The position numbers and the translations under genes are program-made. DNA of 36,471 bases from Mediterranea massiliensis (GTDB taxonomy: Bacteria > Bacteroidota > Bacteroidia > Bacteroidales > Bacteroidaceae): positions 161,428-197,898 of the forward strand of contig NZ_LT635834.1 of NCBI RefSeq assembly GCF_900128475.1, in the 5' to 3' direction. The notes beneath the pieces are model-generated. The model was not told the DNA's origin, made no database searches, and worked only from the letters and a program-made list of their open reading frames with translations. Positions 1-36,471 of this stretch are shown piece by piece (position 1 is the first letter of the stretch; each line of letters starts with the position of its first letter).

Positions 1-681
1 TTCATCGCCACCGGCCGCCCGCGCGTCATCATCACCAACCTCGGCGCCCTGCAGAATCTGGGGCTGATAGACGGCTACGTCACCATGAACGGAGCCTACT
101 GCTTTGTAGGCGATGAGGTGATTTACAAAAGCGCCATACCGACCGACGACGTCCGCACGCTTACCGGCTACTGTGCCCATCGCCACATTCCCTGTATCGT
201 GGTGGGCGAACACGACATCTGCGTCTGCCAGCCCGACGACCGCGTGCGCCAGATCTTCTACGAGCACCTCAAGGTGACCGTCCCCATCCCCGACACGCCC
301 CTCCACGAAGCCATCGACGGCAAGGAAATCTTTCAGCTGACACCCTTCCTCGACGAAGCGCAGGAGGCGGAAGTGCTGCCATCGCTCTCCTGTTGCGAGA
401 TGGGCCGCTGGCATCCGGCCTTTGTCGACGTCACCGCCCGCGGCAATACCAAGCAGCGCGGCATGGACGAAATCATCCGTCACTTCGGCATCCGCCTCGA
501 GGACACCCTTGCCTTCGGCGACGGAGGCAACGACATCCCCATGCTGCGCCACGCGGGCATCGGCATCGCCATGGGCAACGCCCGCGACGAAGTGAAGGCC
601 GCCGCCCGCTACGTCACCGACACGGTGGACGAGGACGGAATTGCCAAAGGCATAATGAAGTGGTTAGCGGTTAGTGATTAA
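1..681 (+). CDS. HAD-superfamily (Cof/HAD-IIB type) phosphatase, 5' end outside window
   Basis: The frame is open from base 1 and begins with FIATGRP, the conserved ATGRP stretch that follows the first catalytic motif in Cof-type HAD hydrolases. The N-terminal DxD motif therefore lies upstream of the window, and about 226 codons remain. The third catalytic motif GDGGNDIPML is at bases 517-546, followed by GIAMGNA, both typical of sugar-phosphate or flavin/PLP-type phosphatases of this family. The substrate cannot be told from sequence. The last codons (WLAVSD) are encoded by a TTAGCGGTTAGTG-type intergenic repeat that continues to base 735, so the C-terminus has probably been altered by the repeat. 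The next gene is on the same strand 60 bases downstream. Confidence 0.88.
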   Translation, partial: FIATGRPRVIITNLGALQNLGLIDGYVTMNGAYCFVGDEVIYKSAIPTDDVRTLTGYCAHRHIPCIVVGEHDICVCQPDDRVRQIFYEHLKVTVPIPDTPLHEAIDGKEIFQLTPFLDEAQEAEVLPSLSCCEMGRWHPAFVDVTARGNTKQRGMDEIIRHFGIRLEDTLAFGDGGNDIPMLRHAGIGIAMGNARDEVKAAARYVTDTVDEDGIAKGIMKWLAVSD

Positions 682-735
682 CGATTAGTAACTAACCACT
701 ACATACTAACCACTAACCGCTAACCACTAACCGCT
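662..735. repeat. Inverted repeat built from TTAGCGGTTAGTG / CACTAACCGCTAA units
   Basis: The left part reads GGTTAGCGGTTAGTG and the right part carries two copies of CTAACCACTAACCGC, its approximate reverse complement, separated by ATTAACGATTAGTAACTA. It could fold into a long hairpin. It overlaps the last codons of the HAD gene and ends 6 bases before the TTG start of the helicase gene. A one-armed relative lies at 4154-4187. Confidence 0.75.
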
Positions 736-741
736 GACAAC

Positions 742-2490
742 TTGCCCTCCTTCCTCCCCGACACCAGCAACCGTGAGTTTCAGGATGCCCTGAACCTCGT
801 GAAGTACACCCGCCAGTCGCTCTTCCTGACGGGGAAGGCCGGCACGGGCAAATCGACCTTCCTGCGCTACGTCTGCGACAACGTGCGCAAGAAGCACGTC
901 GTGCTGGCCCCCACAGGCATCGCCGCCATCAACGCGGGCGGAAGCACCCTGCACAGCTTCTTCAAGCTGCCCTTCCACCCCCTGTTGCCCGACGACCCCA
1001 ACCTGAGCTTGCAAAAGGGACGCATCCATGAGTTCTTCAAATACACCAAGACCCACCGCAAGCTGCTCGAGGAGCTGGAGCTGGTCATCATCGACGAGAT
1101 TTCGATGGTGCGGGCCGACATCATCGACGCCGTCGACCGCATCCTGCGCGTCTACAGCCACAACCTGCGCGAACCCTTCGGCGGCAAGCAACTGCTGCTC
1201 GTGGGCGATGTCTTCCAGCTGGAGCCTGTGGTGAAGGCCGACGAGCGCGACATTCTGAACCGCTTCTACCCCACGCCCTACTTCTTCTCGGCCCGTGTCT
1301 TCAGCCAGATAGAGCTGGTGTCGGTTGAATTGCAGAAGGTATACCGCCAGAGCGACCCGCAGTTCATCGGCGTGCTGGACCACATCCGCAACAACACCGC
1401 CGGTGCCGCCGACCTCCAACTGCTCAACACGCGCTACACCACGGCTGCCGAACCCGCCGATGCCGACGACCTCTACATCACCCTGGCCACCCGCCGCGAC
1501 AACGTGGACTACATCAACGAGCGCCGCCTCAGGGAGCTGCCCGGCCAGCCCGAAAGCTTCCTCGGCGAAGTGCATGGCGACTTTCCCGAAAGCAGCCTGC
1601 CCACCTCGCAGGAACTGGTGCTGAAGCCCGGCGCACAGGTCATCTTCATCAAGAACGACTATGAACGCCGCTGGGTGAACGGCACCATCGGTGTGGTGAG
1701 CGGCTTCGACCTCGACGGCGAGACGCTCTACATCACCACCGACGACGGCCGTGCCTGCGACGTACGCCGCGAGACGTGGCGCAACATCCGCTACACCTAC
1801 AACGAAGAGAAGAAGCAGATCGAGGAAGAAGAACTGGGCACGTTTACCCAGTTTCCCGTCCGTCTGGCGTGGGCCATCACCGTCCACAAGAGCCAGGGAC
1901 TGACATTTAGCCGCGTGGTCATCGACTTCACGGGCGGTGTCTTTGCGGGCGGGCAGACCTACGTGGCCCTGAGCCGCTGCACCTCGCTCGAAGGCATCCG
2001 CCTGAGAAAGCCCGTCAGCCGTGCCGACGTCTTCGTCCGCCCCGAAATCGTACAGTTCGCCGAACGCTTCAACAACCGCCAGGCCATCGACCGCGCCCTG
2101 AAGCAGGCACAGGCCGACGTGCAATATGCCTCCGCGGCCAAGGCTTTTGACCAGGGCGACTTCGACACCTTCCTCACGGCCTTCTTTAAAGCCATCCACT
2201 CACGCTACGACATCGAGCGACCCGCCGCCCAGCGCCTCATCCGCCGCAAGCTGAACGTCATCAACCGCCTGCGCGAAGAGAACCGTGCCCTGCGTGCCGC
2301 CGCCCTCGAAAAGGAGAAGACTCTCGTGAAATATGCCCGCGAATACATCAACATGGGCGACGAGTGCCTGAAGCACGACATGAAGGAAGCCGCCCTGCGC
2401 AACTACGAGAAGGCCGTGGCCCTCTACCCCAAGTTCAAGGAGGCATGGAAGAAAATCAAGAAGCTGGACAAGGAAATGCGGAAGGAATAG
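742..2490 (+). CDS. PIF1/RecD-like superfamily 1 DNA helicase (AAA ATPase) with C-terminal TPR-like tail
   Basis: The 582-residue product has a Walker A motif GKAGTGKST at residues 31-39 and a Walker B motif DEIS at about 118-121. A later VGDVFQLEPVV motif and a C-terminal AWAITVHKSQGLTF / YVALSRC pair are the UvrD/RecD2-like C-terminal helicase motifs. This order is that of PIF1-like 5'-3' helicases, which unwind DNA in recombination and replication-fork processing. The last roughly 110 residues are helical and end in a TPR-like stretch (YINMGDECLKHDMKEAALRNY). The start is TTG at 742, since an in-frame stop lies at 721-723 and no ATG or GTG lies between. An inverted repeat abuts the start, so the original start region may have been rearranged. 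Confidence 0.9.
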   Translation: MPSFLPDTSNREFQDALNLVKYTRQSLFLTGKAGTGKSTFLRYVCDNVRKKHVVLAPTGIAAINAGGSTLHSFFKLPFHPLLPDDPNLSLQKGRIHEFFKYTKTHRKLLEELELVIIDEISMVRADIIDAVDRILRVYSHNLREPFGGKQLLLVGDVFQLEPVVKADERDILNRFYPTPYFFSARVFSQIELVSVELQKVYRQSDPQFIGVLDHIRNNTAGAADLQLLNTRYTTAAEPADADDLYITLATRRDNVDYINERRLRELPGQPESFLGEVHGDFPESSLPTSQELVLKPGAQVIFIKNDYERRWVNGTIGVVSGFDLDGETLYITTDDGRACDVRRETWRNIRYTYNEEKKQIEEEELGTFTQFPVRLAWAITVHKSQGLTFSRVVIDFTGGVFAGGQTYVALSRCTSLEGIRLRKPVSRADVFVRPEIVQFAERFNNRQAIDRALKQAQADVQYASAAKAFDQGDFDTFLTAFFKAIHSRYDIERPAAQRLIRRKLNVINRLREENRALRAAALEKEKTLVKYAREYINMGDECLKHDMKEAALRNYEKAVALYPKFKEAWKKIKKLDKEMRKE

Positions 2491-2513
2491 GCACAGGCAA
2501 GGAAAAAAATCCG

Positions 2514-2521
2514 TATTTTTG
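2514..2521 (+). promoter_or_regulatory. Bacteroides -7 box TATTTTTG upstream of the YciO/TsaC-type gene
   Basis: TATTTTTG fits TAnnTTTG and lies 24 bases before the ATG at 2546. No clear -33 TTTG is seen upstream, where the helicase gene ends. Confidence 0.5.
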
Positions 2522-2545
2522 CGGAAACCAAGCCCCTGAAATGCC

Positions 2546-3160
2546 ATGCTTCTGAAACTTTACAACAAGAACAACAACCCCGCCGACCTGCAGCGCGTGG
2601 TCGACCTGCTGAACGACGGCGGCCTCATCATCTACCCCACCGACACGATGTATGCCATCGGGTGCCACGGGCTGAAGGAACGTGCCATCGAGCGCATCTG
2701 CCGCCTGAAGGGCATCGACCCCAAGAAGAACAACCTCTCCATCATCTGCTACGACCTGAGCAGCATCAGTGAGTATGCCAAGGTGGACAACGCCACCTTC
2801 AAGCTGATGAAGCGCAACCTGCCCGGCCCGTTCACCTTCATCCTGAACGGCACCACGCGCCTGCCCAAAATCTTCCGCAACCGCAAGGAGGTAGGTATCC
2901 GCATGCCCGACAATCCCATCATCCAGGAGATAGCCCGCCTGCTGGACGCTCCTATCATGACCACCACCCTGCCTCATGAGGAGCACGACGACATCGAGTA
3001 CGTCACCGACCCCGAACTGATTGACGAGAAATGGGGCGACCAAGTGGACCTCGTCATCGACGGAGGCATCGGAGGCACGGAAGGTTCTACGGTAGTGGAT
3101 TGCACGCAGAGCGAAGCGGAGATTGTACGCCAGGGAGCCGGATGGCTGGAGGAAGGATAA
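2546..3160 (+). CDS. Sua5/YciO/YrdC-family protein (possible L-threonylcarbamoyladenylate synthase)
   Basis: The 204-residue product has the YrdC-fold signature GGLIIYPTDTMYAIGCH near residues 25-42, followed by KGIDPKKNNLSIICYDL and NLPGPFTFIL. These motifs bind ATP and threonine in enzymes making threonylcarbamoyl-AMP for the t6A base of tRNAs. The short length and the spacing of KGIDPKKNNLS are more like YciO/TsaC than the longer Sua5, which has an extra C-terminal domain. YciO paralogs can have weak or different activity, so the function is the family call only. ATG at 2546 follows a -7 box by a short leader. It converges with nagB, with a repeat element between them. Confidence 0.85.
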   Translation: MLLKLYNKNNNPADLQRVVDLLNDGGLIIYPTDTMYAIGCHGLKERAIERICRLKGIDPKKNNLSIICYDLSSISEYAKVDNATFKLMKRNLPGPFTFILNGTTRLPKIFRNRKEVGIRMPDNPIIQEIARLLDAPIMTTTLPHEEHDDIEYVTDPELIDEKWGDQVDLVIDGGIGGTEGSTVVDCTQSEAEIVRQGAGWLEEG

Positions 3161-3162
3161 AA

Positions 3163-3254
3163 AAATGAAGAATGAAGAATGGAAGCTCTGCTTCCGAATG
3201 AAGAATTATTCCGTACGCTTGGAAATTCTTCATTCTTAATTCTTCATTCTCCAT
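3163..3254. repeat. AATGAAGAATGAAGAAT inverted repeat with central GGAAGC-TCT-GCTTCC hairpin
   Basis: The left arm (3163-3181) is AATGAAGAATGAAGAATGG. The right arm (3226-3254) carries its reverse complement as ATTCTTCATTCTTAATTC and CTTCATTCTCCATT. A perfect 6-bp hairpin GGAAGCTCTGCTTCC sits at 3181-3195. The element fills the gap between the convergent YciO-type gene and nagB, and both genes' transcripts may end in it. Confidence 0.75.
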
Positions 3255-3264
3255 TTAAATAGTT

Positions 3265-4077
3265 TTACTTCAGCAGCGACTCGGGATCCAGATGGTCGGC
3301 CTCGATGTCCTTGAAGTAGCGGTACGTACCCACCTTCAGTTCGTCGGTAGCGGCATCGTCGCAGATGATGATGCCCTTCTCGTGCATCTGCAGAGCGCTG
3401 ATGGTCCACATCTGCATCACAGGACCCTCTACGGCATGATACAGGGCGCGTGCCTTGTTGTGTCCGTTGACAATGATCATCACTTCACGTGCGCTGAGCA
3501 CCGTACCTACGCCTACGGTCAGAGCCGTCTTGGGCACCTTGTTCACGTCGTTGTCGAAGAAACGGGAGTTGGCGATGATGGTGTCCGTCGTCAGCGTCTT
3601 CTGGCGGGTACGCGACGACAGGGAAGAACCCGGCTCGTTGAAGGCAATATGTCCGTCGGGGCCGATACCCCCCATGAAGAGGTCGATGCCGCCGTACGAC
3701 TTGATCTTCTCTTCGTAGCGGGCGCATTCAGCGTCGAGGTCGGCAGCGTTGCCGTTCAGAATGTTGGTATTCTCCGGTTTGATGTCGATGTGGCTGAAGA
3801 AGTTGTTCCACATGAAGGAGTAGTAGCTTTCGGGATGCTCCTTCGGCAGACCGACATATTCGTCCATGTTGAAGGTAACGACATTCTGGAAGGATACCAG
3901 TCCTTTCTTGTTCAGGTCAATCAGTTCCTTGTACATCCCCAGGGGAGAAGAACCGGTGGGGCATCCCAGTACAAAGGGTTTTTCTGCTGTAGGATTGGCA
4001 GCCTTGATTTTTGCAGCTACATAGTGAGCTGCCCACTTCGATACGGATTGATAATCCGGCTGAATGATTAGTCTCAT
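3265..4077 (-). CDS. nagB: Glucosamine-6-phosphate deaminase
   Basis: The enzyme converts glucosamine-6-phosphate to fructose-6-phosphate and ammonia, the step that feeds amino sugars into glycolysis. The 270-residue product carries the phosphate-binding loop GCPTGSSP (residues 38-45) and the catalytic residues of the E. coli-type enzyme: D72 in NMDEY, D141 and H143 in [11 protein letters not shown], and E148 in NEPGSS. Length and motif spacing match standard hexameric NagB. It fits the GlcNAc-releasing sulfatase/GH20 pair found 10 kb away. The 110-base upstream region is filled mainly by simple repeats and no promoter box is evident. Confidence 0.96.
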
Positions 4078-4110
4078 GTCTGATCAATTTATAAGGTTAG
4101 TAATAATAGT

Positions 4111-4142
4111 AATGGTGAATGATGAATGGTCAATGGTAAATG
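4111..4142. repeat. AATGGTGAATGATGAATGGTCAATGG-type simple repeat upstream of nagB
   Basis: Imperfect repetition of AATGGT / AATGATG units over about 32 bases, 34 bases upstream of the nagB start. It resembles the intergenic fillers at 3163-3254 and 4154-4187 in its low-complexity build. Confidence 0.5.
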
Positions 4143-4153
4143 TCCGTCCGGAT

Positions 4154-4187
4154 GGTTACTAACCGCTAACCACTAACCGTTAACCGC
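4154..4187. repeat. CTAACCGCTAACCACTAACCG repeat, second copy
   Basis: GGTTACTAACCGCTAACCACT followed by AACCGTTAACCGC shares its unit with the right arm of the 662-735 element. It abuts the stop codon of the flavodiiron gene (4188-4190). Only one arm is present, so no hairpin is expected. Confidence 0.65.
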
Positions 4188-5387
4188 TTATTCCCGGTCC
4201 TTCTTCAGGCGGTCGGCCATGGCACGGGCCAGGTGCTCGCACTGCTCGTAGGTAATCTCCTTCATGGCCTGCTTCATCTCCACAGGGTCGCCCACGATTT
4301 CCAGCTTGCTCTTCTCGGCAAACTCGGCCATACGCTTCACGGCAGCTCCGGCCCAGGTGAACGAGCCGAACCATCCCAGATAGCGTCCCTTCACTTCGCG
4401 GAGCAGTATCTTGGAGAGAAGCGACTCCACTTCGGGATAAATCTGGTTGCAATACGTGGGGCTGCCCACGATAAGGCCACGATATTTGAAGATATCTTTC
4501 AGGATGTACGACGGATTGCTTTTGCTCACATTGTGCATCACGATGTTCTTGATGCCCTGTGCCGACAGCTCGGCGGCAATGGCTTCGGCCATCTGTTCCG
4601 TATGGCCGTACATGCTGCCATAGGCAATGACCACGCCTTCCTCGGCCTCGTAGCGGCTCAAGCGGTCGTAGACGCCCACCACGCGGGCGATGTTCTCCGT
4701 CCACACCGGTCCGTGGGTCGAGCAGACAGCCGTAATGGGCAGGTGTCCCAGCTTGGCCAGTGCCTTCTGCACGGGATTGCCGTATTTGCCCACGATATTG
4801 GCGTAGTAGCGCACCATCTCTTCCCAATACTTGTCCAGGTTGATGCGCGTATCGAGGAATCCTCCGTCCAGCGTGCCGAAGCATCCGAAGCCGTCACCGG
4901 AGAAGAGGATGCCGTCGGTCTCGTCGAAGGTCATCATCGTTTCGGGCCAGTGTACCATCGGTGTCAGGTAGAAGCGCAGCTTGTGGTGGCCCAGGTCAAG
5001 GAAGTCGCCGTCCTTCACCTCGTAGCGTTCGCCCGTCACGCCATAGTAGCCTTCGATCATGCCGAAAGTCTGCTTGTTGCCCACGATGACGATGTCGGGA
5101 TAGTGTTGCTTGATGAGGCGGATGGATCCCGAATGGTCGGGTTCCATGTGGTTGATGATGAGGTATTGGATGGGGCGGTCGCCGATGATGCAGCGTATCT
5201 TGCGCAGATACGCCTCGAAGAAGCAGGCGTCCACGGTGTCGACCAGCGCCACGATGTCGTCATCTATCAGATACGAGTTGTAAGAAACACCGTAGGGCAG
5301 CGGCCACATGCCTTCGAAGAGGTGCTTGTTGCGGTCATTCACACCCACATAATGTACTTTTCCTTTAATCAATGTTTTTTGGTCCAT
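4188..5387 (-). CDS. Flavodiiron protein (A-type flavoprotein, FprA/ROO family)
   Basis: Flavodiiron proteins reduce oxygen and/or nitric oxide in the cytoplasm of anaerobes. Residues 1-245 form a metallo-beta-lactamase domain with diiron ligands H80-x-E82-x-D84-H85 (HMEPDHSG), H146 (VHWPET), D165 (SGDGFG) and H225 (STHGPVW). Residues 250-399 form a flavodoxin domain with the FMN phosphate loop YGSMYGHTEQ and the GSPTYCNQ loop. The 399-residue length matches the simple class A type with no rubredoxin extension. Transcription probably starts at a promoter overlapping the end of the radical SAM gene. Whether O2 or NO is the main substrate cannot be read from the sequence. Confidence 0.95.
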   Translation of the reverse strand: MDQKTLIKGKVHYVGVNDRNKHLFEGMWPLPYGVSYNSYLIDDDIVALVDTVDACFFEAYLRKIRCIIGDRPIQYLIINHMEPDHSGSIRLIKQHYPDIVIVGNKQTFGMIEGYYGVTGERYEVKDGDFLDLGHHKLRFYLTPMVHWPETMMTFDETDGILFSGDGFGCFGTLDGGFLDTRINLDKYWEEMVRYYANIVGKYGNPVQKALAKLGHLPITAVCSTHGPVWTENIARVVGVYDRLSRYEAEEGVVIAYGSMYGHTEQMAEAIAAELSAQGIKNIVMHNVSKSNPSYILKDIFKYRGLIVGSPTYCNQIYPEVESLLSKILLREVKGRYLGWFGSFTWAGAAVKRMAEFAEKSKLEIVGDPVEMKQAMKEITYEQCEHLARAMADRLKKDRE

Positions 5388-5433
5388 ATACTGATTGTCT
5401 TATTTGGATTCATTCCATTCTTGATACGTGGTG

Positions 5434-5466
5434 CAAAAGTACGACTATTTTATGGATTATACAACT
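5434..5466 (-). promoter_or_regulatory. Bacteroides promoter of the flavodiiron gene
   Basis: On the minus strand AGTTG (5462-5466) is followed after 20 bases by TACTTTTG (5434-5441), matching TAnnTTTG. The box is about 46 bases before the ATG at 5387. The upstream part overlaps the last codons of the radical SAM gene. Confidence 0.65.
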
Positions 5467-6379
5467 TTCCCTGCCAGGCATCCTGTTCTTTCATTCTTTT
5501 TTGCAGACGATGGTTGAATTCGTAGTTTTTCAGTCCCCAGTCGGGTGCGAGGAGCAGTTCTTTGGGCGACTGGGACACGAAGCGTTCCAGCACCAGGTCG
5601 GGGCGCAGACGCTGGATGTAGTCCACCACCAGCGCGATGTACTCGTCCACGTCGTTGAACAGGTGAAAGTCTTCGGGCCGTTCTTCGTACTCGCGGGCCA
5701 TGCGGGTGCCGCGTATCAGTTGCAGCTGGTGCAGCTTCAACGTGTCGAGAGGCAGACGCGAGATATCCGCGGCCTGCCCCAGCATGTCCTCGCGCGACTC
5801 GCCGGGCAGCCCCAGGATGACATGCCCGCCTACGGGCAACCCGCGGGCAGCCGTACGCTGCACGGCATCCACCGCCGTCTGCCACGTGTGTCCGCGGTTG
5901 ATGCGGTGCAGGGTGCGGTCCAGCGTACTCTCGATGCCATACTCCACCAGCACGAACGTCCGCCGGGCCAACGCTTCCAGGTAGTCCAGCAGGGTGTCGG
6001 GCATGCAGTCGGGGCGCGTACCGATGACCAGCCCCACCACGTCGTCCACCGCCAGCGCCTCCTCGTACTTGCGCTTCAGCATCTCCAGCTCGCCATAGGT
6101 GTTGGTGTAGGCCTGGAAGTAGGCCAGATACTTCATTTCGGGATACTTGTGTGCAAAGAAGCGTTTCCCTTCCTCCAGCTGTACGGATACCGGTTTCTCC
6201 GTACGGCAGTATTCCGGGTTGAACGTCTGGTTGTTGCAGTACGTGCATCCGCCGTAGCCCACCGTCCCGTCGCGGTTGGGGCACGTGAATCCTGCATTGA
6301 TTGAAATCTTCTGCACCTTGCCAGTGAAGAACCGCTTCAGAAAAGTCGGGAAATCGTTATAGCGTATTTTTGTTTCCAT
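5450..6379 (-). CDS. Radical SAM protein of the YhcC type (TIGR01212 family)
   Basis: The 309-residue product has the distinctive cysteine arrangement of this family, CPNRDGTVGYGGCTYC near residues 29-44, in which a 12-residue insert precedes the CxxC that binds the [4Fe-4S] cluster. FNPEY, VGTRPDC-like and GLPGES motifs follow, as expected for a complete radical SAM barrel. The biochemical role of YhcC proteins is not established to my knowledge. No SPASM or RiPP-recognition domain is seen, so its closeness to the NVEALA genes is probably incidental. Its own promoter separates it from the propeller gene. Confidence 0.9.
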   Translation of the reverse strand: METKIRYNDFPTFLKRFFTGKVQKISINAGFTCPNRDGTVGYGGCTYCNNQTFNPEYCRTEKPVSVQLEEGKRFFAHKYPEMKYLAYFQAYTNTYGELEMLKRKYEEALAVDDVVGLVIGTRPDCMPDTLLDYLEALARRTFVLVEYGIESTLDRTLHRINRGHTWQTAVDAVQRTAARGLPVGGHVILGLPGESREDMLGQAADISRLPLDTLKLHQLQLIRGTRMAREYEERPEDFHLFNDVDEYIALVVDYIQRLRPDLVLERFVSQSPKELLLAPDWGLKNYEFNHRLQKRMKEQDAWQGKLYNP

Positions 6380-6402
6380 CCATTTTTGTTATAGACAGAG
6401 AC

Positions 6403-6434
6403 CAAAGGTAGGCAAAAACAGACAAAGCGCCAAA
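6403..6434 (-). promoter_or_regulatory. Bacteroides promoter of the radical SAM gene
   Basis: TTTG (6431-6434) and TACCTTTG (6403-6410) are separated by 20 bases on the minus strand, close to the consensus TTTG-N19-21-TAnnTTTG. The start codon is 24 bases downstream. Confidence 0.75.
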
Positions 6435-6472
6435 CATCCGACCCGGAATATAATACCGGAAATGCCATCCGT

Positions 6473-7477
6473 TCAATCATCGCCCCAGCCAAAAGTATAT
6501 ATTTCCGCCTCATTCTCGGCAAACACGCCATAGATGATCCGCCTGTCCTCATCCACCACAAACGAGCTGACAAAACGGTCCAGGAACCATTGCGCCAATG
6601 GTTTTCCTTCCCACGAAAATACTTGAATGGAAGGAAGGCTCTTCCGGCTATAGATTTCTTCGGGCTTCATATCCAAGTTCAATGTATAGATATGGTCCTG
6701 TGTTGCATAGACTGACAGCGTATGAATCCGCCGTTCATCAGATGCTACAGGAATCTGCGGGTCTCTGGGAGCAATGTCCAACAGGATGTCATGCAGAATA
6801 TTTCCGGAGCGGTCGATGATGCGGAAACGACGGTCGGACACATAGAAAGAGGCGAAACACTCCCCTGAAGGACGGGCTGCAGCCAATCGTCCATACGCCT
6901 GATTACGGGCCAACACACTCCCGAAACGTTCTTCGGTTTCCGGATAATCGACTTTCAGCTCCTGACTTCCGTCCGGATGGATAAAAAGATATTCTTTGGA
7001 ATCTTCGTGGTCGGCTTCACAGACGTACAGAGAATCGGCCAGCATCATCAAGCCGTTGTAATAGCTACGCTGCACAGGAAGCGGATGGACGGAAACGACT
7101 GGTTTTCCCGATTCAAAAGAGATGGACTTCAACTTGTCCATATCTGTCACAAAAGTTTTCCCCGCATGCTGGCCAGCAAATTGCCCTGCAGGCAACTGAA
7201 AATCGTCGGGCCCTTCACCCAATACACCAAAACTGTACAGATACCGGAAATCGTTACGGTCGAACACCTGAAAACAGGTATCCATCTTGTCATTGAAAAC
7301 GACCAGACGAGGACCGTCCAGAAACACCCCCCTCGGATACAGCATGACAGGAGGGATGGAATGCACCTGGGCGACCAGCGTATCCGTTGTTTCAAAAGAA
7401 GTATACACATGGGTAGCGGTTTGACGGGAACAGGAACAAAGCCCGACGACACAAAAGAAAAGAATTAACTTTTTCAT
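6473..7477 (-). CDS. BF3164-type lipoprotein, predicted six-bladed beta-propeller
   Basis: The 334-residue product begins with a lipoprotein signal, MKKLILFFCVVGLCSC, with C16 as the likely lipidated cysteine. The body has repeating beta-rich units such as RLVVFNDKMDTCFQVFD and YLYSFGVLGEGPDDF, the pattern of TolB-like propellers (BF3164 family). Such proteins are typical neighbours of NVEALA peptides in Bacteroidales. No enzymatic motif is visible and the molecular role is unknown. It is the last gene of the NVEALA island, 124 bases after the peptide gene at 7602-7889 and on the same strand. A ligand-binding role for the exported peptide is inference only. Confidence 0.8.
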   Translation of the reverse strand: MKKLILFFCVVGLCSCSRQTATHVYTSFETTDTLVAQVHSIPPVMLYPRGVFLDGPRLVVFNDKMDTCFQVFDRNDFRYLYSFGVLGEGPDDFQLPAGQFAGQHAGKTFVTDMDKLKSISFESGKPVVSVHPLPVQRSYYNGLMMLADSLYVCEADHEDSKEYLFIHPDGSQELKVDYPETEERFGSVLARNQAYGRLAAARPSGECFASFYVSDRRFRIIDRSGNILHDILLDIAPRDPQIPVASDERRIHTLSVYATQDHIYTLNLDMKPEEIYSRKSLPSIQVFSWEGKPLAQWFLDRFVSSFVVDEDRRIIYGVFAENEAEIYTFGWGDD

Positions 7478-7601
7478 GATTCAACCATTTGTCAGATAAC
7501 CCAAACTGGCATTCAACAAAATTATCTGCATGTAACACATGAACATAATCATGGAAGCCCCTTCAAGTTATGCAAGTTCTAATATTACAAAAATTATATC
7601 A
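7478..7601. other. AT-rich gap between NVEALA peptide 1 and the BF3164-type gene
   Basis: I see no coding frame, strong hairpin or clear promoter box in these 124 bases. The composition is noticeably more AT-rich than the flanking core genes, in line with the whole island having been acquired. Confidence 0.4.
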
Positions 7602-7889
7602 CTATCTATTGCATTCAGATCGGTCTCTCAAATCTCGTCCTTTATCCCGCATACAATTATCACAATTAATGAAATATTGATCCTCATGAAACCAATCAGC
7701 AGGAGTAAATGTTGTATAACAAATAAGAGTAATTCCACCTCCTTCAATACTTTCATCTGTCGCCAGTGCCTCCACATTCTCCAGCATCACGTCCGACATC
7801 ATTTCCTTTGTCTGATGGGCATAAACGCCATAACCTGCCATTGCGGCAACGGCTGCTACAAGAGCAACTTTCATTATATTCTTTTTCAT
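7602..7889 (-). CDS. NVEALA-family secreted peptide 1
   Basis: The 95-residue product has a hydrophobic export segment at residues 7-24 and the family motif NVEALA at residues 38-43 (MLENVEALATD). The part after the motif has four cysteines at 57, 76, 79 and 93 and is rich in polar and charged residues. NVEALA proteins are short Bacteroidetes proteins of unknown function. The motif sits shortly after the membrane segment, where a leader is often removed in exported peptides. Its gene lies 126 bases downstream of a propeller lipoprotein, with three hairpins in between. The role is unknown; a secreted signal or propeller ligand is a hypothesis. Confidence 0.88.
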   Translation of the reverse strand: MKKNIMKVALVAAVAAMAGYGVYAHQTKEMMSDVMLENVEALATDESIEGGGITLICYTTFTPADWFHEDQYFINCDNCMRDKGRDLRDRSECNR

Positions 7890-7935
7890 TGTAATTTTGT
7901 TTTAAATTGGTATTGATGGGATTTGTCTCGCAAGC

Positions 7936-8008
7936 GCACCCCAGCGGGTGCCGGAAAGATACAAATCTCCTGAAAATCTTTCCGGGACAGCGGCAAACGT
8001 ATTGCCGC
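7936..8008 (-). promoter_or_regulatory. Three successive hairpins between propeller 2 and NVEALA peptide 1
   Basis: Stems are GCGGCAA/TTGCCGC (7990-7996 with 8002-8008), CCGGAAAGAT/ATCTTTCCGG (7951-7960 with 7976-7985, perfect 10 bp) and GCACCC/GGGTGC (7936-7941 with 7946-7951). None is followed by a clear T-run. They may protect or process the transcript so the peptide is made in excess, or may act as a weak terminator. This is inferred from structure alone. Confidence 0.55.
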
Positions 8009-8015
8009 AAACAAA

Positions 8016-9269
8016 TTAATTCGTATCTTCGCCAAGAACCTTCTTCTTTATAAGTGGGTTATGGAATGAGCGGGATGTCTCGCTTTCCTTCCAATACAGA
8101 CAAACCACCGGATTCCCGACCTGGTCTGCCCACTCCATCAACCGTTTCGTCTGTTCCGACAGCTTCTGGTCCGGATTCAGCCGGAGATATTCGCTCAAAT
8201 GGACCAGATTGTCCGTCGGAACATAACCAACCAAACAGGTATCGGTCGCTTCCACCGGATTCATCTGGCACTGAAGCAAATCGTTCTCAAGCCATCCGGC
8301 ATAGAATTGGGAGGACCGCTTGTCATATAGCAAGTCCGTACATTCGCCACCGACAAATGCCTGAACATACAGATAACGGCTGTTTTCCCAACAACTGTTG
8401 AATCCGTATACAGGCCAATACTTCTTCACCACATCCGTCACTGGCATTTCCGGACGCACCCTGTCGGGCGTATCCTGAGGAGGATTGTCTTTCCCGAAGT
8501 CCAAGGTGTATTTGATCTCCACCGTATCGGCCGAAGCGAGGGAATAAATACGGTTGGACAACGGATGGGAAAACAAAATCCCCTTATCATCCGGCAAATG
8601 TGTAAAGACGCGTTTCTGCTGATAGGACGGGATGAGCTTCCCTTCCCAATGACTATACCCCTGCACAAAACTTTTCCGCCTGAGACCCTCCGCCCGATAC
8701 GTATCCAGCAAAGCAGGTTTCTCCGTATCACCTCTCTTCACGTTATCCGCATAGACAGCCACCGAACGATCCGGCAAAAGTGCCATTTCAAATCCCCGGC
8801 TCTCCATCACGCATTCGCGTACAAACGTACCGTCCAACGAGAAATACATCAGCTTGGGAGGAAAAGTCAACAGGCAAACCGTGCTGTCCTCCTCCGAAAC
8901 GTCAAATCCCCGGATGGACAGATATTCCTCCCGGCCCTGCCCGCGCCGGTCGATACGCGCCATTCCCTTTCCCCGACGGTCGAAGACAAGCAGTTCGTCC
9001 CCGCTGAGCACAAAGAAGCGGTTGAGCGCATAACGGAACTGACGGATGTCGGCCACCAGAAAATCGGCCACCGTGTCCAGCGGAACAATCTCCACCCGGG
9101 AGAACAGATCCGAATACTTCTGCCGCAACGGCAAAGCCTCTGCATACGACAAGACCTTGCCGACAGCCTCCTGTCCTTCTCCCTTCTTTTCAGGAAAAGA
9201 ACAGGATACCACCAGCAGACTGCCCAAAAGTATGTACAAGCTTTTTCTCATCATCTTATTCTCAATCAT
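8016..9269 (-). CDS. Six-bladed beta-propeller lipoprotein 2
   Basis: The 417-residue product starts with a lipoprotein signal, with C23 in LLVVSC as the likely lipidation site. The segment FSRVEIVPLDTVADF at the mature N-terminus matches FSSIELIPLETSDSI in propeller 3, so the two are paralogs, and a repeating beta pattern follows. The family (DUF5128-like) has no known enzymatic activity. ATG at 9269 has AAAGGGG five bases upstream; the Met codons at 9254 and 9251 are alternatives. The frame stays open upstream into the IS982 end. Its 3' end (8050-8087) has a broken copy at 11833-11871. The promoter has probably been changed, as only 30 bases separate it from the IS element. Confidence 0.82.
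   Translation of the reverse strand: MIENKMMRKSLYILLGSLLVVSCSFPEKKGEGQEAVGKVLSYAEALPLRQKYSDLFSRVEIVPLDTVADFLVADIRQFRYALNRFFVLSGDELLVFDRRGKGMARIDRRGQGREEYLSIRGFDVSEEDSTVCLLTFPPKLMYFSLDGTFVRECVMESRGFEMALLPDRSVAVYADNVKRGDTEKPALLDTYRAEGLRRKSFVQGYSHWEGKLIPSYQQKRVFTHLPDDKGILFSHPLSNRIYSLASADTVEIKYTLDFGKDNPPQDTPDRVRPEMPVTDVVKKYWPVYGFNSCWENSRYLYVQAFVGGECTDLLYDKRSSQFYAGWLENDLLQCQMNPVEATDTCLVGYVPTDNLVHLSEYLRLNPDQKLSEQTKRLMEWADQVGNPVVCLYWKESETSRSFHNPLIKKKVLGEDTN
8050..8087 (-). repeat. 3' end of propeller 2, copied at 11833-11871
   Basis: These 38 bases near the end of the propeller 2 coding region match 11833-11871 with one substitution and one extra G in the other copy. The surrounding sequence does not match. 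Confidence 0.85.
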
Positions 9270-9299
9270 ATATACCCCTTTATAAATTTCAATATCTAT

Positions 9300-10337
9300 T
9301 TAACGTGAGTTCGATATAAAATTAGAAAATAGCCAGTTGTCCGTCATTGACAAAGTTTACATCAATGGCGGGCTTTTTTTCAAAAAAACAATATGCTGCT
9401 ATAGCCGACAAAGAGTTGGCTATAAAGTTATTGAACGAACGATGTCTGGAATGTTCTATCTGTGCAATGTTCTTCAGCTCGTCATTGACCGTTTCAATCA
9501 AGGCCCTTTTTCTGAGCAGGATCTTGTCGGCAATGCTCATCAGCGAGTTCTTCATATTGTTTTTAACTTTAGTGACAAGCTGAATGCCATTAAGGAAAAG
9601 GTTCTCGAAGAGAGCCTGGCCAATATATCCCTTGTCAGCACATAGTTTTCCTTTGATGTTTTCCAGAAACTTACCCTGCTTCAAAGGCTCCCGGTCATCC
9701 ACGTTTCCAGGAGTAAACATAAAATTGAGGATTTCCCCTTTGTCATTGATTATCAGATGTAGTTTGAATCCGAAGAACCATCCCATAGAACATTTTCCAC
9801 GCTCGGCAAGTCCTTCAAATGTCTTATGAATAAGGATTCTTTGGTTACGGCAGACACGTAAAGGAGTGGAGTCGACAAAACTGATGCCGGTACATGCCCC
9901 CAAAAGAATCTTTTTGATAAAAATGGTCAGAGGAAGCAGCACTTCCTTCTCCAGTTCTACGAAACGGTTATAGGATACCAAACGTGGGAAAAGGTGTTTC
10001 AGATGTTTACAGACATATTCCTTGTAGTAATGCTTGAAACAGCGAAAACCACCGGAGTGAAACAGGATTAGAATAACCATAATCTCAGCATCATTCATAC
10101 GGTTAGGCTTGTTACGATGCCTGGTTTTCTTATCCTCAATCATATATTTTTCCTGTTGCAATGTAAATTCCTTGCAAAAATCATCGGCCATACAATAAAT
10201 CTCTGTAACTTTAGACTCTGGAAACATAGTGGTAATCGTTTAAATCTTATAATTCAGCACTATAAATTTAATACTTTTATCGCTATGTTTCTAATTATCA
10301 CTGAAATATATTTATTTTTATTTCGAACTCACGTTAA
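9300..10337 (-). mobile_element. IS982-family insertion sequence, about 1.04 kb
   Basis: Terminal inverted repeats of 22 bp with one mismatch bound the element: TTAACGTGAGTTCGATATAA at the left end (from 9300), and its counterpart ending ...CGAACTCACGTTAA at 10337. One transposase gene fills it. I find no convincing target duplication: the left flank ends AATATCTAT and the right flank begins TTTATACAA. With the missing 3' part of the gene it interrupts, this suggests a deletion beside the element after insertion. Confidence 0.9.
9322..10227 (-). CDS. IS982-family transposase (DDE)
   Basis: The 301-residue product matches the IS982 transposase layout. The N-terminal helical part contains MNDAEIMVILILFHSGGFRC, a typical IS982 segment. 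The DDE catalytic residues likely lie in SFVDSTPL, in the region LCADKGYIGQ, and in IETVNDELK. The family uses one uninterrupted reading frame, and this copy is intact, so it may be active. The gene sits inside well-matched inverted repeats. The base composition is AT-rich compared with the core genes. Confidence 0.93.
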   Translation of the reverse strand: MFPESKVTEIYCMADDFCKEFTLQQEKYMIEDKKTRHRNKPNRMNDAEIMVILILFHSGGFRCFKHYYKEYVCKHLKHLFPRLVSYNRFVELEKEVLLPLTIFIKKILLGACTGISFVDSTPLRVCRNQRILIHKTFEGLAERGKCSMGWFFGFKLHLIINDKGEILNFMFTPGNVDDREPLKQGKFLENIKGKLCADKGYIGQALFENLFLNGIQLVTKVKNNMKNSLMSIADKILLRKRALIETVNDELKNIAQIEHSRHRSFNNFIANSLSAIAAYCFFEKKPAIDVNFVNDGQLAIF

Positions 10338-10612
10338 TTTATACAACTAGTACATGATAAAGAAGAGTAATAACATATCAACGCTATCGAATCCTTTATT
10401 TCCGGTATGTCAACGGGCCGATTATTATTCAACAATGCCTCATGCATATTTTCTTCTATATATATACGTTCAAATGGCATCATCTCATTCTCCACTTTTT
10501 CATATTTTATATCCTCCACATAGAAACTCCAATAAATGGAAGAAAAGATAACTACACACAACATGATGCCAGTTAATACCATTTGCATATATAGTAACAA
10601 CTTTATTTTCAT
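10334..10612 (-). pseudogene. Membrane-anchored CxxC thiol protein, 3' end removed by the IS982 insertion
   Basis: The remaining 92 codons begin with a hydrophobic segment (about residues 4-28) and end in SIALICYYSSLSCTSCIN. The beta strand followed by CxxC looks like the start of a thioredoxin-like or other thiol domain. The stop codon TAA (10334-10336) lies inside the inverted repeat of the insertion sequence, and the last Asn codon borrows one base from it. No continuation is found on the other side, where only 30 bases precede the next gene, so the 3' part has been lost. The gene follows propeller 3 in the same direction with only 6 bases between them, so the two were probably co-translated. 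Confidence 0.75.
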
Positions 10613-10618
10613 CTCAAA

Positions 10619-11779
10619 TCATTTCTTGAAAACATATTTAACAATAATCGGATTATTTTCCAACGTTATATATTTGTATCGTTCTGCATCCTTACCTGAC
10701 AAAACCTGAGGAGAGACCGCTTTGTACAATTCCTTAGGATACAACAAGGAATACAATGCCTCTTCATCCATATAGAAAGGAAAACTTGAACAGTTTTCTT
10801 CGTAATACGAAAAAGAACAGACTTTACCTTCCCGCTTATCCACTATCAGATGCATAGGTCTATTCTGATAAGAAAAACTGCAAATGTAATAATGGGAATT
10901 TTCTCCGTATGTAATGAAACAAGTCGCCTTTTTGGTTCCCTCGGCATGCCTATGACGTATATAGTACTTTATATCTTTATCCGGCAGGTCGGAAAGGAGC
11001 AGATTTGCCTTCCCAAAATCAAAATGATATTTGGACGAAAAAGTCCCCAAACTGTCCGCTACAAAAACCTCACCGTTATAGCCTTGAACAAAATGAACCG
11101 TATCCCCATACAAATAGAAAGGAGAAAACGTGTGATGATAAGGTGTCTTGAAAAAAAGAAAACTCGGCAAATCATAATCCTCCTTATAAACCTGCTCTTT
11201 CAAAGCATCATACCATATCATTTTGTTTCCATTACGGGAAGAGGAAAATATCAGATATTTGGCGGGCGACAAGGATATGAATTCATGTACAGCAGATATC
11301 CCTTCTCCTCTTAAAGAAATTTTCTTTTTAAACGATGTGCCGGATTCATCATACACAAATATATCTCCAAAATCGGATAAAATCTCAAGATTACCAGTAA
11401 AATGGTTAAATTGCAAACAAGCCAATGTGCTATACTCCCCAGGGCCTGCACCATAATGATTGATTGACTTGATGAAATGCCCTTTTTCATCAAATTCCCA
11501 CAACTGATTTTCCTTACCCACCAATAAATAGAACCTATTTTTAAATACAGCCATTTGACGTAAAGGAGCACCCATCAATATACTATCGGAAGTTTCCAAG
11601 GGTATCAATTCTATTGATGAAAAAAGATCGAACAACGAAATTTTACTCTTTTCGTCAAGATTCACCACCACAGCCTTCTCTTCATCAACTCTATTGATTG
11701 TGCTAACACATCCACTGCAAATAACAATCAGCGACATCAAAACGATATAAACAACTTTTCCACTCATAATCAAACTCAA
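10619..11779 (-). CDS. Six-bladed beta-propeller lipoprotein 3
   Basis: The 386-residue product has a lipoprotein signal peptide ending in VICSGC, with C24 the likely lipidated residue. The mature part starts with SLFDLFSSIELIPLETSDS, closely similar in layout to propeller 2, and continues with repeated strands of a six-bladed propeller (DUF5128-like). GAGPGEYSTL is a typical motif of this family. ATG at 11779 and ATG at 11767 are both possible starts. The codons are much more AT-rich than in the flanking housekeeping genes, a sign of recent acquisition. The molecular role is unknown. Confidence 0.82.
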   Translation of the reverse strand: MSLIMSGKVVYIVLMSLIVICSGCVSTINRVDEEKAVVVNLDEKSKISLFDLFSSIELIPLETSDSILMGAPLRQMAVFKNRFYLLVGKENQLWEFDEKGHFIKSINHYGAGPGEYSTLACLQFNHFTGNLEILSDFGDIFVYDESGTSFKKKISLRGEGISAVHEFISLSPAKYLIFSSSRNGNKMIWYDALKEQVYKEDYDLPSFLFFKTPYHHTFSPFYLYGDTVHFVQGYNGEVFVADSLGTFSSKYHFDFGKANLLLSDLPDKDIKYYIRHRHAEGTKKATCFITYGENSHYYICSFSYQNRPMHLIVDKREGKVCSFSYYEENCSSFPFYMDEEALYSLLYPKELYKAVSPQVLSGKDAERYKYITLENNPIIVKYVFKK

Positions 11780-11924
11780 TATATTATAACCATCTGCTTA
11801 CTCTTTTTTAATGAAGCGTGTTAAATGTTGGCATAAGTGGGTTATGGAATGAGCGGGGATGCCTCGCTTTCTTACACAGGGCATATCCCCCTCATTCCTC
11901 AACTTCAATTTCAATCACCGTCCG
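11780..11924. other. Gap between NVEALA peptide 2 and propeller 3, holding a propeller relic
   Basis: The only recognisable content is the 39-base relic at 11833-11871. The rest (AATATATTATAACC, ATGAAGCGTG and similar) shows no intact frame or clear promoter box. Confidence 0.5.
11833..11871 (-). pseudogene. Relic of the 3' end of a propeller gene
   Basis: It matches 8050-8087 (38 bases) with one added G in GGGG and one T/C change. Read on the minus strand it gives ESEASPLIP followed by a stop, where the intact gene gives ESETSRSFHNPLI, so the frame is broken. It lies directly after NVEALA peptide 2, where an intact propeller would be expected, and suggests that a second peptide-propeller pair was lost by deletion. 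Confidence 0.7.
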
Positions 11925-12149
11925 TCAATACTCCCCTGTTATCACTTTAACCTTGCGGTCATTCAAAGGACAATCAAGCGAACCGTAGCCCAAACAATAG
12001 ATATTGTGGCCATACTCGTTATCGGCCAACGCCTCCACATTCTCGCGCAACAAATCGGCGGCCGGCTCCCCCTTTTCGGAGATTACTGATACCGTTACTG
12101 AAAACAGAATCAAAGCGGCCATACCTGAATAAATGACTTTATTTCTCAT
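11925..12149 (-). CDS. NVEALA-family secreted peptide 2
   Basis: The 74-residue product has an N-terminal hydrophobic segment (residues 6-23) and the motif NVEALA at residues 37-42 (LLRENVEALAD). Two cysteines follow at 52 and 60 in YCLGYGSLDCP. The C-terminus is short and basic (DRKVKVITGEY). It shares only the signal layout and the motif with peptide 1, so the two exported parts are very different. It is the first gene after the membrane regulator, with an array of GTTACATTTG repeats between. Function is unknown in the family. Role as a signal peptide for the regulator or ligand for the propellers is inference. Confidence 0.85.
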   Translation of the reverse strand: MRNKVIYSGMAALILFSVTVSVISEKGEPAADLLRENVEALADNEYGHNIYCLGYGSLDCPLNDRKVKVITGEY

Positions 12150-12189
12150 ATGATATCAATTTATGTGCTATAAAGGTCTGATAAAAGAT

Positions 12190-12262
12190 AGAGAAAAAAA
12201 CAAAGGCCGTTACATTTGCTGTTACATTTGATTCCTGTCATTTGTAACAATGTGTAACGGCC
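12190..12262 (-). terminator. Double-stem hairpin and T-run after the regulator gene; also possible operator
   Basis: GGCCGTTACA (12205-12214) pairs perfectly with TGTAACGGCC (12253-12262). A second inner stem is formed by GTTACA (12221-12226) and TGTAAC (12243-12248). On the minus strand the hairpin is followed by TTTGTTTTTTTCTCT (12190-12204), so it is a good intrinsic terminator for the regulator gene. It also contains GTTACATTTG twice, 12 bases apart, and lies about 55-115 bases before the NVEALA peptide 2 start, where an operator could sit. Confidence 0.75.
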
Positions 12263-12284
12263 GTTTTAAGACCTGATTATCAAT

Positions 12285-13349
12285 TCATTTTCCTATTTCA
12301 TCCGAAAGAAGGAGATGGTAATAATTTTCCTCGCTTACAATACCCACACCAAGCAATTTCAGTTTCTCACGCAAACGGGTCAGCGTTGTACGAAGATTGG
12401 AAGAAGCATTTTTGTCACTGATTTTCGGCCAAAACAGCTGTCTTAACACAGCCTTTTCCACCCGCAAACCTTCCGCTTCCAGGAAACAGGTCAACATCCG
12501 GATTTCCCGATCGGTCAGTTTTTCCGTTCCACCCGGTCCACACAAAAGTCCACTTTCAAGCTCCACGCTTCCAACGCCCAGGCGAATAACCATACAGTCC
12601 TTCCCTGATTCAGTATCCGCCACCGCACCTACCGGCGGAGCTGGAACGCACGCCTCGTCCGTTTCCGTCTTCCTGCAACTCCACCTATATCTGCACCAAT
12701 GGCACAACCCGGCACAACCCAAACAACAAATTTCCCCCACAAGTAGCGCAAGCAACCAGTCTGTCCACCCCAACAACCTGCAACGACCAACAGAGGAGAA
12801 AGCAACAGCTTCCAGTTCACAATAAAGCCCAGCATACCGGACACAGATACTATCGGCATGCGCCACCGAAACAGAATCGGGCAGACAGACCACTTGCCTG
12901 CTCCCCGGCAATCTCAACCGAAGCCCCACTGAAGAACTGGAGACCTGCTGACCATCCAAAATCTGCCGCCAACGACTATACAAGCTGTCGGCTGCCATCG
13001 GAACATCCAACATCCAATAGGTATGGGTGACACGTACAGACCTGCTATCACCGATATTATGACAATACTTCCCCTTGGGAACAGCATAATAAAGCCTTCC
13101 CTGCTCTGTCTCCATATAGCCCTTCACCGTATCCGGCAAGTTTTCATCCAAATCATCCAATTCGGCAGATACGGGTATATTTCCGGTATCCCGAACCGCC
13201 AGTTCCCGACGCAGGGCCTCCGTCAGGGTCTCACCTATCAAGGTTTTATAGTCCCGCCACTTGCTGCCGGAACGCACCTCTGCAAAAAACAATGCACACG
13301 CGGCACCAGCCAGCAGGCAAACATAAAAAGGAAGTCTTCGGTTTTTCAT
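12285..13349 (-). CDS. Membrane-spanning winged-helix regulator with periplasmic domain
   Basis: The 354-residue product has a transmembrane segment at about residues 6-24, a predicted periplasmic domain at about 25-195, a second transmembrane segment at about 195-217, and a cytoplasmic C-terminal part. Residues 253-348 form an OmpR/PhoB-type winged helix: LTDREIRML, then an FWPKISDKNASSNLRTTLTR recognition-helix region and a final YYHLLL wing. Both membrane segments and the DNA-binding domain in one chain suggest one-component transmembrane signalling. It is unlike ToxR/CadC, in which the DNA-binding domain precedes the single membrane span. It lies directly upstream of the NVEALA and propeller genes, so control of these is likely but unproven. 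The periplasmic part matches no family I recognise. Confidence 0.82.
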   Translation of the reverse strand: MKNRRLPFYVCLLAGAACALFFAEVRSGSKWRDYKTLIGETLTEALRRELAVRDTGNIPVSAELDDLDENLPDTVKGYMETEQGRLYYAVPKGKYCHNIGDSRSVRVTHTYWMLDVPMAADSLYSRWRQILDGQQVSSSSVGLRLRLPGSRQVVCLPDSVSVAHADSICVRYAGLYCELEAVAFSSVGRCRLLGWTDWLLALLVGEICCLGCAGLCHWCRYRWSCRKTETDEACVPAPPVGAVADTESGKDCMVIRLGVGSVELESGLLCGPGGTEKLTDREIRMLTCFLEAEGLRVEKAVLRQLFWPKISDKNASSNLRTTLTRLREKLKLLGVGIVSEENYYHLLLSDEIGK

Positions 13350-13372
13350 CTATACTCACGTTATTCTCATTG

Positions 13373-13399
13373 CAAAAATAAGAAAAAAACTGATTTCAA
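13373..13399 (-). promoter_or_regulatory. Bacteroides promoter of the regulator gene
   Basis: TTG (13397-13399) and TATTTTTG (13373-13380) lie 16 bases apart on the minus strand, 24 bases before the start at 13349. The spacing is shorter than the usual 19-21, so the upstream element is uncertain while the TAnnTTTG box is clear. Confidence 0.55.
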
Positions 13400-13537
13400 C
13401 CATTTCTTCATCCACACTTCCAACCTGCACGGACGAATCAGAAGAAAGACAAGCCCAATCCTAACAAGCAGGAGCGACCTTTTTCCTCCCCTTTCCCCGA
13501 GTGAGGGAAAGGTTTTTCCCGTTTGGGAAGGCGCATA
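13400..13537. other. Non-coding gap downstream of the sulfatase terminator
   Basis: A small hairpin CCTTTCCC/GGGAAAGG (13490-13497 with 13505-13512) lies in a run of C/T-rich sequence. A 66-codon frame on the minus strand reads through here but has low-complexity, repeat-like content and no family. I see no gene. Confidence 0.45.
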
Positions 13538-13579
13538 GAAAAGCCCGCTACCGGAGGTATGAACCATCCGGTAACGGGC
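13538..13579 (-). terminator. Intrinsic terminator of the GH20-sulfatase operon
   Basis: A 13-bp stem with one mismatch (13543-13555 with 13567-13579: GCCCGTTACCGGA / TCCGGTAGCGGGC on the minus strand) is followed by TTTTC. It lies 55 bases after the sulfatase stop codon. Confidence 0.85.
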
Positions 13580-13634
13580 ATCTAATTATTCTTACAGCAA
13601 TCCTGCGGAAACGGTTCCGGCTGTGCCGGAAACT

Positions 13635-15233
13635 TTATTTCTGCCGGACCTTTGCCGCCTGAAGTTTCTCCTCAATGGGGTCCTTGTACTGGGCCTGGAG
13701 TTTCTTCAGCTCGGCGTGCAGGTCGCGGGTCACTTCCTCGTAGCCCGGCTTGCCATAAAGGTTGTTCATTTCCTTGGGGTCTTCCTGGAGGTCGTAGAGT
13801 TCCCACTCGTCGATGTCGTTGTAGAAGTGGATGAGCTTGTAGCGCTCGGTGCGCACACCATAGTGGCGCTTCACCATGTGCTCGGCCGGATACTCGTAGA
13901 AGTGGTAGTAGAGCGACTTGCGCCAGTCGGCCGGCTTCTCGCCGCGAAGCAGGGGCAGCAGGGAGGCGCCCTGGATGTCGTCGGGGATGGGCGCTCCGGC
14001 CAGGTCGAGGAAGGTGGGCGCGTAGTCGATGTTCTGAACCAGCTGCGGGATGTCGCCACGCGTCTGGAAGTCCTTGGGCAGACGCATCACAAGCGGCGTG
14101 CGCATGGACTCTTCGTACATGAAACGCTTGTCGAACCAGCCGTGCTCGCCCATGTAGAAGCCCTGGTCGGAGGTATAGACCACGAGGGTGTTGTCCAGCA
14201 GGCCCTTCTCCTTCAGGTAGTCGAGCACACGGCCCACGTTGTCGTCGAGCGACTTCACCACCTTGGCATAGTCGCGCATGTAGCGCTGGTACTTCCATTC
14301 GGCCAGCTCGCGTCCCTGCGGGTTCTTCTTGTAGAACTCCTCGATGATGGGTGCGTAGAAGGCATCGTACTGGGCACGCTCTTCGGGCGTCAGACGGCCA
14401 ATGAAGGCTTCATAAGTTCCCTTGAGCGGTGACTTGAGGTCCTTGTGGTACATCTTCGTGTCGTACATGATGTCCATATCCTTCCAGATGCTCATCTCCT
14501 GCGCAGCGGCGGCCGGACGGCCTTCGTAGTCGTCATAGAAGTTGTCGGGCATGGGGAAAGTCTTGTCCTCGTAGAGGGAGAGATACTTCAGCTCGGGCAG
14601 CCAGTTGCGGTGGATGGCCTTGTGGTGGATGAAGAGGCAGAAAGGTTTGTCCTTGTCGCGCCGGTTCTCCATCCAGTCGATACTCTTGTCGGTGATGAGG
14701 TTGGTCAGATAGCCTTTCTCCGTGACGGTATCGTTCTGCATGGTGATGAAGCGCGGGTTGTAGTAGTCGCCTTGGCCGGGCAGGATTTCCCAATAGTCGA
14801 AGCCGGTGGGCAGGCTTTCGAGGTGCCACTTGCCGACGATGGCCGTCTGGTAGCCCGCCTGCTGGAGCAACTTGGGCATGGTCTGCTGGGAGCCGTCGAA
14901 CACGCAGGTGGTGTTGTCCGTGAAGCCGTTGGCGTGGCTGTGCTTGCCCGTAATCATGCAGGCACGGCTGGGGCCGCTCAGCGAGTTGGCCACGAAGCTG
15001 TTGGTGAAGCGCACACCGTCGGCGGCGATGCGGTCGAGGTTGGGCGTCTCGATGTAGCGGCGGTCGTAGCAGCTCATCATCTGCGCCGTGTGGTCGTCGG
15101 TCATGATGTAGACGATGTTGTAGGGCTTGGCCTCGGCCTTCTTCTGCGCGGAGCAGGACGAGAGGAGGGGCAACACGGCTGCCGTGCCCGAAAGCGAGTA
15201 CAGCAGCGAGGTGGAGAGGTGGAAATTCTTCAT
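13635..15233 (-). CDS. Serine-type sulfatase (lipoprotein, probable GlcNAc-6-sulfatase group S1)
   Basis: The 532-residue product has a lipoprotein signal with C27 in LLSSC. It has the sulfatase fold: metal ligands DD at 46-47 (YIMTDDHTAQ), the formylglycine site S86 in SGPSRA, and YTSDQGFYMGEHGWFDKR. Because the site is Ser-x-Pro-Ser-Arg, activation needs an anaerobic sulfatase-maturing enzyme, which is not in the window. The overall layout is like the mucin or heparan GlcNAc-6-O-sulfatases of B. thetaiotaomicron, which is family similarity, not proof of substrate. It ends a two-gene operon and follows the GH20 gene after 12 bases, so sulfate and GlcNAc are probably removed from the same glycan at the envelope. 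Confidence 0.9.
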   Translation of the reverse strand: MKNFHLSTSLLYSLSGTAAVLPLLSSCSAQKKAEAKPYNIVYIMTDDHTAQMMSCYDRRYIETPNLDRIAADGVRFTNSFVANSLSGPSRACMITGKHSHANGFTDNTTCVFDGSQQTMPKLLQQAGYQTAIVGKWHLESLPTGFDYWEILPGQGDYYNPRFITMQNDTVTEKGYLTNLITDKSIDWMENRRDKDKPFCLFIHHKAIHRNWLPELKYLSLYEDKTFPMPDNFYDDYEGRPAAAAQEMSIWKDMDIMYDTKMYHKDLKSPLKGTYEAFIGRLTPEERAQYDAFYAPIIEEFYKKNPQGRELAEWKYQRYMRDYAKVVKSLDDNVGRVLDYLKEKGLLDNTLVVYTSDQGFYMGEHGWFDKRFMYEESMRTPLVMRLPKDFQTRGDIPQLVQNIDYAPTFLDLAGAPIPDDIQGASLLPLLRGEKPADWRKSLYYHFYEYPAEHMVKRHYGVRTERYKLIHFYNDIDEWELYDLQEDPKEMNNLYGKPGYEEVTRDLHAELKKLQAQYKDPIEEKLQAAKVRQK

Positions 15234-15245
15234 ATAAATAAGGTA

Positions 15246-17204
15246 TTATCGGTTGTAAACTTTCAGGTTGGTAATCTTGCTCTTGAACGAGCCGGCCTTC
15301 TTGAGCGGGAAGACAAGCGTACGGACATAGTTCATGGAGTCCTTGCCACTATTGAAGTAGCGTTTCTGGATGTCCATCGTCTCAACGAGCTTGCCGTTAA
15401 TATAGAGCGAGGTGGAACGGTTGTCACCCTTCACCTGTACGTTCAGCTTCTCGCCCGGATAGGGACGAAAACGGAAGGTGTTCAGATAGCCGTCGCGCGC
15501 AAAACCGAAACGGCCGCTGACGGGATCGGCCAGGTAGAAGACAGCGTTGTCCGAACGGAAGAGCTCGGTGCCGGGAGTCTCGTCGGCAGCCTCGAGGTCG
15601 AAGCTGACGGTATAGCCGTAGCCTATCTCCTCATGGGCCAGGCTGGAACCCGGACGTACTTCGGCCACTTCGTAAACCAGGCCTTCGGTGCGGCCGATGC
15701 GGCCCAGCTGGTTGACGCCGGGAGCTTCGCTCAACCCCTGACGCAGACGGTCGAAGTCGGCGTATGGCAGGCCTGCCTGTGCGCCCCACGTCTTGGCGGC
15801 CAGCGTCTGCAAGGCGGGGAAGAGGCGGTGATGGATGTCCTTGACGGAGATACCGTTGCCCACGTGGTCGTTCCACACGGCAAACATACCACCCAGGATG
15901 GCGGGGTCTTTCTCCTCGAAGACAGCCTTGCCCACGTGGGCAGGCGTCCACTTCTCATAGAGATATTGGGTATTCAGGTAGTCGTAGTAGTAACCGGCGG
16001 CAGGCACGATGTAAACCAGTCCGTCGGGGATGCTGATGAGCTTGTAGCCCTGGCGCACCATCTCCTTGGGATCGGCATAGCCGTTGTACCAGGCACTCAT
16101 GATAACGTTCTCCGACTTAACGGGCGTCTCGCCGGCAGCATGGGTCAGTGCACCCCATACGCAGGCCTGCTTGCCGTAGCTCTCCACCAGACGGATGTAA
16201 TGGTCGGTAAAGGCACGGAACTTCTCCACTACGTCTTTCTTCTTGTTGGAATACTCGTCGGTACCGATGTGGACACGCGGGCCACGGAACACGGGCTTGT
16301 CGCCTTCCAGATATTCCTTAAAGAGGCCGTCCATGAACTTGTAAGTCTCGGGATTGAACAGGTCGAGATGGTCCATGCCATACTCCTTACTGCCTATCTC
16401 AGGTTTGTATTGGGTGAAGGCCAGCGTATGGGCGGGCGCGTCGATTTCGGGGATAATCTCGACGAAACGTGAAGCGGCCTCTTCCTGGAAGTCGATGAAC
16501 TCGCGCTTGGTGTAATAGCCGTCACGGGCGGTGAGGCCGGGATAGGTATCGCACTCCAGACGGAAAGCGGCGTAGGTGCGTCCCCAGTCATGGCCGAAGA
16601 ACTGCTTGAAGCCGTTGTCGTTGAGGTGCACCTGCAAGGTGTTCATCTTATAATAGGCCATCATCTTCACCAGGTCGCGCATATAGGACATGGGGATGAA
16701 CTTGCGTCCGCAATCCATCATGAAGCCGCGCATGGCATAGTCGGGCCAGTCGCGCAACTGACCTTTCGGCAGCTGGTGGTCTTCTGTCTGTTCGCTTATC
16801 TGGAGCAGGGTACGCGTAGCCCAATAGGCACCGACCACCTCGGGAGCAGAGACGGTGACGTAGCGGTCCACCCGGATGGCATAGCCCTCGCTGCCAAGTT
16901 TCTTGTCTTTCTTCAGCGTAAAGTAAATGTCACCGGCAGAAGGTTTGCCCTGAGCGACAGCAGGAGCAGCGCCAAACATCTGCCCATAATCGGCCGCAAA
17001 GGCTTCGGCCACGGCACGCAGAGCCTCGTCGGCATAGACGACGCGCATGTCGGAGGAAGGAACAAAATCACCTTTACTCCCCTTCCATTCTTTCAGTTCA
17101 GGAACGACAAAAGGTTTCTCATTCTGGGCATACAAGCCCATTTGTACAAACAATGATAACACAAGGAGGCACAAAGCCTTCGAAACAAAACGGATTTTAA
17201 TCAT
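15246..17204 (-). CDS. Beta-N-acetylhexosaminidase, glycoside hydrolase family 20
   Basis: The enzyme releases terminal GlcNAc or GalNAc from glycans by substrate-assisted catalysis. Counted from ATG at 17204, the product has 652 residues with a signal peptide (residues 1-27, ending LYAQ), an N-terminal GH20b-like domain, and the catalytic barrel with the D316-E317 pair in HIGTDEYS. The MRGFMMDCGRKF and EIDAPAH motifs precede it. The last part (from about residue 510) is a beta-rich lectin-like domain. A longer frame runs to 17240, but the -7 box at 17238-17245 overlaps that start, which rules it out. It may accept 6-sulfo-GlcNAc, in view of the adjacent sulfatase, but this is inference. Confidence 0.93.
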   Translation of the reverse strand: MIKIRFVSKALCLLVLSLFVQMGLYAQNEKPFVVPELKEWKGSKGDFVPSSDMRVVYADEALRAVAEAFAADYGQMFGAAPAVAQGKPSAGDIYFTLKKDKKLGSEGYAIRVDRYVTVSAPEVVGAYWATRTLLQISEQTEDHQLPKGQLRDWPDYAMRGFMMDCGRKFIPMSYMRDLVKMMAYYKMNTLQVHLNDNGFKQFFGHDWGRTYAAFRLECDTYPGLTARDGYYTKREFIDFQEEAASRFVEIIPEIDAPAHTLAFTQYKPEIGSKEYGMDHLDLFNPETYKFMDGLFKEYLEGDKPVFRGPRVHIGTDEYSNKKKDVVEKFRAFTDHYIRLVESYGKQACVWGALTHAAGETPVKSENVIMSAWYNGYADPKEMVRQGYKLISIPDGLVYIVPAAGYYYDYLNTQYLYEKWTPAHVGKAVFEEKDPAILGGMFAVWNDHVGNGISVKDIHHRLFPALQTLAAKTWGAQAGLPYADFDRLRQGLSEAPGVNQLGRIGRTEGLVYEVAEVRPGSSLAHEEIGYGYTVSFDLEAADETPGTELFRSDNAVFYLADPVSGRFGFARDGYLNTFRFRPYPGEKLNVQVKGDNRSTSLYINGKLVETMDIQKRYFNSGKDSMNYVRTLVFPLKKAGSFKSKITNLKVYNR

Positions 17205-17237
17205 ACGAAAGTTGTTAAAGTTAACAATATCAGCGGT

Positions 17238-17245
17238 CAAAGATA
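17238..17245 (-). promoter_or_regulatory. -7 box TATCTTTG of the GH20-sulfatase operon
   Basis: TATCTTTG fits TAnnTTTG and lies 33 bases upstream of the ATG at 17204. A -33 element at normal spacing is not clear. It fixes the start codon at 17204 and not at 17240. Confidence 0.6.
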
Positions 17246-17280
17246 GTCATTTTCCTGCAAATGCCCAGCCTTTTTACGAA

Positions 17281-17334
17281 AAGAAATACGACCGACATCC
17301 GCCTGCTCCGTGAGGAGGGAAGGACATCGGCCGT
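17281..17334 (-). terminator. Intrinsic terminator after the zinc metallopeptidase
   Basis: A 13-bp stem (17288-17300 with 17322-17334) with three G-U pairs on the minus strand, followed by ATTTCTT. Confidence 0.6.
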
Positions 17335-17370
17335 ATTCAACAAGCGACTAAGGGTAGTTGCGGGACAATA

Positions 17371-18057
17371 TCACTCGCGGCGACCCATGAAAATCATAAC
17401 GTAATAAATCAGCGTAGCCAACGAACCAAGGGCAGCCACCACATACGTATAGGCGGCAGAGCGGAGGGCGTCTTCGGCCTTGTCGTGGTTATAGGAATTG
17501 GTGATGCCGCTCGCACTGAGCCATACCAACGCCCTGCGGCTGGCATTGATTTCCACCGGCAGGGTGACGAAGCTGAACAACGTGGTCATCGCAAAGAGGA
17601 TGATACCTGCCAGCAGGAAGTTCGAATTGACGTTCAGCAGCAAAATACCGGCCAGCAGCACCCACGTCATGATGTTTGAAGCAAACGAAACGACCGGCAC
17701 CAGCTTGCTGCGCAGGGTGAGCGGCGCATAGGCACGGGCATGCTGCAAGGCGTGTCCGCACTCATGGGCAGCTACGGCAGCGGCCATGATGCTGTTGCTG
17801 GAGTAAACGCTCTCGCTCAGGTTGACGGTCTTGTTGGCAGGGTTGTAGTGGTCGGTCAGGTGTCCGGGCGTACAAGTGACCTGTACGTCATAAATCCCGT
17901 TGTCGTTAAGCATCTTACGAGCTACGTCGGCCCCCGTCATACCATTGCCTGTAGGTATTTGCGAGTATTTCTTGAACTTGTTTTGCAGGTTCATCTGCAC
18001 CAACCAGCTCACAACGGCTACGCCGATAAATATAATCCATTGCATTCCTATTACCAT
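17371..18057 (-). CDS. Zinc-dependent membrane metallopeptidase (YugP / Zn_peptidase_2 family)
   Basis: The 228-residue product has an N-terminal membrane segment (about residues 5-22), the zinc motif AAHECGHALQHA near residue 96-107, and two or three further hydrophobic segments (MTWVLLAGILLLNV, FLLAGIILFAMTTLFS, and near the C-terminus). This layout fits YugP-type membrane peptidases of unknown substrate. The third metal ligand is not clear to me from the sequence. It is transcribed separately from both neighbours, with its own -7 box and a terminator. A role in the envelope is likely; anything more specific is guesswork. Confidence 0.88.
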   Translation of the reverse strand: MVIGMQWIIFIGVAVVSWLVQMNLQNKFKKYSQIPTGNGMTGADVARKMLNDNGIYDVQVTCTPGHLTDHYNPANKTVNLSESVYSSNSIMAAAVAAHECGHALQHARAYAPLTLRSKLVPVVSFASNIMTWVLLAGILLLNVNSNFLLAGIILFAMTTLFSFVTLPVEINASRRALVWLSASGITNSYNHDKAEDALRSAAYTYVVAALGSLATLIYYVMIFMGRRE

Positions 18058-18123
18058 AATCTATTCTCTATTATTTTAATTATTTGACAATATGCGTTTT
18101 TCTACCAAGTGCAAATAGTTTGC

Positions 18124-18131
18124 CAAAGATA
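18124..18131 (-). promoter_or_regulatory. -7 box TATCTTTG before the zinc metallopeptidase
   Basis: TATCTTTG on the minus strand fits TAnnTTTG and lies 66 bases before the start at 18057. No good -33 partner is seen. Confidence 0.5.
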
Positions 18132-18199
18132 AGCGATGACAGGCAAGTAGCCTCAGGAATTAACACAGATTATAAATTTTCCATTGTTTTACGTCCCAA

Positions 18200-19507
18200 T
18201 CAATCAAGTTGCAATTCTACAACCTTGTCCACCTCCGTTGGCACTTCATCAAGCTGAAGAACAATACCACCATCCACACGCTTGAACTTCAAAGCCTGAC
18301 GGCTTGCAAAATCCATCGCACGTTTCACCTTCTGGCCTTCCAAAGGCAAGAAGAGTGCTTTGTCCTGCAAATCAAGGATGTGAACAAACAAACGATCATC
18401 CTTTTGCGTAGTCACACCCCAAGGATGCGGAGCGACACAACCGCCACGTGTGCCATAAATGGTTTCACCATACGTCTGCATCCACTCACCCATCTCCTTC
18501 AAGCGCTCTACGGCCACCTGAGGCAGGCATCCGTCGGGCTGAGGGCCGATATTCATCAACAAGTTGGCATCCTTGCCGGCGGCTTTCACCAGATAATGAA
18601 TCAAGGTTTTCGTCGATTTATAGTTCTGGTCGGTAATCTTGTACCCCCACATGCCGTTCATCGTTTCACACGTTTCCAGAGGTAAGTTGCTGATGTCCTG
18701 CCCCGAAAGGCCCGCCTTGTTTTCGCCCGGCAGGTCGCGTTCGAAGATTTGAATGTCTTCACCCTCGAAAGGCACTTGGTGATGGTTGTTACCCACAAGG
18801 CAGGCGGGTTGGAGCTTGTGTATCAGTTCATACTGGCCGGGCAGCTGCCAGTCGAAGTCGGGATTTTGGTCCTGATCCCACCAGCCGTCGAACCAGATGG
18901 CGCCTATCGGCCCGTAGTTGGTGAGCAGCTCCGTCAGCTGGTTGTTCATGAACTGATAATAGGTGGGCCAGTTGCCTTTGGAGTCAGGACGACCTGTCCC
19001 CCTACCCGTACGACCCCAGGGATAATCTTCACGATACCAGTCAAGATGTGAATAATACAGATGCAGACGGATGCCCTGCTTGTGACATTCGTCGGCCAGT
19101 TCCTTCAAGACGTCGCGCTTGAAGGGTGCGGCATCCACTACATTGTAGTCAGAGTATTTCGTATCGAACATGGAGAAGCCTTCGTGATGACGGGTCGTGA
19201 AGCAGATGTACTTGGCTCCCGAAGCCTTGATGGCGGCCACCCACTCGGCGGCATTGAACTTCGAGGGATAGAATCCGCCTGCCAGCTTGGCATACTCCTT
19301 GTAGTTCAGATTGTTGTTGGTCATAGTCCATTCGCCCGTAGCCAGCATGGCATACAAGCCCCAGTGAAGGAAAATGCCGAAACGGGCATCGCGAAACTCC
19401 TGGCGCGATTTCAGATTTTCTTCCGTGGGCGTATAACGCTGGGCACGCACGGGAAGTGACAGGCAGGTCCCTACCAACAGGGCCAAAGCTAAAAGATGTG
19501 TCTTCAT
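18200..19507 (-). CDS. Alpha-L-fucosidase, glycoside hydrolase family 29
   Basis: The 435-residue secreted enzyme removes alpha-linked fucose from host glycans. It has a signal peptide ending near PVRA-Q (residues 1-22), then RFGIFLHWG (42-50), FTTRHHEGFSMF (103-114) and the nucleophile motif WFDGWW with D207. These motifs and their spacing match GH29 retaining fucosidases, and the length fits the catalytic barrel plus a short C-terminal beta domain. The acid/base residue is less conserved and I do not assign it. It follows purA with a terminator between and is a single gene. With the sulfatase, GH20 and NagB it supports growth on mucin-like glycans. Confidence 0.93.
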   Translation of the reverse strand: MKTHLLALALLVGTCLSLPVRAQRYTPTEENLKSRQEFRDARFGIFLHWGLYAMLATGEWTMTNNNLNYKEYAKLAGGFYPSKFNAAEWVAAIKASGAKYICFTTRHHEGFSMFDTKYSDYNVVDAAPFKRDVLKELADECHKQGIRLHLYYSHLDWYREDYPWGRTGRGTGRPDSKGNWPTYYQFMNNQLTELLTNYGPIGAIWFDGWWDQDQNPDFDWQLPGQYELIHKLQPACLVGNNHHQVPFEGEDIQIFERDLPGENKAGLSGQDISNLPLETCETMNGMWGYKITDQNYKSTKTLIHYLVKAAGKDANLLMNIGPQPDGCLPQVAVERLKEMGEWMQTYGETIYGTRGGCVAPHPWGVTTQKDDRLFVHILDLQDKALFLPLEGQKVKRAMDFASRQALKFKRVDGGIVLQLDEVPTEVDKVVELQLD

Positions 19508-19553
19508 GAGGAAAAAGGTGTTTTAAGTGAATGAAAAGTATGTTTTAAGGAAC

Positions 19554-19598
19554 AAAAAACGCAGGCTTCCTGAAGCGCAAGCAGGAGAGTCTACGTTT
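19554..19598 (-). terminator. Terminator after purA
   Basis: An imperfect stem (CGTAGACTCTCCTG with CAGGAAGCCTGCG on the minus strand) is followed by a TTTTTT run at 19554-19559. Confidence 0.6.
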
Positions 19599-19615
19599 TG
19601 TCTATGGCATCCGAA

Positions 19616-20887
19616 TTATTCTTCGGTATATCGTTCGATGGTCTGCTCGCGGTCAGGACCTACGGACACAATCTTGATGGGCACACCCAGCTGTTCTTCA
19701 AGGAAGGACAGGTAGGCATTGAACTCTTCGGGGAACTCGTCCTCGCTCTGCATCTTGGTCATGTCGGTCTGCCAGCCAGGAAGCTCCACATAGACAGGCT
19801 CCACACCTTCGGTGATGTCGAAGGGGAAGTAGTCGATTTCTTCACCGTCCATCTTGTAGGCTACGCAGGCCTTGATGGTCTCGAACGTGTCGAGCACATC
19901 GCTCTTCATCATGATGAGCTTCGTCACACCATCCACCATCACGGCATACTTCAACGCCACGAGGTCAATCCATCCGCAACGACGACGACGACCGGTAACG
20001 GAGCCGAATTCGTGTCCGAGCGTACAAATCTTGTCGCCCGTCTCGTCGAAGAGCTCGGTGGGGAAAGGACCAGCCCCCACACGCGTGCAATAAGCCTTGA
20101 AGATACCATAGACATCGCCAATCTTGCAAGGAGCCACACCCAAACCCGTGCAAGCGCCCGCACAAATGGTATTGGACGAAGTGACGAAAGGATAGGATCC
20201 GAAGTCGATGTCGAGCATCGTGCCCTGAGCACCCTCGCAGAGGACGGACTTGCCTTCGTTCAAAAGGCCGTTGATTTCGTGTTCGCTATCCACCAACTGG
20301 AATTGCTTCAGGTATTCGATGCCTTCGAACCAGGTCTTTTCGGCCTCGGCCAAGTCGTATTCGTAGTTCAAGCTCTTGAGAATCTGTTCGTGGCGGGCCT
20401 TGGCGGCGGCATACTTCTGGTCGAAGTTGTGCAGCAGGTCGCCCACGCGCAAACCGTTGCGGCTAACCTTGTCGGTATAGGTAGGACCGATGCCCTTGCC
20501 CGTCGTACCCACTTTGGCATCGCCCTTGGCGGCCTCGTAGGCAGCGTCGAGCAGACGGTGGGTGGGCATGATGAGATGGGCCTTCTTCGAGATGTGAAGG
20601 CGCTGCTTCAGGTCGTGGCCCGATGCTTCGAGCGCTTCGGCCTCAGCCTTGAAGAGAGCCGGATCGAGCACTACGCCATTTCCGATGATATTCACCTTGT
20701 CGCCCTGGAAAATTCCCGAAGGAATCGAGCGGAGTACATACTTCTGACCTTCGAACTCCAGTGTATGACCGGCGTTCGGTCCGCCCTGAAAACGAGCCAC
20801 CACGTCGTAACGCGGCGTCAGCACATCGACGACTTTGCCTTTGCCTTCGTCGCCCCATTGCAATCCTAACAGTACATCTACTTTCAT
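19616..20887 (-). CDS. purA: Adenylosuccinate synthetase
   Basis: PurA couples GTP hydrolysis to joining IMP and aspartate in AMP synthesis. The 423-residue product has the N-terminal P-loop-like GLQWGDEGKGK (residues 8-18), GGPNAGHT, the GKGIGPTYTDK motif and the SVTGRRRRCGWIDL segment. All are standard for the enzyme, and the length is typical. Its ATG overlaps the fur stop codon (ATGA), so the two genes are translationally coupled. There is a terminator downstream. Confidence 0.97.
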   Translation of the reverse strand: MKVDVLLGLQWGDEGKGKVVDVLTPRYDVVARFQGGPNAGHTLEFEGQKYVLRSIPSGIFQGDKVNIIGNGVVLDPALFKAEAEALEASGHDLKQRLHISKKAHLIMPTHRLLDAAYEAAKGDAKVGTTGKGIGPTYTDKVSRNGLRVGDLLHNFDQKYAAAKARHEQILKSLNYEYDLAEAEKTWFEGIEYLKQFQLVDSEHEINGLLNEGKSVLCEGAQGTMLDIDFGSYPFVTSSNTICAGACTGLGVAPCKIGDVYGIFKAYCTRVGAGPFPTELFDETGDKICTLGHEFGSVTGRRRRCGWIDLVALKYAVMVDGVTKLIMMKSDVLDTFETIKACVAYKMDGEEIDYFPFDITEGVEPVYVELPGWQTDMTKMQSEDEFPEEFNAYLSFLEEQLGVPIKIVSVGPDREQTIERYTEE

Positions 20888-21372
20888 TTTTCTTTCTTAT
20901 GAATGTTGTTTTTCAATTTTTTCTTGTTGGCACGCTCGCACTTGCTGCACAATCCATACATGTAGAGGGAATAGTGCGTCAGACTGAAGCGGCTAAGCTT
21001 GGTATGCTCGATGGCGTGCTGGAGGTCTTCGTTCTGAAACTCCGTCACCTTGCCGCACTGAATGCAAATCTGATGGTGGTGGGTGTCGCGGTTGTAGCTC
21101 TTCTCATATTGCGACGAGTTGCCGAACTGATGCTTGATGACCAGCCGCGCGTTGATGAGCAGGATGATGGTATTGTAGAGGGTAGCCCTGCTGACACGGA
21201 ACTTTTCCTGGTCGGCCATCAGCGAGTAGAGCGTGTCGATGTCGAAATGGCCGTCAATGGAGTAGATGGTATCAAGAATGGCAAAGCGTTCGGGAGTCTT
21301 CCGATGCCCGTTCGCATTGAGATATTCGGTGAATATCTGCTTGACCGTATCTTTCACATTCTGAGCTTCCAT
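20884..21372 (-). CDS. fur: Fur-family metalloregulator
   Basis: The 162-residue product has a winged-helix domain (ATLYNTIILLINARLV near residues 59-74) and a metal-binding dimerization domain. The motif HHHQICIQCGK contains the first CxxC, and a second CSKC lies near the C-terminus, giving the paired Cys sites of structural zinc in Fur/PerR proteins. Which metal or oxidant it senses (Fur, PerR or Zur type) cannot be fixed from the sequence. It overlaps purA by four bases, so it is co-expressed with a purine gene. This arrangement is interesting because the two functions are not obviously linked. Confidence 0.9.
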   Translation of the reverse strand: MEAQNVKDTVKQIFTEYLNANGHRKTPERFAILDTIYSIDGHFDIDTLYSLMADQEKFRVSRATLYNTIILLINARLVIKHQFGNSSQYEKSYNRDTHHHQICIQCGKVTEFQNEDLQHAIEHTKLSRFSLTHYSLYMYGLCSKCERANKKKLKNNIHKKEK

Positions 21373-21402
21373 CTTTCAGGCCGTTTTTTCTCTAACAGCC
21401 AA

Positions 21403-21432
21403 CAAAGTTAAGCCTTTTTTGTGGAAAGCAAA
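21403..21432 (-). promoter_or_regulatory. Bacteroides promoter of fur-purA
   Basis: TTTG (21429-21432) and TAACTTTG (21403-21410) are 18 bases apart on the minus strand, 30 bases before the fur start. Confidence 0.7.
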
Positions 21433-21467
21433 AGGAAAAGCTGGAAAAGTTGCCAAGCGGACCGAAC

Positions 21468-22130
21468 TCATCCGACCATGCCGCTCACCACTTCGTAGAG
21501 CAGGCGTTCGGCTTCGGAAGAAGAATCTTTCATACCATCCACGCATCGGCAAACCCTGAACGCATGCTCCTCGCTATGCTCCATGAAACGGCGGAGGGCA
21601 GCGGCAACGGCATTGCGTACGGCATAGGAGCCGGCAAGGAAGCACGACACGGCCTGATCGAGAAACTCATTGGCTACGCGGTCGTCCATATCGCCCTTCT
21701 TCTGAAGCAGGCGGGCGATGGTGAGGAAGCCGCACACTTGTGCCAACTCGCGCTCGTCGGCTATCCAACGGAAGGCTTTGGCAGGTGCATAAGACAGATG
21801 CTGGAAGAGATTCATCGACGTGAGTTCGGCAATCTCGACCGTGGGCATGGTATCCACCCAGATGTCGGCTATCTCGGGCAAAAAGGTATCAACAGGCTGG
21901 AGCAGGCCGGCCAGTATCTTGCATTCGCGGATGTCTTCCTTCCACAAGGCCTGAGCCAGAGCGTGGTCTTTCTCATAAGCGGCGGCAATTCCCTTGATGC
22001 GGGGCAGCTCGACGCCGAAGTTCAGTTTATAGACAAGCCCCTTCTCGCGCATGCTCTGCGACACGGCACCGTTCATCGAAAGGCGGAGCTGGGTCTTGAT
22101 ATCTTTCAGTTGTTCGTGTAAGTCCATCAT
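21468..22130 (-). CDS. DNA alkylation repair-like HEAT-repeat protein (AlkD family)
   Basis: The 220-residue product is almost entirely helical and has the pattern of AlkC/AlkD HEAT repeats: KGLVYKLNFGVELPRIKGIA near the N-terminus, then DIRECKILAGLLQ and EIADIWVDTMPTVEIAELT. AlkD glycosylases remove 3-methyl or 7-methyl purines without base flipping. Whether the catalytic Asp and aromatic residues are conserved I cannot confirm, so the activity is not certain. The start may be ATG at 22130 or 22127. A TATATTTG box (22132-22139) lies only two bases upstream of the first ATG, so it is either fortuitous or the mRNA is almost leaderless. Confidence 0.75.
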   Translation of the reverse strand: MMDLHEQLKDIKTQLRLSMNGAVSQSMREKGLVYKLNFGVELPRIKGIAAAYEKDHALAQALWKEDIRECKILAGLLQPVDTFLPEIADIWVDTMPTVEIAELTSMNLFQHLSYAPAKAFRWIADERELAQVCGFLTIARLLQKKGDMDDRVANEFLDQAVSCFLAGSYAVRNAVAAALRRFMEHSEEHAFRVCRCVDGMKDSSSEAERLLYEVVSGMVG

Positions 22131-22185
22131 TCAAATATAGTGAAAATAACAATAGTAGCCTCATAAGGCCTTCTCTTGGGACACG

Positions 22186-22250
22186 TTAGGCACGAACGAC
22201 ACAAATTGTCACATCGGTTCGTCTGTGAAAATCGTGGCATCCGTGCCTAA
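22186..22250. repeat. Palindromic element with TTAGGCACG / CGTGCCTAA ends
   Basis: A 9-bp terminal stem (22186-22194 with 22242-22250) encloses smaller stems ACGAAC/GTTCGT (22192-22197 with 22217-22222) and GACA/TGTC. The sequence has the look of an interspersed intergenic element. It lies between the end of dipeptidyl peptidase III and the start of the AlkD-like gene. Confidence 0.6.
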
Positions 22251-22275
22251 AGACAGGTATATCGTACGTCAAGTC

Positions 22276-24324
22276 TTATTCGTTGACGTAAGGCAGGGTG
22301 GCGTAATCCTTGCTATAGCGGAGCATCTGCTCGGCATAGCCTTCGTCGTAGGTCACCTTCACGTCGGTGATGTTGCCTTCGGCGTCGGTCACGGCCTCAT
22401 ACTTCGGATTGACAAAACCCTTGTAGGGAGCCAGGTTCAGCTTCTTGTAGCGTTCGAGCACTTCGGCATGCAGTTCAGGATCGACCTTCACGGCATAGTT
22501 CTCGACCAGCTGGCGGGCACCTTCGAAGTCGCCCGTCGACTTGATGCGCTGGATTTCGGCCAGCAATTCGCCGAAGAGGGTACGCACCTTGGCGTAATCG
22601 TTCACCACCACATAGGTCTTGCCGTCCTTCTTCTTCAATTCGACCACCTTGTCGGCCGCTCCCTTCTCGTACACCCAACGGGCGATAAGGGCACGGTTGC
22701 GCATGTGTGCTTCCTCAATCTGGTTGCCCGGCTCGATGCGTACCAGCTGGGTCATCAGGCCGTTCATCAGGTAGGTATAGAACTGGGCCTTGTAGGCATC
22801 GGCATCAGGCAGAAGCCCCAGCTCGACCAGCTTGGGATCGGCTACATAGTAGAGGCCAAACAAGTCAGCACGGGCTTCCTCGATAGTAGAGCCATAAGCC
22901 TTCAGGGCATCGGGATCAACACCAGGAAGCAGCTTGCCCGAACCGTGGCCGAGGCATTCGTGCAGGTCGGTATGAAGTTCGTCGGTCAGGTCGGCATACT
23001 TGTTGATATTGTCCAGTTCGGCTTGGCTATAAACAAACTCTTCGTTGAAGCCATTGCCGTGGGCGGCCTTGTTGTAAGCATCGGTAATGTTGCCGATAGT
23101 CACCGACTTGGAGCCGTGCTGGCTACGTATCCAGTTGGCATTAGGCAAGTTGATGCCGATAGCCGTAGCCGGATAGAGATCGCCTGCCAGGATGGCGGCG
23201 GTGATGACCTTGGCCGACACGCCTTTCACTTCTTCTTTCTTGAATTGCTTGTCCACGGGCGAATGGTCTTCGAACCACTGGGCATTGCTGCTGATGATTT
23301 CCGTACGGCGGGTAGCCTCGAGGTCCTTGAAGTTGACAAGCGACTCCCAGCTGGCCTTCATGCCCAACGGGTCGCCATAGCTTTCGGTAAAGCCGTTCAC
23401 GAAATCCACGCGCGAATTCAAATCTTTCACCCAAAGAATTGCATAGTCGTCGAAGGTCTTCAGGTCGCCTGTTTCGTAGTATTCCACCAACTTGGCGATG
23501 ACCGCCTTCTGTTCGGGTGTCTCGGCCACGCCTTCAGCTTTCTTCAACCAATAAACAATTTTCTCGAGAGCCTGGCCGTAGAGTCCGCCCACCTTCCATA
23601 CCTTTTCCTGAACACGGCCGTTTTCCTTCACCAAACGGCTGTTTAGTCCATAGGAAACGGGCGTTTCGTCCTTGGGATCCTTCAGGGCGTTATAGAAGTC
23701 TTCAGCTTCCTTCTGCGTTACACCCTCATAGTAGTTGCAGGCGGAGGTGAGCACCAGGTCTTCGCCATCGGCCTGATTGACGCGCTTGGGCATCACGGCC
23801 GGATCGAAAATGACGGGGAAAATCTCGTCGCAGAATTGCTCCAGCGTCTGCCCTTCGGCCAAGGGAAGCTGGGAAGCATCGACACTGGCCAGAGCCTGCT
23901 TGAAGAATTCGGGGGTAAAGCCCGGCACAAACTTCTCGCATCCGTAGTGATGGTGGATGCCGTTGGAGAACCATACACGCTTGAGGTAAACCTCCATTGC
24001 CTTGAAGTCGGCCGACTGCTTGTCGCCCTTATAACCTGTATAGACAGCCTCCAGAGCCTTGCGGATGCGGAGGTTGTATTTGCCGTTCTGGTCGAACAGG
24101 ATGTCACGGCCCTGCAGAGCCGCTTCCGTCAGATAGTAAACCAGCTGCTTCTGCTGGAGTGAAAGCTCCTCGAAGCCCGGCACACGATAGCGTAAAATCT
24201 GTAAATCTGCAAATTGTTCCACTGTATAATCAAATTTTTCTGCCTCGGCAGTCGTTTGTTTCTGGCCTCCGCAAGCGGAAAGTATCGCCAGAGCGGCGGC
24301 CATCGAAAGAAATTGTTTTCTCAT
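22276..24324 (-). CDS. Dipeptidyl peptidase III, M49 family, lipoprotein-like
   Basis: The enzyme removes dipeptides from the N-terminus of oligopeptides, using zinc. The 682-residue product has the M49 zinc motif HECLGH at residues 455-460 and the third ligand and companion residues in EEARADLFGLYY (from about 482). This matches the six-residue HEXXGH form of the family. An N-terminal lipoprotein signal ends in LSAC (C18), so the mature protein is expected to be membrane-anchored. Length is typical for Bacteroides enzymes. The nearest downstream element is a palindromic repeat. An intracellular peptide-turnover role is usual for eukaryotic forms, so the lipid anchor is notable. Confidence 0.94.
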   Translation of the reverse strand: MRKQFLSMAAALAILSACGGQKQTTAEAEKFDYTVEQFADLQILRYRVPGFEELSLQQKQLVYYLTEAALQGRDILFDQNGKYNLRIRKALEAVYTGYKGDKQSADFKAMEVYLKRVWFSNGIHHHYGCEKFVPGFTPEFFKQALASVDASQLPLAEGQTLEQFCDEIFPVIFDPAVMPKRVNQADGEDLVLTSACNYYEGVTQKEAEDFYNALKDPKDETPVSYGLNSRLVKENGRVQEKVWKVGGLYGQALEKIVYWLKKAEGVAETPEQKAVIAKLVEYYETGDLKTFDDYAILWVKDLNSRVDFVNGFTESYGDPLGMKASWESLVNFKDLEATRRTEIISSNAQWFEDHSPVDKQFKKEEVKGVSAKVITAAILAGDLYPATAIGINLPNANWIRSQHGSKSVTIGNITDAYNKAAHGNGFNEEFVYSQAELDNINKYADLTDELHTDLHECLGHGSGKLLPGVDPDALKAYGSTIEEARADLFGLYYVADPKLVELGLLPDADAYKAQFYTYLMNGLMTQLVRIEPGNQIEEAHMRNRALIARWVYEKGAADKVVELKKKDGKTYVVVNDYAKVRTLFGELLAEIQRIKSTGDFEGARQLVENYAVKVDPELHAEVLERYKKLNLAPYKGFVNPKYEAVTDAEGNITDVKVTYDEGYAEQMLRYSKDYATLPYVNE

Positions 24325-24385
24325 ATATCGGTCTGTTTAAGTAATCTCAATTCCGTACATACCTTCCGTAACATCGGTCATAAAT

Positions 24386-24433
24386 AAAAAAGGAAGTATC
24401 CCGAAGCCTCGGCTCCCGAATATTTCCTTTTTT
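24386..24433 (-). terminator. Bidirectional terminator after the AraC-type gene
   Basis: A 17-base arm (24392-24408) pairs with 24411-24427 with four mismatches, and the hairpin is flanked by A6 (24386-24391) and T6 (24428-24433). It can stop transcription from either side. Confidence 0.85.
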
Positions 24434-24455
24434 ATCCACTCCTTACGGAGTAGGG

Positions 24456-24920
24456 TTATTTTTTCTTTTCCGCATGCTTTTTGCGATAGCTGTTCGGAGT
24501 TTCACCGACATTCTTGTAAAAAGCCGCATAGAAAGACTGACGGTTGGCAAAACCTACCATCGTACTGATTTCTTCCACATTCTTGTCTGCATATCTCTTG
24601 TCTTTCAGCAGGTGCATGGCTTCCTTGACGCGATACTCGTTCAGCAGGCAGGAATAGTTCATACCAAAACGTGAATTGACCACCGCCGACAAATAGCGGG
24701 TGTTGGTTTCCAGGTCTTTAGCCAACTCTTTGGCAGAGTAGTCACGATCTCTATACTTCTTCTGCACGACAATGATGTTCATAATCTTGTCATACAATTC
24801 GTCAGCCAGTTCGGGACGAATCAAAGCACGGTAGGCCGCGTCCTTCTCTTTCTTTTCACGCAGGTTGTACGGGCGTTTCTTAGAAGCCTCTTCCTGCGTT
24901 TTGTTCTCTAAATCACTCAT
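24456..24920 (-). CDS. Small AraC-type DNA-binding regulator
   Basis: The 154-residue product has a short charged N-terminus and a C-terminal AraC/XylS DNA-binding domain of about 100 residues with two helix-turn-helix units: YSAKELAKDLETNTRYLSAV, then VEEISTMVGFANRQSFYAAF and the typical end GETPNSYRK. It lacks an effector-binding domain, so a ligand is not expected in the same chain. The regulated genes are not known. The upstream region holds an inverted repeat GTCCTAA/TTAGGAC (24953-24979) which could be an autoregulatory site. Confidence 0.9.
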   Translation of the reverse strand: MSDLENKTQEEASKKRPYNLREKKEKDAAYRALIRPELADELYDKIMNIIVVQKKYRDRDYSAKELAKDLETNTRYLSAVVNSRFGMNYSCLLNEYRVKEAMHLLKDKRYADKNVEEISTMVGFANRQSFYAAFYKNVGETPNSYRKKHAEKKK

Positions 24921-24952
24921 TGAATTAACTGGTTAGGGGTTTTACATTTCGT

Positions 24953-24979
24953 GTCCTAACAATCTGTTTTGTTTAGGAC
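24953..24979. promoter_or_regulatory. Inverted repeat GTCCTAA-N13-TTAGGAC upstream of the AraC-type gene
   Basis: Two perfect 7-bp arms (24953-24959 and 24973-24979) lie 33-59 bases before the start codon of the AraC-type regulator. They are suited to a dimer or to a pair of sites, but could also be a simple hairpin. Confidence 0.45.
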
Positions 24980-25155
24980 ATACAAAAGTCTGCTTTTTTT
25001 TTTATATATGCAACTATTTTCGTACATATTTCTCCCCTAAAAAGAATAAAAAAGATTGAATAAAAGCATAAAAATGTAATAAAATCGCGTAGAAGCCCGT
25101 CTCGCGCATCCGAATATTCATGGGAAAGACAGCGCGAATATTCAAATAAATGGTG
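24980..25155. other. AT-rich divergent region between the AraC-type gene and recQ
   Basis: No gene is seen. The AT-rich sequence holds a run of T (about 24994-25004) and stretches of AT-rich sequence typical of Bacteroides promoter regions. Confidence 0.4.
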
Positions 25156-25163
25156 TAACTTTG
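25156..25163 (+). promoter_or_regulatory. -7 box TAACTTTG of recQ
   Basis: TAACTTTG fits TAnnTTTG and lies 27 bases before the ATG at 25191. It overlaps a TTG at 25161 that would start a longer frame, which shows that the longer start is not used. Confidence 0.7.
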
Positions 25164-25190
25164 CCCAAGAAAAAATATAGACACCGCCGC

Positions 25191-27011
25191 ATGACTCAAA
25201 TCCAACAAGTGCTCAAGACCTATTTCGGGTACGACAGCTTCCGTCCGCAACAAGAAGAAATCATCCGACATCTGTTACAAAAAAGAGATGCCCTGGTGCT
25301 GATGCCTACCGGTGGTGGCAAGTCCGTCTGTTATCAGGTGCCCGCCCTCGTGTGCGAAGGAACTGCCGTCGTCGTGTCACCCCTCATCTCACTGATGAAG
25401 GACCAGGTGGAAAGTCTGTGCACCAACGGAATCGCCGCCGCAGCCCTGAACAGCAACAACGACGAGACAGAAAACCTGCGCATCCGCCGAACCTGCATGG
25501 AAGGAAAACTGAAACTGCTCTACATCTCGCCCGAGAAGTTGCTGGCCGAGGCCAACTACCTGCTGCGCGACATCTCCATCTCGTTCTTCGCCATTGACGA
25601 AGCACACTGCATCTCGCAATGGGGACACGACTTCCGGCCGGAATACGCCCAACTGGGCATCCTGCGGAGCCTCTTCCCACAGACGCCCGTCATTGCCCTG
25701 ACCGCCACTGCCGACAAGCTGACGCGTGAAGACATCGTCCGGCAACTGCACTTGCGGGAACCGCGTATCTTCCTCTCGTCGTTCGACCGACCCAACCTGA
25801 GCCTGACCGTCAAGCGTGGTTACCAGCAGAAGGAGAAGAACAAAGCCATCCTCGACTTCATCGGCAGGCATCGGGGCGAAAGCGGCATCGTCTACTGCAT
25901 GAGCCGGAGCAAGACGGAAAGCGTGGCACAAATGTTGCAGAAGAGCGGTATCCGTACCGCCGTCTACCATGCCGGGCTGGATACCGAAAAGCGCAACCGC
26001 GCACAGGACGACTTCATCAACGACCGCATACAGGTAGTGTGTGCCACCGTCGCTTTCGGCATGGGCATCGACAAGAGCAACGTGCGGTGGGTCATCCACT
26101 ACAACCTGCCCAAGAGCATCGAGAGTTTCTATCAGGAAATAGGACGTGCCGGACGCGACGGCCTGCCAAGCGACACCCTGCTCTTCTACTCGATGGCCGA
26201 CCTCATCCTGCTGACCAAGTTTGCCAACGAAAGCGGACAGCGTGAGATCAATCTGGAAAAACTCCAGCGCATGCAACAATATGCCGAGGCCGACATCTGC
26301 CGACGACGCATCCTGCTGAACTATTTTGGCGAACAACGGGCACACGATTGCGGCAACTGCGACGTATGCAAGAATCCGCCCGAACGGTTCGACGGCACCG
26401 TCATCGTACAGAAAGCACTGAGCGCCATTGCCCGCACCAACCAGCAGATCGGTACCCCAATGCTGGTAGACATCCTGCGCGGCAACCTCAATGCCGAACT
26501 CAAAGAAAAGGGATACCACCAGCTGAAAACCTATGGAGCCGGACGCGACATCCCCGCCCGCGACTGGCAGGACTACCTGCTACAGATGCTGCAAATGGGA
26601 TATTTCGAAGTGGCTTACAACGAAAGCAACCACCTGAAGATAACCCCTGCGGGAAGCGATGTCCTCTTCGGCAGGGAGACAGCCCGCCTGGTGGTCATCC
26701 GCAGGGAGGAAACGACGGGCACGCGAGGAAGGAAACGGCAGGCGGCATCGCCAGTCATGCGCGAACTGCCACTGGGAATGGACAGTGGCGAGAGCGCCGA
26801 TCTCTTCGAAGCCCTCAAGAACCTGCGCAAACGCCTGGCCGATGAGGAAGTACTACCTGCCTACATCGTCTTGTCCGACAAGGTGCTGCACCTGCTGGCC
26901 GCCCAACGCCCCACGACCCTCGAAGCCTTCGGCAACGTGAGCGGCATCAGCGAATACAAGAAACGGAAATACGGGAAAGAATTCGTCAAGCTCATCCGAC
27001 GCTTCGTCTGA
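25191..27011 (+). CDS. recQ: ATP-dependent DNA helicase RecQ
   Basis: The 606-residue product (from ATG at 25191) is a 3'-5' DNA helicase for recombination and stalled-fork repair. It has the Q-motif YFGYDSFRPQQEEI (11-24), Walker A PTGGGKS (39-45), DEAH at 136-139 (FAIDEAHCISQWGHDFRPEY region), VAFGMGIDKSNVRWVIHY, and EIGRAGRDG. Then come the RQC zinc-binding cysteines (CGNCDVC), a winged helix and a C-terminal HRDC domain. Length and domain order are those of a full RecQ. A TTG at 25161 gives a longer frame but lies in the promoter. Confidence 0.96.
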   Translation: MTQIQQVLKTYFGYDSFRPQQEEIIRHLLQKRDALVLMPTGGGKSVCYQVPALVCEGTAVVVSPLISLMKDQVESLCTNGIAAAALNSNNDETENLRIRRTCMEGKLKLLYISPEKLLAEANYLLRDISISFFAIDEAHCISQWGHDFRPEYAQLGILRSLFPQTPVIALTATADKLTREDIVRQLHLREPRIFLSSFDRPNLSLTVKRGYQQKEKNKAILDFIGRHRGESGIVYCMSRSKTESVAQMLQKSGIRTAVYHAGLDTEKRNRAQDDFINDRIQVVCATVAFGMGIDKSNVRWVIHYNLPKSIESFYQEIGRAGRDGLPSDTLLFYSMADLILLTKFANESGQREINLEKLQRMQQYAEADICRRRILLNYFGEQRAHDCGNCDVCKNPPERFDGTVIVQKALSAIARTNQQIGTPMLVDILRGNLNAELKEKGYHQLKTYGAGRDIPARDWQDYLLQMLQMGYFEVAYNESNHLKITPAGSDVLFGRETARLVVIRREETTGTRGRKRQAASPVMRELPLGMDSGESADLFEALKNLRKRLADEEVLPAYIVLSDKVLHLLAAQRPTTLEAFGNVSGISEYKKRKYGKEFVKLIRRFV

Positions 27012-27028
27012 CCGGAACAACCGCCGTC

Positions 27029-27877
27029 CTACCTGCACTGACGCAACAATTCGCGTACCTCGCTTTGGGGCACGCCCAGCGAAACGGCCTTCTCCAGGTC
27101 GCGCTTGGCCTGCGTTTTCTTTTCCTGCATCAGATAGACCCGCCCGCGCATCAAGTAGGCCTCCACCTGTTCAGGATCCAGCCGGATGGCTTCGTCCAGA
27201 TCCATCAGAGCCAAATCGGTGTTCCGCATGTCGAGTTCCACGCCGGCACGGGCTACATAGACCACCGCCAGCTCACGAGGAGCATAAGGCGTCGAACCGC
27301 CCTTATCGGCCAGCATGCCTTCGAGCACCTTCAGGGCCTCGCCATAGCGGGCCTCACGCTGGTGGAGGGTAGCCAGCCCCAGACGGGCACTGTAGTGACG
27401 GGGATCCACCTTCAGCAGCGTGTCATAGTCGAGACGGGCAAACTTGTAGTCGCGCCGGTTCATGTAGATGTAGGCACGCATCAGCAGCGCTTCGACGTTG
27501 TGGGGTTCCAGCTCGATGACCTGCGAATAGTCGGCACGGGCCTTGTCGTCCTGCCCCATCTCGAGCGAGAGGGTGGCATGGTTCATCAGGATGGGAACAG
27601 ACATGGGAGCGATGTTGAGGGCCAGCCGATAGGACTCCAAAGCCTGCTCGTAACGGTGCTGGCTGCGCTGGATAGTCCCCAAATTGGAGAAAAGCAGAGC
27701 ATTGCGCGCATTGGCCGGCTCCAGTTTCAGAGCCTGGCGGATGCAGTACTCAGCCTGTTCGAGGCTATCTTGCTCGGTGGCAGTCACGGCACGTTCGCAC
27801 CATTCGTCATAGGTTTGCGACAGAGCAGGTAGCCAAGTGACTACAAGCAGGAGTACGGACAGGAAGGCTTTCTTCAT
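27029..27877 (-). CDS. Secreted or envelope-bound TPR-repeat protein
   Basis: The 282-residue product starts with a signal peptide (MKKAFLSVLLLVVTWLPALSQ, residues 1-21) and is followed by about seven TPR-like repeats of 34 residues, such as the unit around ALLFSNLGTIQRSQHRYEQA. TPR proteins of this sort act as protein-binding scaffolds. The partner is unknown. The start is placed at ATG 27877: a longer frame runs to 27979 but its first 34 residues have no signal character and overlap cysK. It follows cysK by 41 bases on the same strand and may be the last gene of the leucine-cysK operon. Confidence 0.85.
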   Translation of the reverse strand: MKKAFLSVLLLVVTWLPALSQTYDEWCERAVTATEQDSLEQAEYCIRQALKLEPANARNALLFSNLGTIQRSQHRYEQALESYRLALNIAPMSVPILMNHATLSLEMGQDDKARADYSQVIELEPHNVEALLMRAYIYMNRRDYKFARLDYDTLLKVDPRHYSARLGLATLHQREARYGEALKVLEGMLADKGGSTPYAPRELAVVYVARAGVELDMRNTDLALMDLDEAIRLDPEQVEAYLMRGRVYLMQEKKTQAKRDLEKAVSLGVPQSEVRELLRQCR

Positions 27878-27918
27878 ATGCAATAAATACAGTATATATA
27901 AGGTATAAATAATCGGGA

Positions 27919-28839
27919 TCAATACAGCCCCACCGACAAATAACGCTCGCCGGTATCGGGCAGAAGCACGACGATACATTTGCCCTGCATATCGGGCCGG
28001 GTAGCCAAAGTGCAGGCAGCATGAAGCGCGGCACCCGATGAAATGCCGGCCAGCAGCCCTTCGGTGGCAGCCAGCTCACGGGAAGCGTGAAAAGCATCGT
28101 CGTCGGACACGGGAATCACCTCGTCGACGACAGAAGCGTCGTAGTTGCCAGGTACGAAATTAGCACCGATGCCCTGCAGGCGGTGAGGTCCGGCCTGTCC
28201 GCCCTCAAGTACAGGCGACGAAGCCGGCTCGACGGCTACGATACGCACAGCAGCGTTATGTTTCTTCAGTGCACGAGCCACACCACTGACGGTACCGCCC
28301 GTTCCTACACCGGCCACAAAGACATCGACCTGCCCAGCGGTTTCGGTCCATATTTCCTCACCGGTAGTACGCTCGTGCACGGCCGGATTGGAAGGGTTGT
28401 CGAACTGCTGGAGGATGACGGCACCGGACGTGGCGTCACGCAATGCCTCGGCCTTGGCAATGGAACCTGCCATTCCCTCCGCACCGGACGTCAACACAAT
28501 TTCAGCTCCCAGGGCCTTCAGCAGGTTGCGACGCTCAAGGCTCATGGTCTCGGGCATGGTGAGTATAAGGTGGTAGCCCTTGATGGTAGCCACCATGGCC
28601 AGGCCGATACCCGTATTGCCGCTGGTAGGCTCGATAATGGTAGCGCCGGGCTGCAGCAAGCCACGAGCTTCGGCATCTTCAATCATGGCCAGGGCAGTAC
28701 GTGCCTTCACACTGCCCGAAGGGTTAAACATCTCCAGTTTTGCCACCAGCGGACGGGGCAGCCCATGCAGACGGCTGTAGGCCGACAGCTCCATGAGCGG
28801 AGTGCGGCCTACCAGATCTATCAGGTTCTTTGCTATCAT
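27919..28839 (-). CDS. cysK: Cysteine synthase A (O-acetylserine sulfhydrylase)
   Basis: The PLP enzyme makes cysteine from O-acetylserine and sulfide. The 306-residue product has K45 in PSGSVKART as the PLP lysine, TSGNTGIG as the substrate loop, and GTGGT as the phosphate-binding loop. The motif around the lysine is usually SVKDR; here it is SVKAR, an Asp to Ala change of unknown effect. The end (DTGERYLSVGLY) is standard for CysK. It lies only 6 bases after leuB and so is likely co-transcribed, linking cysteine and leucine synthesis. Whether the enzyme still prefers O-acetylserine should be seen as likely but not proved. Confidence 0.9.
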   Translation of the reverse strand: MIAKNLIDLVGRTPLMELSAYSRLHGLPRPLVAKLEMFNPSGSVKARTALAMIEDAEARGLLQPGATIIEPTSGNTGIGLAMVATIKGYHLILTMPETMSLERRNLLKALGAEIVLTSGAEGMAGSIAKAEALRDATSGAVILQQFDNPSNPAVHERTTGEEIWTETAGQVDVFVAGVGTGGTVSGVARALKKHNAAVRIVAVEPASSPVLEGGQAGPHRLQGIGANFVPGNYDASVVDEVIPVSDDDAFHASRELAATEGLLAGISSGAALHAACTLATRPDMQGKCIVVLLPDTGERYLSVGLY

Positions 28840-28845
28840 GATGCG

Positions 28846-29907
28846 TCAAGCTTTCTTTATATAGTCCACCAACCAGGCACCGACTTCCTTCGTGCCATAC
28901 TTGGCTCCGCCCTCCACCTGAATTTCAGGCGTACGGACATTGGCATCGAGCGAAGCATCGACCGCCTTTCGGATAAGGGTTCCTTCCTCCTTCAGGTTGA
29001 AATATTCGAAGAGCATGGCTACGGAGAGTACCTGTGCCAGCGGATTGGCGATGTTCAGCCCCTTGGCCTGCGGCCACGAACCGTGAATGGGTTCAAAGAC
29101 CGGTGTGCTCTCGCCCGTAGAGGCCGAAGGAAGCAAGCCCATCGAACCGCTGATGACGGAGCCTTCGTCCGTCAGAATGTCGCCAAAGGTGTTCTCGGTG
29201 ACCATCACGTCGAAGAAGCGCGGTTCCTGTATCATCTTCATGGCGGCGTTGTCGACGTACATATAGTCGGTCGTCACTTCGGGATATTTGGGGGCCATCT
29301 CTTGGGCTATCTGACGCCAGAGGCGGGAAGAAGCCAACACGTTGGCCTTGTCGACTACCGTCAGATGCTTGCGACGCTTCATGGCATACTCGAAGCCGAC
29401 ACGGAGGATGCGCTCAATCTCGGGACGGGTGTAATAGTTCGTATCCCATGCCTTGTCGTTGTCCTGGTATTTCTCGCCGAAGTACATGCCGCCCGTCAGT
29501 TCGCGGATGCAGAGGAAGTCGGCACCCTCGACCAGCTCGGCGCGCAGGGGCGACTTGTGCAGGAGGCACTTGAAGGTCTGCACGGGGCGAATGTTGGCGT
29601 AGAGGCCAAGACGCTTGCGCATGGCCAGCAGGCCCTGCTCGGGACGCACCTTGGCAGTGGGGTCGTTGTCGAAGCGCGGGTCGCCCACGGCCGAGAAGAG
29701 AACAGCGTCGGCGTTCTTGCATATCTGATAGGTGGCTTCGGGGAAGGGATCGCCCACTTCGTCGATGGCATGTGCACCGCAGAGGGCGTATTCGTACGTC
29801 ACCTTGTGACCAAACTTCTCGCATACGGCGGTCATTACATCCACACCTACGGCGGATATTTCGGGGCCGATACCGTCACCGGCCAATACTGCTACTTTCA
29901 GTTCCAT
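28846..29907 (-). CDS. leuB: 3-isopropylmalate dehydrogenase
   Basis: LeuB oxidises and decarboxylates 3-isopropylmalate to 2-oxoisocaproate using NAD. The 353-residue product has GDGIGPEI at the N-terminus, the substrate-binding segment containing [16 protein letters not shown] and Y(F)GEK, and the metal-binding DKANVL and [13 protein letters not shown] motifs. Length and motifs are standard. It lies 5 bases after the small membrane protein gene and 6 bases before cysK. The distance from leuA-leuCD is explained by the second LeuA-like enzyme and a repeat array between. Confidence 0.97.
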
Positions 29908-29912
29908 ATCGT

Positions 29913-30152
29913 TTATTCGTTATTATTCAATAATTCTTGTACTTTGTCTTTATACTTCTTGTTCCTGAGACGCCGGCGGTCGGCAGCAATGAAGCCTGCG
30001 GTGAGCAGGGCCGCCACCACGACGTTGACCAGCAGATTGCCGTCCTTCCACTCCTCGTCGGGGCTTAGCCAACGCAGCAAGCCATTGACGGCCAGCAGCA
30101 GAACGAACACCAGCACGTAGCGCTGCCAGGGTTTCAAGCTAATCTTTTTCAT
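29913..30152 (-). CDS. Small two-transmembrane protein in the leucine operon
   Basis: The 79-residue product has two predicted membrane segments, about residues 13-27 ([15 protein letters not shown] region) and 41-56 ([15 protein letters not shown] region), with a basic C-terminal tail ([13 protein letters not shown]). I do not recognise a family. The 5-base distance to leuB suggests co-translation. It could support leucine transport or assembly of a membrane complex, or be unrelated. Its 285-base upstream gap holds a palindrome array and no clear promoter box. Confidence 0.72.
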
Positions 30153-30303
30153 GTTTCACCTTTGTTTCAGGGCTCAAAATAAGCATTTTATTCCATATCT
30201 CCGGCCCTAATTTTTCTTAAAAGTCTGAACGGACCACTTTTCCCAAGCTGAAGGGACAGAACGGATGCCTGTGTCTACAGCAATGTCTGAGCCGCCAGTC
30301 TCT
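30153..30303. other. Gap before the 22-bp palindrome array
   Basis: No gene, clear promoter box or strong hairpin is seen in this stretch. It may hold an unrecognised promoter for the small membrane protein and leuB. Confidence 0.4.
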
Positions 30304-30431
30304 GTTTCCCCACGGAGTAACTTTCGTTTCCCCCGCAGGAAACGCCCGTTTCCCCAGTAGGAAACGACAGTTCCCCCAGCAGGGAACGCCCGTTCCGCAA
30401 GCAGGAAATTACAGTTTTCTGCGCAGCCTCA
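30304..30431. repeat. Array of six 22-bp units, each an 18-bp palindrome plus 4-bp spacer
   Basis: Units start at 30304, 30326, 30348, 30370, 30392 and 30414, exactly 22 bases apart. The core is GTTTCCCC-nnn-AGGAAAC, and spacers are TTTC, GCCC, GACA, GCCC and TACA. The first and last units are decayed. All cores are palindromic, so each unit can form its own hairpin. Spacers are far too short for CRISPR. It lies between the leuA-like gene and the small membrane protein. Confidence 0.88.
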
Positions 30432-30437
30432 GGGCTA

Positions 30438-32006
30438 TTACATACGCGGAGAGGAGTCAGAAGATGCCTCAGTCTTGTCGTAACTGTCCTCGATGAGGTT
30501 CAGCATCTTCATCGTAGCCTTGATGGCAGCCTCCGTCTGGTCGGCGTCGAGGCCGCGGGTGCGGAGCACCTTGTCGTCGAAGCTCCACGTGATGACCGTC
30601 TGCACGAAGGCGTCCGTACGTCCACCGGGCGGGATACTGACGGCATAATTGGTCAGCATCGGGAAGCGGCGGCCCAGCGTACCCTTGTACACCTTGCGCA
30701 GGGCGCGGACGAAGGCATCGTATTGACCGTCGCCGCTGCTGTTTTCTTCGTACTCCTTGCCGTTGATTTCCACCTTGATGGTGGCCATCGGCTTCAGCCC
30801 GTAGGCCAGGTTGACGATGTAGCTCTTCAGCTTGACGCGCTCGGTGCGCACGTCGTGCTTCAGCACGTCGGACACGATGTAGGGCAGGTCTTCCTGCGTG
30901 ACGAGCTCTTTCTTGTCGCCCAGCTCGATGATGCGTTCGGTAACCTTGCGCATCGACTCGTCGTCCAGCTGCAACCCCAGGTCTTCGAGGTTCCTGCGGA
31001 TGTTGGCCTTGCCGGAATTCTTGCCGAGGGCATACTCGCGGCGACGGCCGAAGCGTTCGGGCAGGAGGTCATTGCAATAGAGGTTGCGCTTGTTGTCGCC
31101 ATCGGCATGCACGCCCGCCACCTGCGTGAAGACATTCTCGCCCACGATGGGCTTGTTGGCGGGGATGGCAATGCCGGAATACGACTCCACCACGCGGCTC
31201 ACTTCGTTCAGACGGCTCTCGTCGATGCCTGTTATGGCGTTGAAGTGGTCCTTCAGGATGGCCTGTACGCTGGCCAGCGGGGCATTGCCCGCACGTTCGC
31301 CCAGACCGTTGATGGTGGTGTGCAGGCCACGGCAGCCGCTCAGCACAGCTGCCAGCACGTTGGAGACGGCCAGGTCGTAGTCGTTGTGTGCATGAAAGTC
31401 AAAATGCACGTCGGGATAACGTTTCTTCATCTTGCGCATGAACTCAATGACCTGCAGGGGATTGAGGATGCCCAGTGTGTCGGGCAGCATGAAGCGGCGG
31501 ATAGAAGTGCCGACAAGGGCATCCATCAGCTGAAAGACGTAGTCGGGCGAATCTTTCATGCCGCTGCTCCAGTCCTCCAGATAGATGTTGACGTCCATGT
31601 CGAGCGAGTCGGCGTAGTCCACCACCGCACGGATGTCGGCGATGTGCTCCTCGGGAGTTTTCTTCAGTTGGTATGTGCAATGCTTCAACGAGCCCTTGCA
31701 CAGCAGATTGATGACACGACACCCGGCGGCATGTATCCAGTCGACGGACACATGCCCGTCCACAAAACCCAGCACCTCGACGCGCTGCAACAGGCCGCGG
31801 CGGGCGGCCCAGTCACAGATCATGCGCACGGCATCGGCCTCGCCGTCGGACACGCGGGCAGAGGCTACCTCCACACGGTCCACCTTCAGCTCCTCGAGCA
31901 GCAGACGGGTAATCATCAGCTTCTCGTGGGGCACGAAGGATACGCCGCTGGTCTGCTCCCCGTCGCGCAGGGTGGTGTCCATGATCTCTATTCTTGGATG
32001 GTTCAT
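30438..32006 (-). CDS. LeuA-like 2-isopropylmalate / citramalate synthase family enzyme
   Basis: The 522-residue product (from ATG at 32006) has the LeuA/CimA family barrel signature: [16 protein letters not shown] at the N-terminus, metal-binding FHAHNDYD and the NGLGERAGN motif. A C-terminal regulatory domain occupies about residues 390-500. It is a paralog of the standard leuA at 34104-35597, and differs in DGEQTSG against DGEQVPG, a position near the active site. It could be citramalate synthase for isoleucine or a related condensing enzyme. It follows leuD by 28 bases. An upstream frame to 32057 overlaps leuD and begins with a non-conserved part, so I place the start at 32006. Confidence 0.87.
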   Translation of the reverse strand: MNHPRIEIMDTTLRDGEQTSGVSFVPHEKLMITRLLLEELKVDRVEVASARVSDGEADAVRMICDWAARRGLLQRVEVLGFVDGHVSVDWIHAAGCRVINLLCKGSLKHCTYQLKKTPEEHIADIRAVVDYADSLDMDVNIYLEDWSSGMKDSPDYVFQLMDALVGTSIRRFMLPDTLGILNPLQVIEFMRKMKKRYPDVHFDFHAHNDYDLAVSNVLAAVLSGCRGLHTTINGLGERAGNAPLASVQAILKDHFNAITGIDESRLNEVSRVVESYSGIAIPANKPIVGENVFTQVAGVHADGDNKRNLYCNDLLPERFGRRREYALGKNSGKANIRRNLEDLGLQLDDESMRKVTERIIELGDKKELVTQEDLPYIVSDVLKHDVRTERVKLKSYIVNLAYGLKPMATIKVEINGKEYEENSSGDGQYDAFVRALRKVYKGTLGRRFPMLTNYAVSIPPGGRTDAFVQTVITWSFDDKVLRTRGLDADQTEAAIKATMKMLNLIEDSYDKTEASSDSSPRM

Positions 32007-32034
32007 AGTTGGCAAATTATTGTGGCAGGTGGCA

Positions 32035-32634
32035 TCATTTGTGTGCCGCCGATTCATATTCCTCTATCTTCTTCTTGTTTTCTACCAGGAAGTCGATGTC
32101 GTCCAGCCCGTTCATCAGGCAATGTTTCTTGTAGGCATTGATTTCGAATGTTTCCGTGCGGCCCGTTGCCTTGTTGGTCACCGTCTGGGCGGGCAGGCTC
32201 ACTTCGACTTCGGTCTTGGGATCGGCCGCAATGCTCTCGAACAATTCTTTCAGAAAAGCTTCGCTCACCACCACGGGCAGCACGAAGTTGTTCAGCTCGT
32301 TGTTCTTGTGGATGTCCGCAAAGAAACTGGAGATAACTACACGGAAACCATATCCGGCAATGGCCCAGGCGGCATGTTCACGGCTGGAACCCGATCCGAA
32401 GTTCTTTCCGGCTACCAGGATGCAGCCGCTGTACGTGGGATTGTTCAGCACGAAATCCTTGTTCAGCGTACCGTCGGCATTGTAGCGCCAGTCACGGAAA
32501 AGGTTGTCACCGAAAAACTTCTCCTCGCGCGTCGTTGCCTTGAGGAAACGGGCGGGGATAATCTGGTCGGTATCTACGTTCTCCAGCGGCAGGGGAACGC
32601 AGGTGGAAGTTATGATGTTGAATTTCTGTTTCAT
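32035..32634 (-). CDS. leuD: 3-isopropylmalate dehydratase small subunit
   Basis: LeuD is the small subunit of isopropylmalate isomerase, which shifts the hydroxyl group of 2-isopropylmalate. The 199-residue product has the typical NVDTDQIIPARFLK near residues 19-32 and the swivel-domain motif GKNFGSGSSREHAAWAI near residues 76-92. The C-terminal end has FLKELFESI and the usual length. It lies 42 bases after leuC. Confidence 0.97.
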   Translation of the reverse strand: MKQKFNIITSTCVPLPLENVDTDQIIPARFLKATTREEKFFGDNLFRDWRYNADGTLNKDFVLNNPTYSGCILVAGKNFGSGSSREHAAWAIAGYGFRVVISSFFADIHKNNELNNFVLPVVVSEAFLKELFESIAADPKTEVEVSLPAQTVTNKATGRTETFEINAYKKHCLMNGLDDIDFLVENKKKIEEYESAAHK

Positions 32635-32676
32635 TGTAGTACGATAGTTAATGAATGATCATCTGTATGCATATTC

Positions 32677-34071
32677 TTACATCAGTTCGCGCGGATCGGT
32701 AATCACGCCCGTCACGGCAGCGGCAGCAGCAGTCAGCGGACTGGCCAGCAACGTGCGCGAACCGGGTCCCTGACGTCCTTCGAAGTTGCGGTTCGAAGTA
32801 GACACGGCATACTTGCCCGCAGGCACCTTGTCGTCGTTCATTGCCAGACAGGCGGAACAGCCCGGCTGACGGATTTCGAAGCCTGCCTCGGCCAGCACCT
32901 TGTCCAGTCCCTCTTCACGTATCTGGGCATCGACCATCCACGAGCCGGGAACCAGCCACGCTACCACGTGGGGAGCCTTCTTGCGGCCTTTTGCAATGGA
33001 AGCGAAGGCACGGAAGTCCTCTATACGACCATTCGTACAAGCACCGAGGAACACATAGTCTATCTTCTTGCCCAGCAACGACTCGCCCGGCTGGAATCCC
33101 ATGTAGTCGAGCGACTTCTGGAACGAAGCCTTTGCCGCCTCGCCCATACCTTCGGTGGTAGGGATATGGGCGGTGATGCCCATGCCCATACCGGGGTTGG
33201 TGCCATAGGTAATCATCGGTTCGATGTCGGCAGCGTCAAAACGCACTTCCTTGTCGAACACAGCATCTTCATCGCTCTTCAGTGTCTTCCAATAGGCCAC
33301 TGCCTTGTCCCAATCCTCGCCCTTCGGCGCATATTCACGGCCTTTGATGTAGGCGAAGGTCACCTCGTCGGGTGCCACCATGCCGCCGCGTGCACCCATT
33401 TCGATGCTGAGGTTGCACAGCGTCAGGCGGCCTTCCATCGTCAGACTGCGGACAGCCTCGCCGGCATATTCCACAAAATAACCCGTGGCACCGCTGGTCG
33501 TCATCTTCGACATCATATAGAGAGCGAGGTCCTTGGCTGTCACTCCCTTGCCCAGCCTGCCGTCCACGGTGATGCGCATCGTCTTGGGCCGTGTCTGGAG
33601 GATGCATTGCGAAGCCAATACCATCTCCACCTCACTGGTACCGATACCAAAGGCTACGGCACCCATGGCTCCGTGGGTCGACGTATGGGAGTCTCCACAT
33701 ACGATGGTCATCCCCGGCAAGGTCAGGCCGCGTTCGGGCCCTACGACGTGGATGATGCCGTTCTTGGGATTCATCATCCCGAAATGTGTCAGCCCGAATT
33801 CCTCGGCATTCCGTGCCAGCGTGTCTACCTGCTTGCGCGATACAGGATCCTCGATGGGTTTGTCCTGGTCGTGCGTCGGCGTATTATGGTCAGGCATACA
33901 GAAAATCTTTTCCGGACGGAAGCAGCGGAGCCCCCTTGCCCGCAAGCCCTCGAAAGCCTGCGGACTGGTCACCTCATGGCAGTAGAGGCGGTCGATATAA
34001 AGCTGTGTGGGACCATCTTCCACCTTCTGCACCACGTGGGCGTCCCAGATCTTATCAAACAATGTATTCAT
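32677..34071 (-). CDS. leuC: 3-isopropylmalate dehydratase large subunit
   Basis: LeuC carries the [4Fe-4S] cluster of isopropylmalate isomerase. The 464-residue product starts with [14 protein letters not shown] and has cluster cysteines in [11 protein letters not shown] and GCSACLAMN, plus [15 protein letters not shown]. All are standard for aconitase-like LeuC of the short bacterial type. It lies 32 bases after leuA and is followed by leuD. Confidence 0.97.
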
Positions 34072-34103
34072 AATGAATAAATTAATTAGAATCTTTGCTA
34101 TGT

Positions 34104-35597
34104 TTATTTGAATTTATTGATACAGTCGATGTATGCTTCCACAGAAGCGGCAATGATGTCGGTGTTGGCACCGAAACCGTAGTAGCTGCGATTGTCGTAC
34201 TCCACCTGCATGTGTACCTTACCCATATCGTCGCTTCCCTTGCTGATGGCCTGGATCGTGAATTCCTTCAACGTCATCTGACGGTCGATGATTTTCTTCA
34301 GTGCCTTGATGGCCGCATCCACCGGACCGTTGCCGCTGGCAGCTGCCTCAAACTTCTCGCCCGCGATATTCAATCCGATGCTGGCCACGGAACGGACACC
34401 CACACCGCTCGTCACTTGCAGGTATTCCAGCTTGATGCGGTGATTCTGCGTACGGTCGGCACCGGCCAGTACCAGAATGTCATCATCATTGATATCCTTC
34501 TTCTTGTCGGCCAGTTTGAGAAACTCTTCGTATATTTTGTCCAGTTTCTCCTGAGTCAGCTCCACACCCAGCACGTGCAGACGATTCTTCAACGCCGCAC
34601 GTCCGCTACGGGCCGTCAATACGATGGAGTTGTCGTCGATGCCCACGTCGTGCGGATCGATGATTTCATAGGTCTGCGCATTCTTCAACACGCCGTCCTG
34701 ATGAATACCCGAAGAATGGGCAAAGGCGTTGCGGCCCACGATAGCCTTGTTGGGCTGCACGGGCATATTCATCAGGCTGGACACCATGCGGCTCGTCGGA
34801 TAAATCTTCTGCGTATTGATGTTTGTCTCGATATCGATATCCTTATGGCACTTGATGATCATCGCCACTTCCTCCAACGCAGTATTTCCGGCACGTTCAC
34901 CGATACCGTTGATAGTCACTTCCACCTGGCGGGCACCGTTCAGCACACCGGCCATCGTATTGGCCGTCGCCATACCGAGGTCGTTGTGGCAATGGGTCGA
35001 GATAACAGCGTTATGGATGCCGTCTACATGCTCCATCAGATACTTGATTTTGGCGCCATACTCCGAAGGCAGGCAGTAGCCCGTCGTATCGGGAATGTTC
35101 ACCACCGTAGCCCCTGCCTTGATGACAGCCTCGATGACACGGGCCAGGTATTCGTTCTCCGTACGACCGGCATCCTCTGCATAAAACTCCACATCGTCCA
35201 CAAAACGACGGGCGTACTTCACGGCTGCTACCGCCCGCTCGATGATTTCCTCACGGTTGGAGTTGAATTTATAGCGGATGTGAGAATCAGACGTACCGAT
35301 TCCCGTATGGATACGTTTATGCTTGGCATATTTCAAGGCTTCTGCCGCCACATCGATATCTTTCTGGACAGCACGGGTCAGGGCACAAATGGTAGGCCAC
35401 GTCACAGCCTTGGATATTTCAATCACCGAATTGAAGTCACCCGGACTCGAAATGGGAAATCCTGCCTCAATGACATCCACGCCCAGCAGCTCCAGCTGCT
35501 TGGCCACTTGGATTTTCTCTACTGTGTTCAACTGACATCCCGGAACCTGTTCGCCGTCGCGAAGCGTCGTGTCGAAAATAAATAATCTGTCACTCAT
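34104..35597 (-). CDS. leuA: 2-isopropylmalate synthase
   Basis: LeuA condenses acetyl-CoA with 2-oxoisovalerate, the first committed step of leucine synthesis. The 497-residue product (from ATG at 35597) has [14 protein letters not shown] at the N-terminus, the metal-binding [11 protein letters not shown] and [12 protein letters not shown]-terminal allosteric LeuA dimer domain (from about residue 370) would bind leucine. A longer frame runs to 35669, but it passes through the attenuator stem, so ATG 35597 is the real start. Expression is probably controlled by the leader and attenuator upstream. Confidence 0.97.
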
Positions 35598-35630
35598 CTT
35601 GTTTATTGTATTTATAAGTTTATGTGCAAT

Positions 35631-35666
35631 AAAAAAGCCTTTCGCACAGGGAAGTGAGAAAGGCTT
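35631..35666 (-). terminator. Attenuator terminator before leuA
   Basis: On the minus strand AAGCCTTTC (35658-35666) pairs with GAAAGGCTT (35635-35643) as a 9-bp stem, with a CAC/GTG extension in the loop and a T6 run (35631-35636). It lies 33 bases before the leuA start and downstream of the leader stop codon. The loop side carries CTCACTTCC (35650-35658), the complement of the leader's GGAAGTGAG. Confidence 0.88.
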
Positions 35667-35693
35667 CATATATATCTTTGAATTTACATATAA

Positions 35694-35780
35694 TCATGCA
35701 CGACACTCACTTCCACTACGTTTTCCTAGCAGAATAATAATGCCACACAGCAGAATATATGTAAAGTTCTGAATAATCAT
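35694..35780 (-). CDS. Leucine/isoleucine-rich leader peptide of the leu operon
   Basis: This 28-codon frame (ATG at 35780, stop TGA at 35694-35696) contains ILL at residues 9-11 and IIILL at 14-18, then GKRSGSECRA. Ten of 28 residues are Ile or Leu. It lies after a strong promoter and before a terminator that precedes leuA, as in classical amino acid attenuators. The segment GGAAGTGAG (35706-35714) near its end is the exact complement of CTCACTTCC in the terminator loop side. A ribosome stalled at the Ile/Leu codons would leave this segment free to form the antiterminator; a ribosome at the stop codon would cover it. This is inferred from the sequence. Confidence 0.82.
   Translation of the reverse strand: MIIQNFTYILLCGIIILLGKRSGSECRA
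35706..35714 (-). promoter_or_regulatory. Antiterminator half-site GGAAGTGAG
   Basis: These nine bases, read on the minus strand, are fully complementary to CTCACTTCC at 35650-35658. Pairing would stop the terminator stem from forming. They overlap leader codons 22-25. Confidence 0.72.
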
Positions 35781-35806
35781 CTCATCATTTTGGTTTTAAA
35801 ACGATG

Positions 35807-35837
35807 CAAAGGTAGAGATAATTTCATAGCACGCAAA
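35807..35837 (-). promoter_or_regulatory. Promoter of the leu leader: TTTG-N19-TACCTTTG
   Basis: On the minus strand TTTG (35834-35837), then 19 bases, then TACCTTTG (35807-35814), an exact match to the Bacteroides consensus. The expected start of transcription is about 20 bases before the leader ATG. Confidence 0.9.
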
Positions 35838-35911
35838 CAAATCCGTTACTTTTTTCAATCAAAACACGACATTCTATAACAATACGCATTACATCACCGT
35901 GAATATGACAT

Positions 35912-35940
35912 AAAAAAGGCGCACCCGAAAGGGATGCGCC
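35912..35940 (-). terminator. Intrinsic terminator of the cysteine-rich lipoprotein gene
   Basis: On the minus strand GGCGCATCCC and GGGTGCGCC (35918-35926 with 35931-35940) form a stem with one bulged base, followed by TTTTTT (35912-35917). It lies 22 bases after the stop codon. Confidence 0.9.
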
Positions 35941-35962
35941 ACAATATGGGTCACCATCAAGG

Positions 35963-36214
35963 TTATTTCTCACAAGTCTTGTCACATGCCTTCTTCTGGC
36001 ACGCAGCATTTTCGCAGTCACCTCCACAGCTGCCTTTGCAGCCGTCCTTACAGATGCTGTCATTGGCACAGCACTCACCAGCGTTTTTCGTACATGCAGA
36101 ATCACAAACTTGCACAGCTGTATCAGCATTTGCCTCTGCTGCCTTCTTGTTACCACAAGACATCACAGTCAAAGAAAACACGAACATCACAGCCAAAAAT
36201 ACTTTTGTCTTCAT
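35963..36214 (-). CDS. Cysteine-rich small lipoprotein
   Basis: The 83-residue product has a lipoprotein signal with C20 in VMSC. The rest has 11 more cysteines at 37, 41, 48, 49, 55, 59, 63, 67, 72, 77 and 81, many four residues apart (55-59-63-67), mixed with Lys, Asp and Gly. There is no clear domain. Such density suggests metal binding or extensive disulfides in the periplasm or at the surface, but I recognise no family. A longer frame starts at 36298, but the lipoprotein signal begins at ATG 36214, so the shorter start is better. The -7 box at 36260-36267 would be within the longer frame. Confidence 0.82.
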   Translation of the reverse strand: MKTKVFLAVMFVFSLTVMSCGNKKAAEANADTAVQVCDSACTKNAGECCANDSICKDGCKGSCGGDCENAACQKKACDKTCEK

Positions 36215-36259
36215 AAATCCAATTAATATTAAAAATAAACCTATAAAATAATTCAAGCG

Positions 36260-36267
36260 CAAATATA
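36260..36267 (-). promoter_or_regulatory. -7 box TATATTTG of the cysteine-rich lipoprotein gene
   Basis: TATATTTG on the minus strand fits TAnnTTTG and lies 45 bases before the start at 36214. A -33 element is not clear. Confidence 0.6.
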
Positions 36268-36318
36268 ACAAAAGTCGAAAACAGAAAAATAAGCTCACCC
36301 ATTTTTTGTTTCAGTTTA

Positions 36319-36471
36319 ACGCAGCACTTCCTGAGGTTCTGAGGAAGTGCTTCATGAGGGCGTGAGGAAGCACTTCATGAGGACATGAGGAAGCACTTCC
36401 TGAAGAGGTGACGCAGCACTGCGTGGGGAGGCGGGGAAGCGCGGCACGGGAGGGCCGGCCGCGGGGAAGCG
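36319..36471. repeat. Tandem 23-bp repeat array, continuing beyond the window
   Basis: Units start at 36319, 36342, 36365, 36388, 36411, 36434 and 36457 (the last incomplete). The best-matched units share AGGAAGCACTTCATGAGG (units 2 to 4) and end in GTG or ATG, with GAAGNNNTTC as a small palindrome. Units 5-7 are progressively more GC-rich and diverged. There is no long unique spacer, so it is not CRISPR. It has no open frame that I can support. The period is one base longer than that of the 30304 array. Confidence 0.85.

Follow-up and report, generated by a model that had tools for sequence, protein, structure and literature searches.

A 36,471-nucleotide stretch of Mediterranea massiliensis DNA (the window) carries an island, at positions 6473..13349 with all genes on the (-) strand, in which a membrane winged-helix regulator precedes a conserved NVEALA peptide (class A), and a second, variable NVEALA peptide (class B) precedes a propeller lipoprotein whose divergence it tracks. 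Judged from sequence, there is about an even chance that these are parts of a recurrent Bacteroidaceae system, in which the regulator stands before the class A peptide that it senses and each class B peptide is supplied with a matching immunity or receptor propeller. We read this as a self-sensing system resembling a bacteriocin locus, with sensing, binding and peptide activity as its putative elements. Related islands across the Bacteroidaceae may represent an unstudied peptide signalling and rivalry system.

Open frames were found for the regulator, both NVEALA peptides and all three propellers (Table 1). Comparison of the NVEALA proteins with PF14055 gave scores of 51.5 and 38.8 bits (curated cut-off 27), bearing out the pair of NVEALA peptides, predicted to be exported, of the initial annotation. 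Its three lipid-anchored propellers were likewise recovered: two match PF17170 (111.9 bits for 10619-11779 and 111.7 bits for 8016-9269, cut-off 22.9), and the third, 6473-7477, scores 14.8 bits against that DUF5128 model, under the cut-off, and 43.9 bits against PF15869 (cut-off 29.2). The gene previously described as a truncated membrane CxxC protein is the 5' remnant of an accessory thioredoxin-like gene, cut in this genome by insertion of the IS element noted at the same time. That element is of the IS982 family and is present in 11 copies of approximately full length in the genome, the window copy counted. Across 70 propellers, near-invariance is limited to the lipoprotein Cys (69/70), a single Gly (70) and a Pro (67), and a lipobox regular expression fits 55; searches against the PDB returned only weak sequence matches, to NHL propellers.

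Table 1 Features of the island, in window coordinates
Feature	Position	Strand	Basis or detail
Membrane winged-helix regulator, 354 aa	12285..13349	(-)	Family alignment, hydrophobicity scan, model
Operator-like repeats ahead of class A gene	12206..12265	.	Two facing tandem pairs of GTTACA/TGTAAC; units spaced by 12 and 10
Class A NVEALA peptide gene, 74 aa	11925..12149	(-)	PF14055 E 7.6e-10; class A motif
Class A predicted mature part, CLGYGSLDCP...KV	11928..12023	(-)	Post-NVEALA sequence, alignment of 31 peptides
DUF5128 propeller lipoprotein behind class A gene	10619..11779	(-)	PF17170 E 4.6e-32
5' remnant of membrane thioredoxin-like gene (CTSC), IS-cut	10334..10612	(-)	
IS982-family element, 1038 bp, 15-bp inverted repeats	9300..10337	(-)	Transposase 9322-10227
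Second DUF5128 propeller lipoprotein, directly behind IS	8016..9269	(-)	PF17170 E 5.5e-32
Class B NVEALA peptide gene, 95 aa	7602..7889	(-)	PF14055 E 8.3e-14
Class B predicted mature part, ICYTTFTPADWFHEDQYFINC...	7605..7760	(-)	Sequence after NVEALA motif
TolB_like propeller lipoprotein, class B cognate partner	6473..7477	(-)	PF15869 E 2.5e-11; pair recurrence

The regulator has the membrane architecture first ascribed to it, with TM1 at residues ~7-25, a periplasmic domain at ~27-194, TM2 at ~198-216 and a winged helix at ~254-347, the last having the OmpR/PhoB-type fold. Residue C177 was invariant in an early alignment of 19 regulators. Disulfide exchange through a conserved periplasmic Cys was nevertheless rejected as a universal sensing step, because two class A-linked regulators (L142 and L148) have no periplasmic Cys.

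Regulator adjacency was annotated in 41 fetched loci and the window. The 45 regulator rows reduce to 41 assessable distinct loci, since L134 and L136 repeat the species of L004, and L077 and L079 end at contig edges. An NVEALA gene adjoins the regulator in 31 of the 41, in tandem in 29 and divergently in 2, and all 31 peptides belong to the one conserved class, A (C..G.GSVDCP..KV). The ten regulators with no adjacent class A gene are those of L004 (two), L067, L068, L078, L144, L145, L147, L149 (first copy) and L150. A class A gene lies 4.1 kb further on in L067; the L145 stretch is partly N, and L147 is broken. In a set of 399 genomes, NVEALA genes occur in 64 overall and in all of the regulator genomes, which number at least 17 among the matches listed (hypergeometric 4e-15); this count includes G417 and G425 with broken or partial matches, and five candidates were scored where there were more. 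Regulator genomes were counted only if the match reached the N-terminal domain, leaving out C-terminal-only response regulators and partial matches. In a second set of 37 loci, the regulator is directly upstream of 6/6 class A genes and 0/34 class B genes; these counts leave out three genes of class A and four of class B whose upstream sequence was too short. Given the 31 adjacencies and the NVEALA genes in every regulator genome counted, the absence of linkage that the initial annotation had named as speaking against its interpretation is not observed. The core of that interpretation therefore stands, and its treatment of the peptides and of the propellers as alike does not: there are two peptide classes, with the regulator linked to class A only and propellers pairing with class B.

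The gap between regulator and class A gene contains operator-like repeats, which are candidate half-sites for the regulator. Proteins with an OmpR/PhoB-type winged helix bind half-sites in tandem, spaced by about one helical turn. Locus-specific repeats spaced by exactly 10 bp occur in 21/28 regulator-peptide gaps vs 15/131 control gaps (4e-11), and are missing from the other 7 of the 28. The window pair, with its spacings of 12 and 10, has no second occurrence in the genome. With the winged helix controlled, the class A mature peptide covaries with the periplasmic domain (partial r 0.26, p 0.008), a modest effect with partial Mantel p-values that are optimistic for related sequences, whereas the class A leader does not track that domain (0.13, p 0.11). 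The regulator thus likely senses its own class A peptide in the periplasm. Binding of the class A product to the periplasmic domain is what adjacency together with coupled divergence would suggest, and for trans-membrane sensing of a peptide the only support is indirect, from this divergence and the operator-like repeats.

Class B peptides combine a lineage-constant leader with a hypervariable, Cys-rich mature part, which has an even number of Cys in 45/57 cases. Among 26 database peptides with the window leader, 19 mature types were found. Over 71 peptide-propeller pairs minus 14 of class A, the mature part tracks the propeller immediately downstream (r 0.75), also with the leader controlled. 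The nearest foreign propeller agreed with peptide type in 34/34 testable cases, and the window pair recurs in 5/5 other carriers of its mature part. Adjacent genes share descent, and the IS element and AT-rich stretch mark a changing region, so that neighbours in a fast-changing island might correlate through joint descent with no functional pairing. We consider this quite improbable: the leader, although fused to the mature part, gives 0.00 with the downstream propeller after control for the mature part, genes flanking the pair track only weakly (0.21-0.22), and class A shows no tracking with the propeller behind its gene (0.03). The propeller likely binds the matching class B peptide as an immunity or receptor partner, to judge by these sequence comparisons, and the pairing could instead be that of a carrier or processing partner.

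A class B peptide is followed by its own propeller in 44/47 cases, as would also be expected of a carrier, chaperone or processing platform for the folding and exit of its peptide, with the regulator sensing export load rather than a signal. Thioredoxin-like genes, which recur in relatives' islands, and the signal-peptidase-like and transglutaminase-like genes also found near them would fit such a role; the window island itself has none of the signal peptidase, transglutaminase and DUF1573 genes found in many relatives' islands. We regard this role as unlikely, since the 70 propellers have no catalytic set in common, on which ground the propeller was also rejected as an enzyme, and since propellers exist without peptides. 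The latter follows from the 38/103 island propellers preceded by another gene and from the NVEALA-less loci of relatives. The rule that every relative of the window TolB-like propeller is preceded by a peptide gene did not hold in 6/17 other loci, which lack an NVEALA motif (L154, L155, L158, L167, L168 and L170; L156 has only a remnant) and include both closest relatives of 6473-7477; the converse rule, from peptide to propeller, held in 5/5. Propellers without a peptide would be listeners if the system were purely for signalling, with class A as the regulator's self signal and class B and propeller as ligand and receptor in kin recognition, and no killing. Linkage, coupled divergence and pairing also fit that account, but it too has a low probability: 19 mature types behind one leader would be more typical of antagonism, and no path from the propellers to a transcription factor can be seen. 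An anti-phage defence system was dropped, as PADLOC models matched no family for any of the six proteins scanned. Rfam searches across six sources gave a SAM-II riboswitch in locus L072, away from the system, as their sole match. The word NVEALA was absent from the literature searched, whose scope did not extend to preprints and most subscription papers; searches on BF3164, DUF5128, PF14055 and DUF4934 led to papers that by title concern Bacteroidetes phylogeny, Plasmodium and enzyme profiles, and further searches there found nothing on these families.

Under the favoured reading of a self-sensed class A peptide and immunity or receptor propellers, a hydrophobic segment at the N-terminus is predicted to direct NVEALA precursors to export, and cleavage would take place at the NVEALA motif. 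The class A product would bind the periplasmic domain, and the regulator, presumably bound to the tandem half-sites that lie at 10-bp spacing ahead of the class A gene, would switch on this peptide and the genes behind it, leading to self-amplification. Class B peptides would be the released effectors, each cognate propeller allowing the cell to withstand or read its own. New peptide-propeller cassettes probably enter by recombination behind the constant 5' region and leader. More tentatively, and with somewhat less than even probability, we propose that gut Bacteroidaceae use a peptide language of two tiers, in which an orthogonal self-signal is read by a membrane transcription factor of reverse topology with a private operator and turns on a combinatorial library of disulfide peptides, with one dedicated propeller to recognise each. 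Peptide and propeller would be shuffled as cassettes behind the constant leader, and strains would accordingly vary in the peptides they send, withstand or read.

NVEALA peptides and DUF5128/TolB-like propellers, families with no known function, thereby gain testable roles as exported peptide and specific partner. If the proposal is right, Bacteroidaceae would possess a native family of peptide-sensing regulators whose operators differ from locus to locus, along with a large naturally occurring set of peptides matched to propellers, which would bear on gut strain competition and serve as a source of orthogonal signalling parts.

Like the one-component regulators ToxR, CadC and TcpP, the window regulator is an inner-membrane protein that combines a periplasmic domain with an OmpR/PhoB-type winged helix. 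ToxR and CadC carry a cytoplasmic winged helix at the N-terminus and the periplasmic domain at the C-terminus. The model and hydrophobicity scan reveal the opposite order here, the periplasmic domain being N-terminal, between two TM segments, and the winged helix C-terminal, and a ToxR/CadC-like arrangement was rejected; the position of the gene ahead of its own small peptide gene is a further difference. In the pheromone-regulated class II bacteriocin loci of Gram-positive bacteria, of the plantaricin type, the inducer peptide has the same type of leader as the effectors, which lie beside partner genes, and promoters contain direct repeats, all of which would have a likeness in the NVEALA island as read here. 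Unlike these loci, with their kinase, response regulator and double-glycine leader, the island has a one-component membrane regulator, an N-terminal hydrophobic NVEALA leader and a propeller lipoprotein as partner. Bacteroidetocins (PMC6671954) are small Cys-containing Bacteroidetes peptides with thiol oxidoreductase genes nearby. Their leader, of 15-16 residues, is cut after GG, an ABC transporter/peptidase gene accompanies them, and their producers seem to lack immunity proteins. NVEALA islands are similar in their small Cys peptides and neighbouring thiol-oxidoreductase-type genes, and the other traits were not seen in them: in the window peptides the stretch as far as NVEALA is 42-43 residues long and includes a hydrophobic segment, and no ABC transporter/peptidase gene was detected by Pfam among eight window island proteins and 10 relatives' genes scanned. 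The models that the window proteins match, NVEALA (PF14055), DUF5128 (PF17170) and TolB_like (PF15869), carry no function, and what is new relative to them is the split into class A and class B and the pairing of peptide with propeller.

The island runs from 6473 to 13349 of the window, and its gene content agrees with the initial annotation except that the third propeller belongs to PF15869, a sister family of DUF5128. A search of the window's genome found no NVEALA genes besides these two. The two genes flanking 4188-5387 (window 3265-6379; clusters c14, c15) also lie together beside a regulator-bearing island of another species (G021; L065 3451-6600), and the two islands may share an insertion site.

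Features of the island in transcriptional order (window coordinates)
Feature	Position	Strand	Order in island
Window	G000:C20:161428-197898		
Regulator	13349-12285	-	first
NVEALA peptide, first	12149-11925	-	second
DUF5128 propeller	11779-10619	-	third
CxxC stub	10612-10334	-	fourth
IS982-family element	10337-9300	-	fifth
DUF5128 propeller, second	9269-8016	-	sixth
NVEALA peptide, second (class B)	7889-7602	-	seventh
TolB_like propeller	7477-6473	-	last

Custom profiles were used to annotate 40 fetched regions, locus L004 and the window, and the 45 regulator rows reduced to 41 that were distinct and off contig edges. For 29 regulators an NVEALA gene lies downstream on the same strand, no more than 400 bp away in 28 cases and 812 bp away in the remaining one. 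For two it lies divergently at 220-229 bp, and ten have no adjacent NVEALA gene. The proposed linkage of regulator and NVEALA genes was thus recovered in other genomes, with 31 of 41 regulators adjoined and NVEALA genes in 17/17 regulator-bearing genomes vs 64/399 genomes overall (4e-15). All 31 adjacent peptides are of one type, class A (C..G.GS[VIL]DCP....KV.Y), with departures including VDCS, VPCP and VVCP, and one peptide (L149) without the second Cys. A second sample comprised 37 loci, several of them shared with the first. There, the regulator directly precedes the class A gene in 6/6 cases with >900 bp of upstream sequence and directly precedes a class B gene in 0/34, a class A gene lying between in four of these. 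A distant regulator subfamily is transcribed divergently from an NVEALA gene in L074 and L152, checked at locus level; partial matches in G091, G235, G306, G349 and G375 show the divergent arrangement by coordinates only. A regulator with 100% identity to that of the window is encoded on the 3.7-kb contig L003, which was assigned to Candidatus Odoribacter faecigallinarum and is probably mis-binned.

Analysis of the regulator-class A gap revealed direct repeats, exact over 6 bp or more and spaced by 10 bp, in 21/28 loci vs 15/131 control gaps within the same islands (Fisher 4e-11; loci sharing a genome or genus are not independent). The next highest spacing among 6 to 33 was 20 bp, twice the period (6/28 vs 8/131), and an earlier count of 14 loci gave the same pattern (11/14 vs 10% of 139). 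The repeat unit varies by locus (e.g. TCTGACAT, TGTCACAC, TGGCAATA, TGGTCCG) and the spacing is constant; in several loci two tandem repeat pairs face each other. The window's units are GTTACA/TGTAAC at spacings 10 and 12, and the three other TGTAAC pairs in its genome are all at spacing 11. OmpR/PhoB-type proteins use half-sites one helical turn apart. We infer that each regulator reads a private, putative operator before its own peptide gene.

Divergence of the class A mature part (the predicted part after the NVEALA motif) correlated with that of the regulator's periplasmic domain (r 0.47, 31 pairs). Given the winged helix the correlation was 0.26 (p 0.008, partial Mantel), compared with 0.10 (p 0.17) for the mature part and winged helix given the periplasmic domain, and 0.13 (p 0.11) for the leader and periplasmic domain given the winged helix, these p-values being optimistic where sequences are related. 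Such a pattern would be expected of a ligand and its sensor.

Class B peptides join a lineage-constant leader to a hypervariable mature part. The window's class B leader (at least 33/37 residues) is common to 26 peptides in the protein database, with 19 mature types among them, and the window's mature type (ICYTTFTPADWFHEDQYF..) was found behind four other leaders. Four paralogues in genome G013 are largely identical upstream of the gene and across the leader, with a steep loss of identity at NVEALA. A short hairpin lies 45-116 nt before class B starts in L062, L075, L080, L135, L137-L142, L149 and other loci, with a constant loop (TGAAANGATA) and a stem varying on both sides (TTCCGT..ACGGAA, TTCCGC..GCGGAA, TTCTGT..ACAGAA). 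It precedes 18/48 class B vs 0/32 class A genes; seven further matches lie elsewhere, of which the one in L174 precedes a class B gene that is not among these 48. A pair of motifs resembling the Bacteroidetes-type promoter consensus (TTG, 19 nt, TATCTTTG; TATCTTCG in the window), oriented away from the class B gene, was read by eye at about 7975-8030 and, at several loci of relatives, in class B upstream regions. The element CATCCC(C)GCTCATTCCATAACCCACTTA is repeated at about 8050-8078 and 11838-11870, the latter copy forming the 3' arm of a large hairpin.

Across 57 class B genes with a propeller behind them, the mature part correlated with the next propeller (r 0.75, p 0.0005; 0.75 also given the leader), and the leader gave 0.10, or 0.00 given the mature part. 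As controls, the thioredoxin/DUF1573 gene that follows the propeller gave 0.21 (p 0.047; own propeller 0.86 at the same 14 loci), the propeller preceding the peptide gave 0.22 (p 0.051; own propeller 0.93 at the same 14 loci), and class A with its following propeller gave 0.03 (12 loci). Adding five pairs located by mature sequence gave 62 class B pairs from 33 genomes. For 34 of them a pair of the same type exists in a different genome, and the nearest foreign propeller was of that type in 34/34. Among 40 pairs sharing leader and genome with differing mature parts, the propellers were unrelated (median distance 0.98; one L138 pair at 0.64). In fetched islands a propeller directly follows 44/47 class B genes. 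The gene directly before a propeller is NVEALA in 61 of 103 cases, and another gene in 38, and four propellers lie at an edge, overlapping regions included.

If the window's pair is cognate, other carriers of its class B mature part should adjoin a propeller like 6473-7477. Searching 158 genomes with the mature part alone found five, two from near-identical species (L175, L176), and such a propeller lies 93-302 bp downstream in 5/5 (phmmer E 7e-92 to 1e-139), behind differing leaders. Among 17 other matches to this propeller in 399 genomes, six loci lack the NVEALA motif, including those of its two closest relatives (67% and 43% identity); a preceding peptide is not obligate for its relatives.

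Relatives' islands also hold a thioredoxin-like lipoprotein with DUF1573, a transglutaminase-like protein, a signal-peptidase S26 homologue and an O-antigen-ligase-like protein. The window's CxxC stub, interrupted by the IS982-family element, aligns with ~200-aa membrane thioredoxin-like proteins of L064, L069 and L070 (21-31% identity), whose genes also come after a propeller. According to one study, general disulfide-forming machinery is absent from Bacteroides, and thiol oxidoreductases in bacteroidetocin loci likely substitute (PMC6671954). By analogy, island thioredoxin-like proteins may form disulfides in class B peptides, since 45/57 class B mature parts hold 2, 4 or 6 Cys. S26 matches in the window's genome occur at one place only, outside the island, so the island need not have an S26 gene of its own. 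A SAM-II riboswitch match (L072:15590-15649, 65.5 bits) lies away from the NVEALA system.

With the gene order, linkage, peptide classes, repeat geometry, coupled divergence and cognate pairing observed here, we interpret the island type as a self-sensing, bacteriocin-locus-like system. In the proposed pathway, the class A peptide, once exported and cleaved, would bind and act on the regulator's periplasmic domain, followed by action of the winged helix on the 10-bp repeats, switching the island on. Class B peptides would then be released as the putative active products, and be recognised by the cognate propeller lipoprotein, serving as immunity protein or receptor. The bacteroidetocin study (PMC6671954) and one on mined Bacteroidales RiPP clusters deal with GG-leader precursors and peptidase-transporters rather than with the NVEALA-island parts. 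The word NVEALA had no occurrence in the literature searched. The component parts are without description in such a role in that literature. The logic of the system resembles that of regulated class II bacteriocin loci.
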